Shown here: positions 1 through 64,000 of the stretch, piece after piece
Numbering within the stretch: the stretch's first letter is position 1
How the letters are laid out: every line of letters begins with the position of its first letter
Made by a program: the position numbers and the translations under genes
The notes under the pieces: generated by a model
Database searches by the model: none
Told to the model about the DNA's origin: nothing
Seen by the model: the letters and a program-made list of their open reading frames with translations, nothing else
Assembly: GCF_000003815.2 (NCBI RefSeq)
Contig: NC_049981.1
Coordinates: 27,117,785 to 27,181,784, forward strand
Direction of reading: 5' to 3'
Source: Branchiostoma floridae
Lineage: Eukaryota; Chordata; Leptocardii; Amphioxiformes; Branchiostomatidae
DNA length: 64,000 nucleotides

Positions 1-1399
1 CTTGATTTGGTTATTCAATTAAGGCCAAGTGGGGTGAATGTTTTTAAGTCACAAATGAAATATTCAGTACTTGCTGTCTACCTCTCAGATCAAAGCCCAC
101 AAGCCTCTAAAAGCATTTCCCTCCAAACCAGGATGTCCATGATGTGATTTATCAAACGTATTGGGACATACTTCATATACAACATAAGAAAGCATAACAT
201 ATGCAAAAGTTATGCAACAGCTAAGGGCGCTGAACTTGTTTTCGGGAATGTTCCCACTTCTAGTTATATCAATGTACAATTTTCAAATTAATGTTAAGTT
301 AACATAATGTTTTGGGCATCTATTTGCAATTTATGGAAAACGAGACTCAACAGTCGATTTCGTACCTGCCATCATCAGTAACTCGTCCTCCGAGAATACG
401 TCCGATGACAAATTGATACCATGAAATATAAAGACAACTATAATGAGCATTTCAAAGGGATTAATGTGTCATCATGTTGTTGAGTAGTGTATGCAGATAT
501 GTCAACGCTTTAGAGCATTCGTAAATGTCTCTCAACTCAGGCTTACTTTCTGGTCAAAAATATTGTTGTTTTCACGGCGAGTTATACATTCTGTTCCGTG
601 TACCTGCACCAGGCACTGGGCGCCGAACATGTAAAGAAATCTGATGGATGACAGATTCAGTTTGGTAGAGGGGATAAAGTGACAACGCAATAATTCATAT
701 AAACATAGGAATATCATAACGCAACCTAGCACATTCTCCGAATATTCTCTGGGGGTATTTCTCCAGGTAGATTTGATCAGGAAGTTCCCAATATTGATGA
801 TATACCGAAATGAATTTTATCAGAAAGTGTATCAGTTCATAAATCAAACTTGGTATTGGCAACATGTGCACATCACTTTAAAACGTTGTGTGTATGGCGT
901 CCAGATAAGAGATACAAGGAACACACGTCACTGTATACGCCTTATACCTCCTTATCTATTTCGCTAAAGATAGTGACACTAAATAATGCATATCCAACTT
1001 CAAGTACTTGACTTGACGTTATCAAGATCCACAGTTAGTGTAAATCAACACGTCAGAGGAGCCTAAGAAGTGAATGTATACGTATTAATTCTACAAGAAC
1101 AAACTGGTTCTGATATACGAGGGCCGTTAAAAAATCATGCCATTGGTTTTATAAGAGGCTCATTTTTCCATGAGCGCAATGAAATTTACAACAAAGGTAA
1201 AGGTATATATCTTCTTGAGAAGCACTCCGCTACGTACTCAACACATTTCGTTTTAACAACCAAGTCCACAGTTACAATACCGAACACCTACGACATAAAC
1301 CTAACTACATATCAAGATCAGGTCAACGCACATTTGCATTCAACCTTAAAACATAGTGAGAAGTACAACAGGCTCTGATATCTGACCTCTGATCCTCAA
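1..1399. other. Intergenic, nothing recognised
   Basis: AT-rich. The open frame at 1070-1378 (102 codons, plus strand) starts with MNVYVLILQEQ and matches no family I know; it may be non-coding. Confidence 0.6.
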
Positions 1400-1680
1400 T
1401 GGCCGTTTGACCTTTTATGATTTTGTGATTTTGATTTGATATTGTTATCGAGTATGTTTTGTCATTCTTTTGAGTTTGCCTAAGTTCTTTGTGAGATTTA
1501 TTGATCTGGAAGGATGATCACTACTGTGTATTATTGTGAATATCACTATATGTGTATCATTGTGAATATGTGTTGATAATGATTTTTTTGATTTGTTATG
1601 ATTTGCTTTATAATGTGCTCCCTTAGAAATCAGTTACGTCAATTGAAGGGACGCCCTTAACAATAAAATGAATAAATAGA
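1400..1680 (+). mobile_element. Retroelement 3' UTR/tail (shared with the SINE at 62.1 kb)
   Basis: An AT-rich stretch ends with GTGCTCCCTTAGAAATCAGT, a CCCTT...AAGGG hairpin and AATAAAATGAATAAATA. The same tail, with few differences, ends the complete SINE at 62517-62591. Whether the upstream part is a LINE 3' UTR is inference. Confidence 0.5.
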
Positions 1681-3647
1681 TTGAAATAATTTTTTCTTCA
1701 GACTTTTATGAGCGACGGACTTGATTTCAAACTGACCCCTGGAAGTCTTTCAGAAGATAATTTCCTCTAGATCTGACCAACTTACAATTCCTGTAGGAAG
1801 CTAAGGTGCAGTGCAGTTTTTGTCTCATAAAAAGGAAAAATGTTTTTTTTTGTCAGGGCATTTTTAACTGCACGTTAAAGTTAATTTTGCTGCTCTTTGC
1901 CCCCGACTGACTCCCAAGGGTGTGGTCATTTTGAAATCAGCTCTCGGTCAATCATAATAATCTGAACAACAAGTTGAGATTTTTCAGTCTCAAGAAGATA
2001 TATCCCTTTACCTTTGTACCAAATTTTGACGACGCCTCAGGGGAGTCGTCAAGTGGTATATATTGCGTTCAGTCTGCAAAAATTCTAGGAATTGCACAGG
2101 TATTTTTCCACAGGAATGCATATGCTGGGTTTGCACCCCCCCCCCCCCAAATCTGTTCCAGATGTATCTCTGGTATGCAATGGTGGAATGTAGGTCACAC
2201 TGGCTCCCTGGAGGAATTTGTCCTTTGAAACTTAAGTGGTAGACAGGGAAACTCTGCACAATGGATCACGTTGTCTTGGTTGTTATGTTATGTTATGAAG
2301 GATACATTTTCTTTTCTAGAGCTTGTTCAAGGCATACGCCACCGCGAGGCAGTGACAGGAAATACTTCATATAGAGGTCATGATCTTGAATGATGGTATC
2401 CAAATGGTCATCATATTCAGAGCCAAATATAATTGTTCAAGGCCTATTATACTATCCAAGGACTGGAATATTACGAAGTAGGACAGCCATGTGGGTTAGG
2501 TGCAAGAAAGTCATTCAAGGACGGAAGTGCTGGAAACAGTTGGTTCTTCCTTATTTTTTATTCTCCACTACACACTGTAGTGCTCAGCTGTAGGTTTAGG
2601 TTACTGGCAGACCATTGTGCTGTACCAGGGATAGTACATTTCTGCTGACTGTAGGTTTATGTTACAGGTGGGCTCGTATATTGTGCCAGGGATAGTGCGA
2701 CAGGGAAGTTCCAGTCTATTTCTGATTTGAGCTGTATTGTTGTTCCCCTCAATCGTCGTCATGGCAATAATATTTTTATTGCCAGTCTTGTTGCGCTTGT
2801 TCTAAAACCAATGCCATTACTTTTTGAAGGACCCTCTTTGCTCACCTTTCTTTTTTCACATTTCTGAATTAGTCTCTATATAGGCACGTATCTCAGCATG
2901 AAGATCGATAAAGATTCTTTTCTTCTCATAGATTTCTGATTATGATAGCAGAACAAGATTGCATTCAGAGACATCTATCGTGTACCAAACAGGTATAATC
3001 TGTAAAAAGGACATTCATTGTTATTTTTCGACCATAAGATCCTTTTAATTGGTCGTCATAGGAATATAGATGTAGCACCATAGCCTTTTTATATGTTGAA
3101 ACCGTTTGATGAGGGCATTATGATCTATGCTGGTGCAAACTTTTATTCTTTACTTTCCTTTTCAGCAGGAATGCTTTTCATTCATGATTAATTTGACAAC
3201 ATTTTACTTAATACTTAAGGAGACAGACGTGCATGTTAGGACTGCCGTGAAGATATACTATTTCGGTGATACATTTTAGACCGTTCTGGTAATGTGTTAA
3301 TCTAAATATCGCAAGTTTGATGATAAAGAAAGTTTTCTTTGAAACTGATCATTCCATAAAAAATCACCTACTGGTTCATGCATTCCCTCTGAGATTTCTG
3401 TAGCGACAATTCCTCTTGAAAGTCCCCTTTGGCATGCGCAGGAGAACGTCTTTACAATTCCTGACATATTTCTTCCTTTTAGGAACGTCGATCATGAAGC
3501 GATCTGCTAGCAATGGGGACAGTTGTTCAGTTCAGTGCCTTTATTTCAATTGAGGCAAATTAGGTCTGCAGGGAAAGGCCTTGTTAACACATGTAGGACC
3601 AGGTTACTTTCAAATTGTGTCTTTTCCATTTATTTCTTGGCTATAGA
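1681..3647. other. Intergenic, one small duplication
   Basis: Contains a poly-C run near 2137-2147 and a diverged duplication with 61-bp period (CTGTAGGTTTAGGTTAC at 2588, CTGTAGGTTTATGTTAC at 2648). No gene recognised. Confidence 0.6.
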
Positions 3648-4015
3648 ATGAATGAATGAATTTTTATTGCTCAACAATCGCACAGGGTACAATGTATGGC
3701 AATTAATAACAACTAATAGCTATACAGACAGCAGTATTAAGAGGCTACATACAAAACAACAACAAAACATTATTAATAATAGTACAGTTATGTATGATTA
3801 ATCTGATCTCGCATTTGGAATACATTATAAAGAAACTGGCCTACGTAGACGGATATATGAGTTGAACATGAGAGCAATACATGGAAAATATCGCTTTCTG
3901 CACCAGCGAGAGAGATGTGCGTTTTGGTTCTAATATTCTTAAACAATATTTCTCTCTCTTTACTATAGGTAGGACATTTCATAACAAAGTGGAATTCATA
4001 TAGTGAGAACGGCGT
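3648..4015 (-). mobile_element. LINE 3' end, family B
   Basis: On the minus strand, EFHFVMKCPTYSKERE is followed by FHVLLSCSTHISVYVGQFLY and a 3' UTR with TTGCCATACATTGTACC, CGATTGTTGAGCAATAAA and a terminal (ATTC)n. Both protein and UTR match the element ending at 63655, so this is one family. Confidence 0.75.
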
Positions 4016-4225
4016 TACTCATGTCATGGCGGTTATAATCTCCTTGCTCATACTCGTACATAATGGCATCATCGATTGGTATGTGCCTCACGAGTCGTAG
4101 ATTTTTTATTTGTGTTCAGAGGGTGTTGGAAGTACAAGAGATAGCATGGCGTCTTGCTGAGCAATGTAGACAGCAGTGATCGGTTGAGGAGAAAAGAAGA
4201 AAGCTGTCAATGACATAGATTTTTA

Positions 4226-4275
4226 TGCTATGTTTATTTTTTATTTATTTATTTATTTTTATTTTTTTTTTATTT
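4226..4275 (+). repeat. TTTA simple repeat
   Basis: TTTATTTATTTATTTATTTT tract. Confidence 0.9.
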
Positions 4276-4797
4276 TACCAGCAGTAACACTCAGGTACAT
4301 AACAACCTGTTTTTCAGGCAATGCTGGGTAAACAAAAATACAATTTAAAACTTTGCAATACTGTGTGAGCTTTTGCTTGAATGAATGAGTCATGTCTACC
4401 TTGCATAACTGTTGCCGTATATACCACACGGTTGTCCTTAAGTACGTTCTTACAAGCTTATCACAACTGAGCCGGTTGTTCGCACACAAATTAGTTTTGA
4501 CTGACGCATGGCAGACCGACATGATAAATCCCATTTCTATCACGCTGTGATGAGCCGCACAAGCTTGTTTCCTGGAGGTTTTATGTAATTACCGGCCCGG
4601 TGAGAATGGTATTAAGCAATTCTCCGTCAGTCAGCCTTCGTGTCGTGACTTGCCACTAGCGTAAACAGTGTTAGCCCCCCCCCCCCATGTGATTGAACAA
4701 CCCCTACCAATTTCCTGATTTCACGGCGCGATCGTATAAGCAATCTGATGAGAAATTAACGTATGGAGGCCATCAGTAGGTGTAGCAGTGGTAAACA

Positions 4798-5150
4798 ACC
4801 GAAATGACAGAATGAGGACGACATCGTGTGTATTTTTTTGCACCGAGGAGACAGAAAAAACCTCACCACCTGGAGCTTTCATGATAACCGTTTCGATGAG
4901 AGTGCCCCCAACAATTAACTTTTAAGACCTCAGACTTCTTAACAGTTAAATTGACTTGGGTCAAGAACCTTAATGACAGAATTGGCGCGACATCACGCAT
5001 AGTTTCTCGCATCGAGGAGATAGAGAAAGTCACTACCTGTAGCTTTTATGATACCTGTTTTGATGAGAGTGTCCACTATAATTAACTTAAAAGATAAATT
5101 GACGTACGCGTATTCGTTATAAACAACCCTAATTACGACATCATGTTCTA
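4798..5150 (+). repeat. Diverged tandem duplication, about 170-bp unit
   Basis: The unit beginning ATGACAGAATGAGGACGACA at 4803 recurs from 4972 (ATGACAGAATTGGCGCGACA) and starts a third time near 5130 (ACGACATCATG). Shared inner phrases: TGATGAGAGTG and AATTAACTT. Confidence 0.75.
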
Positions 5151-6119
5151 GTTAACGCGAGTTCTAGTTAACGCGACGTGTACCTATAGAGCAAGAGTCC
5201 CAATAACACTCTAAAACAGTAGAGCACTATATCACGATCCTTCAGGACTTACTAAATAAAGCATTGAGGTGATTGATGGTTTGTATCATCTCATTACAAA
5301 TTTGAATTGCTTATAAGTGTATGAAGCGAAGTGGAGAAACACAGTTTGTATTTACATGTTAAGTACACCTCTTTCTTTATTGTACAGTCTACTTTTGAAA
5401 TTCGCAACCACAAAATGACATTCGTCTTTATTCTACCAGAGAAGTCTAGCTAAACATGATAATAACAGATGCTTGTTTTCCTAGACTTTATGTCTGCAGC
5501 CTAATACTCTACTTCGGCCAGGCAGATCTGATCACCTAGACGTTCATTGAAGAAAACCATTTAGGTGAGAAGAATTCGAGAATGACTTAAGGTATTCACT
5601 ATGTACACTTACGTACGGTTCCTGCCATGCCCACCATCCTGCTCAGACTTGGTCCTGAATGTTATCATTTCCTTGCAGACGTTTGAGAACATGAACCTTA
5701 AAGTATATCTCTGTCACTTATCGTGAATATGTCAGCTATCTCACAGCAAATCTGCTTATAGTGGAACACAATTGCCCAAAGATTTATTTGAGATTTTGTA
5801 TAAGCTCTACAACCAGAATGCTTTAGCGTACATTGTGCGTAAACTCTGCTGTGAGAGGGGAGGGGTTGTGACATGAAGAGAGAGGATGAGGATGATGAGG
5901 AGAGATTTCCACCTTATTTTACGGGTTTTATCGAGGCTTTAAGAGGTAAAAGGTTCTACATTCGTTTCGACTGCCTGCACACATGACTCTTTCTATAGGC
6001 GTTGGACACTAAGCACGTCTGTATCGCCTGCTCACTTGGTATGATCAGGAAATGTGCCAGATATCTAAATCCTCCACTGATAAAGCTCATAACAGAATCC
6101 CTCAACTTGATCTACTACA

Positions 6120-6300
6120 AATATTGAACAAATATTGATCTACTACAAATCATACAAAGTAAAGCTGCTCGCTTAGGTCTCCTCTGCGGTCTCAAGACCG
6201 CGGTACAGCATCTACATACATCTGTTGAAGAAAAGCTGATAGTAAACACAATCTCTCAAAAGTTCCCGAGAGTCATCGACACACAACAACCAACCGCCCT
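6120..6300 (+). mobile_element. Possible LINE remnant
   Basis: A frame reads IQSKAARLGLLCGLKTAVQH and then EEKLIVNTISQKFP, weakly like the QxxAARL segment downstream of LINE RTs. The text TTGATCTACTACAAAT is duplicated about 25 bp apart at the start. Weak evidence. Confidence 0.3.
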
Positions 6301-7735
6301 CTTGCATCTATACCTAAATTTCCTATGTCCTACCATGTCCCTGCCTAACGAGCATTCTGCTCTCGCGACCCACTCATAACCTCATGGCTGATAACGTTCG
6401 ATTGTCTATCGTGTATCTGACTGTGTGTTCTTATTTGGCTCGAATCCAAGCGCACTCGTCAGTACTTGGATTTAGAAGAGTTAGACAGTAATTAGGAGTT
6501 AGACAGTCCTTATGGCTGTAAGCAGGTCAGCCACACCAACGAATGACTCCATAGAGGAGGCAGATACCTGACAAAGTCCTAGTTATCACTAACATCTGTG
6601 ATCGCCACAACACTCTAGATATTTCAGGGTGGTACAAGATTTTCGATTTTTTTAAATTTTGTTTTGTTGAGTATTGCAAGGGCCATTGGATAGAAGTGCC
6701 CCACTGTAAGACTTGTGCACTTGACTGTGTAGTCTATAGTCATTTTATGACTGATTACAATAAAGGAATGTTTAGTGAGAATATGCCGTATCAAACACAC
6801 GACGGTGTTTTAAACTTGGATGCGAGATTCTAGATCTGTTTTTCACAGACAGTCTGAATTGGCCAAGTTAGGTAAGAAACAGCTGGTGTGTTATCCAACT
6901 TAGAAGGTTGCCTGCCAGTCATGCGATGGGTGCACGTGTCTGCACTACTGTCTATGAAATTAGATTCAAATATCTCACTTACATGTACTGATCAGACTTG
7001 ATTATTTAGTCCATTTATTTAGTACAGATTTTGTTTTTACTTATAAAAACGTGTTATACTGAATTTTTCATGAGTTAACCCTTTTTTTTACCAGACGATT
7101 ATTTTTGAAACACTCTTTGGTATAATAAAGGGATAAGACCCCTGCTATCCCATTTTTTTGCCAATAGGTAGTTCTTGAAACACTCTTTGGTATGTACTGA
7201 TCAGGCTGTATAAGGAAGTTCTTTTGTGCCCATCGATACAAAGGGGCTATAATAAGAACGCCCATATCACAGAAGGCAATCTAAAATATCAAATCTTCCA
7301 GTAAACCATAATGTGCAAGGCAAACTGGAATCTATATACGTTGGTTTATTCCACACTATCTTTAGGAAAGGTGTGTCGTCCTTATAAGTACCTGACAATA
7401 CTACTGAATCCGCCATGGTTTGGGAGAACTCAATAGCTACCCATATACCAAATTTCATGAAAATCCAGCAAATCATCTTGAGCAATATATAGAAATTGTG
7501 CTGAAATATCTGAATAATCTGAACATATATAGCCCCTGTGCTGGCTGCCAGCCTGCCACTCTGCAAAATTTTGTTCTTGCGCCAAATATAACCAGTAACA
7601 TGATACAAGATGAATGGAGCCACAATTATAGTCTTTTTGCAACTTCGTCACGTCTCCGTTTTATTATACGACAAATTGGCACTTCCTTAAAATTTGAGAG
7701 GTGAAAAGATTGGTGCGTCCCAAGATGTCACTTAG

Positions 7736-8264
7736 GCCACAGCAAGTAAATTTTATGGATGACATCAGCGCGCGCATTAATTTTTGCCTGATTTCATAAA
7801 AAAAACAAGAATTTCTTTCTTCTGCAGGGATGGTCAACATGACATAAAGTACCAAAATAAGCAAATATATTGTGTCGTAGCCTAATAATTGTACTTGTAA
7901 CAGTTATTCTTGCGAGGTACCCGGGACTGTAGTTGTAGAAATGAAACTTATTGGATAGTTGAAAAAGTGACACCAATGTGGAAGCTATGAGTGTGGTTAC
8001 CAACTTTGATGCCAGTCTACCATACTAGTGTCACTTTTACCACACCAGTACATGTCTTAAATACAGGAATTAATGCCTTGTTGGCTCTGACACCATGTTT
8101 TGTCTCTTTAATTCCTTTAACAACAGTCATCACAACTGTATGGTGCCTATTTTTTAAACTTTAGCCATCTTGTTTTTTTTTCACCCATCTTGTTTTTTTT
8201 CGCCCTATCGCACTATTTTTGCAGTCTGCAGAGGATGTCATCCATAAAATTTACTTACTGTGGC
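7736..8264. mobile_element. Harbinger-like TIR element (529 bp)
   Basis: 31-bp terminal inverted repeats with one mismatch (left GCCACAGCAAGTAAATTTTA, continuing TGGATGACATC; right its complement). TTA lies close outside both ends. A TWA target duplication with GGCC-type termini fits PIF/Harbinger. There is no transposase, so it is non-autonomous. Confidence 0.65.
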
Positions 8265-10729
8265 TTACCAACACTTTACTCAATACGCTGGAAGAAGATG
8301 GGAAAGCCAGGTCTTCGATGCACTCAGGGGTCAAGGGGTCGCCAGCAGAGCCTACTGGAGGGTCCTTGTCAAAAACAGAACACTCTGAAGAAACCTGTCT
8401 ACAGACGCTGCATGCATCTGGTCGCCGATGTTCGGGCACGATTAATTAATTGATTGATTGGTCGATATCCGTGTTATGTTTTGATAGATAAAGGCGCATT
8501 CCAATAGTAAATGGATAAGGCGCACACTAACATCACTCTACCTGCGTTTAGACAGATATGTCTGTAAAGATTAACGGTGATTTTGGAAGGTTTATACAGA
8601 AGAACTTCCGGTTTTGTATCTTTCCTTCTGGACATACTATGGTCTTGCTGTTCTTGGATAGGGCAACTTGGACAAATTAACCCCTTTCCGTTGTCCGTCT
8701 ATTGCCCTAAACCCAAATGAATCAAGAAGTCTATTAACGTTATACAGCTTTTTGCTCGAAAAATCGACAGGACAAGGGGTAACAAGGGGCATGTAGTGTG
8801 CCCATACTGTATTTGGAAACCATCTAACTGCATGTTAAGGAAAGACACTTGTTCACAAGATAACTATACATGTACCGTGAATACAGGTAAATGTATATTG
8901 AAATATTATGTAGGCACTATAGTAGGCCCACGTCTGTAATATCACAACCTATACCATGGATACTGATAGCTAAGCACTATTCTACAGACCTGCCGTAGCG
9001 GCGTTGCTACATCTTAGCATGTAACTGCATGTGCCTGTCGGGTGACATCCGGACGGCAAGGCAAGACAAGCGTTCTATGCGATCAAGGCAATAAAGCAGA
9101 CCATAAACCTCCAAAATAAAACACCTAATTGTGGCTTACCTAAATCTTATCAATTCCTTCAGCACGTTACAACTCATCCATCAATCAATGAAAGCGATAT
9201 AACAAAAGTCAGCCTCCTTTACGAGAATAGACTATTCGTGAGGCACCTCCACTTGAACTAGTTCAGAAGCACTTCGACTAGAAATTGGACTTGGCATATA
9301 ATCACAACGGTTCAAAATTAATTTTAATTAGTTCACCCCTTCGAGAATAGACCGTTTCAATGGTACTCACATATAAAATGAATTCAAAACACTTCCGGTC
9401 CAAGAAAATGAATTTTGAATCACCACCCCAGTCCAAAATGGATTGTTTAAAATCCCCCTTTGTAAAAAAAATAGGTAAAGTGGTGTAGTCCAAAAACTTA
9501 AAAAAAAGCGTTTTGCATAATCAACATAGACCTTTTTGTTCAAGAAATGGAATTTTGAATCATAAACCCTGTCCAAAACTGTACTTAAGAAAAAATAACC
9601 TCAGTGCAAGAATGAACCGTTCCAGCAATAGCCTTATGTTAAGTGCAGAAAAACTCCCGTTAAAAAGGCATTGACATAATTACCAAAGTCTAAAATAAAG
9701 CTTATAAGACAACCCTGTCCAACAATTGACTCTTCTAGCAAAATGAGCGAGCTCATTGGCTGGTCATTAATTGGATCAGTCAGGCACACTTGTGAGACCC
9801 CACCATATATAACAAACGACATAGAGGTCGTTGTCGTCGGCACTCCAAGCTCACAAATTCAAAACTTCTCCCCATGGACCATTTTGAAGTGATTTCTACC
9901 AAATATTATACATGGATCCTTTGACTGAATATTTAATGCACCTCTATACCAAATTTCAGGTCATTTGGTTGTAACACCAGGGTACATTTGGCCACGAAAT
10001 TACAGAAATGAATCGATTGGAAGATTTTACAGGAGGAGGAGAAGAAGAAGAAACATCAGGAAAAGAAAGATATTTCAACCCATGCCTGTGGTATGGTTGA
10101 AATATAAAAATGTTTCCTGGGTGCGGTTGATAAGACACCCCGCAAAGCGCCGTAAATTGAATTGCGACATGGTATTGTGTTGATGTTATTGGCTTAATTC
10201 GTCTCCATCATAAATAGACATTTGGGAGCAGCGTTTCATTACCATTAAGAAGATACTTTGTTTCGCCTGAGACATACATATCTTATATCAATTATGTGGA
10301 TTATCAACACTTGATAGATTCGGATAGGAAAATGTGTTAACAGTTATTTTTTCTACTTACTTGGTTGTTGGTTCATCATAGGTACGTGACTAGGGTTGAT
10401 ATCAAATTCTTGGATGTCAAAGTTCAACATAGAAAGAGAGAACGCGAATGCGTGATTACTTGAATACATCAAGCATCCAGATTAGCCTTTTCACCTTTGC
10501 TGAAAATGCTAATATGTTATAAGTAGCGTTTGAATGTTTGTATGTACTTTAGCAGCACAAAGCAATAAGCTGGATTGCCCTGAAATTGAATGTGGTTAGG
10601 TTTGGTCACATCAAGGAAAATATGAAGTTTTTTTGGCCCCCTTCCTATGTACGTAGCAGAACTCACGGTTTTCAAGCCATGGTCGTAATTTTTCGTGATA
10701 GGTAGCTATTTTCTAAAGGTGTTACTGTA
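8265..10729. other. Intergenic
   Basis: Besides the degenerate repeats at 9.3-9.6 kb, nothing recognised. Open frames at 8.2-8.45 kb on both strands overlap each other and look non-coding. Confidence 0.6.
9290..9640 (+). repeat. Degenerate internally repetitive stretch
   Basis: Recurrent phrases such as GAATTTTGAATCA and CCAAAATG/CCAAAACTG at irregular spacing; no coding content. Confidence 0.45.
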
Positions 10730-11178
10730 CAGTCAAACCTGTCGGGCAAAAGCGGTCGATTTGGTCAGGTGGTCGGTGAGAAGAGTATCGACTCACAACA
10801 TGCCCGATGCATAGTTTAAATGGTTTCCGTTGTGTTTAACGGCAAATAGCAAGCACACGCACGTGCATCCGCCGCCATCTTTATTTTGAATATAACATCG
10901 TAATGGTGGTCAAAGTCGAACGCAAACTGGCCGAATTCGGCACAAAATAGCGCTAGTAATCATTTGAAAATCGATGACACCCCAAGATTTCAAAATGACG
11001 CGGTCGTTATGGGCAAGGATTTGGTCCCAATTTTTGGCGGTCGCGTTGGCCAGGTGGTCGTTGTGAAGAGGTCGCTTAATGTTTACTTCAATGGGGAAAA
11101 TTTTCGGGACCGAGAAAAAACGGTCGCAATGGCCAGGTGGTCGCTAAGAAGAAGTGGTCGTTTGGGCAGGTTTGACTG
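10730..11178 (+). mobile_element. Tigger-like MITE copy 1 (449 bp)
   Basis: Begins CAGTCAAACCTG, ends with its complement CAGGTTTGACTG, and is flanked by TA on both sides. Subterminal GGTGGTC/GACCACC blocks recur. TA duplication with CAGT-type ends fits the pogo/Tigger branch of Tc1-mariner. A second copy lies at 61.5 kb in the opposite orientation. No transposase; the 83-codon frame inside is a by-product. Confidence 0.7.
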
Positions 11179-11874
11179 TACTGGCAACGGCCCCTTCAAT
11201 GACCTCCCTAGGTAAATATTGACCATAGTAAAATCCTAATTGATATCAGCCCTACAGCGTCAGCTATGGCTATAAAGCAGTCCTATACGAGAATGACAGT
11301 TTCTGTCATATAGGGCACATCTGTAAGCTGACTCAAGTCTGTTGCAGATTTCTTTTCGCAGGACCAGCTTTTCTGCTGTCATGCGCATTAGTCTGGTTTC
11401 TCCTGGCTATAGCAATATTTTCAATTGAAGAAAGTCGTCTGGCATTACTGTAAGAAGTTTACTTTCCCAGTGCCTTGAATTGCCAAGTTTGCCTTATCGC
11501 CGGCAGTGACAGATAGGGAGGATTTACAGGTTTTTTTTCTGCATTGATCCCAGCTTCATCACTGCCGAAACGTCGCAGCCAGTCTGAAGGTACAATATAT
11601 GGACTATGTGACAGCCACGGGCGTTCGCATACAGATTACGATCGTATGTACATAAAGTAGTTATTCAAGACGTTCACATCGGTCTTTTTTGTTACTTTGC
11701 CCAGCTTGCACCTGAGGTACCAAAATAAATCCCCCATTTCCTCCCTAATACCACATTTCCGTTTTCTATGGTACGTTCTACCTAAAGTAGAATTAGTAGT
11801 AGCATTATGGAATTGTGGATTTACAAGTCCGTGCCCGAAGGTTATTACAAGCACGACAATTTTTAGATAATTCA

Positions 11875-12110
11875 AACAAGAGTTCGGAGGTCTCATATCT
11901 CCATGGAATATTCTGATTATGCAACTGACGCGTCATGACGTCCACATCTAAATAGTCTATGCTTGGTTATATACACATTTAACTAACTTACACAGGTCAA
12001 AACGTTGACAGTCTAATCATTTACTAGTTATAAGAATTATAAAACTGTTGCATTAATTATGCAAATTAGGAAAATTGTTTCCATAATTATTTTCTGTTAA
12101 TTTCTTCCTT
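11875..12110 (+). repeat. Repeat family A, 5' fragment
   Basis: Begins AGAGTTCGGAGGTCTCATAT with TCTCCATGGAAT, followed by the AT-rich interior with TTAATTATGCAAATTAGG; the 3' half is absent. Confidence 0.55.
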
Positions 12111-13674
12111 ACACCAAAAGCTATCAGTCAACAAAACATCAAAACCACGTCCAGGTCAAAAGACATTTATAAAACCGAACGGTCTGCTTCTGTACCAAGG
12201 ACACATACCAGGGGGGCAAACATTGACCTTGACCTTCGACTCTGGCTTCGACTTCGGGATCTGATGGCTCTGCTGCAGGGCGGGCACAGGTGCGTCTGCT
12301 GGGCTTTGGTAAGTAGAAGATGTATTACGAACTTACCGATATAATCCAACACAAACCGAGGCATATGCATGACCATGCATTTGCACTATCCCGGAAATGC
12401 AGTGGGCTCTTTAACATCTAAAGACAGGGTTTATGATAGGATCACAATTCCAAAGTGTGGGACTGTCCTATAATTCTAGACCTTGCGCCAATGTGAAATA
12501 TTGCTAACCATAAGTAATCTTTGGAATCAGCCAACACAATTCGGGGGTATACATTTACATTATCCGCGAAAGTACGGGCTTCCATCATTTAACAACGCTT
12601 AGCATATCGGAATCACAACTCCAGGGCACGAATTATTACCGACCGATCGTCATGGAGATCTATAAATCTATCTATATTTATTCGTAAAGGGAATCCGTTT
12701 GATTTTCCTTTCATTCTTGCTATTTTCGACAGGGCAGCGTGTGTCCGTTGCAAGGGGGACTTTCGTCGACAGGTTATCTAACTCAACCAGACAAGTCAAT
12801 AGTCATAAATATCATGCATGGAAGTCACTTTATGAGACCTGTACGTGATATTGACTGTTGTTGAGCAGAGATTGGTTTGGAAGATCGGAGTCACGTCTTG
12901 TGAATTATGGCCCTGAAAGACTCGATAACGTATTATCATGTGCATGTAAAAGATAAGCTACTCGGGTGGTATTCATCATTGACTAGTCTGTTCTTATATA
13001 CATTTAGTATGTGTCAAACATTAATGTGATCTTGTGTGTGACGTCAAAATGCCTAAATGCAGACTATCAAGGCAACTCCATAAGAACTATAGCTTCAATA
13101 TATCATGTCGAATGCAATATGTATTTTCGTAGGGGCTATTGAATTGTTGCAAATATGTCAGTTCATCACATTAATGCCTTTTAATAAAGGAATACAAAAG
13201 ACAAGCGGGGTCAGGAAATCAACTTATTTCACTTCCTTGATAAGCAGCTCACATGGTGATAGCTAATTAATATACTTTTAGCATTTTATAGAGTATATAA
13301 AGTATGGCGAGGAATTGCAGATATTAAAGGGGTTGCGATAAAAAGTATCCGATTGTGTCAAAGTCTCCATACTATAGATTGAGGTAAATGTAATTCAAAT
13401 GGTATTTGATATCATGTATGTAACAAAGGGTTGTTGTATACGAGATTTCAATTTAATTTTGTGTTTAGATAACTATCAAAGTTTATCATCTATAAATTCA
13501 AATTTCCCTGAGGATTATAGGAGAACGTTAAGGAGACTATGTCTTGTAAAAATGAATCGCTTTAATCAAAGTCTAGGTCCATTTCCTGGCCCTCCCAGCT
13601 GGACACTAACAGCAGAATTTGACGCCATGAGTGGATGTCAATATCAATCATTATTTGTGTAAAGATTACAAATT

Positions 13675-13815
13675 TTGGGGCCCGTCCGCGGGATGTTTGC
13701 GGGAACGATAAATGAAACTTACCGAGGAATAAACACAAATTATGCTCCTGACTATTTTTTCCGAAAGTAGTATCCGACCGGGTCCCGGGTTGGGAATTGG
13801 GACCTAGGCCTAACT
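13675..13815 (+). repeat. Dispersed repeat with GGGCCC-type ends, copy 2
   Basis: Matches 28262-28450 at both ends and in AATAAACACAAATTATGCTC / ATATACACAAATTGTACTC. Confidence 0.45.
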
Positions 13816-14439
13816 TAGTACTAGTACATTTTACGACTAACAACGTATGATATCACAGGCAATGGCTGGGGAATACCGTTCATCTAAACCTCGTGCAATC
13901 ACCTAACTGAAAGGTCAAATCAATATATTACAACTGGGAACTTTGCTATTGCTTGTCCACGGTACAGGACTCTAGCAATCTGATACCTCCCTCTAAGGAG
14001 CTGGATGTTGCTGTTATGTGTTTCTCCGGGGAAGAAATGTTGTATTTACGGTTACCCGACCAACCTTAGCAAACACTTGCCGATTCTTTTCTGGTCTTCC
14101 TCTGACAAACGTCATACAATTTTTTATCTGACATCTTGGTCACAAAATTCAAAACAGACTTCCTGAGTGTAAGTCACACTGTGTTAACGGTTTGGGCCTT
14201 TGAACAATTAAGGTAAGAGTGTATGGTGAATATTGTACTTCTTTGTTCAATTAATAGATATGATTTTCTTGAGTTTGTACTAAGTATTTCTTGAGAATTA
14301 CACTATGATGTTGAAAACATGATGCATTTCAGTTTTATATTACTAAACTGCATTTGTTGGATCACTCCAGTGAAAATCTAAGAATCCTAAATTACCAATC
14401 TTATTTTTCAGTAGAGCCGCAACAGGAAACACAACACTT

Positions 14440-14640
14440 TTTAGAGGCAAAATTACAGTGGTATCGCGCTAAATGTCCTTCTAACTAGGGTCGTATTACG
14501 CAGAATCTAATAACTAGAGTGGTATGGCGGTAGCGGTATTACATCGCCTTCTAAGTAGAGAGGTATCACGCTGTATGTTTTTCTAAGAAGTGTGGTATCC
14601 CACTGAATATTCTCCTTATAGAGTGGTATCAAAGCAATTC
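14440..14640 (+). repeat. Degenerate tandem repeat, about 35-45 bp unit
   Basis: Five or six imperfect copies of TAGAGTGGTATCACGCTGAA with a spacer like TTCTAACTA. Confidence 0.6.
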
Positions 14641-14954
14641 ACACACGGTGTGTTTGTCGTTACGGTGTGTTACGTATCCTTGAGATAAATTGACCGACAA
14701 AATGACAAGATACATTATCTGTGAACACACAACAACTTTATTCAGAAAATTAATGACCGCGTCCCAAAGAGTACACATAGCTTGTCATGGCATAGCAGCC
14801 TCTCTGCGTTTCGTTGCTGTCACGCTGTCTTTTTTTTCTAATAGCTGTGTACTACATGCTTCAGCGTTAAAGTCTCTCTGTTGGTTATCAGTCCCGGTAC
14901 ATGTCTCTAAAAGTTAGCAACAGCAACAACTTGAAAACCACGATGCAACTAAGC

Positions 14955-15205
14955 ATATAAAACATACAAATCTACTACATAAAGCATACAAATCTACTAC
15001 ATTGTACAAGTCCTAACAATGCTCCCGAGACCCAAAAAACTGAGAACCTAAAACGTACAAATCTGCTCCATTGCACAAGTAGTCCTGACAGTACCATCAA
15101 GAAGCAACACTAGGAATATAAAACGTACAAATCTACTTTATTGCACAAGTTCTGACAATGATCTCCAGACGCCAAATCTAAGAACATAAAACATGCAAAT
15201 GTACG
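14955..15205 (+). repeat. Tandem repeat, about 70-bp unit, four copies
   Basis: ATAAAACGTACAAATCTACT followed by CATTGCACAAGTCCTGACAA recurs near 14957, 15048, 15118 and 15185, with period about 67-71 bp and moderate divergence. Confidence 0.7.
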
Positions 15206-17171
15206 TCATTGCAGAAGCCCCACCAATCCTACCAAGGCGACAAAACAACATGTCTCCACCAGACTCCAGATCATGTATAGATACCTGATGATGAACATCC
15301 ATCCTGATGTCATAATGATAATCCGTGTTCAAGCCTACGTCACATTTTCAAACCGGGACGAAAAGTATGATATGAAGACAATAAGACGTAAATAGGATAG
15401 TCGTTGCCAGTATTTGTGTATATCTTAACCCAGGCCTATTTTTCTATTTTTCGTTTCCACAAACAGCTCAGCCGGGCCCCGGTTTGGAGACGTGGCGTTA
15501 GCCTAACACCAATCACGTTTAATCCCACGTTGTTTTCACATTTGTCTATACTTATCACAACGCACTGGACATTAGATATACTATATTGAACACAAATCAC
15601 CATATTGAGTCCCGGGATAGTAATTATAACACCAACGGATATCCAATTATATACCTTTGTATACTTATATTTGGTATTATTAGGATCGTTGCGAGCAATT
15701 TGAATGGGTCCTTCTCGTTGTCTCATAGTGTATGTAAAATGATTTTAACATCTATTATGATGTACTTTAATGTGTAGATAATAGCTTCGGCAAATACATG
15801 TAGTCAAGTTAGATTTACATTTAATATAGAAACTCTATAAGTGTTGTATGTACCCATCGTTTATGTCACATCAGGGGTTTTATGTTCCTCGTATATCAAG
15901 GAATCCGTCCACCTGCAAACTTTGCAAACTATTAGTTTGGGTCTCCCCGATGTGATTGAGCTTGACGATATCTCAGGGAAGGAAACCTGTTAACCCCAAT
16001 TAGGCCGAGGAACAACGATCTCAGTCTGGATGACTAGTGTCGTCGTATCGATGATCAAAATACACATTTCTCAGACACAGTGATACATATAGAATAAATT
16101 TGTCATGTAGCGTTCATTTAAAAAGATTCAGGGCTGGAGACATCGGCAATCAGTATACACTCTACGGTACAAAACATTCAATTCCTTAAAGTTGTCAACA
16201 CGACACGCATACAAGCACACACGCGCGGACACAAAAACACGCACATACGCATATCGTGACACAAATGCAGAGACATATTACGGAGATGAACATTTCCATA
16301 ATGCATAATGAATTGAGAGCATAGTTGTAAAAAATCACCACATTTATCGCGCTTTCTTCAGGCAGTCAAAAAAGAAGGTTTTTCATTTCCTTCATCAATC
16401 ATGGCTGCCTGGTACAACACCAAGGTGCTGAGGTGTCGATAGAACGGTGACCCCATTATCTCACTGACTCTTCTTCAACAAAGCTTATAGTTATAGACTG
16501 ACAGATAATCCTTTTATCTCCCTTGTTTGATACATCTCCTTCAATGCAGGCCTGTTCATCATATTGTGTTTCACACACGCCTAGCAATCGTCGCTTTGGT
16601 AGCCATAGATTTTGTTTCCTAGCGTTATGTACTGCCATCCATTAATGGCATTATACGTGTCCCTTGCATGAACCCTGTGTATAAATGCACTCGTCATTCG
16701 TCAAAAACTTTCTACAAACTACGCTCCGATACCTTGAAAACGTACCGATATGGAAAATATACATCTGTGTGTATATATAATGTTCTCTCTATATATATAT
16801 TATATCATTTGGCACATCAAGCACATTTGATATATTTTTCATGTAAATCCACCAAGTGCCTGGAATTCATAATGAATTCTGCAAAAATACTTTTCCTTAT
16901 ATTTCAATGATAATAAGTATGGTTGTCCCTTGTAATATATACTGCATGAAAACGTAATCATGCACACGACAGATGGCACTTTCAAACAATGGGTCTTGAT
17001 GTGTTATATGACTTTAGATATAAATGTATTTAGATAAAGCCAGTCAATTCCACGTGGCTTCCTTATTTTTTCTAGGGCGTAAAAAGAAAATATCTGTGTA
17101 CACGTTTCAAATAATCTCCGTTGCAGTTGACCGTGACCAGATTCAGTTTCACTATGGTGGCCTAACGTTAT
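15206..17171. other. Intergenic
   Basis: A short CA/CG-rich tract near 16200-16260. No gene recognised. Confidence 0.6.
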
Positions 17172-17816
17172 GGTGCACTCTCGTCGCACTTGTGTCAAGC
17201 TTGCGTCACTGCGGGGCTCGTTCACTGCGTCTCTGTTTTGTTTTTTTCTCCGATTTTAGATATTACGTAATACTTAAAAGCATGACTTAGAAGACAACAA
17301 AATACATAACAAGAGAAGAAAATTCGTTCTTTATTTCTGAAATTCGTTGAGTATCTCCCAAACCCCGCAGCGACGCAAGCGTGACACAAGTGCAGTGACT
17401 AGGGGTGGGTACCGGTACAGAAAATTCAGGTCCGGATTAGGTCCAGAGGATCTAGTCCAGGTCCGGACCTGAACCTGGACCTGATTCAGTATGTGGAAAC
17501 TTGTGAATGGATAATACTCAAAACAATGGTCAATTTCGCTGCAAAGAAATCTGTTTTGATTAGTATTCGACGTCGACCCCCACTGGCTTTTTAAAATCCT
17601 ACAAAGCTAAGTGACTCTGTACAATTGATTGTAAAAGTTGACTGTAGGCCCCAAAACGTCTGAATGCCTAATCATATAATCTGTTCATTTTCCAATCGGT
17701 CCAACATCCGGTATACGAATTTTTTCAGGTCCGATTTTCTGGACCGGTCCAATAAAAAAAACGGTTTTGTACCGGTACACCGTACCGGTGCCCACCCCTA
17801 GCAGTGACAGTGCACC
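17172..17816. mobile_element. MITE family M1, copy split by a hAT-like insertion
   Basis: Termini GGTGCACTCTCGTCGCACTT and GCAGTGACAGTGCACC are inverted versions of each other. The copy is interrupted at 17400-17800 by another element whose 8-bp target duplication lies inside the right terminal repeat. Without it the element would be about 236 bp, like the copy in intron 4. Confidence 0.75.
17400..17800. mobile_element. Non-autonomous hAT-like element (401 bp)
   Basis: Ends TAGGGGTGGGTACCGGTAC and GTACCGGTGCCCACCCCTA, flanked by a perfect 8-bp duplication GCAGTGAC (17392-17399 and 17801-17808), the hAT hallmark. The interior is rich in AGGTCCGG/CCGGACCT. No transposase. Relatives lie at 27776-28155 and about 36538-36992. 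Confidence 0.85.
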
Positions 17817-18989
17817 TTTAGCTTTCAGAATCACGCTACACATCGGCCTACATTTTATGGAATTTCAAACTAGAGCCAACCAATATACCGTTATGAGTAT
17901 ACTAACCTCAAAACGGTGAAACGATATAGTGTAGGTATGACGGTTGAGTTAAAGGTTTGTATATTTACACAAGTTAAACATGATAACGTTCTGGGTAGGC
18001 TCCAACTATTTATATTTCGGTGTTGGTTATGTCAAGATTATTTCTTCATGATGATAACATCTTATTATATGTACAGTTTGAAATAAACAATAAACGTCTA
18101 CTTCATTAAATGCAGGATATTTACAAGCTAAGGATTGATGAGTTAAATATACTATGTTGTTATTTTGCCTTTAACGTTGATAACAATATTGTTACAAATA
18201 TCACATCACGGTCTTTTTAATCTTAGATGTGCAGATAGATTGTAGTAATGGTTTATTATGAATACCCGATAATGCTCATTTAATACTGATTGATATGTCT
18301 TACATTATATGTTACCATCAGAAATGTCTCCTATGGATACAAGTTTAAGAATGTTAAATGGATGTATTAGTATCAATACTTATTTGGGCAGAATAGGAAT
18401 ATGAAGAATCAGATCAGTGCAATAGATAAAAACATCTTCTAAATTGAATGTTTAGGTAAATACTAATATGGCATGCTCAAGTCTATTGCCGAGCATGGTT
18501 TCGGAGGTATTTCTTAACCCTGGATATTTTCTGAATTAGAAGGGTAATGAAACTGATTAGAAGTATTGTTCAATTTCACAACGCCCATGTGAAGTTAAAT
18601 CATTTCGAATATTTATACGTCTTTGGGTTTTATGTATTTTGTGTACGCAATGCATGACTTAATTATGTTACAATGTGCCATTTTTAAAGATTCCAAATGG
18701 AATCTCTGAGGTGCCAATGTCTCGCAGTACTTAGTCAAAGATAAAAGGCTATAGCACTGACCCTATTGGATTGCGGGTCTTCTATCTCAATCTGTATGCA
18801 TTTAGGACTGAATGAATGAAGGCGCTTTAAGAGACTTTCTCACAACCTTTGGCAAAACGTGTTATGTTTTTTTACTGTGAGTTTGGTGATGCAGCTGTAG
18901 CATTGAGATAGTTTGCCGATCTGAAAGCCATTATCTTTGAGGTCACCCCGTCAGGCGTATCGTGGCATTATCAGTGCAAACGTGAACGC
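17817..18989. other. 3' flank of GPCR gene 1
   Basis: Presumably holds the 3' UTR. AT-rich, no repeats recognised; a minus-strand AATAAA is at 18257-18252. Confidence 0.5.
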
Positions 18990-19244
18990 CTACACATGCG
19001 CAGAGACGGTCTCCACGGTTCGAATGCGCAGCTGCAGGTCGTGGCGGCCATTGTCAGCCTCGTTCTGGTTGGGTGGCACCCCGGGTTCCACGCGGTTGCG
19101 CCGTAGGCACCTCAGTTTCAGGACGTTCCAGAACCCCTTGCGGAAGTTCTCGCTGAAGCCGTTGTAGATGATGGGGTTGCAGGCAGAGTTGGCGTATCCT
19201 AGCACCACCACAGCGTAGCGCAGGTCCGGAAACCAGGACGGATG
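18990..19244 (-). CDS. GPCR gene 1, exon 5 (TM7 and C-tail, stop TAG)
   Basis: 255 bp including TAG, residues 323-406. Acceptor CTCCTCAG. TM7 carries [12 protein letters not shown] (NPxxY); helix 8 is [16 protein letters not shown] with a candidate palmitoylated Cys368. The rest of the tail is hydrophilic. An AATAAA-type poly(A) signal on the minus strand occurs about 730 bp downstream (18252-18257), but nothing proves its use. Confidence 0.93.
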   Translation of the reverse strand, partial: HPSWFPDLRYAVVVLGYANSACNPIIYNGFSENFRKGFWNVLKLRCLRRNRVEPGVPPNQNEADNGRHDLQLRIRTVETVSAHV

Positions 19245-22200
19245 CTGAGGAGCACAAGGGGCAAATCCAATCAAGACAAGGGATTCGTCAAGCGCAGAAC
19301 AACCAGCCCGCAATTTCAACTTAATACTTTGCTAAGATTTGTAGTCTTTCATTGCCTCGGGAGCCAATTACGTCAATAGCTGCCAAGATCATTTAGAAGT
19401 GCTTTGAAATTTGCAGCACGTTATTTTTTAACCCTATTGTTTGAGCTGGCGGGTCCAGCTGTTTGCCGCATCAAACGGAATGTACGATGATAGAATCAAG
19501 CTATTTCACAGGAAATTGAAACCACGCCCGCTCAAGATTACGGATCGGCACTGTGTAATTCCAAAAGCACTAACTTGGCTATAATGGTGATGAGTCGGAT
19601 CTTTTGCATATGCTTTTGACATTTTAGTTGTCATAACAATGTGATGGCGGAGTACTTGCACCTCTATTGCTTGCAATTATGGAGAGAATTCTAGAAGGTA
19701 CAGGTGCACTCTCACTGCACTTGCGTCAAGCTTGCGTCACTGTGATTTTTTGTATGATTTAGTTAGATATTGTGTAATACTTAAGAAGTATGATTTATTA
19801 TCCTTAGAAGACAACAAAATACACAACAAGTAAGAAAACTCTTTCTTTATCTCTGAACTTCGTTGAATATCTTTCGAACCCAGCAGTGACGCAAGCTTGA
19901 CGCAAGTGCAGTGAGAATGCGCCTTAAGTCACTGTCAGATAGAAAGACTGACACCCCCCTTCCCACTATATGCCGCGACCACTGAACAACCGTCGAGTAA
20001 ACCAAAGAATCCAAAGATTTGAATAGATAGATCGACTACCTGTATGCGCTTTTTCTGCATTATGTGTATTTTCTGGTCTTTCAAACCATACTTTTACATT
20101 TTGCGCCACATTCCACTTATGACATCAATGGTCACATCAGTCCAACTTTGGTCGCACAGCGATCGATGTCTAGTGGAAAGGAGAGGGGAGGGGGGGTCTG
20201 AGTCTCACTTGACTTTACCTTTTCGCCGTCGGTGAACTCGATGTAGAGCTGTAGAATCTGGTAGGGAGTCCAGCAGATGAAGAACGCCAGAACTACAACA
20301 ACCATCATGCGGATGACCTGCAAATAACAAAGAGCAGTCGTACATATTTGAAACTGAACGTTTATATTGCATTCAAATCAGTATGTCTATAGCTGTCACC
20401 ACTGTGTGCTGTGTTCTTTAACTGTTATAATGTAAAAAAAGAAAAAGAAAATACAGACAGGTCAGAAATGTCAGAAAGGTTTACGGACGTCAGGATTATA
20501 AAAGAGTGCGAAATGAATTTTATTAGATTATATCATTTATCAGTTACTTTTGCTTTGACAAGAACTATAAAAAAAAGAAGATTCCATTATTTTGCGATTA
20601 TAGCTGACATCTCCTTGAAATAAAGAATCGCTGTAAGACAACATTTTCCGCGGCCAGCTATTGCTACCGTTTTGTATACTCTCTTCAGCTCCTAATGCGT
20701 TTTCTGTGAAACGCGATGAATCAAAAGATAATCACTTTCCCCGGCATTAACTACAGGAGAGCATATGTATTGTTTGAAGTCATGTAAAACATAGCTCTGG
20801 GACATATTAAATGTATATCTTGGGTAATGCACGTGTATATGTAAACATCTATTCATTCATTCGTTTTAACCCCGCGTGGAGTAAACATGATTTAGTTGCT
20901 ATGTACAACGTGACGGTTTCATGGCAATCAATCGAGATCGTCTTGGCTTTCCCCATAACTGATTTCATCTGTTATTGTATGGGATAAATCTATTTCAGGT
21001 CCTTGTTTGGACCGAAGCTATGACATGTAGTGCCGTAAGGCACAGTAAGCTACTTCTACATTTGATGTATTGCATGGCAGTCTTGCGATATAAAAATTGA
21101 TTCCATTTTAGTGATGTTCGGCTCTCCTGTAGTATAACGTATTAGAGCTACAACTCACTTTATATCTTCCAAGTACATACATCCATATTCTCAGAGTAAT
21201 GTTCTTCATAACCTTGACAAGTGGATTTTGCCATAAATATAATGAAGGAACGGGACCGCGAACCTATTCCTGGCCTGGCCCGATAAACAGACCCCGCATA
21301 TAAAGCCAGCTCTATCTACGCCTTGGAAGCAATTTGGTAGAATGAAACGTAAGTGATTTAGTGTAGAGACCTTTCGCTTGGTTTTTGCCTGCGCGGATTC
21401 CGTGGCCACGATGGTGACCCCGGGAGTCTTCTTGTTCCACAGCGTCTTGGCGATCATGGCGTAGGCTCCGGAGATGATGAGGAGAGGCAGGGTGTAGATG
21501 ACGACGAAGAGGAAGATGGTGTAGTCTGCGCGCTGCCGCTCATAGTCAGGCCAGCTCTCTCGGCACCACACCTAGCAGTCAGAGAACATAACATTTGTTC
21601 TGTTTTGAAACATGATATCTTTCTTCCTGTTTAGTATTGCTCGTATGCCTGTGTGGTAGAAGGTGAGCAGTCACGGATTAGACTCCTCAAAACTATTATT
21701 GAAGTTTTATGTTAACGTTCAAGTTAGCATAAAAGATTCCTTTATACTCTCTCCACTTCTTTGATCAACGTTCAGTTCGGAGTATAGGGGTGGTGTCCAT
21801 CTCTAGTCCTTTGGCCACACTTGCCACTACATGTACAATAGAGGGTTAGCCCTTGATACTAGTAGCATGTTTTCTAGACGTCCGGGGGATTGTCTGTAAT
21901 AAGTCAAGCATGCTTAAACCTGGTGCATATACACAGAAGATTCACAAGAAAAGGAAGTTGACTCTTTATTTACTTAACCTACCTCACGAACGCCGTCGCT
22001 CCAGGTATGCTCCCGCTGCTCCATAACTACCAAGAGTGGGATGTTGGTTGCGATGGAGCCTGCCCAGATCATGGCCACCACCACGGCAGCGTTGGTGTCG
22101 GTGACCCGCGCCTTCAGCGGGAAGATGATAGCGAAGAAACGGTCCATGGCGATGACTACCATCGTCAGGATGCTGGATACTACCGACACACCTGTCAAAA

Positions 22201-25200
22201 ATATTTAGATGTATACATACATATGTAGATGAAAACAAGGGGGTAAAGGTCCGTAACTTAAGTATTTTTACGCCTTAGGGACCATGGGAGACTAAGCGAC
22301 TATGTCTTTGGTACGGTATTGGAAGGTGGAGACCATTGTTTTCCTTCCCCAGCTTTTACGCCCACAGCCAAAGTCAGGTACCAGTTTACAAGTATGTGGA
22401 GCGAGCAAAAGTCATGTAAAGTGCATTTCCCAAGAACACAACGTTTAGCCAGAAATACCAGCCTAAACACTGGTTCATCGACGACTGTGGTGCTTACTAG
22501 TGCATTTAGAGATATCATTCATGTAAATGTAGGTTGGAACAGATTCCCCTTACCATGGACTCGCACCGTGTTAAAAAGAAAAGCGAAATTAGATTTCAGC
22601 GTAGCAAATTTTGGCGAAGGGCCAATGACCACTAGTAACTCAGTGCACACCCTTATATCACGTGTAATTGCTGGTATAACGGAGAATTGGCAGGAGCACA
22701 CAAGATGGAGAATATTAGCCAATTTGAAAAGGCTGTAATCAGCTGCACAGTCGGTTGTGTCACATTGAATAACGGCAAGGCGCAGTGGGCGTGCATGGGC
22801 TTGCAGGTTTCTGTTTATCTTCGTTTTCATTCGAGCCGAGGCAATTTGGAAGTAATGAGTCCGATGTCGACTAAAATTTCTCACGTTGGCGAACTTAACT
22901 TTGAATTACTTGCATGAAAACTTTGTATGTCTCCCTTGCAAGCTACTTCACATTTTGTGAACAACTGGGTAGGAGACGAATTCTCCTAGTACATATAAAT
23001 GAATCTTTAGTGGATAACTTGTTCTTTTATGTCTAACTAGAGACTAACGGAACATTTTTACATGTTACCTTTTGGCAATTAGAGGAAATGTCAGATACTT
23101 ATCTGTTTCCATTAGGTTTTATCGGCTTGGAAAGAGAATGTAGTAACCTTTTTATCGGTACAAATTAGCTTCAGTTGCTCATTCTGGGATTTGGAGATAT
23201 ATACCTAAACTACCTTCACATATACGATAAGCGTGCCTCACATTTCTATCGCACTGTAACACGCACATTATCATTCGCTACTGTCCAATTTATGCCCAAT
23301 TTATGGCACCCAACCGACGATAATGTTTCTGCAATGTAATGAATGTCTGCACGAACACAACGGTGCACGCTTGGAGCAAAAGTAAGAGGCGAGCGTTTAG
23401 AAAGTGGCATATCTGTCTTCATGACATTAGCTGAGGAGCACCCTATTGCCATCCAACCATCCAACTGGTAACTAATATGCTCTTGAAATATCAATAACAA
23501 GAGAACCTACGGCCGCCTAGTAGGTTTCTAATGAGTTTGGTGCCGTGGTGGTTGAGGTTGCGATTGTTATGGGACCAAAGGCGACGAAGCTGCAGCCTTT
23601 GATATTCTTCAGTTTTCTTTGGGTGTGATCATTACCTACAAACTACACGCCAGGGACTGAGCTTAATGACTGAGATGAAAAGACTCGGACCAAAGGACTC
23701 GTGGATGGAAATCAGCAAATGACAGCACTACCAGAACTCCTGCAAAGGGGATGTGTGATTTGCGGAAGAGCAGAGTTCAAAATATGGGCTAACTGATTTA
23801 CTCACAGTTATTGGAGCCCTGCTGCATCTACTGAAATATTGATAAAAACTCTTTCTATCGGTTAAAGTTAGGGAAGTTTCTCCCTGGAGTGGTTTAGGTG
23901 CTCATAATACATTCTCTCATGCAGTTTGGTTTGGCGTTGAACGCGTCATTATGTATCCAAATGAAATCTGACACAGTCTGGCTACTACTTTATCACCTTA
24001 ATAACAGCCCTTCTCGAACCTTCTTTAGCCTATCAGTTTGTAACTTCAGCAGTAACGGAACGATGTAGCCCAATGTCAATGGTCCGTAAAACACGGTCCA
24101 GTCAGACATATTGGCTTGCTGATAGATTTTGACAACGGTTCTCCGGCCATTCGACCATACAGTGCATGTTTTTTACCTTGTCAACGACTCAAAGAACACG
24201 TGTGCATTACGAGGTTAGTCTGTGGATTTGAGGAAAAATGTGACATTTTGAGACGTTAAAGTTGTTAAGATGTCGAGATGTGGCCGGGAAGATCCTCACC
24301 AGCATGTGGCCGGGCTGGTAAGGATCGGTGGATAAGGTACTAGCTTTAGAGGTAGTCTCGTAGACACATAAATGATACCCGATTCTACACTAACGTGCTA
24401 GAGCATTAGTGTAGAGCATAGAGTCACCAAAGACAAACCTCCTATCTTTGGTTACTCTTCATCTTTTATCTGCGATTACATTTGCCGAATGTGAGTTGCT
24501 GAAGTTAGTTGTTTTAATGGCAAAAGTTAGGGGCATCAAGACTAGAGGTGCTTGTGGCGCTCTTAGCCATGGATGCAGGCACGCTGAAGGAGGGACTTTA
24601 TCACACCCACATGCATCGCATTCACGCGGCTTAAATACAATTTGCATCCTCACACCTCAAAACGGATGGACTTAGATTCTGCGTGTAAGCTCACCACTTA
24701 AAAATCCATTTCAGTTTCAGGGTTGAAGTTTTTAGATAAAAAAGAAAAACAACTTGAGAAAACCATTGAGAGTGAAAGCTACAGGGATGGCCGATTGCTT
24801 AAAACATCAATCCTAATTATCACAAAAAGGCTTCAACTGAGCCCGAGTAAAGCAAATCTCCTTTTTTTTTCAAAGAAAGCAATTAACAATGAGACAGCTC
24901 AAACATTCCAAATTGTGGCATGAATTACGTCACAATATACACATGTTGGTAACAATGGACGGATGAGAGACCATTACTGTACATTTAACGTTATGTTAAA
25001 TTTGTCCTAGATCATTTTGATCAGTGCTAGTTCTGTCACAGAAAATTCTTACTGCAGATACATGCAAAAAATAAACGATGTAACGTCAACAGCAATCAGC
25101 CACAACTACCTGTCACATAACTCCCCGTTAAGACCGGAGATAGCGAAAAGCCTGTTAATAGATACGGAAAGCCTATTGCAAAAATCAAACTTTGATGCCA

Positions 25201-28200
25201 TAACTGACTATGAAAGTGCTTTTAGATACATAAAATGGCCTGTGTGCTACCTGGACTTGACACTGCAGCAACCCCAGGTGACAAATTGCAACAGACCGCA
25301 TACTGTGTAATATTGTACATTACCGAGTGTTAAGTATAATTGCTCCCGCGTGGCAAGATCTAGACGAAACTCCGCAGCTGGAGGTATGAGTAATGATGTG
25401 GTCATAGCCCCTGATCATTGACCAAGGCTAGATAATTCGGCACACGGACCATCAAAACAAGGCCAGACTAAACGAGCAAAAAAAGATAAAACCCAACTTC
25501 TGCGCATCGTTTGTTCTGGCTCCTTTTACGTCTTTGCATAAAGAATGTAGCTATCTAGAGATGCATTATATATGGCCCCATTCAGTCGATAGTGACCATG
25601 ATGGAATTATGATTGACATCAGTCTTGCGGCATCGGCTGATATGACTAAACAACCTTATATGTGATTGACAGTCTCGTCCACATAGGGCACATGTTTAAG
25701 CTGACTCATTTTTCGTGCAAAGTTCGGATCCGCTTTTCTTCTGCACTGCGCATGTGCATAAGTCCAGATTCTCGCTCACAGGACAGTGTGTATCTCCAGC
25801 TGTATCGAACTGTCATTGGCAAAGTCCTCCTCATGTTTACGGTAATGGGAAAGAAAATATGCAGAATATCCAAAATCACATCGGAGCCAATTCGGATGCG
25901 CTGCGAGATAGTCATTCGAGACTGAACTGCCAAAGAAAGTACATTTGGCAAGTTAACATGAGTGCTAAAATCATGTCATAAAGCCCCGTTTAAGCCCCCT
26001 TTACAAATCAAGAATTTAGCTCGGCCGAGTTGTCAGCGCATGACCATGATGCCCACGAACAAATGGCAGAGTTTCTTCTCGCAGCGCATCCGAATTGGCT
26101 CGTAATTTAGAGCTCGCTGACAACTCGGCCGAGCTAAATTCTTGATTTGTAAAGGGGGCTTAACCACGCAGTCGTGAACAATCTTAGAACTGAGGAACCC
26201 GACAAACCATCAAGGTTTGCGAAGTAAGATTTATCAGACAGTACACATAAGACCGGCTCTATACACCTATGCACCAAACGGCGTGGGGACGACTTAAAGT
26301 TAACTAACACTTTAGTCGGATCAATATGCTCTTACATGCACCTCTCGCGCGCGGAGTTTGTTCTACGGCAGCCCCTGAAGATCGATGTCAAGACTAAGTC
26401 AAGACAAACAACAGCCCTGATAACGGCATCCGGCCACAAGGTGCCTTCCCCGATAACATAAAAGCGTAACAGTGGCGCTAAGTAGTTTTGATCGATCTTT
26501 ACACACGAATTTCACTTAAAAGCCATTTCCGTCCACTACATTGGGACATGTTGATCGAAACTGTTATATACACCTATGCACCAAACGGCGTGGGAACGAC
26601 TTAGTTAACTAACACTTTAGTCGGATCAATATGCTTTTACATGCACCCCTCGCACGCGGAGTTTGTCCTGCGTTTGTTTGAAATGTTGAAATGCGCCGCG
26701 CCCATTCTAATAACACCTTTAACCAAATTATCTAACTTACTACTTTCATCAGGGTCTTTTCCTCGGGAATGGAGTACAAGCCATATTGTTGCGTTGCACA
26801 AAAGTGGCACTAAAGATGATCCAAACAACTACAGAGGAACTTCTGTAATGAGCTGCCTGGCAAAGTTACTCACATCTGTTCTCAACACTCGACTGACCAT
26901 TTTCATAGATGAACACGCAATTATCTCCCCAAATCAGACAGGATTCAGAAAAAAACTTTGGAACACGGGACAACATTTTTGTTATCGATTCTCTAATAGA
27001 TAGTAGCGGTAACTCATTCATCTGGCACAGTAACAATGTTGATAGCAAACATGTATGTGTATTGCTAAGAAAGAGGCTCTCAGACGTGTACGTTCAAACT
27101 TCCCTTCACAACTTATCTGTCAATACTGGTGAGTTAAGATTGTATTTAACACAACAGTGACACAGTGAACGAATCCCGCAGCGACGCAAGCGTGACGCGA
27201 GTCTAGTGAAAGGGGACCATTTAAGTGAGCATAATTCAGCTAGCTTCTCTACCGGTGCATATCATCTGGTTTGTCTTTGTGGTCATGAATCTTGTACAAT
27301 AGTTCATATCTAGATCTAGGAATATGGCCGAAAAAGGGGATTCGCAGACGTACATCATCCAAAGCAGGAGAGCACACACGTTAAGCCTCGGTCTTAGATT
27401 TAATGGAAAAAATGGCGCGATGTGATTTGTCGCAAAATGTCATTACCAACTCAATACCACAAGCTGCGACATTTAGGCTCGGCAGAAAGTTTGCTTGAAA
27501 TGGTTCCGCAGAGCAATGATGACTCCAACCGTGCGCACGCTCACAGCGCGATAAAAAACTCAAATATCCGCCTATAAGAAAATTCGAAAGATTACGTACT
27601 CAACGAATTTCTGAAATAAAGAATTTTCTTTCATTTTATTGTCCTTCAAGTCATACCTTTACGTCTTGCGCAATATTCAAACTATAAAAAAAATTAAGAC
27701 TGTAAACAAATTCAATTTTCTCACTGCAGAGCAAAGTGGTCAGGGAGGTTGGAAATAGGATGGTATACCAAAAATAAGGTGTAGAGACCAGTTCTAAAGT
27801 CAAAACCGTTTTTTCTTCTTCTTGGACCTGTCCGAAAAAACAGACCCAAACAATCAGTTAAACGGGATTCGCCGATTCAAAAATCGGGGGCTTACCGGGC
27901 CAAGAAAATAACAAAAGTGAAGTCAAGTAGAATTTACAAAAATTTGTACTGCGTTTCTACAGTCAAACGTACTGAGACAGCTAGCCTTGTGTACATGAAT
28001 ATAGGATTTTAAAACACGGAACAGACGGTCGGATACTCCATCAAATAGATTCCTTTGTAGGCAATTGGACCATTGCTTTGAGTATCACAAGTATTCACAG
28101 ACAACCAGATGCTTTGGACCTGAACCTGAATTTTCTGTACTGGTATCCACTCCTACCAACAATAGATTATGAACGTTTGTAATTTTACATCTTATTCTTT

Positions 28201-31200
28201 GACTTTAACGTTATATTTACTTAGGCATTAATTTTCTGTATTCCGATCCTTTCCCATTTCCAGACGGGCCCCGGTCGAGATGTTTGCGGAAGCAACAAAT
28301 TAAAGTGTTTATAAAGGAATATACACAAATTGTACTCATAACAATTTTTTGTTACGTTGTTGGACTTTGTTACCTTTTATATAATTTTTTGTCGTTTCCA
28401 AAAGCTATCTGGTCGGGGCTCGGCCTGGTATTAGGACCTAAGACTCATCTGACCCGCCTAAGGGCTTTATCTCTAGCGGAGGTGTAATCTAGCAGTCTTT
28501 TTGCGTGACATACATCAGAACAAGGTCTAAAACATCTCTCAATGGGGTGATCTTGATGTAGATGGCGTCGATCCTTTAAAGGTTTTGACCTTTACAGTAT
28601 CTTGGTGCGTTTACTATTTTTACAAAGTAAATCAGAGCAGCCACGTCTCACCTATGAAATACTGTAATCTTGCCTATAGCTTACCGAGGGCAGCCAAAGT
28701 GCGCAACGCTAGTTTTAGTAAACATATGTAAGAAGAACTGACACAGGATCAACACTATCAGTTCTTTCCAGTGTTCAATGGACTCTCTGTTTCAAAGAAA
28801 TACGTCACCAACATATCACGGCTTGACAATTGAAGGCCTTGATGATAAGTGCAAAGGAATATTTGGATCGACGTCGACAGTATCGATGGCACATGCATGT
28901 TCAAAGCCATTTCACCAACACTGAAATTCACTGATTCACTGATAGAAATACTGCCTTTGATTAGCTGGAGCAAGCAACACGCCAACAGTCGATCAATGTC
29001 TCTTATATAACCTACTAGACAGGGCGTGCCTTTCAACGATCTCACCATAGCGAACCGTAATGGTCTGGCATTATAATGAGAGCACGGAGCCAGAAATCAT
29101 GTCCGTAAGCTGAAGACGTGAATGTAAATCAGAGTTGAAAGAAACATGCAGCTTCCTAATGTAATGATGTCTCGGTGGAGTTCATTCCGCCATTTAAAGA
29201 CAAACATTAACAAACCCATTAACTTGTAGCCGGAAGTAACTGATGGCGGTTTACCTGGCGTCAGTCAATCAACATGTACTCGTATAACGGAGACGATCCA
29301 TACATGGTGTTTGCACATATCTACGTTACGCAAAAAAACAACAACAACATATCAATGGATCAATTTTCAGATCTGTGAGTGGGAGGCCCCGGATGCCGTA
29401 GGCCTCAGGTCGGCCCGATATCTCAATGTAGTTCTAGTGAATCCTTGCATGGTCAGAGAGATTCCCTGGCCTTTGTAGTCTTGACCATGAACAAATAGTG
29501 GATCTCCGCAGCGGCCCAGCTAATGGTCTTGAAGCTTCCGAGTGCAGAGAAATAATTACTGTTCTGCGGTCCAACTTTGTCCTTCTGATATACCGAACAG
29601 GAAAACAAACCCTCTGCGTGCTACTTGAAGTGTATATTAGTTATATCCTGATAATATCTGCTGCTGTAGATCAGTTTACATCTTCATCACGTTTCGCCTT
29701 GATGTCGCCTCGACCCGCCTCGTAGCTCTGAAACCACTTCACTCCACATGGCCTGTTAAATAATTCTAACCATGCCAGAATAGGATGTATAATTTACGGC
29801 TCGATCGCAGACTACAGATTATTTTCTCTAGTCCTTGGTCTTTTAGTCTAGTGGTCAATCTTCAGCCTGCATGGCAATCTTAAATCAACTGTCCATTATG
29901 GCGGCTGGACCGGAGACATACTTTACGAAGGGAGAATAACTTTAAGTACTGTTAGAATAGTTGACATTAGATGACCTTACGGATGGTTGGTAAATGCCGG
30001 ACCGCGGCTGGAGGTTTTATCTGATCTATCATGTATGTATGTTTAGACGTCTAGCCCGATGTAAGAAGTAATTGCCACTAAAACACAGTGGTTATCATGA
30101 TTGGGAGATATCTGTGCTGATTTTGCATCTTGGGAAAAGAAAGTCAGTTTATTTAAGGAATTGTGTGTGTTTGTGTGTATGAACATGTATGTGCACATCA
30201 AGCACAAAATGTGTGTAGCATCTAGCACAAAATGCGAAATGGCAAAATGTTACGATGGCCTTACATGAGGATTTGACTGAGGCGAGCCCCTTTTACCATT
30301 AGACAAAGCCTCATCATCATCACCATCATTTCGGGTGGCTTGCCTGAGACGATACAGAATTACATCGGGTCCCGAATGGTCATTGCGAACGATCCAATGG
30401 TCTTTACCACAAACCCATGGAACAAAAGACATAACGACTTATGAAGTCTCCTGGTGCAAAGTATAATGGCCCAATGTTACAATGATTGTATTGGTATAAT
30501 AGTCAGTACGTGACTGGGTGTGTGTGTGTGTGTCGCATGGCTTCTCAACGTTCCACCTTTTGTTCATGGGCCAACAATGTCGTCTACTATCAAAGACGAG
30601 TGTGGGGTAAATAAAGGACAGAACGTTTAGGCCCCCATTCCACTAGGAATTTGCCTATAGCGGTGAGGGCGTGGTGGGACCGCCAAGGTCGCATGTGAGC
30701 GCGATGATCATGAGATCGCGGTGGGAGTGCCATCGTCGCCAAGATCGACATTGATCACCTCGGCGACAGCATGAAAACGTGTCGTGCCATCGCCGTAAGA
30801 GCGGCGACGATGGCGATGCAACGATGAGTTGTCATGACCTATGTGACCGCGCCCTTAAGTAATCTGTCGAATCTTTGGCAGCCGCAAAAGTCGCCGATCT
30901 TTGGGTTTTTCGTCGCGCTGAGAGCGCGCTGGAGTCGCCGGAGAAATTCCCCTAGGGTAGCTTTTTCTGGCGTAGTGGCGCTCTCATGGCGATGAGACAA
31001 ATTTTCCATGGCAGCGAGAGCGCCGTCAAGTGGAATGGGGGTATTAATGGAGCTAAATATTCTCCGTGAGGAAGTCATTTGTATCCGAAGGACACCTTTC
31101 TCTCATTACTGACACATTGCAAGTGGTAATAGCCAGGCTACATTATTGCCATCTCATCTCCTCATATCCTTTAGTCTGACTAATTGACCGTTGGCAATTG

Positions 31201-33364
31201 GAGCGCCACAGAGGATCTGGCAACCGCTTTTCTTCATCCCTCTTGGTTTTCCTATTTCTCTCAGCGTTTTACTTGCATGCCTCATACTTCATTCTCTGAT
31301 ATATCATCCTCCCATACCGTATTTCCCGTTGCCTGCCCCCGTTTCTTCCTCCCTCCTTGCAGTGTTTTTGCTGGTCCCGATTACCGTGACACATGGCCGC
31401 ACCACTTCAGTTTTCTTTATTTTACTGTGTTTAGGAGTACTTCGTACGGATCTGGACCGATCTTTTGTTTTTCTCCATTCCGTACTCTAGCATTTGAGAT
31501 GCGGTCTCGGTATATGATCCCCAAAAATCTTTCGTAACCATTTCATCTCTGTACATGTGGTCTTGTCTCCAGTTTTGCTCTCAGGGCCCAGGATTCACAA
31601 GCGTACAGGAATAAGGGGGTAACCAGGGATCGCATCAGTCCTAGAGCTGAGCTTGATATTCTTATCATGATTGACCTCGGGTGCACGTGTACACGCTCAC
31701 GCTCTTCTTTGCCTAGGCCTCAACACATATCCTACAATGGAGTCATTCCACGTACAAACACGTCATAAAGGTTTTAAAGCCCCCCTTTGCAATATCCACG
31801 GAGCATCCACGCATATCCGCATAGAAACTCCCGGGAAGAATACCATAAATGGAAACGACATCTAATCCACTGGAGTCACTATCAAGTTCCATTTTGACGA
31901 CACAACGCTGACACATTTGGGTACATTTTAAACCCATCCCATTTCTTAGATAAGATGAGGACACGGTGTCTGATGGCATAAACAATTAATTCTCAATACA
32001 CAACGAACCAGCTGATACGGAGGCATAAGCCAGATAAGTACGCTTGCTATTTAAGATTTTCTATTACCATTTTCAGTATATCCCTTGGTAACGATTATCA
32101 GCAGATAAATACAGAAAAGGTTAGAGCTCAGGTTGGTTCAGCCTGAGGCATGCGCAAGGAAAACGTTTAACTTGGGTGGGACTGATGGATCAGTGTACAG
32201 AGGATTTGTACTATTTGTGGTGAATGTGTGAGCATTGATGGATACAAACGTACGGAGCGGAGAATGCGTGCTAGTGCAAAGTACACAGTGGCAGGTGGCT
32301 GGCCAGATAATATTAGATAGTTGGGTGGATGGATGGATAGTTGGGTGGATGGATGGATTGGTGGCTGGCTGGATGGATTGGTGGGTGGCTGGATGGATTG
32401 GTGGGTGGCTGGATGGATTGGTGGGTGGCTGGATGGATTGGTGGGTGGGTGGATGGATGAATTGATAAGATCTTGAATGATATAAAGGACAGGTGCTATT
32501 TAGCAGGTTACCAAGTGGGAGAACATTTTTTTTTCTTATGTTCCTTTACCGTTTCATCAAAACGTGGGCATGAATCGCTGGCATCTTTGAAAATCTAACA
32601 GGACTCTAACGTTCACATGACAACTTTTGCTTATCACCATATTGCAGTCATGTTCTAAAGAAACAAACAAACTCATAACTCATTAGCATCGGGAAATACA
32701 TTACCACCATAACAATATATGTTTCACATAGCAACAGTTATGATCGATTGGATTCTATTATCTACACATCGCACGATGTGATCATAATGCCAAGACGCCA
32801 CTCCCAGGTAGAGTTCTCCCCACTTGTACGGAAACGAGCTTCTCTAAAGCGATAAGTAGGGTTATAATCAGACAAGCCTTAACAGTGACGGTGCAATTTA
32901 TAAATACCTTGAATGAAGGTGTTGAATCGGCACATGAAGTCACCGAATATCCAGTTGGCGGTCTGGTCATGCACCAGATGGATCCACATGCAGAACATGG
33001 CGATGAGCAGGTCGGCCACGGCCAGGTTCATGATGTAGAAGTTGGTCGGCGTCCACATCGTCTTGGTGGCGACGACGATACAGATGACTGTGGCGTTGCC
33101 GAGAAGAGCTATCAAAAACACCAGGGCGTAGACGAGAATCTTGACGGTAGTTTCAGCGGAGGTGGGGTACTCGAACCCAGGGAAGGCGAAGAGGCGGTTG
33201 GTGTGGTTCCCGTAGCTGGAGGAGTTCAGTAGAAATGTCGCATTGTGAGGACCGTCAGAGCTCGAATCCCATCCTGTGGGAGCAGCCAGGGTTGCGTTTG
33301 GAAACAGGTCGGTCATTTTGGCTGTTGCGTTCGGGCAGTTCCTCTCCTCAGCCCGACAAAACAT
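18990..33364 (-). CDS. Class A neuropeptide-type GPCR, gene 1 (five exons, 406 aa)
   Basis: Five exons join in frame: 33364-32908, 22191-21983, 21571-21371, 20317-20219, 19244-18990. All introns are GT-AG; the first is phase 1, the others phase 0. The product is a plasma-membrane seven-helix receptor, presumably G-protein coupled and peptide-activated. Hallmarks: five N-glycosylation sequons (N12, N23, N41, N47, N53); TM1 GN (N90); TM2 NLAVAD (D118); Cys145 and Cys225 for the extracellular disulfide; MDRF (168-171) in place of DRY; TM4 W195; TM5 P251; TM6 FFICWTPY (301-308); TM7 NPIIY (345-349); Cys368 as a possible palmitoylation site. An in-frame TAG lies ten codons before the first ATG. 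The ATG at 33316 (residue 17) has a better Kozak context (A at -3) and may be the real start, giving 390 aa. The ECL2 ExWP motif and LWxKK at the TM5 end resemble QRFP/NPFF receptors. Subfamily and ligand are inference. Confidence 0.93.
19703..19923. mobile_element. MITE family M1, intact copy in intron 4
   Basis: 221 bp with about 45-bp terminal inverted repeats starting GGTGCACTCTCACTGCACTT and ending GTGCAGTGAGAATGCGCC. Each arm has its own internal palindrome around CAAGCTTG. Target duplication unclear. Confidence 0.75.
20219..20317 (-). CDS. GPCR gene 1, exon 4 (TM6)
   Basis: 99 bp, residues 290-322. Acceptor TTTGCAG and donor AAG|GTAAAG, phase 0 on both sides. Contains [20 protein letters not shown] with the FxxCWxPY toggle-switch motif. 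It joins in frame to the basic KTKRK end of exon 3, giving a normal ICL3-TM6 junction. No counterpart for gene 2 was found in the window. Confidence 0.92.
21371..21571 (-). CDS. GPCR gene 1, exon 3 (ECL2, TM5, ICL3)
   Basis: 201 bp, residues 223-289, both borders in phase 0. Acceptor CTGCTAG and donor AAG|GTCTCT. It opens with [10 protein letters not shown] (disulfide Cys225 and the ExWP motif frequent in NPFF/QRFP-type receptors), then TM5 with P251, then LWNKKTPG and a basic loop ending KTKRK. The gene 2 counterpart has exactly the same length and about 67% identity (45 of 67 by hand count). Confidence 0.93.
21983..22191 (-). CDS. GPCR gene 1, exon 2 (TM3-TM4)
   Basis: 209 bp, residues 153-222. 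Acceptor TTTTGACAG and donor GAG|GTAGGT. Contains the end of TM3 with MDRF followed by [14 protein letters not shown] in the second intracellular loop, then TM4 with W195 and P204, then the start of the second extracellular loop. The following intron is only 411 bp. In the 55 codons visible in both genes it is about 75% identical to the matching exon of gene 2 at 48.3 kb (my hand count, 41 of 55). Confidence 0.93.
22330..22450 (-). mobile_element. SINE body fragment in intron 1 of GPCR gene 1
   Basis: The minus strand reads GTTGTGTTCTTGGGAAATGC, then ACTTTACATGACTTT and GGTACCTGACTTTGGCTG, matching the SINE body. It underlies an apparent 139-codon plus-strand open frame, which is therefore not a gene. 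Confidence 0.6.
25994..26159. mobile_element. TTAA-flanked MITE with 45-bp perfect inverted repeats (piggyBac-like)
   Basis: 166 bp, bounded by TTAA (25990-25993 and 26160-26163). The terminal repeats start GCCCCCTTTACAAATCAAGA and match perfectly for 45 bp, so the transcript would be a strong hairpin. TTAA specificity suggests piggyBac mobilisation, though some other families also use TTAA. It lies in intron 1 of GPCR gene 1. Confidence 0.75.
26259..26361 (+). repeat. Direct repeat, copy 1 (about 100 bp)
   Basis: Contains CACCTATGCACCAAACGGCG and ACACTTTAGTCGGATCAATA; matches 26567-26666 with few differences, 308 bp apart. Confidence 0.85.
26567..26666 (+). repeat. Direct repeat, copy 2 (about 100 bp)
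   Basis: Second copy of the unit at 26259. The LINE RT fragment starts immediately after it. Confidence 0.85.
26670..27005 (+). mobile_element. LINE RT fragment (fingers region), frameshifted
   Basis: Reads [41 protein letters not shown] and SPNQTGFRK, the N-terminal RT motifs of CR1/jockey-type LINEs (rendered in pieces). A one-base slip in the A-run near 26949-26956 moves the frame to [16 protein letters not shown]. The catalytic FxDxxxA region is missing. It lies in intron 1 of GPCR gene 1, directly after the second copy of a 100-bp direct repeat. Confidence 0.8.
27170..27222 (+). mobile_element. MITE family M1, right-arm fragment
   Basis: CGCAGCGACGCAAGCGTGAC followed by GCGAGTCTAGTGAAAGGGGACC matches the right arm of the intron 4 copy. 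An inverted internal piece of the same family lies at 27575-27660 (AACGAATTTCTGAAATAAAG). Confidence 0.6.
27776..28155 (-). mobile_element. hAT-like MITE (380 bp)
   Basis: The same family as 17400-17800 in reverse: AAGGTGTAGAGACCAGT at one end, GTACTGGTATCCACTCCTA at the other. Flanked by CCAAAAAT and CCAACAAT, a one-mismatch 8-bp duplication. The DNA on both sides also matches the DNA around the 36.5-kb copy, so host element and passenger are homologous at both places. Confidence 0.7.
28262..28450 (+). repeat. Dispersed repeat with GGGCCC-type ends
   Basis: GGGCCCCGGTCGAGATGTTT with GCGGAAGCAACAAAT, and at the far side CTGGTCGGGGCTCGG. A second copy is at 13675-13815 (GGGGCCCGTCCGCGGGATGT / CCGACCGGGTCCCGGG). 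Probably a degraded TIR element. Confidence 0.45.
30631..31041. mobile_element. GC-rich MITE (411 bp) in intron 1
   Basis: Begins GCCCCCATTCCACTAGG and ends CAAGTGGAATGGGGG. The interior is unusually GC-rich, with many CATCGCC/GGCGATG motifs against AT-rich surroundings. Target duplication not clear. A relative starts at 46107. The minus-strand 79-codon frame is a by-product. Confidence 0.65.
31175..31640 (-). mobile_element. RTE-like LINE ORF C-terminus, decayed
   Basis: The minus strand, through several stops and shifts, reads [20 protein letters not shown], then [10 protein letters not shown], then Arg/Gly-rich and Trp-containing pieces and VARSSVAPQLPTVN. The order LYxCESWxLR ... LxWxGHVxR ... 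RGRxRxxW is typical of the end of RTE/L2-type ORFs. Several open plus-strand frames here are its antisense shadows. Confidence 0.65.
32321..32460 (+). repeat. Minisatellite, 20-bp unit, seven units
   Basis: Seven consecutive units of exactly 20 bp; the commonest is GTGGGTGGCTGGATGGATTG (three identical copies). It lies in intron 1 about 450 bp from exon 1. The open frame coding Trp/Gly/Asp repeats is an artefact. Confidence 0.95.
32908..33364 (-). CDS. GPCR gene 1, exon 1 (N-terminus, TM1, TM2, start of TM3)
   Basis: Codes residues 1-152 plus the first base of codon 153. A Ser/Thr/Asn-rich extracellular tail with five NxS/T sequons precedes TM1 (about 72-98, GN motif) and TM2 (about 108-130, NLAVADLL). 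[10 protein letters not shown] carries the disulfide Cys145. The exon ends CAAG|GTATTT, a good donor, and the split Gly codon is completed by exon 2. There is no signal peptide, which is usual for class A receptors. The ATG at 33316 is a stronger start than the one at 33364. Confidence 0.92.
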
Positions 33365-34914
33365 GTGCCATTGCCCGGCACAGTGTGCGGCCTAATGTCG
33401 ACCGTCAGGTTATATGCGTTGCCAATATCTTACTCCACACTCATCTATGAGCTGTCCGGGTATTTACGACAGTGCCACCGACAGGCGACAGGAGGGCAAC
33501 CCTGCAAGGCAATCCACGGGTAAATATTAAGCAAAAGGGACGTTAAGTCAATGAAGAGCGTATTTCTTATTAACAACCATGTCCTTGGTCAATAAAATGT
33601 TAGAATACATATTCACCTTCTGTCAATACTTGATCTTAACGGTCAGGAAGTTAGTTGGATCTGTCCCCCGCACTCTTGATAGTTAATACCACCAATATGT
33701 CAGGCTAAGCGAGTTGCACACTTACAGTATCGGAGAAATAAAAGGTGTTCCTGGGTGAACCGCACGGTGCTCGAGATCGGGCTGCTCTCCGCAGCCGCGG
33801 CTTCCAGCGATCAACGCCAGTCGCGCTCCAGCTGGGCTTCTTAAACCTCTGGCTAAGACGCCCACGCACCCGTTTCCAGGGCAATTCGGAGACGCTTCGA
33901 TCTCCTCAATCTGCACAAACCCGGTTTTATCGCTGAAGTAAGGGGCGTGGTCAATTTGCAAAGGATGCCGGTCCGCTTGGTCAATCGCTACCACTCAGTC
34001 TCGTAGACAAAGAACGGTAATTTCCATTCGTATTCTTGTACATGGGAATTATGGTAAAAAGAGCTTATCAAAAGGCACCCCCTACCTGGAGCTAAGTCTA
34101 TGAAAGACTAACGTTAACATTCTGGGGTAAAACTAACAGTCAGGTGATCCCAGAGTACCGGGGGTTACTTGATTACACCCACTCCCTGACTACATCCAAG
34201 CAGCCTTCTTCTAGAGCGTTACCGTCACCCCCAAATGCCAAAAAATTGTTTTTTTTTTTCAACGTGGTAAAAAGCCAGCAACCCTTAACTTTAACATCCA
34301 GCTAGAAAATACCAACATTTCTAAAGAAAAGAAGACCTGTCACCTGGTTTTAAAAGGCTATTTGAGTAGACTGAAATTGACGCTACGTGGATTTCAGCTT
34401 CAAGCTTTGACCTTTGCCATAGTAATTCTCTCATCTTATGTAAATTAGAGGGGTTATTCGATATAAAAGCACACATGTAACAGCAGCTGCTGGAATTAAA
34501 ACACTTGCGTTTGCTAGATGAGAACAACCATCAACTTGAAGTCTTAATTAAGTAACGCCAAGACTAAAAGCTGAAAGCAAAATTGCGAGCGAGCAGCTAC
34601 AAATTAGTGCACCAGACACCAGCCAATGTTATGTTACTGATCCTGAATACGTGGTGTACATATTTGGTCCAATCATTGTCACAGCTTCAAGGTAAGTGTC
34701 ATACCATGAAATAGGAGCCCAACATCTGCTATTTTTGGAGGCTGGGGGAAATACATAACATGTTTGTTCAAGTCAACCGAGTAGATATTATCCTGGGTAC
34801 CATCTGGATAGTAGTTCGCTCCTATGTTCGCTTCTATTGCCATAATATGAAAATATGAATGATAATATGAAGAATGATATGAATAGCGGAGAAGCGACTT
34901 TATATAGTGTATAA
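33365..34914. other. 5' flank of GPCR gene 1
   Basis: Would hold the promoter and 5' UTR. No TATA box can be assigned. GC is raised between 33.0 and 33.95 kb. The open frames here are short and unrecognised. Confidence 0.5.
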
Positions 34915-35885
34915 CTAGAGTTCGGCGACCTCATACGTCCATGAAATATTTAGAGCTTTTGTAAATTTATTTTTTTACAGTTTATGCAAATGACGTACAT
35001 AACATAATCTATGCATGGCGATGTTCACCATTTAGTGTAAAATCTGTTAAGGTCATTTTTCATAGATAATTAAAATAAGTTCCTCATTTGTATATTTGGT
35101 GCCTGTTTATGTTCCACTTTTATAAATTACATGTACTACATTTATGGAAAACGATGGAATCGTAATTGTCCTAATCATTTATGCAAATTGATTTATTTGC
35201 ATATTATGTACATGATTATGAACAAATTTACCTAAGCTACCTGCATGCATATGCCTAAAATGATGGAAACCGATCGTTCCTTTTTTCAGTTATCCTCTCT
35301 GGAATGGCTTGACAAAAATGTGTCCCTGCAGTACCAAAATTAAACATCTGGGGCTGAAATCTGTTTCGATTTGTCCTGACGTGGAAAGCTAGCTGCCACC
35401 CAACAGTCAAGGCCATATCATGTCAGGGACAAGAGATGCATTGAAAAAAAACGCTATAATAGAATATTCTCATGAATTATGCAAATATAACCCTGTTTTG
35501 CATAATAATTTTGTACATTTTGGCCTAAGCTACCAACATACCAAAACTCATGAAAATCAGTTATTCCTTTTGAGTTATCCCCTTCAGAAGTTTTTGACAA
35601 AAATCCCCCTGCTATACCAAAACTAGCCGCTAGGAGGGGCAAACTAAGTCAATTCTTCCTAAATACAAGGACTATCTTACACGTTACACTGCAGTTCCAA
35701 GGGAAGCTGCTGGGGGCCCCAAATGTAATAATTTCCATCACACCCCACCAACACAACAATTATGAAACCAATCCATCCAGCCGGTGTTGAGTTATCTTGT
35801 AGACACACAGACAGACAGACACGCAGACAGACACACAAACGATGGTGAAAATATAACTCCATGACATTTCATGGAGGTAATTAAG
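34915..35885 (+). repeat. Repeat family A, copy 1 (about 970 bp)
   Basis: Starts CTAGAGTTCGGCGACCTCAT with TCCATGAAAT just inside, and ends ATGACATTTCATGGAGGTAA, a terminal hairpin. The AT-rich interior has repeated TTATGCAAAT octamer-like motifs, phrases like CTACCAACATACCAAAACTC, and an (ACAG)n tract near the 3' end. No coding capacity; class unknown. Confidence 0.75.
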
Positions 35886-36089
35886 TTTAGTTGTTGATTA
35901 AGAAACCGTTATAGGAACGTATGTGATATGGAGCTCTCATCCAGACTTCTTTGGGTTGAGCAGACTCTAAAGACAAAATCAAACAATCCTTATATACACA
36001 ACAAAAGAGTGACTTTCGTAAGGCCTAGGCACTTCATCAATACATACAAAGCAAGACATCATCTGCATGTTCCACCACTTCTTTCACCA

Positions 36090-36260
36090 ATAAGAGTTTG
36101 GAGATTTCAGTCCTCCATGATATATTTAGAGCTGTTGTAAAATTCTTGTTTCAGTTTATCTGATTGTTTATGCAAATTGGACTGTAATTAGCACGATCTA
36201 TTTAATTTGATGGTCTTCTGTGTCAAAATTACACATATTGCATGTATAAAAGTCCTTTCC
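36090..36260 (+). repeat. Repeat family A, 5' fragment
   Basis: AGAGTTTGGAGATTTCAGTC and TCCATGATATATTTAGAGCT match the 5' end of copies 1 and 2. Confidence 0.45.
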
Positions 36261-36362
36261 GTTGGGAGGATTCCCTGTTTACGTATACATGTCATCAAAA
36301 TGCAAGTGACTACAATATCGGCATACTTTACGCATAATGATGTATAGTATAACTTTAACTAA

Positions 36363-37237
36363 GGCCATGTTGATTTGATTATATGGATGAAATCCTCCGG
36401 GCACTCCAAAACTGATGCGAGCGAGCGAATAAAAAAAAGTTTGGCCAAAAAAAAAGTTGCATTCAGTATGAAATCAAAGTGGCCAGGAAGGTTGAACATA
36501 CACACACATAGTATGGTATACCAACAGTTACAACATGTAGGTGCAGGGACCAGTACATCATACGGGTGCAAAACTTTTTTTCTTCTTGGACCAATCCGAA
36601 AAAAAAACAGACCTGAAAAAAACAACAGAGGAACAGGTTTTGCCAATTATAAAATGGACACACTATGTCGGCAGCCATTTGGGGTCTAACTGGGGGGCCA
36701 AGAAGACAACAAGAGCGAATTCAAGTAGAGTTAATAGTCAATTGCACCACAGTTTCTACAGTCAAAGGTACAGAGACAGTTAGCCTTTATTACATGGAGA
36801 TGGGATTCTAAAATGCAGTGGGAGTCCAATAATCCACCAAACAGATTCCTTTGTAGCAAAATTGACCAATCACCATTGTTTTGCAATTGAGTATTGCCAG
36901 TTCTCAAGTTTCCACAGACAATCAGGTCCAGGTTCATGTCCGGACCTGGAAATGATCCTCTGGACCTGAATTTTCTGTACTGGTACCTCCCCCAACCAAC
37001 AATAGATTTTTTTCTTGCTGTCCTTTCACATCTTATTCTTTGCCTTTAGATTCATTTTGGCATTCTATGGCATTAGTTATCTATTTTCTGATACTTTTTT
37101 TTCAATCTACGGAATAGTTGTGCTCATTTTACAGCTGCTTTACACAATTTATTGTGTGGTCGAAAACTTTTTTTTTGGAAATGGCCGAAAATTGGTGCGA
37201 GCGCGGATGTCATCCATATAATCAAATCAACGTGGCC
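36363..37237. mobile_element. Harbinger-like TIR element (875 bp) with hAT-like passenger
   Basis: Ends GGCCATGTTGATTTGATTAT and its complement, about 33 bp of inverted repeat, flanked by a perfect TAA duplication (36360-36362 and 37238-37240). Inside, 36538-36992 is a hAT-like MITE related to that at 17.4 kb. No protein-coding capacity. Confidence 0.7.
36538..36992 (-). mobile_element. hAT-like passenger inside the Harbinger-like element
   Basis: Starts TAGGTGCAGGGACCAGTAC and ends CTGTACTGGTACCTCCCCCA, matching the 27.8-kb copy throughout, including CTTCTTGGACC and CAGGTCCAGG blocks. The right flank CCAACAAT is identical to that at 27.8 kb. Small open frames on both strands are repeat by-products. 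Confidence 0.65.
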
Positions 37238-37244
37238 TAACTTT

Positions 37245-38000
37245 GAAATTCAGATATTTTGCCACTAAGGAATTATGACACCTCTGTATGCAAATCATGT
37301 CATTTTTTGTATAATTTACTTCATTTTCATTCTAAATTTTCTTCATTTTCATAATTACTTATGCAAATTAAATCCTGGTTTATATAATTCATATTTTATT
37401 GCGTACATATGTCTAAGCTGGCCGACAGGCTGAATAAAAGTTCAAAACTTGAAATATAACTATGCGGCTCCAGATGTCTTTCTGAGGGACGACTGCAGTG
37501 TGCAAGATGTCGCGGTAGCTTGAGGGATGAATCTACTCTACTATATACTCCATATGTCTAAGCTACATTTATGCCAAATAATTTTGGAAGTTCGCCTTTC
37601 TTTTCTTTGGGCTTAAACAAACCTGACTCTCTGTTTCGAGAGACAGCGGTTAAGGAGCCCAAAACTACACCACTCCCCTCTTACATCAAAAACTAATAAT
37701 AATGATGATATGTCATCAAACACCAAGACCATAGCATGCCCAAGACACAACAAACAGACGTACTGATGCACTATAAAGGTCGGCCACCTGGAGATCCAAA
37801 ATTGATGTTTATTATCGAATCCACAACACATACTGACATATTAAATATCATCGCAATCCATTCATAGGAATGCTGACAAATATCCGGAAACAAATTCACA
37901 CACGGACACGCGCGCGGTCGCTCGCGCACGCACGCACGCACACACGCACACACGCACATACAGACATAGACGAACAGACGAACACACCAAACAAAATACC
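37245..38000 (+). repeat. Repeat family A-like fragments, with (CGCA)n tract
   Basis: TTATGCAAATTAAATCCTGG and CCATATGTCTAAGCTACATT match interior phrases of the family. Near 37908-37960 is a CGCACGCACG / CACACACG simple repeat in the place where full copies have their microsatellite. Copy borders are not resolved. Confidence 0.45.
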
Positions 38001-39532
38001 CCAATTTTCAATTAGGATATGTATCGGGCGAGACTAGAAAATAGCAATTTCAGATCCCAAACGACATCCATATTGTCGTAAGTGGTATATTGCCGACTTG
38101 TAGGCAAGAAACAAGATCTCGAAGCTTGTGGCTTGACGTTATAAGTACCACAATATACTGAAAGTTTATCAATTTTTATTAAGTTTTCTTTCAGGGCTGC
38201 GGGCAGCAGAACGAGCGTAATTCTTCCACCTTTGATCTCTGAGTACTTCTTACCTTATCCCTGGATAAATTCATCCATGGAAAATATCAGCCCACAGGCT
38301 TTGTAGCACAGCATGTTTCCCTAAAAGGATTTCAATGGGGTACGTTATAGTTGAGTTCTGGCCGATGTCACACGGCTCCCGAGCAAGCTTATTCAGTTCC
38401 ATAATTGAGTTCCTCCTCTCGTTTCAATGCCCAGGATAAAGTAAAATGGATTGGGCCTCAGAGGTAGGAACTTAATTTCGTTCCCTGTCCTTGTGATTTT
38501 GTTTTTTGATGTATGAAGTAGATTATTAGGATTTGTTACGTCTTTTTGCAGAATGTAAAATTGATTACTGACCGATCTAGCGACCATTGCGGTGGGGAGG
38601 AATAGCTTTGTTGAGGTCCACTCAATCATTTAAGCGGCGCCCTTGCCAATGGTTCTTCGTCTGCTTCTCAGAGTCCTTCACCTCGCCTGCTGATCGTAAA
38701 ACGACCTCTTTCTGTGCAAGTTCAAGAGTTAGTTATGTGGTTTCTTGCCATAAATCGATGGACAAAAGCAAAAATAGACACAGGGGAATGGGTACCTTTA
38801 GCTTCTTATCAGCACCATAGGAGTAATTGAACATGTAACGTTTGAAATATCAAATGTTTTCGTAATCAAACCTTAATTCCATTTTGAAGGTCACGGTCGA
38901 TAGTGCTTTAAACCCCCATCTATCATGAACATAGAGCGCATAATGTTGACATGGATAGAAATTTGAGTATCGTAGATGGGCGAATCCAATCACCAAGGCA
39001 CCCCTTGCATTACCAGAACCTGTCAGTACGGTCCCTGATAACCAATTAAACTAGGAAATATCCCTCAGGTACCGTGAGATCCATCATGGTTCCGGTAAGA
39101 CGGGGATCATGTCCACCGAGTTCTGAAGATCAGTTTTAAGGATGTGTACATGTGCGTAAAAAGAAATAATAGTTTACCGTAAGGACCACTTACACCTGGA
39201 TTTTGATTTGTTCCACGGTTAAACTGGAAGAGCTATGCTGCAGACGAAGCGTAATGCTTTTCGGTAGCTGTCAGTGCAATGCGGCTTCGAATGGATCACC
39301 CCTACCCTTCCCGATAAGTAACTTGACTTATTTGGGAACGTTTGCAGGGCTTAAGCTTAAACGCCTGGAGATCCCCGTACACGGGCCTCGGCCTTGGAGA
39401 AAATAATTCAAGTGAGAGTAACCAGTAGATGAAGATAAAATAGACATTGTTATTGTTTACGAGTTGTTTTCCGGCTTTTTTCGGGGTCTGATAGGTTGTT
39501 CATGATTGCTTTGATATGTTTTAGGTGGCTTC
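38001..39532. other. Intergenic
   Basis: No gene or clear repeat recognised. Confidence 0.55.
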
Positions 39533-39630
39533 GAGTTGTTTTCTGTATTTGTCGAGTTGTTTTCGGTTGTTTTCGGTATATTTCAAGTTGTTTTCGGTTG
39601 TTTTCGGTTGTTTTCGGTTGTTTTCGGTAT
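39533..39630 (+). repeat. Tandem repeat, TTGTTTTCGG (10 bp)
   Basis: Runs of the decamer TTGTTTTCGG separated by short degenerate stretches. The minus strand gives a Lys/Thr/Gln-rich open frame that is probably not a gene. Confidence 0.9.
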
Positions 39631-39885
39631 TTAGTGAGACCGCCGTACACCGGGACAATGCTTAATGTCACCATCCTAAATTGTATATTAGATGATTGTT
39701 TACGATGACACTCAGCCGTCAGACGTGCCGCTGCAACGTTTGCATGTAGATTCAAAGTTAACTCAGAACAGGCTAAAGGTAAACCTTTAGCATGGTGGCA
39801 TTTTGATTAAAGTATAAAGAATGAAGCTACAGATTTTTCTACGTATGAACAACGTGCCAAAAAAAGTTTTGGGCCGCAAGAAGAA

Positions 39886-40803
39886 CTAGAGTTCCACGAC
39901 CCCATACCTTCGCCAAATATTCCTACCTTTCTTTACAACTGCTGCTTTAATTGTTTATCATTGATTATGCAAATAAGGTTCTTATTTACATAAATTGTAT
40001 CAGTTGATCATCTCCTCTACCAGACACCAGACGTACACAATCTATGTTAAGAAAGAAGGCTTTCATCGCATTTTCTGATAATAATTTATGCAAATGAGAC
40101 CCTCATTTGCATAATTAATGTTCAACGATGTTCACCCGTACATAACTTCCAAATGCTACAAGTAAGAATTTACTGTCATTTACGACAATAAAATTGTAGC
40201 ATTTTCTCATTAATTATGCAAATTAGGTATTTATTTTGCATAATATATATCAATCAATATTCTTCTCCTTCTCAGTTACAGGTGTCACATGTTGCGATGG
40301 TCCCATACTGGAACTGAGCATGTTCATAAAATTTCATAATTAATCATGCAAATTAGATAAATATTTGCATAATTAATATGTCATTATATGAAGCATCACT
40401 TAAGCTATCCACATACCAAAAATCATAACAATTCGTTAACCCCTTCTTGAGTTATTCCCGTTTAAAGTCTGACACTAAACCCGCCCTGCAGTTTCAAAAC
40501 AAGCCACCAGGGGGCCCAAACCTACACCACTTACTCTCGGCATCAAGAGCTGTCTACCACTCAAAAATCATAGCCGCAGCATGTTTAGAACTCGAGATTT
40601 CAAACCAGGAAGTTCCGCTGCAGTACCGTAACAGGCTTCTAGGGGGCCCAAAATCTAATCGTTTCCAGGTCTCATCAAGACCTACCCACATACCAAATAT
40701 CAATACAATCCATCCAGGCGTTCTTGAGTTATCCTGGTCTTCTACATACATACAAACAAACAAACAAACGCTACCCAAAATATAACCTTCTCGGCGAAGG
40801 TAA
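39886..40803 (+). repeat. Repeat family A, copy 3, divergent termini
   Basis: Starts CTAGAGTTCCACGACCCCAT, then ACCTTCGCC, and ends AACCTTCTCGGCGAAGGTAA. The terminal hairpin has a different sequence from copies 1 and 2 but is still self-complementary and still complementary to the 5' end. Interior again rich in TTATGCAAAT. Confidence 0.7.
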
Positions 40804-43484
40804 CAAAGAATTTCGCCGTATATAGGAATAGGGGCTTTGTCAAAATAATGATTATCGAATATCACTAGCTACTCTGTAGAAAGTTTGTGTGGTATTTTGC
40901 TTAAGTTCTTCAGATTGTTCTAGTCAGGTTCATGCATCACCTTCTCGCCCCCAGGCATCGTATGGAGTCAAACACGCAGTAGAAATTGGCTAACGTGGGA
41001 TGAATTGCTCTCCTGTGGAGTTCGCCAGCCCCTTGATCCCCTCTGTCTGTTTCAAGTAAGTAGTAGAAATTACCAGACTAAACATTATGCACGACGAGAT
41101 GGCTAACTAAACTGTCTAGACTGACTTCTTGGGAATATTGCTCACCCTTCATGGACCACTTTCTTCACTTAACTGATGGAGAGACAATGAGAACCTGGCT
41201 AAATTGACTACCAGTTCATAACATGTTGGGGAACAGATTGTTTTCGAGGCCGCGTTTTCATGACTTACAGCCTCTCTTAGTCCAATTTCCACTCAATTTA
41301 ACTGCGAGATGTCTTGTCCTGACAAGGAGATCCTGACTTGTACTAATTGAACACAACTTTTGGAACAGATTATTTTCGGGGCCGATTTTTCATTACTTCG
41401 GAAAAAAAAGTTCGGATAGCCGTTGCACCTGGAGTCGTGCTCTTCTTTTATGTTTAGTTGGGAAAGATTGATAAGCTGCCATACGGGTGGTGACTTGAGC
41501 TTGAACTTTAAATTAGGAATGTCTAGTATCCAACTCTATATAACGCCGTAGCTATTTGAGAATGAAATAGAGGTATCAAGGTCGATAGACTTGCGATCTC
41601 AAATGGGAATTTCCAATAACTTTATCATATGTAGGCTGAATTTGTATGCATTGGCAACATGTTTTCTATCAACAAAAACAAATATGTTAAAACGTCAGTG
41701 CTAACTAAAGTTTTTGAAACAGAACATAAAGTTATTACGGAATTGATAAAACGGTCAAAGCGATTCAACTTTTTGTTGGATTAAGGTGGATTTTTGGGGT
41801 TATATAACGTTTTCGAACAGCAAGAACCAATCTTGTGAACTACCACCGATTTCCGTGGCGCCGTTTTTAGCACCTTCACTGGGAACAACATCAGGAAGAT
41901 CCCAAACTTAACAGGGAATTTTTGCCAATCAGACATATACTACCCGGTGCGAACGATCAATGCGTGATCCTCAACTTCAGCCACATGGAGCTTGCGTAGT
42001 TAAAATACTTGTCTTACTGATACGTGTTACGTGATTAAAAGACTTGTCTCACTGAATAAGATGAACATCTTGTTAGGAACTCATCGGATGTTCAATAACC
42101 ACCCTGGTTGCAGCAGTGTTGTTGTATCTGCACTGACAAAATATATCCGTTTTTAATCTACCGACGTAAAACTTATGTTGTATGTCACGAACATTTTCCT
42201 TCCTTGTCGACTAGAGCATGCATGTGGTGGATTAATGTGTTCCAAAGCCAACCTTAAGGTTAGTCTTAGTATTGATGATGATTGAGTTTTAGAACACTAC
42301 AGGCAGGTCAAAATTCGTCTGATCTCATCCTGAGGCTGTCGAGCCGAGATGGTGAAAAATAGCAGTGCGACAACCCACTGTCCGCTGAATCTGGACATCT
42401 CCTTATAGCAAAGATTTTCCTGAACTGCGCATGTCTTGCAATGAGACCAGGCGTGGGAAATATGGATTTTACGGGGTTGAGTTATTACATCGCCCTGTTT
42501 CCATTTTCTCGGGTCATACTTGAGCTATTTTGAAGTGTATTGAGCTCGTCTAATCCGTGATGGCCTCTAATAAGATGGCGTTACAGAGGATTACTTTTAC
42601 AAGCAGTTGACGATCGACCGGGTACTGCACCTATCCCAGCTAATCAGAAAACACGACATTCGGCTTAACAGCAAATCCATTATCTCAACAGATAATGACA
42701 GTGTCTAGACCTTGACACGATGTACGAAATAACAAACTGGTGGATGTACCCAGTACATCTGGTACCGGCTCAGAATACATGTATATTTTCATGTAATTTG
42801 TAGTGACAGTCTGAAACTTCTTGGACCATATAGCAATGGTTTGCTCTCACACTTAAAATGTATACTTTTGTGGACGTCTTTTTTGGGGAGCGCTGATTCA
42901 CAGTTTTCAACATGGGCCAAGCTTCTGTACGCCGGGGAAAGATTCTGGCCGTCGCTCCAGAACTCTGCAAATGAGGCTTCTTGCAGAAAACCCTTACCTT
43001 TGTTACTCGAGGTAAACTTCGAAATCATCTTTTTTAAACTATGCTGTAACCTCGAAGGTGAAGGAAGTTAGGTATGTTTAGAAACGTTGTTATCACGTTT
43101 TTCTGACGTTGGTACCTTTCCAAAGGCTTAGCCACTGCGGCGACGTTATTCTAGTTACTTGCACTACCATCCATAATAGTGATATCTTTAGCTATGAATA
43201 GAAATCTGCTTCTTTGATCTGATCTGAGATATCCCAGCTGATCCCTCTGCATGCACTTTTTTATCGCCACGACTCTATCTCAAGTCAGATCTACCTGGGG
43301 CACAGCCGGAATGCCGAGTCAATTGTGTCTCCGAGGATGGGCTTTGAGGGCTTCTCATCAATCATCGAACAGTCGTCCACGTAAATGCTTGGCAACTGAA
43401 AGACCATAAAAGGTAGTCCGGTGGTCTTTTCAATGGCAATGGGTTGATATCCATTCTTTTCATCCCCTTTTATCTCCCTAACTG
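40804..43484. other. Intergenic
   Basis: No gene recognised; in particular no TM6 or TM7 exon for GPCR gene 2. Confidence 0.6.
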
Positions 43485-43575
43485 AAGTCAAGTACGCATT
43501 TTACACATGGCTGGAGTAAGAAAAGTCACGTAAAGTACCTCTCACAAGAGCACCAGATGTGCCAAACACCCTACA
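43485..43575 (-). mobile_element. SINE body fragment
   Basis: Minus-strand copy of the SINE body block (GCTCTTGTGAGAGGTACTTT and ACGTGACTTTTCTTAC). Its position head to head with the plus-strand remnant at 43.7 kb gives a loose inverted pair. Confidence 0.5.
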
Positions 43576-43674
43576 GTTTTGCCATACGCCATGCGCGACA
43601 CAAGCATGAATGCAGCTCGGTATTCAGCTCAGTGCCTGAGGGCAAAATTTGTTTTTGGTGATGGTAACCCTCCT

Positions 43675-43815
43675 GACCTCTCGCTGTGGGGTCGAGCTGC
43701 AGGGTGTTTGGTCCAGGAGCCAGAGGTTCTGGATTCAAATCCTGTCATGTTACCGATCTTGTGCTTTAAATAGTAAAGGCACATTACATGACTTCCCTCA
43801 CTACACAACAGATTT
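43675..43815 (+). mobile_element. SINE remnant with B box
   Basis: A diverged head with B-box-like GGATTCAAATCC is followed by a decayed body block (ATCTTGTGC...AAAGGCACATTACATGACTT). It is the same family as the SINE at 62.1 kb. Confidence 0.6.
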
Positions 43816-44168
43816 CTCATACATGTAGCATCTTCGAGATGAGACAAAATAGCTATAGTCTAGTTCTTATCATCATAACACTCCTTTTGGCCCCGACGGA
43901 CACCAGTTAAAATGGGTAACACTAGAAGTGACCTCTTTGTGGGGGGAAATACGTTAATGTAACGCTGTCTATGTATGGATTGACCAAAGGTACTACTCTG
44001 AACTTGTCCGGTATCTGCGATTAAAGAAACGACACAAGGTTCATTGACCGATGTCATATATTTCTGTGCAGAATAATTTATAACAGCGTGAGTGCGATAA
44101 TGTCTATTCCGCTGCCTGTACAAATGCACGGTAGTGTACATGTCACGGCACCTAGTCATGATTCTGAA

Positions 44169-44522
44169 GGCCACGTTGATTTTATTATATGGTCGGATGA
44201 CATCCGCGCGCACATCAATATTCGGCCGTTTCCCAATTTAAAAAAAGTTGTCTATCATGTTGTAAATCGTGCAAAGCAATTGCAAAAAGAGCAAAGATGT
44301 GCAAAAAATAGAAACGTCAACTGATGTCATAGAATGGCAAGGTAAATTCCAGGGCCATTAAAGCAGATGTGAAAAATACTTCGTGCTTTCAGTCATTTGT
44401 TCAACCTTCATAACCACATTCATAATAAAGACAATTTTTGCCATTTTTTTCATCATTTGCACGCTCGCATCAGTTTGGGGGATCCCAGAGGATGTCAGTC
44501 ATATAATCAAATCAACATGGTC
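44169..44522. mobile_element. Harbinger-like MITE (354 bp)
   Basis: Terminal repeats GGCCACGTTGATTTTATTAT / ATAATCAAATCAACATGGTC of the same family as the 36.4-kb element, flanked by GAA and TAA. AT-rich interior without coding capacity. Confidence 0.65.
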
Positions 44523-46106
44523 TAAGTGCAATCTATTGCTTTTTATCGGTGCTCAAATGTGTTACTGATTGTGATGATCATCTCCGGTGAAATCACGATA
44601 GCAGGATAAATCCGAACATTGTGTTCATGGCAAAAACTTAGCGTGCTACACCATTATATTTATAAACACTGAAAATCAAGTGAGTTCATCAAACTATACG
44701 ATGATTGCAATTTCTTGCGTCACAAACATTACTCTGCACAGAGACTAAAATAACGACGATGGATTTTCATGAGATATCTGAAGGGAAATAAAACACATGT
44801 CACAAATGTCCACTTAAACTTCGTCGCAACATATGTAGCTACTACTTTCCTTCCACGCACTTTCAATGAACTTTTTTTTACATAAATAACAGATATCACT
44901 GATAACAAACACATGCAGGAAAGCAATAAGATACAATTTAACTATTTTAAGGTGATAAGCTAACAGGATGATCAACATCATCTCGCTTTTTTGTACAAGT
45001 GTATATATAGGAACGATACAATGTTTGATATACAGAGTTTATCCAGGCACATCAAAATAGAATATCAACTCGAAGCTTTAGTCTGCGTAAGTAACAACAC
45101 CTTGCAGCTATTACCCTGTGTACACGTCATAACACCAAACAAGAATTCTTGGATACAATAACCGAGTTGTTTCATAACCAAACCTCATATACATGTATCG
45201 GTGAACGCAAGCTAACTTTTACATTGTTGATTCTACATTGTCCAGTTACCGGGGCTAGCCTTTGATAATAGCCTCCAGCTAGTTGAGCATCTCTGGCCAG
45301 ATTCCTCTCCATACAGCCAAATACATCAAATCAAATCAAACTAAGACATGTCACAAAGAGCACGAATTTATCAAGGCACGCACATCATCCCCCACAAACC
45401 TACAAAATCATAGATTCCCCAGGCCCAGCATTTTGCCAGAACTTTTGACAATGAGCCAGTCATTAAAGATCGTACAGGCTGTGTTCTTTATCGCGCTAAC
45501 CTGATATTGCGACAATCCATCTATCTTCATGACATTCCGTGCTTCTGGGAGTATCTATCTACGGTGCATCTACGTCTGCTCTCGTTCCAAGATCAAAAGA
45601 ACGATCAAAATCAACGGCATTTCTGCAACCAATAAGTCTCTATAAAGAAACCCATAACTGCAACAGAATGCAAATCTCAGTTGAAAGGTAGTTATTCCCT
45701 CGGCCATGCTTACTCTCCCTACCCTAAAATATGAAATTTGGATTTTTAAGATTCTGTGCATTGAATCGTTATGTTATATATTTATTTAATGTTTTCTGGT
45801 ACAACATAGGTGTAGGACCACAAAATCAACCAGAAACATACGTAAGGAGGGTACTTTCCGAACATATCGTGATTTATCTCACGTATTCCGCATGCCGCTT
45901 GATTTTGCTGCTGTACCTGTATCTATTGCAATAATCTATAAGTGACACGCGCACCTTTAATAAGTACTGAACTGTGATGCAAAAAGCTCTGGTCAAAGAT
46001 GGTTAAGTTTAAGTTAGAACCTTTCCAACACCTTTCGGTACATATGGCGGTGCCCATCCCTGTTTCTATAGCCCTTGGGCTACACAGCAATGCAATCACT
46101 ACAGCG
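44523..46106. other. Intergenic, downstream of GPCR gene 2
   Basis: No exon recognised on the minus strand where gene 2 would continue. Short frames only. Confidence 0.6.
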
Positions 46107-46228
46107 GGAGGCCCCTTTCCACTACGGGACGGCGCTCTCGCCGCGCTCTCTCTGTGACCTAATTTGACATATCGCTCAACGAATTGTACAGAAAAGAAAC
46201 GAATCTTTTTACACTCTGTGTGTTTTGT
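46107..46228. mobile_element. GC-rich MITE fragment cut by assembly gap
   Basis: AGGCCCCTTTCCACTACGGG followed by ACGGCGCTCTCGC matches the terminal region of the 30.6-kb element. The rest is lost in the 100-N gap. Confidence 0.55.
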
Positions 46229-46328
46229 NNNNNNNNNNNNNNNNNNNNNNNNNNNNNNNNNNNNNNNNNNNNNNNNNNNNNNNNNNNNNNNNNNNNNNNN
46301 NNNNNNNNNNNNNNNNNNNNNNNNNNNN
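46229..46328. other. Assembly gap (100 N)
   Basis: Exactly 100 N, the conventional placeholder for a gap of unknown length. It lies about 425 bp downstream of gene 2 exon 3, where TM6 and TM7 exons would be expected, and cuts a MITE whose left end starts near 46107. Confidence 0.98.
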
Positions 46329-46753
46329 TTGAATGCCATTTGCAGGTAAGTCTTGGTTTGTGTATACTTTGAAATTATGTCTCTAGAGCAGCCGGCCTGG
46401 CAAAACAATTCATTTTCAAGTTGCCGGTTCCGGATCTTTCCAGATTATTCATTCTAAAAAGCTAAACAAATAAATAATTAACATGAATTCGACTGCTACG
46501 TTTTGACGTCACATGAGCCTTGAGTTTCTTAAGCAACTAGAACATTGATTTTGAATAATTGGTTTTCGATTATGTTTCAAGTTCATGTTTGGTTAATGTT
46601 GCATATAGCATTTACAACATCATTTGTTACTTCTATTACACATCTGTACATTTATCTATTTTCTTTGTGCAAACGTTGATTTTATGTCTTGTGCAGAATT
46701 TTTACCATTGAAAAAATGTTGTAACACCTTGACTAAACCTTTATGATTCTGAC

Positions 46754-46954
46754 CTTTTTCTTGATTTTAGCCTGTACGGACTCCATGGACATGATGGTGA
46801 TGCCGGGAGTCTTTTTGTTCCACAGCTTCTTGCCTATCATGACGTAGGCGCCCGTCATGACCAGGATAGGTATCGTGTAGATGACCACAAAGAGGAACAT
46901 TGTATACGCCTGTCTATGGCTGTGGTAGTCGGGCCAGCTCTCAAAGCACCAAAC
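46754..46954 (-). CDS. GPCR gene 2, exon 3 (ECL2, TM5, ICL3)
   Basis: 201 bp, phase 0 at both ends. Acceptor CTTCATACAG and donor AAG|GTCAGA. Starts VWCFESWPDYHSHRQAYTMF, has TM5 with the conserved Pro, then [10 protein letters not shown] and a basic end KIKKK. Same length and borders as gene 1 exon 3. Being phase 0 at its 3' end, it would be frame-compatible with gene 1 exon 4. Confidence 0.9.
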
Positions 46955-48399
46955 CTGTATGAAGAAAGATGAGAGATTGGCATAGCCGAAACTTTTGACA
47001 GTTGACATCGATGTGTTTGCAGAGAGTAACAACTCGAGCTCGAAATAAAAGAACCTAGCACACTTATCGAAAAGAGAAGATGTTCTTCCCAGTATGAGTG
47101 GATCAAATCATACATCCTGGTTTCCAGGTTCACATCTAGAAATAGCTGTTAGTCATCTGTCCAAATTCTATCAATCTTTTCACAAATGGCGGTAAATTTC
47201 AATCAATCACGGCTACGCGGTGTTCTTCGTGCTGAGCATCTTTGACAAATCCTTGGCATATCTGGTGTAATCGCGGCTTGGGTGTGACGTGAATACACAT
47301 AAATGTATATCTTTTACCCAACGTGCCCTGAAACAGTCACAGTTGGACCTTCTAGAAGTTTTCTTGGCACAATTTCCACTTCTATGAAACTTTTATGCAC
47401 CAGGGGGCTCATCTTGACTCGACACTCCTTACGCACTGTTATACACACTGTACGCGAGAACATCCTTGACTAAACGAAAACGACATCAAGAGCTGCCAGA
47501 GCGAGAAGTCTTCGACTGGAAGGAATAAACTAAATTGTGCGCATGGAAAAAAGGTTAAGCCTATGACATGAGCTGCACGATGTAAGTGGTCCATTGATAG
47601 AAGCAGTGCCACGTTCAATCAGCATTACCTGTGTGAAATCAAGCGGAAAATTTGATGATATGCAGACGGCGCCTGAAGTGTGCAATTATGTTGCAGAGAC
47701 GTGCACGTGTTCACAGCCTCAATCCGACTTATGTAGTGGTTTATGAGCAATTTTGAACTGGCTGCAACAGCTGTGCGTCTGCATGCAATCAAGGTTTGAG
47801 TTGAAAGGCACAGACAAGAGCTTTTATGGTAAATAAAATTAGATTAAACTGCCAACAGCTGTTAAACTAAATGTTATCGTTGAAATTGGAGATAAGTTTT
47901 ATAGATGTGTTGGCTAAATGTGTGTATTTTATTTTTCGAAGTTGTATAAATTGTCGATCTTGCAAGCTATTTATTACGTAGTGACATAGGCAGATGAATG
48001 ACTGGATGGTAAATAAATGAATGAATGAACGAATGGAAGAAAGAAAGAATGAATGAAATGAACAGATGGGTTGATGAATGGATGGATAGATGAATGAATG
48101 AGTGAATGGGTGTATACATGAATGAATGAGTGNNNNNNNNNNNNNNNNNNNNNNNNNNNNNNNNNNNNNNNNNNNNNNNNNNNNNNNNNNNNNNNNNNNN
48201 NNNNNNNNNNNNNNNNNNNNNNNNNNNNNNNNGGACACCAGCAGAGGCACATTGGCAGCGATGGCGGCGATCCAGACGAAGGTGATGACCACGGCAGCGT
48301 TGGTGTCGGTGACTCGCGCCTTCAGCGGGAAGATGATGGCATAGAAGCGGTCCATGGCGATCACGGTCATGGTCAGGATGCTGCATGCCACGGAAACGC
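46754..48399 (-). CDS. Class A neuropeptide-type GPCR, gene 2 (partial: exons 2 and 3 visible)
   Basis: Tandem paralogue of gene 1 in the same orientation. The first visible exon (48399-48233) codes the end of TM3, [15 protein letters not shown] and TM4 before it runs into an assembly gap. The second (46954-46754) codes ECL2, TM5 and ICL3. Both reading frames are open, splice borders and phases match gene 1 exactly, and most differences are conservative, so the visible part looks functional. The exon coding TM1-TM2 is not in the 15.6 kb upstream to the window edge. The TM6 and TM7 exons are not in the visible 33.4-46.7 kb. They could sit in the gap at 46229-46328, be deleted, or be supplied by splicing to gene 1 exons 4 and 5. 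Whether this is a complete gene cannot be settled here. Confidence 0.85.
48009..48132 (+). repeat. GAAT/GGAT simple repeat
   Basis: Imperfect GAATGAATGA and ATGGATGGAT tract running into the assembly gap inside intron 2 of GPCR gene 2. Confidence 0.95.
48133..48232. other. Assembly gap (100 N)
   Basis: Exactly 100 N. It interrupts gene 2 exon 2 on one side and a GAAT-type simple repeat on the other, which is probably what broke the assembly. Confidence 0.98.
48233..48399 (-). CDS. GPCR gene 2, exon 2 (TM3-TM4), truncated by gap
   Basis: Acceptor TTTTCCAG is followed by a phase-1 codon remainder GC and then VSVACSILTM, just as in gene 1. MDRFY stands in place of DRY; TM4 reads VWIAAIAANVPLLV. 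55 full codons are visible. By comparison with gene 1, about 42 nt of the exon and its donor lie in the adjoining 100-N gap. Confidence 0.88.
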
Positions 48400-49939
48400 C
48401 TGGAAAAGATGGAGTCATGTTATTCTCATCTGTCCTGTACGTCACAGCCCAATTGCAACCTGAGCTCTGATCCAACATTGAAGGAGCGCTAGGCGAATTT
48501 CCTAGATAAAAGAAAGAACGATTTATTACGCTTTGTGTGTTTTGATTGCTGTTTAGTCAGTCTGAATGGTATTTCAATTATACAGTCAAGGATTACACAA
48601 TTCCAGTTTGAGTCGTAGAGTTCGCAGCGCGATACCCATCTAGAAGAACGGGGACCTTACCTGCAAATGTTTAGACATGGATTTTAGCTTGAAATTGCTC
48701 CAAATTGTGGCCGGATTGGTAGAAAGAACTGGTAGGAGTTATTTTCCTGTTCCTTGAAAGATTAAGTCGAAAACATTCTAATGTAGAACAACTTTAATTC
48801 AAGACGTACCATTAAGATTTGATCTTTCTGTTGTAAATGTTTTCCTTAAATGCGCCTCAACATTCCGACCGTGCAGCTATATCTTGAGAACTTGTCAGCT
48901 ACTCAGCTACCGTTAGATTTGTTTAGATGACCAACGTCTGTTCCTTTAGATGTATTGAAAAAGGGTTATCCTTAAAGTAATGTTTAGAACTGAATGCATT
49001 GCTTTCTACAGATTGCCTCGTCGTCAAGATAAAAATGTTGACATCTTGAGTGGAGTTCTCAGTGAATTTACTATCGCAACATCACCTTTCTCCACTGTTC
49101 TATCAAAGCACGTTCCTGGAGCTCTCCAGGAGACTTCGGAGCAGGTTAAACCGTAATGCCGCCTGCAACGTTATTTGTTGCAATCACCCGCGAGTTTGTA
49201 TACTCATGACGTGTTCTCCGAATGGTAACAATAGATAAAAGTCATGACTGACCCTGACTCCAGCTTACACAACTCTATATTTCTCAATAGATGTATGCAT
49301 CTTTATATTATCTAAAGCCGCTCGATACTAGGTTTACACAAGGTTTCGACATGTATACTCAGTCGTGGCGAATGGCGAATTCGATTTTGTGAAGAGACAT
49401 TGAAAGGAGAAGGTCGTTTGTGACAGCTTCCTGTTGATAGCTTTATGGAGTCCGACAGTGATGTATGTTACATTAAGGTACCCGGGTCATGGTGATCCCG
49501 CGGGAATATATCAAGGGCTTTCAGATATGGCATATGTTAAGCCCTACTCTGATGTGGTTTCATACAGTACATACCCCCCGTGGTGGGGTTTCTACAACCT
49601 CCTGTCTTGTTATGTTTTCCCAGTAGGGGAATACATATTATTGTTTTCTCTGGTGTGTTCTTTTTATTCCTTCTACTGTCAGTAGCCAATTAGAGCTTAG
49701 GTTGAATATCAGCTGTTCTTTTATTAGCATTTTTTTTACAATCACACTATGGGGCCAGCTCAATAGAATTGCTTACGAGTGGGTTGACGAAAGGCTATGG
49801 TGAAAATAGTCTGCATTTTCGTGAAAATGGTTCCTTTCTAGGTTTAACTTGAATTCTATTTATAGCCGTGGTCATGAAAACAGTAGCAGTTCTTTGCTAT
49901 CTAACGAAGACCATTTTGCCTTTACTGATGTAAACAATT
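48400..49939. other. Presumed intron 1 of GPCR gene 2
   Basis: Upstream of gene 2 exon 2; no TM1-TM2 exon seen here or further to 64 kb. Confidence 0.55.
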
Positions 49940-50503
49940 TCCCATTTCCTGCTGGAAAATTAAGAGTAATTGTAGAGAAGACACAAGGTTTCATCTGTAC
50001 GTTCAACAATGTCTCACCACTGCGTTTAAAAACTATTTCTTCCAAAGAATCGTTCACATCTGGAACGCTTTACCCCTCAACATTAGAACTCTAAAACTTT
50101 CCCCAGTTGTTACAATTAATACCTTTAAGAAAGCAATCCTAGCTCACTATCTCTCTCTTACCAACGACAGATTTAACCCCAACGACGTATGTACTTGGGT
50201 CACCCACTGTCAGTGTCCCAGTTGTACACCTTTCTAGATATTTCATATTTCATCTTACCATTATTTCTATGATTTATTTCTTTATATTTGTTATTATTGT
50301 ATATTTGCTTTTATTGTCGTTGACACAATTATTATTATTTGATTGTACAATTGTTATTATTTGTTATCATTATGATTATTTTTCTATTATTGTATAATTT
50401 AGTTGCACGGGAGGCAACTAGTAAAGGTTACAAAGTACCTGTTTTTGCCTCCCTACCATTTTGTGTAAACACATATGGTGAAGTTCAAATAAATAAAATA
50501 AAA
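49940..50503 (+). mobile_element. LINE 3' end (CR1-like ORF2 C-terminus plus 3' UTR)
   Basis: A frame from about 49985 to the TAG at 50235-50237 reads FFQRIVHIWNALPLNIRTLK and continues with TFKKAILAHYL, ending in a Cys/His-rich tail CTWVTHCQCPSCTPF. The W-N-x-LP pattern followed by a short basic helix is the usual C-terminus of CR1/L2/jockey-type LINE proteins. An AT-rich 3' UTR ends in an A-rich AATAAATAAAATAAA tail. The 5' border is uncertain. Confidence 0.75.
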
Positions 50504-50689
50504 AATCTCCTTTTTCACATGGGTATCATAGACGTTTGGCTGGCGCTGCGATAACAACCTGATTTATATCCACATATAATAAGGGCGCCTCGTCAAATGT
50601 AACCTGTCAGGAACCTGTTCATGTGCCAATGAATAAAAGGAGAATCATATCCTTGGAAGACTAAGAAGGCAAGGATCAGGATTGGGATT

Positions 50690-50935
50690 TTCAACTGAAA
50701 TGAGAAACGTCCACGCAGTTTCAGAGTAAGCTGCTAGGGGTCTACACTTCTTCCTAAGATGAAAACCTATCTACCACCAAAAGCCTCCAGACCAGAGCAT
50801 GTCTTAATAACAAAAGATACAAAAAAAACAGACCTTCTGCTTTAGTTTCAAGGTCACACACGCGGGGCCCAAAAATCAACCTTGAACTTTGGGTCAACAA
50901 CACCCACCACCAGAAAGTATACCTCTATTTATAAT
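50690..50935 (+). repeat. Repeat family A, 3' interior fragment
   Basis: Phrases AGTAAGCTGCTAGGGG, CTATCTACCACCAAAAGCCT and CGGGGCCCAAAAATC match the 3' part of the full copies. Confidence 0.4.
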
Positions 50936-53512
50936 GATAGAGATAATAATGAAATGACATTGAACTTCTGCATTGCCATTGGCTGTCTTCGATGGGGATA
51001 CAAATAGGTCATGAATATTGGAATAAAGAACGGATAGTCCTAGATTGTTGATATGAATTGTCATATCTTGACGTATTGATGCAGTTTCCTTATCCACAGT
51101 ACATCGCGGAATTATTTTAGCCGCCTGGTGGAAACGACTCGACGGTCTCAGACAAAATGGCGATTCTGCTCGATGCACAGTATCCATCAGGCGGCTGTAA
51201 ACACTAGAGGCAATGCCCTCTTGTATGTAATAACCGCCGGATGTTTTCAAGGGCACAATACACTTTCATCGATTAGCTTTTGCCAAGAATTCTAAATGTC
51301 ACGTACATTCGGCTGACTCGGCTTGAGTTATGCTCACGCAAAATAAGATCCGGCGCCTTGTCTGGTGCAACTTGTCACAAAACCGTCCATGCGGCAACGA
51401 ATGAAATGACAAGGCCATATTGTATCCTAGAAAGGCTACAAACTTTAAGGATTCTTTTAGGCAAGGGTTGGGATTGTCTTCTATAAAGCATATATCTTCC
51501 TCTGTGAGTGGATGTGTACACATATCCTGCAGCGCTTCTTGGATGAAATGTCTTATGTGAAATGAGCTGCTTGAATTGTTTTTTTCCATACATAACTTTT
51601 AGGGAGTTTGTAGGAGGTTAATCAAACTATCCCCATAGCTATAACAGTTAGTCCATATCTATAAACGAACAATAAAGGTTCACAAATAGCATTTACCAGT
51701 AGGGGTCATCAAGAGTCTACTTCGTATTTCTTTCCGCGTATACGTAGAACATTCCATGTATGGGAGCATGTGCCCGGCTTTGCTCGCTATGGACAGAATT
51801 CTATTGATTTTTTTTTTACTGGAGATTTTAAGAGGTGGTATTTTCACATAGTACGTAGTTTCCTGTATAGGCTAGACATTACAAAACAGAAAATAAAGTC
51901 AAAGATGGAATAAACCACAGTAATTTGATCATATAGATGACACCCACGCGTAAATCGTGCGACTATACTATTTGTCGTACAATAAGCTGCAAAATGAGAA
52001 AAGATATGCCATAAATTGCAAATAAGAACATCGGAAAACTAATACAAATGAGTGAAGTATCTCAGACAAAAAAAAATGTCAAGGAACAAAAGTAAAGAAT
52101 TTATTGCTCTGAGCATATGTTCGTTTCTCCAAGCTTACATTTTATAATGAAGGCAAGCTTTTGCCAAACTTTATTTTTTCCTCGCACACTGCTATCAGTT
52201 TCTGGGAGCCGGGAGAGCCATATAATTTACATGGTTGAATCAGAATGGCCTTATCAAGAAATAAAAAAAGGTGGAAGAAAATGCTACGGATTGTCTCTCC
52301 AGGGTATCAATCAAATACCGAATATTTTCCGAAATTGTTGATATTAATACGTATACACATTCTCATAGCTAGGTGTATCATGTTACATCTACTACCCACG
52401 GTCCAATTTGAAATACCTAGTGTGCAACGACGTCATCGGACAAAACTTAGATGCGTCAAGAGATTGATTTTTAGCTGAGCATAAATCCAACAGTTGTAGC
52501 ACACGAGTCAATGCCCTCTAACGGCTACTTATGTCAATTTGCTTCAAGGACAGAATGTATAAGACGTCTTTTCTCTCACCAGAGTCCATCCATCTTGCTT
52601 TCCAACAAGAAAAGCCAACATTGATCCTACTTCCCTGTGGAAATCCATGCCTAAAACCCTTCATATGTTCGCTTCAACAATTTTGTATCTCAAAGTTTAC
52701 ACGGCAATACAGCATGATGTTATCTAGGATGTTTTGCAACAGGAAGGTAGTCTTGCCATTTAGGAGATTTTTGGTACAGGGTATACGTAAGTGCGTATGT
52801 AATGTTGGTCATTGCTGTAAAAGGCAACGGTAACAAGATATTACAACAAAACTGCGACGGCCCCTGTCGTGAAAACAGACTCTATGATTAAGAATTTTTT
52901 TCTTTCATTCACGCCTCTAAGTATCGTTTGTCAATCTTGCGCCGGAACGTACATAGGACATTTTCGGGGCTACAAATAGGATGTAAAGAAGTTACTAATT
53001 GCCACGTGAGTGTGTAGTAGAGACTTGGTATAACCTCTTATTATATCATAAGAAGCCAATTACGACATCCGTGACCTTCTATACGTGTTCTTCTCAGCAA
53101 GACAAAATCAAAAGGATTTATACAAAATGTAACATGCATGTGTAATAGTACTGATATAAGTATGAGCTGAACTAGTTTTTTTTAAAAGCTGGAGTGTTAT
53201 GTCGGAAGGTGGTACGTACCGGTAATACCAGACACATAGATCCAGATATCAAGACCCGGTACCGATGCCATTAAGACAGTGGCGGAGTCCCCTGGTATTG
53301 CATACATAAGTTTCCCATCACTTCATAATATTGTCATCATCTTCATCACCCCAAAGCTTTTAAATATTTTTTTAGATATTCTCATTAGACTAGAAAATAG
53401 GACAGAGTTACTGAAAAATTGCGTACTTGGCTATGCAGCAATATATTGATGTAAACGAAACCATCGATGCTAATAAGCCAGAAGCGATGTCACTGACATT
53501 GTTCTTCCTCTA
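50936..53512. other. Intergenic
   Basis: Contains the diverged Harbinger-like MITE at 51.9 kb. No gene recognised. Confidence 0.55.
51914..52235. mobile_element. Harbinger-like MITE (322 bp), diverged
   Basis: Diverged terminal repeats ACCACAGTAATTTGATCATA and TATAATTTACATGGT in inverted orientation, flanked by TAA and TGA. Internal subterminal sequences (GATGACACCC / GGGAGCCGGGAG) are degraded. Confidence 0.5.
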
Positions 53513-53770
53513 ACATCCTATGGTCTTCTCAGTAAATCTGTAACGTTATATATCTTTATCATAGCAAGCCAACTGTCTGGGAATGGACAGCATGGTCATC
53601 ATTATTCTTAACACCAAAGATCACTAAAGCCAGGATGATAACTTACATCCTATGGTCTTCTCGGTAAAATTGTGTAGATCTTATCATAACATGCCAACAG
53701 GGAACGGATAGCATGACCATCATTATTCTTACCACCAAAGATCATTAAATCCAGGATGATAGCTTACAAT
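53513..53770 (+). repeat. Tandem duplication, 132-bp unit, two copies
   Basis: ACATCCTATGGTCTTCTC recurs exactly 132 bp apart (53513 and 53645). Copies stay alignable to TCCAGGATGATAGCTTAC. Confidence 0.85.
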
Positions 53771-53829
53771 TCAAGTTCCAGGTGGAAGTAGATAGATACG
53801 AATGGGGCTTGTGATGTTGTGTAAGGCAC

Positions 53830-54120
53830 ACTGATCTTGGTCATGTGGATGATATTTGCCTGCACATTAATTTTGTCTTCCCCCACCAAAAAAAAATAAA
53901 AAAATGACCATACTATTTATCTTAGGAAGAAGCTTCAAAATCAGGAAATATATACCGAATTCATTATTTGGTACACCATGCTCTGCGTGTTCAGACATTT
54001 GCTCAACCTTTCTGATCGCTTGGATTTCATTTTTTTTTTGGGGGGGTCTTCTTTGTACGCTGGTATGTAGTTCTGGGGTGCCCACAGGGTGTCATCCATG
54101 TAGACCATCTAGTGATCCAG
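53830..54120. mobile_element. Harbinger-like MITE, degraded
   Basis: Left TGGTCATGTGGATGATATTT and right GTGTCATCCATGTAGACCA resemble the terminal repeats of this family. Borders are approximate. Confidence 0.4.
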
Positions 54121-56094
54121 TATTACCTGATGGACAGTTATAGTTGAAGAATGTACCGTTCGCTTTCGATGTCAGTGCTCCAGCCATCTGCCAACACCTA
54201 CATGTACAACTAAAATACGAGCACTTCAATTAATGGAAGGTAATTTGTATTCATCCCCTGTCGTTTCTCATAGTGAAAAATGTCTCACGTATTCTGTTTC
54301 TTACTGATAACAAATTGCGGTCCTGTGGTGGAAGCCACGGGATTTCAAACGGGAAGCACAAGGCTTATGTTACTAGAACGCTGTAATTACAGTCTACATA
54401 AAAACGTTAGTTACGTCCGTGCACTTGACCTTTGCCTGTCGACTTTCACATCTGGAAAGCCGTGATGTTGTGCCTGTTATTTTCTCTAACTGCATTCGCA
54501 TCGGTCAATAGCATTTTCCAAGATTTCCAAGCAGAGGTTCAGCTCCGGCTTGTCTTTGGCTTCTTTCCAGATGTCGTTCTGTCGTGCTTTCCATTTTGTC
54601 AGATCTTTTTGACGATAAGAAGCCGGAGCCTAAGCTCTACATGGAGAGTACCAATACTTTACGTTTGCAAACATCATAATGTATCAAACTCAGACACCTC
54701 ACGGCAATGTCTTAATACCGCAATGTCTGGATAGGGTATTCGTGAATCTTGCCGTGTGCTGGAAGAGAGCCAAAGCCGTGGCAAACTTCAATTACACCTA
54801 CTTGACCTTAAGGCAAGGTTATCTGTTTCTTAGATGTTTTTTTATTGCTGGTCTCGTGCTGACTTGAATACCAAATATGGGCATGTGCAATCTTCGTGGT
54901 CTTGGCAGTAGTAGTTAAAATTGAAGCGAGGCGTCCTCTACGCAAGAAAAATGACACCCACTGTACTAATGGGATTGTCTATTATTACACCAACTTTAAA
55001 ACCTCACAATATCTATATTATTCCCATTCATCTAAGTGAAAAAAGATCCAGCTGGCAATACAATTTTCAAGAACATGCCCAGTGTAATTTTGGGATAGTT
55101 ACATGATTGTATGGTTCCATTGGAGTTCGCGCTTCGGCGAATATAAAATCAAAGGGTACATTTGCAACAACAGCCAATTTAAAGGTAATGCAGCGTACAG
55201 TTTGCTAGGGAGCCATATTCATTTAACGGTCTTATCAGAGGTTCATTCCAGAAATAAATTAAACTAGCAACTAGCATTAGATTAAGTATCAAAGTGTGTA
55301 GATGCCAAATGTAACAATTTAAATGTCACAGCAAAACCTTTCATTTTAGTAACCAATCCTTGTTCGATTGCGGATCATTTCAACTACTCCGTCCTTGATG
55401 TTTGACGCGCAACGTCAAGTTCGCCTCATAAAAATCACACTGTCATCAGGTCGACACTTTAATCTACTACATGGGAGCCTAAGTGCTGTTAAGGATCACA
55501 GCGTTCCAAGGAATATCCGGATTTTACTTGTAAATTGCCGACATGAAAGACCAACTGAAAGGTCAGCAAACGACGGTTCGCTACAGATCGTGTAAGGCCT
55601 AGACTTTGTGACGGTGGTTCACTCATGTGCTGCTGTGTGCATTAAGACCTGCCTGTCATCTGCCAGCTAGATAAAGTGCACCAGACAAGGCGAGATGGCC
55701 CCCGGACCGGACATTAACGCCAGGAAAACAATCAAACGGTAATACAAGAACAGTTAAAAACAACTTCTGAACCATTGCATTTTTTTTGCCGGAATCACTT
55801 GGGCTATATTCAACCACGTTTAGGCTTTCTACTAGCAGGAAGAGAATACTGAACTCACACATTATACCAGCCCTCATAACAATATTTTCTTGTCTTATAC
55901 GTACCTTAATGCATTGGCTTGTATCTTTTGAGTTTATCCGTTTCTATACAGTTAATGTTGGAAAGGTCATAAAAGTACATTGGATAATATGCTGGGTTCT
56001 GGATCCTGCGTCATTATACGAAAAGATGTAAAGTTTTTTTTATCTATTTTGCTTTTTGGACAGACGAGGACAATGTGGCACTGCACTCGAGTTT
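54121..56094. other. Intergenic
   Basis: Several 60-100-codon plus-strand frames between 54.3 and 55.6 kb have no recognisable motif. Nothing supported. Confidence 0.55.
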
Positions 56095-56225
56095 TTGTAA
56101 CTTATATCAACAGTGCCACATACACGGTACAGACAGAAGGTACCCATTTTTACACCTGGGTGAAGTGAGGAAGTTCGTGTAAAGTGCCTTTCCCAAGGGC
56201 ACAACGTCGGGGCGGAATTGCAAAC
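56095..56225 (-). mobile_element. SINE body fragment
   Basis: The minus strand carries GTGCCCTTGGGAAAGGCACT and ACACGAACTTCCTCACTT, the closest match in the window to the body of the complete SINE. Confidence 0.65.
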
Positions 56226-56278
56226 ACTTAGGAATATAATACTAGTAAGTCTATACATTTCTGGAGTAACTATCCGAG

Positions 56279-56650
56279 GTGGTAGAAGTAATTCTCGATT
56301 AAGTTGAACTGTAATTTCCAACACAAGAAGTTAGATTTACCTAAAATTTTTACTGATCAACTCCAGTCTTTGTTAAGGTATGGAAAATCCACTGCTTTGT
56401 TCACCTACATCGAGATTTATAACCATCTCTACAACATAAACAACAACGAAGGGCGCCATAGACTTTCTGCAAATTTCTGATCCACTCCTCACCGAGTCAC
56501 GTGTGTTATTCTCAAAAAAGGGACGTCACAGAAGCAAGGAATTGTTCATTCCTTGACAAAGACTGTAGTCGATCAGTCAAAAATCTGGTTAAGTCTTATT
56601 TCTTGTGTTGGAAATTACAGTTCAACTTAATCCAGAATTACGTCTACCAA
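56279..56650. repeat. Inverted repeat, about 54-bp arms
   Basis: 56279-56332 and 56597-56650 are inverted copies with few mismatches, sharing TTGTGTTGGAAATTACAGTT. Complementarity continues inward (AGTCTTTGTTAAGG with CCTTGACAAAGACT). It lies just before family A copy 2. Possibly a foldback or PLE terminal relic. Confidence 0.65.
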
Positions 56651-56668
56651 CACAGATGAATTTCCAAA

Positions 56669-57745
56669 CTAGAGTTCGGCGACCTCATACCTTCATGAAA
56701 TATTTAGAGCTTTTGCAAATTTCATGCATAATTTACATAATTTATGCATGGCGATGTTCATTATTGACTAACGTACACATGTTACAAGTATAAAATTCCC
56801 ATCATTAGTCATTATGCGGATTTGCTATTTTTGTATATATCATGCAAATCAGTTCCTTATTTGCATATTTGGTATTTGCTTATGTTTCACCTATCATAAC
56901 TTACATGTGTTAAGTTTACTGAAGTTCAGCTATTGAAAACAATGGAATTGTACAATCTCCTCATTAATTATGCAAATTAAGTCCCCATTTGCATAAAATG
57001 TATATCATTATGAACATCTTTGCCTAAGCTACCTGCATGCCAAAAATGATGGCAATCCATCATTCCTTTCTATAGTTATCCTCTTTGGAGTGTATTGACA
57101 AAAACGCCCCTGCACTTCAAAAGTTAAATGTTAGGGAGCTGAAACTTGCCCCACTTTGTCATGACGTTAAAAGCTATCTACCACCTAAATATCAAAACCA
57201 TATCATGTCCGGTACAAGAGATACATTAAAAAAACTGCTATGATAGAATAAGCTCGTTAATTATGCAAAGTTAATCTAATTTTGCATAATTAGTATTTCA
57301 TCTTGTATAACATTGCCTAAGGTACCTACATACCAAAATCATGAAAATCCATTTTTCCCTACTTGAGTTATCCACTTCAGAAGTTTTTGACAAAAATGCC
57401 CCTGCTATCCCCAAACTAGACGCTAGGGGGGCCAAACGTATGTCACTTATTTCTGAGCACAAGAGCTATCTAACACCTAAAAAGTGGGACCATATCTTGT
57501 TCAGAACACCGAGATAGCAAAACCGGAAGTTGCACTGCATTACCAAGGAAAGCCGCTGGGGGCCCCAAAAATCTAATCACTTCTAGCTTTCATCACACCC
57601 CACCAACACACCAAGTATGAAACTAATCCATCCAGACATTCTTGAGCTATCTTGTTGACAGACAGACAGACAGACAGACACACACACACACACACAAACG
57701 CTGGTCAAAATATAACCTCCATGACATTTCATGGAGGTAATTATA
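56669..57745 (+). repeat. Repeat family A, copy 2 (about 1.08 kb)
   Basis: Same ends as copy 1 (CTAGAGTTCGGCGACCTCAT; ATGACATTTCATGGAGGTAA) and collinear interior with several ATGCAAAT motifs. Near the 3' end is (GACA)n(CA)n at 57656-57698. It is the longest and least damaged copy. Confidence 0.75.
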
Positions 57746-58967
57746 CCTAATATTGATTAGATATGGATTCCACTCGCATTCCGTTGAGAATGTCAGCACT
57801 TCACTCTACTGATCTAACAGGTATATAGAATGCAATCTTTTACGTCTGCAAGAAAAACGGTGCTATTTTGGTGACCTTTGCACATAAGACCATGTTCAAC
57901 GCCGGAAGGTTACCGTCGGGCCCAGAGGTCATAGTTAGAGCTCAGAGCGGAGTCAAGACCCTACAATAGGCCGCTTTCATTGTAAGATTACCCGCAAGTC
58001 ATTTCATCCTTCGCTACACTCTAGCTGTTGCACTTGCCTCCACATCGACCCTAGGGAGTACTAAGATCCAGCAATATTGACTTTGACTGCCCGGCCTTGG
58101 TGATCACAACCACACATGACCTTGACATGTCAAAGGCTCATTGAAGAGACGGAATAAGTCGCTAGGTGCGTATCTGCACCACCATATTATCACCACTCGA
58201 GGCAATTCTTGAAACAGCTCATCAGGTTTGACGTGCGAAAGACATATTGGAGACATCGTCAACTGGTAATACTGAGACCTTAACCCGTCTCAAGGTTACT
58301 TCGCCGCTTCAATGGTAAATAAGCTTTATGGATACGGATAAGGGTCTGATTTTCGATCGGTCTTTCTGCAATGCAGACGGCTGCTGCCCTGCACTACGTC
58401 CCGTAACGCTTCTGATCACTTGTGCCTATATCCGTACCCTACACATTACGTGAAAAACTGATGTGAACGTAAGTATAGGAGTATAGGAGGCGTTTTTACA
58501 TGTTTTCACAAATATATTTTATATATCACGAGGCGCCTGCAAATTGATCATTTTTATGTCAATCAATGCTTTTAAAAGGCATTCTATATGAAGAGGAACG
58601 CACCTGGTCTGTTTGGGTAATGTGAATTGGTTCTGACTCTGATATATCATCTATTTTCGCATTTCTAAAAGACCGGATTACACGTACATACCCCATTAGA
58701 GCCTAACCTGCAGTACCGCTCCCGGCCGTCTAATGGCCAAATTTTGGTCCTTAGGAAATTGGGAAATCGCAAAGGCTAGCTCCATAACAGGTTTGCATTT
58801 TTTGAGATTTAATAACTTAAGTTTCAACTATGTAGCCACTTAAAAAACAAAAATGAAAATATACAAGACATTTTACTGACAACGAAAGGCATATCAGGAA
58901 ATAATTTATTACCATACGAATTGTTCAATTATTTTTGTAACCAGTGTCATTCAGTTAGATTTGGGAC
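57746..58967. other. Intergenic
   Basis: Unique-looking DNA up to the Penelope-like insertion; nothing recognised. Confidence 0.6.
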
Positions 58968-58980
58968 ATTTCAGCTCATC

Positions 58981-59316
58981 GCCAAAAATAGTTACTCAAG
59001 CAACTGGATATGGTTTTGAAACGGTCAGACGTTTCGGAAAGAATCCACTTTCCTTCGTCAGTGACACTGAAGTGATCTGCAAGAAACAGGTCTTTTATAC
59101 CCTAACTATGAATGAAGACAATTTCAGATGTCCAATAGGAAAGGTTGTAAGACAATTCAGACTGAAGACAATTTGGATTCCAAAGAAAACAAAGCTAAGC
59201 CAAAGTCAAGCTGAAGACAATTTGGATTTCAAAGGATATCAAGGCTAAGACACAGTTAATGCAAATGAGTCAATTAGCTCCTGTTGTTTTAGTTACAGGA
59301 GCTAAAAGTTTTGTTG
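58981..59316 (+). repeat. PLE left inverted arm (336 bp)
   Basis: Reverse complement of 60708-61043, nearly perfect. It contains three related sub-repeats around GAAGACAATTT and a small palindrome TAGCTCCTGT / ACAGGAGCTA at the inner end. A poly-G run follows immediately inside. Confidence 0.93.
59004..59074 (-). ncRNA. Hammerhead-ribozyme-like motif in PLE left arm
   Basis: The same motif as in the right arm but on the minus strand, hence in the same sense as the RT-endonuclease and downstream of it. This is the copy that would lie in the element's own transcript. Confidence 0.5.
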
Positions 59317-60765
59317 GGGGGGGGGGGGTAGTGCTATGTCCCAAGTGCCGGAACGTTCCATACGTAGCCCCCCTTTTCTGTTGAGGGTGGGATTGTATAT
59401 TCTCTCATAATAGTCATATATGGCCTCTCTAACTCCCCGTTCAAACCAGCGGGCTTCACGGTCTAGGATGTCGGTAGATTGGAGGTTGAAGGAATGTCCT
59501 TGGTTGTGTTGTAGGTGGTTGAAAATAGCAGAAGAGTTGCCGTTGGCCTTCGGTTTGCAATGTTCTTGGTATCTTGCTTTTAGTGGACGACTAGTCTCAC
59601 CAATGTATGTGTTGTTACAGTTGGGTTCCTCGCATTTGAGTCTGTAGATTACATTGGCCTTAGTACCTTTCTGTGGTTTGTCTTTTGGATGTACCAGTTT
59701 GTGTCGGAGGGTTGAGTGAGGTTTGAAGTCAGTGGCGATGTTGAAGTTTTGGAAGATCCGTCTGAGTTTTTCCGAAACTCCTTGGACATAGGGGATGGTA
59801 ATGTTGGCTTTCTTTCTGTCGGTCAATGGTTTGCACTTGGCTGTTTTCTTTGAGTGGTCCGAGGGTTTGAGGGCTTTGTTGAAGGCCCAGTTTTGGTAGC
59901 CACATTTGTTCAATGCACTTCGGAGGTGTTTGTGTTCCTCTGTTTTGGCCTCAATGCTGTCTGCCCGGTGATACAAGGTTTTAATCACTGCCAGTTTGTG
60001 TTCCAAAGGGTGGTGAGAGTCAAAGGCCAGATATTAGTCAGTGTGCGTCGGTTTCCTGTACACTTCGAACTGAAGGCTGCCGTCCTTCTCTATGATAGTT
60101 TTGGTATCTAGGAAGGGGAGCATGTTGTCATGACTTGACTCCTGTGTGAACTTGATGTTCTTATCTACTTGGTTGATGTGGTCAAAGAACTCATCAGCTA
60201 CTCTCTGTTTTAGCTTGCAATAAGTGTCATCTACATAGCGGAACCAGTTGAGTGGGGGAGTGTCCTTGAAAGTACTGATAGCCTTCACTTCAAACTTTTC
60301 CATGTAGAGGTTTACAACAATGGGTGACACTGGTGATCCCATAGCACAGCCGTGCAGTTGTTGGTAGAACTGTCCTTTGAAAGAGAAATACGTACACCCT
60401 AGGCAAAGGTCTAGCAGTTTGCACAGTTGGTCTGGAGATACATGTAGCTCGGTTCTGTCTGTTAGTGTGTTGTCAGCCTCCAGGGCTTCCTTGACTACCG
60501 AGACTGCGTCCTTAGGAGGTATGCAAGTGAAAAGCGAACAGACATCGTAAGAAGTGATGATTTCATCTTCTTCTACCCGGAGATCTTTGATTTTGTCAAC
60601 GAAGTCTGCACTATTCTGAACGTGATGTTGAGACTTCCCCACTAAAGGTCCCAGGATCTTAGCTAGAAATTTTGCTAACTCGTACGTGACAGAACCTATG
60701 CTGGACACAACAAAACTTTTAGCTCCTGTAACTAAAACAACAGGAGCTAATTGACTCATTTGCAT
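59302..60765 (-). pseudogene. PLE reverse transcriptase plus GIY-YIG endonuclease, truncated, one nonsense codon
   Basis: One continuous minus-strand frame interrupted only by TAA at 60036-60034, just after YRKPTHTD. The sequence resumes in the same frame with YLAFDSHHPLEHKL, so this is probably a CAA-to-TAA change. RT motifs in order: VVSSIGSVTYELAKFLAKIL, TSYDVCSLFTCIP (catalytic Asp), GCAMGSPVSPIVVNLYMEKF, YVDD (catalytic pair), MLPFLDT. The endonuclease has VIYRLKC and NNTYIGETSRPLKARYQEH (GIY-YIG), then GVREAIY with a likely catalytic Glu. The true coding part starts at VVSS near 60708; residues before it are encoded by the inverted arm. The N-terminal RT region is absent. The final residues read into a poly-G/C tract at 59316-59329. 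Confidence 0.92.
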
Positions 60766-61043
60766 TAACTGTGTCTTAGCCTTGATATCCTTTGAAATCC
60801 AAATTGTCTTCAGCTTGACTTTGGCTTAGCTTTGTTTTCTTTGGAATCCAAATTGTCTTCAGTCTGAATTGTCTTACAACCTTTCCTATTGGACATCTGA
60901 AATTGTCTTCATTCATAGTTAGAGTATAAAAGACCTGTTTCTTGCAGATCACTTCAGTGTCACTGACGAAGGAAAGTGGATTCTTTCCGAAACGTCTGAC
61001 CGTTTCAAAACCATATCCAGTTGCTTGAGTAACTATTTTTGGC
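60708..61043 (-). repeat. PLE right inverted arm (336 bp)
   Basis: Reverse complement of 58981-59316. The inner end fuses directly to the RT coding sequence at VVSSIGSV. The outer end is followed by a 36-bp unique extension up to the target-site duplication. Confidence 0.93.
60950..61020 (+). ncRNA. Hammerhead-ribozyme-like motif in PLE right arm
   Basis: The + strand of this arm reads CTGACGA, then a hairpin GGAAAG-TGGATT-CTTTCC, then GAAACGTC. These are the two conserved core boxes of a hammerhead (CUGANGA and GAAA) around a 6-bp stem II. A short ACG/CGT stem III can form after GAAA. One unpaired A precedes stem II and stem I is weak, so activity is uncertain. PLE terminal repeats are known to carry minimal hammerheads. 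Alternatively, GACG/CGTC closes a simple long hairpin. Confidence 0.5.
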
Positions 61044-61334
61044 GTATCTTATTACCTGGATGTCTAACCTACATCGACGTATTTCAGCTCATCACTTTTG
61101 TGGGTAATTGCTTTGATTTTAGGATTTTCATTAGGATGCCATCCATAAGATCCAGTCAATGTCCTTAGCTAATTCAATGGACGAAGGGATCGGCCTTTCC
61201 AAATATTTGCCATTTACGCATTGTAAAACCATTGAGTATCATCAGGGGGCGTCCTTACCATTGCTGGCCTGTTTTCCAAACTTTTGCTGGGTGGTTTGCA
61301 ACAACGCCATGCTTATCAAATCATAATCCCTCAA

Positions 61335-61464
61335 CATCTCTAGCCCTGGATTTGTTCAAAAGTCTAGTCAAGCCGATCTTGCTCTATTGCGGGGAAATAC
61401 TTCAACAAACGCTCAAACCAAAGAACTCGTGCTAAAGGAATAAAGGAATATCCGAATGAAAGTA
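61335..61464 (+). mobile_element. LINE RT-proximal fragment
   Basis: A short frame reads LFKSLVKPILLYCGEI, matching the thumb-region motif (LxxxLVxPILxYGxE) of non-LTR retrotransposon RTs. It stops at the Tigger-like MITE inserted at 61465. It may be the 5' continuation of the LINE remnant at 62.7-63.7 kb, separated by later insertions. Confidence 0.55.
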
Positions 61465-61948
61465 CAGTCAAACCTGCCCGAGCGACCACCTCTTCTCAGC
61501 GACCACCTGGCCATTTCGACCGCTTTTTCTCGGTCCCGATTTATTTTCCCATTGACGTAAGCATTAAGCGACCTTTTCTCAACGACCACCTGGCCAACGC
61601 GACCGCGACCGGCCCAAATTGGGACCTATAACGACCGCATCATTTTCAAGATTGAGGTTTTCATCGATTTTTGATGATAATTAGCGCGATTTTGTGCCGA
61701 AATCGGCCAGCTTGCGTCGGATTTTGGGGTTTAACTTACAGTTTACAGTGTGCGTGTTGTATTTGACATTAAAGACCTCGCTTCTTTGCGTGCGTGCAGT
61801 GTGCTTGCTATTTGCCATTAAACACAACGGCAACCATTTATACTTTGCATCGGACATGTTTTGAGTCGATACTCTTCTCAGCGACCACCTGTCCAAATCG
61901 ACCGTTTTTTTCCGGTCCCCCGATGGTCGTCTTGGGCAGGTTTGACTG
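61465..61948 (-). mobile_element. Tigger-like MITE copy 2 (484 bp)
   Basis: Same ends (CAGTCAAACCTG / CAGGTTTGACTG) and TA flanks. The interior is the reverse complement of the 10.7-kb copy, including the block around GTTGGCCAGGTGGTC. It is inserted next to the LINE fragment at 61.34-61.46 kb. Confidence 0.7.
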
Positions 61949-62096
61949 TATTAGAGATACAGTCTCAAACATGGTTTCCCCGATAATGGGACCAGGTATA
62001 GATATACTTAAGGCTACCCGTGCTGGTAAGAAATCTGATACATCATCGACCCCTCCTGTTCTTGTTCGATTTAAGAAGTCTATCTATCTATCTATG

Positions 62097-62591
62097 TGGG
62101 GCCGCGTAGCACAGTGGTAGTGTATTCGGCCCGTGACCGAGAGGTCGCCGGTTCGAATCCGCCTGCCGTGTTGTCGGTCTTGTGCCCTTGGGAAAGGCAC
62201 TTTACACGACTTTCCTCACTTTACTCAAGTGAAAATGAGTCGTCCCTCGGATAGGACGTTAAATGGAGGTCCCGTGTATGGGGAGAGCCATACCCCATGC
62301 ACGTTAAAGAACCCCCACACGTGCGATGGTGCGGTGTGCGTTGGTGCAAATCCTTCTGTCGGAAGTTGGTGATTCACTTCAAATCACCCGGATGGAGGTC
62401 TGGCGACCTCTGTCTCGTATCAGCCACATGGTGATCTACATCATTCACCCGGACGGGTGTGTCACCCCGTAAGGGGCGGTATAACCCGTCGTTGTGCGAA
62501 CATGTGCGAACATGTATAAAGGGCTCCCTTGGAAATCAGTTACTACGTTAACTGAAGGGACTACCCTAAAGATCAATAAATAAAAAATAAA
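62097..62591 (+). mobile_element. tRNA-derived SINE, complete
   Basis: The head is tRNA-like, with A box TAGCACAGTGG (62107-62117) and B box GGTTCGAATCC (62150-62160), which would serve as an internal pol III promoter. The body has a conserved-looking block CCCTTGGGAAAGGCACTTTA (62187 onward). The tail carries a CCCTT...AAGGG hairpin and AATAAATAAAAAATAAA. TCTATCTAT-type sequence on both sides may be a target duplication, though it is low complexity. Four degraded relatives occur in the window. Confidence 0.85.
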
Positions 62592-62719
62592 TCTATCTAT
62601 ATCTATATCCGTCCGCTTATACTGTCGGTGATTTAAGAAGTATACTGATAAAATGAACATTATATCATACAGACGCTCTGAGAAATAAGAACGTAACACT
62701 AGAGCAACCAAATATTTCT

Positions 62720-63655
62720 TACGAGATTCCCGATCTAAAACATGTACTGCTTAACTACTGTAAGATACTGATTAGTGTTCCTAGAAGTTCTGTCGATGCT
62801 GCTGTATTGGGCAAGCTAGGTATGTTTGCACTGTATATGGACACCCAGACACAACTCATTAGATATTGGCTTAGATTACACAATATGTCTGATGATAGAA
62901 TTGTTAAAAAAAGCATACGACACTGCTGTTATGCAAGAACATGAATGGATCACACATGTACAAGATATAATATGCAGGCATGGTTTCCAAAATATTTGGC
63001 TAAACCCTGATGTCGCGATGCCAAATGTTTTGGAAACATGTCCAAGGAACGCCTAAAGGACACATGTCTTTCGAACTAGAGACAAAAGATAAGAAATTTT
63101 AGTAAACTAGCAACATATTCGAAAATTAAGACAAACATCGCTCTGGAAAACTATCTTTTATCAATTCAAAACAGATCATTCATTAATAGCATAACAAAAC
63201 TAAGGATTGGAGCACATTGTTTAGAAATTGAAAAGGGTCGTCACAAAAATGTACCAGCTGAAAAGAGAATGTGTTCCATACGCAAAGACATTATTGAAGA
63301 TGAATATCATTTCCTGGTGATATGCCCTTTTTATAATGAAGAAAGGAAAAAAGTTGTTGACCATATGATACAACAGAACAACATTACCTAAAACAAACAG
63401 AGAATATTCAATGTACTTCTATCATGTCCCGGCTCCATATCTGTCCACCAAGGCCAATATATATATAATGCTATGCAAAAGAGAAGTAGTGTTATAACAA
63501 TGTGAAATACGCTATGCCGCCATATTTTCTGTTATGTTAGATTAGTATACTGTTGTATGCTGTTGTGGATAGTTTGTAGTTGTTAATAATACATGTTATT
63601 TGCCGTACATTGTACCTGTTATAATCGTTGCGCAATAAACTTGACTGACTTGACT
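62720..63655 (+). mobile_element. LINE 3' end, family B, decayed
   Basis: Frames interrupted by stops and shifts read VPRSSVDAAVLGKLGMFALY, then YWLRLHNM, VKKAYDTAVMQEHEWITHVQ and later KLRIGAHCLEIEKGRHKNVP and IEDEYHFLVICPFYNEER. These are typical of the region after the RT in CR1/L2-like LINEs. The 3' UTR ends GCGCAATAAACTTGACTGAC. A second copy of the same family lies on the minus strand at 3.65-4.02 kb. Confidence 0.75.
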
Positions 63656-64000
63656 ATCGACATGATGTTCGTTGTTAAATAGTAAAAACAGAAATTCTAA
63701 TTTACAGAATACGCAGGAATTAGTGTTAATCATTCTGTGCCAATTTAATGCATTGTTGTTATTAATATAGCTAGCAACAGAATTTTCGCATTTTTTTAAA
63801 GTGGTAAGTCATGGGTTGAATCCGAAATAGTGATATGTTTGTTTTCTTTGTGTAGTCTTACTTTTGCACCATCTCATCATATTACAGTATCGCACTCAAA
63901 GTTTTGGCTATTGGAGGCGCTAGGATTGACGTTCATATTAAAGGATCATAGGTTGTTATTACCTCAATGATACGTATGTCATTTATGGAGCTTATATTTT
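63656..64000. other. Intergenic
   Basis: AT-rich, nothing recognised. Confidence 0.6.

Follow-up and report, generated by a model that had tools for sequence, protein, structure and literature searches.

The window analysed here, a 64,000-nucleotide stretch of the Branchiostoma floridae genome (contig NC_049981.1, positions 27,117,785 to 27,181,784), harbors a 5'-truncated Penelope-like element (PLE) that lies on the minus strand and, together with its target-site duplications, occupies positions 58968-61093. The two 13-bp copies of the duplication, ATTTCAGCTCATC, are located at 58968-58980 and 61081-61093 and are the only occurrences of this sequence on the plus strand of the window. Read along the minus strand, the insertion consists of duplication, tail, inverted pLTR, truncated reverse transcriptase (RT), stop codon, endonuclease-like part, 3' UTR with a poly-C tract, sense pLTR and duplication. 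The sense (direct) pLTR (58981-59316, minus strand) lies 3' of the endonuclease-like part, and its outer end coincides with RNA start site A and carries no tail. Next to it, the C-terminal coding part and the start of the 3' UTR (59302-60033, minus strand) contain a GIY-YIG-like motif and end at the poly-C tract adjoining the pLTR. The lone in-frame stop, a TAA codon (60034-60036, minus strand), borders the RT, which is truncated on its 5' side (60034-60707, minus strand). At the inner junction of the two cDNAs (60707-60710, that is 60707/60708), marked by a 3-nt microhomology (TTG), the RT gives way to the second, short cDNA, which forms the inverted pLTR arm (60708-61043, plus strand). Adjoining this right arm only, a 36-nt tail (61045-61080, plus strand) spans RNA start sites A to B, its outer end being site B. 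The window element is an ordinary member of a known Penelope-like family, and all its parts belong to known PLE anatomy; both direct and inverted orders of the pLTRs are present in the family, as seen in the window and its sister copies. To the right of the element, a short direct repeat resembling CTTCTCAGCGACCACCTG is found in three copies (61492-61509, 61573-61592 and 61874-61891), perhaps another degraded repeat.

Most of these features had been recognised in the original prediction, which described 336-bp, near-identical inverted arms, a perfect 13-bp target duplication, a 36-bp terminal extension and a right arm joined straight to RT sequence, so that truncation and inverted-arm formation would share one junction; all of these were recovered at the positions given above. 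The arms at 58981-59316 and 60708-61043 are inverted copies with a single mismatch in 336 positions (59101 versus 60923). At this mismatch the right arm carries the letter present in 34 of the 35 long arms compared, the left arm of the window being the odd one. The boundaries had been called exact, and the termini could indeed be located, with an outer arm edge that is ambiguous by one base since position 58980 pairs with 61044 too.

At the coding level, the predicted RT was confirmed by a match of the minus-strand piece 60034-60825 to Pfam RVT_1 (E 5.9e-7). The single nonsense codon that had been noted is also real, and in the 11 sister copies covering its position a sense codon is found in all 11. 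The GIY-YIG motif claimed for this element stands in part. Its letters, VIYRLKC...TYIGETSRPLKARYQEH, can be read by eye in the window copy and are conserved with L074, a copy of a second PLE family; the Pfam search of the endonuclease-like part gave no match, and NCBIfam linked it to a group I intron endonuclease family below the cut-off (E 0.08). A sequence search of the PDB with this part produced no useful match, the best being a ribosomal protein at E 0.82, and a fold model built from a two-row alignment was poor (mean pLDDT 41.9). A GIY-YIG endonuclease domain at the C-terminus is therefore putative, as judged from the motif letters. The internal part of the window element shows a BLAST identity of about 97% to the long sister copies. 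Counted by substitutions alone it is at the level of the sisters in most bins, and the remaining difference consists of in-frame indels private to the window copy (+6, -12 and +9 bp, within 59317-60707). A foreign origin of the internal part was dropped on these grounds, and the window copy, given its own in-frame indels, may belong to a small sublineage.

Two RNA start sites define the outer ends of the family. Site A corresponds to the pLTR end (...TTTTTGGCG, at times with an extra T or TA) and site B to A plus the 36-nt tail in the RNA (...CATCGACG or CATCGACGT), and the letters GRCG precede the start at both of them (GGCG and GACG). An ATG read by eye within the tail (MSNLHRR) is likely the start of the ORF. 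In a predicted local RNA fold both start sites are placed just 3' of small hairpins, with a stability not above that of shuffled sequences (z -0.74). The right arm also contains the letters CTGACGA ... GAAACGTC (60963-60996, plus strand), downstream of TATAAAAG at 60925-60932, which we take to be a hammerhead-like core. An Rfam search returned no hammerhead match up to E 1, and a sub-threshold group II intron match (E 0.13) was taken as chance. The idea that short arms end at the hammerhead cut was unsupported, the nearest two ending 17 and 23 nt away.

Sister copies were collected from one assembly of 513 Mb and 431 contigs in two samples. The first was obtained with the arm alone as query, hence without selection for tails; its 45 matches represent 36 loci including the window, and removal of L037, a repeat of L020 with the same duplication, left 35 distinct insertions. 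The second was obtained with the tail as query and yielded 40 full tail ends and 3 partial matches; 10 of the 40 tail ends were already in the first sample, and the remaining 30 were examined. Each DNA search scored the best 40 of about 2,000 candidates, so the 65 distinct insertions of the window element's family brought together in this way are near-identical, young copies only. Both ends of the element and a duplication were found in 23 of the 35 insertions of the first sample. Another six show a duplication yet lack the second cDNA (L012, L021, L034, L035, L038 and L018, the last lying in simple repeats), and six fall in neither class (L011, L016, L024, L032, L041 and L025, which is flanked on the left by a run of N). 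The corresponding counts in the second sample are 11/30 with both ends and a duplication, 10/30 with a duplication and no second cDNA (L049 and L070 being doubtful) and 9/30 with no duplication within about 2 kb. Pooling the samples, a duplication without a second cDNA occurs in 16/65 insertions (the doubtful L049 and L070 included), while a duplication of at least 9 bp is absent from 15/65 within the DNA examined, one of these being L025 with its run of N. Two-ended insertions therefore make up 34 of the 50 that bear a duplication. Far from the special snapshot of end formation that it had been thought to be, the window structure is the usual one in young insertions of this family, as shown by the 23/35 of the arm-only sample, and the search for relatives lacking its termini revealed that two-ended relatives share the same two outer ends.

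The pairing of these ends follows a strict rule. All 34 insertions that carry a duplication and have element sequence on both sides pair an outer end at A with one at B, and no A/A or B/B pair was found among them. The first sample contributes 23/23 such pairs, a result with a probability of 1.2e-7 if A and B were equally likely and independent, and in the second sample the partner of the tail end is A in 11/11. To avoid a bias toward the expected partner, the left end was also set from the duplication alone and the sequence following it was typed only then; this classification gave complementary ends in 33/33, and L013, misplaced by the script at a wrong 18-mer, is A/B by direct reading and completes the 34. 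Some ends deviate from the site letters by 1-6 bases (among them those of L014, L026, L028, L042 and the one-ended L021). The complete arm that anchors each locus of the first sample ends at A in 17/23 cases and at B in 6/23 (two-sided p 0.035), and the cDNA that is longer or includes the coding piece starts at A in 18/23 and at B in 5/23, L033 switching side (p 0.011), which weakly suggests that A is the leading start on one RNA. Four tail-bearing insertions without a duplication within 2 kb (L044, L053, L067 and L069) carry an inverted piece of the pLTR that has its outer end within the pLTR itself, at positions 270, 204, 189 and 174, respectively, that is, at neither A nor B; these internal ends are possibly end deletions or a different start. 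A smaller inverted pLTR piece is present in L070. In L011, a tail lies at the right end and an inverted tail-bearing piece, 77% like the query, lies 0.6 kb to the left of the coding piece. It was not counted as a two-tailed insertion because the two share no duplication, and the inverted piece was taken as an older, separate copy.

Unlike the outer ends, the inner junctions are free. In 14 insertions the short arm breaks at pLTR positions 1, 6, 9, 20, 34, 66, 137, 139, 167, 187, 231, 306, 312 and 328 (the value of 187, for L028, was 112 in another analysis owing to an internal repeat), and the ends of the long cDNA are spread over the RT, the endonuclease and the 3' UTR. In L030 there are two long arms, both cDNAs reaching into the ORF. 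Since the short-arm breakpoints vary freely and both arms of L030 enter the ORF, the inverted pLTR is a second cDNA of free length and has no fixed structure, and the 336-nt arm length, no fixed terminus either, is where the second cDNA stopped in the window. As reported by script, junctions in the 14 insertions show either 0-1 base of overlap or fillers of at least 2 bases, several of the longer fillers being indels or mismatches relative to the window copy and thus not real. The TTG microhomology of the window was scored against L013 and L042, sister copies that continue upstream of the junction.

The sequence of the arms provides information about their origin. Across the first sample, arms of the same insertion differ at 17 of 4858 positions (0.35%), versus 0.78% between insertions. 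Two common polymorphisms agree between arms in 29/29 cells, including 4/4 in which the minor allele is present. In 22 insertions of this sample (L020 was left out because its short arm was mis-mapped), 12 non-consensus variants are common to both arms, 8 of which occur in no long arm among the 34 remaining insertions of sample 1; changes private to one arm are 8 in the long and 9 in the short arms. For the short arms of 5 of the 23 insertions (L017, L022, the window, L029 and L039), the nearest sequence is that of some other copy and not the partner long arm, the excess distance amounting to one or two long-arm-only changes in each. A single source RNA probably served as template for both arms, and for this reason the single arm mismatch of the window dates only the insertion; this mismatch is consistent with the recent insertion that had been suggested, within that limit. 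The shared private variants by themselves require one source locus, and two RNAs of one locus or gene conversion could also produce them.

At the target level, the joined flanks of 33 insertions reveal an empty site with two-fold symmetry, AAC-N13-GTT. On the 5' side of the duplication there is an A at -3 in 19/33, an A at -2 in 17/33 and a C at -1 in 18/33, and on the 3' side a G at 0 in 15/33, a T at +1 in 25/33 and a T at +2 in 20/33; the binomial tests of these positions assumed backgrounds of 0.2 or 0.3 and were uncorrected for the number of positions viewed. Target sites are 65% A+T overall in these insertions. Duplication lengths range from 11 to 16 bp, with 13 the commonest (21 of 34 rows, the L037 repeat being counted). 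Duplications of this kind, with both 3' ends extended, would imply 3' overhangs on both sides.

The reading that best accommodates these data, with a probability of about 0.75, is that the PLE inserts by target-primed reverse transcription in which a single staggered cut provides primers on both strands. The endonuclease would cut the two strands about 13 nt apart at a symmetric, AT-rich AAC-N13-GTT site to leave 3' overhangs, and each target 3' end would prime cDNA synthesis on the element RNA around the pLTR and the ORF start: one cDNA would begin at site A, the pLTR end, the other at site B, which lies 36 nt 3' of A. For the window insertion, the first cDNA would cover the pLTR, the 3' UTR, the endonuclease and part of the RT, and the second the tail and 336 nt of the pLTR before stopping. 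The cDNA ends would then be joined, with three bases of microhomology in this case, and the resulting insertion would have inverted pLTRs with a tail on only one of them, a truncated ORF and a 13-bp duplication. The strict one-tail pairing fits a scheme in which each target strand primes once and the start site used by one strand is denied to the other. There is slightly better than even reason to go further and propose that this symmetric two-strand reaction obliges the two 3' ends to use different RNA start sites; inverted pLTRs would then be its normal product, the tail would record strand and site, and the 36-nt spacing would reflect a single RNP whose two RT active sites work on one RNA. 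One RNA engaged by two RT sites would be the simplest cause of the pairing, and we infer accordingly that both cDNAs may be made at about the same time, on that RNA, by a dimer. The 16/65 insertions with a duplication and no second cDNA imply that dual priming is not obligatory or that the second cDNA can be lost. The 15/65 without a duplication, which could hide other outcomes and include the four with off-site inverted ends, count against dual priming.

Inverted arms in PLEs of the rotifer Adineta vaga have been explained otherwise, by self-priming, in which the nascent strand folds back to serve as its own, antisense, template. This proposal was based, in the available text of PMC3846280, on palindromes at inverted junctions, and the variants common to both arms of one insertion agree with it. 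Nevertheless, a tail present on one arm only means that this arm was not copied from the other, a situation repeated in 34/34 one-tail insertions; moreover, the outer ends sit at two fixed RNA sites, and the inner junctions vary and join the pLTR to ORF or UTR sequence (14 insertions and the window), all of which makes self-priming unlikely here. Priming from both strands could also take place on two RNAs held by a dimer, the A/B asymmetry then arising from an asymmetric dimer. The same terminal evidence (34/34 A/B) fits this arrangement, and a dimeric predicted model of the Anolis protein has been described (PMC11167929); it is a possible though rather doubtful variant of two-strand priming on one RNA, and the confidence given to the two overlaps. 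Copies in both orientations at several loci might instead suggest recombination or nested insertion of two independent PLEs in opposite orientation. This is very unlikely, since two insertions should leave two duplications and a random pairing of tails, but each of the 34 is flanked as a whole by a single duplication, and 8 of the shared arm variants occur in no other sampled insertion. The least credible explanation is a false palindrome created by the assembly. Only one assembly was available, inverted repeats are hard to assemble, and L020 and L037 look like one insertion represented twice; yet the 34 loci have differing breakpoints and duplications with one tail each, and private substitutions separate their arms.

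A related mechanism is the twin priming of human L1, where two cDNAs from the two strands of one target are joined to give an inversion, the second priming being internal and occasional. Judging from the products, priming of both target strands on the element RNA, the hallmark of twin priming, would have taken place in 34 insertions of the window family. The family differs from L1 in its fixed second site, 36 nt away, and in the frequency of two-ended products (34/50 duplication-bearing insertions). The integration proposed here resembles twin priming with a fixed start-site pairing and disfavours the published self-priming guess. If true, coupled priming would set PLEs apart from LINEs, in which second priming on the RNA is occasional.

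Several parts of this picture have counterparts in described PLEs. According to the available text of PMC3846280, Pen2a_Av and its relatives in A. vaga are Penelope-type PLEs with a GIY-YIG endonuclease which, like the window family, have a single ORF with RT and EN and both direct and inverted pLTRs; they also share target duplications (9 bp), an optional 31-bp tail on one inverted pLTR and 5'-truncated members, one of them with an in-frame stop and inverted pLTRs. Unlike the present reading, that text attributes the inverted arms to self-priming with an antisense strand as template and treats the tail as optional, and a strict one-tail pairing is not reported in it. In Anolis carolinensis, the PLE PAc cuts and extends both target strands, and two adjacent RT start sites bound its tail, later integration steps being left open (PMC11167929). 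The window family is alike in having a tail that corresponds to the stretch between two start sites, in the cutting and extension of both strands proposed here, in its AT-rich targets and, with respect to the PAc hammerhead at the pLTR/ORF junction, in its hammerhead-like letters. The two differ in that the PAc start sites are about 110 nt inside the ORF whereas those of the amphioxus family flank the putative start codon, and in the cleavage motif, ATT in PAc versus GTT on both strands in the window family (PMC11167929). No strand difference in start sites was seen for the Anolis enzyme in vitro, so that strict pairing is not predicted from it, and A-with-B coupling is unreported for PAc (PMC11167929). 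In the open PMC literature, covered through titles and abstract openings and with subscription journals thinly represented, no paper on PLE integration by twin priming was found; the one-tail rule may thus be in print elsewhere. As far as the available texts go, the origin of PLE inverted ends has been addressed by the self-priming suggested in 2013 (PMC3846280) and the two-site internal initiation shown in 2024 (PMC11167929). The strict one-tail rule, which is easily read from genomic sequence, adds support for a coupled priming of the two strands, and it can be checked in any PLE-bearing genome and in the existing in vitro system.

Other PLE families are present in the genome, the RT search finding them at about 70%, 57% and 44% identity, and none was recognised in the DNA of the sister loci among the matches listed below 85% identity. 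L074, a member of the 57% family, is A/B with an exact duplication. Its arms measure 89 nt, a 32-nt tail is present on the left side only, and the ends bear a 14-bp direct repeat, 3 bases of which also belong to the right arm. A query with its arm and tail returned 40 tail ends and 4 partner arms among the matches listed, the partners having no tail. L081 and L082 pair A with B inside exact duplications of 13 and 15 bp; L079 is A/B with a 13-bp duplication containing 2 mismatches, read by eye where the script reported none; and L080 is A/B and has no duplication. L083/L084 shows a tail at one end, a 14-bp duplication and another end about 11-13 nt short of A, L075/L076 is one-ended with a 13-bp duplication, and L077/L078 could be placed in none of these classes. 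Exactly one tail is therefore found in 6/6 two-ended copies read, of which the five retrieved with the tail query could not have shown A/A. Two outward-pointing tails 9 kb apart (C4:29414844 and 29423849, 98% and 93% identity) were taken as separate copies. Two RT fragments of this family lie in opposite orientation within 1.6 kb (G000:C3:17454461-17456061) and may be a further insertion in which the two cDNAs extend into the ORF. A more distant RT, at 32% identity, shares an 895-aa open frame among four copies (G000:C1:26819144, C5:1147684, C13:3080524 and C12:17322633) and represents a different, perhaps young, RT family.
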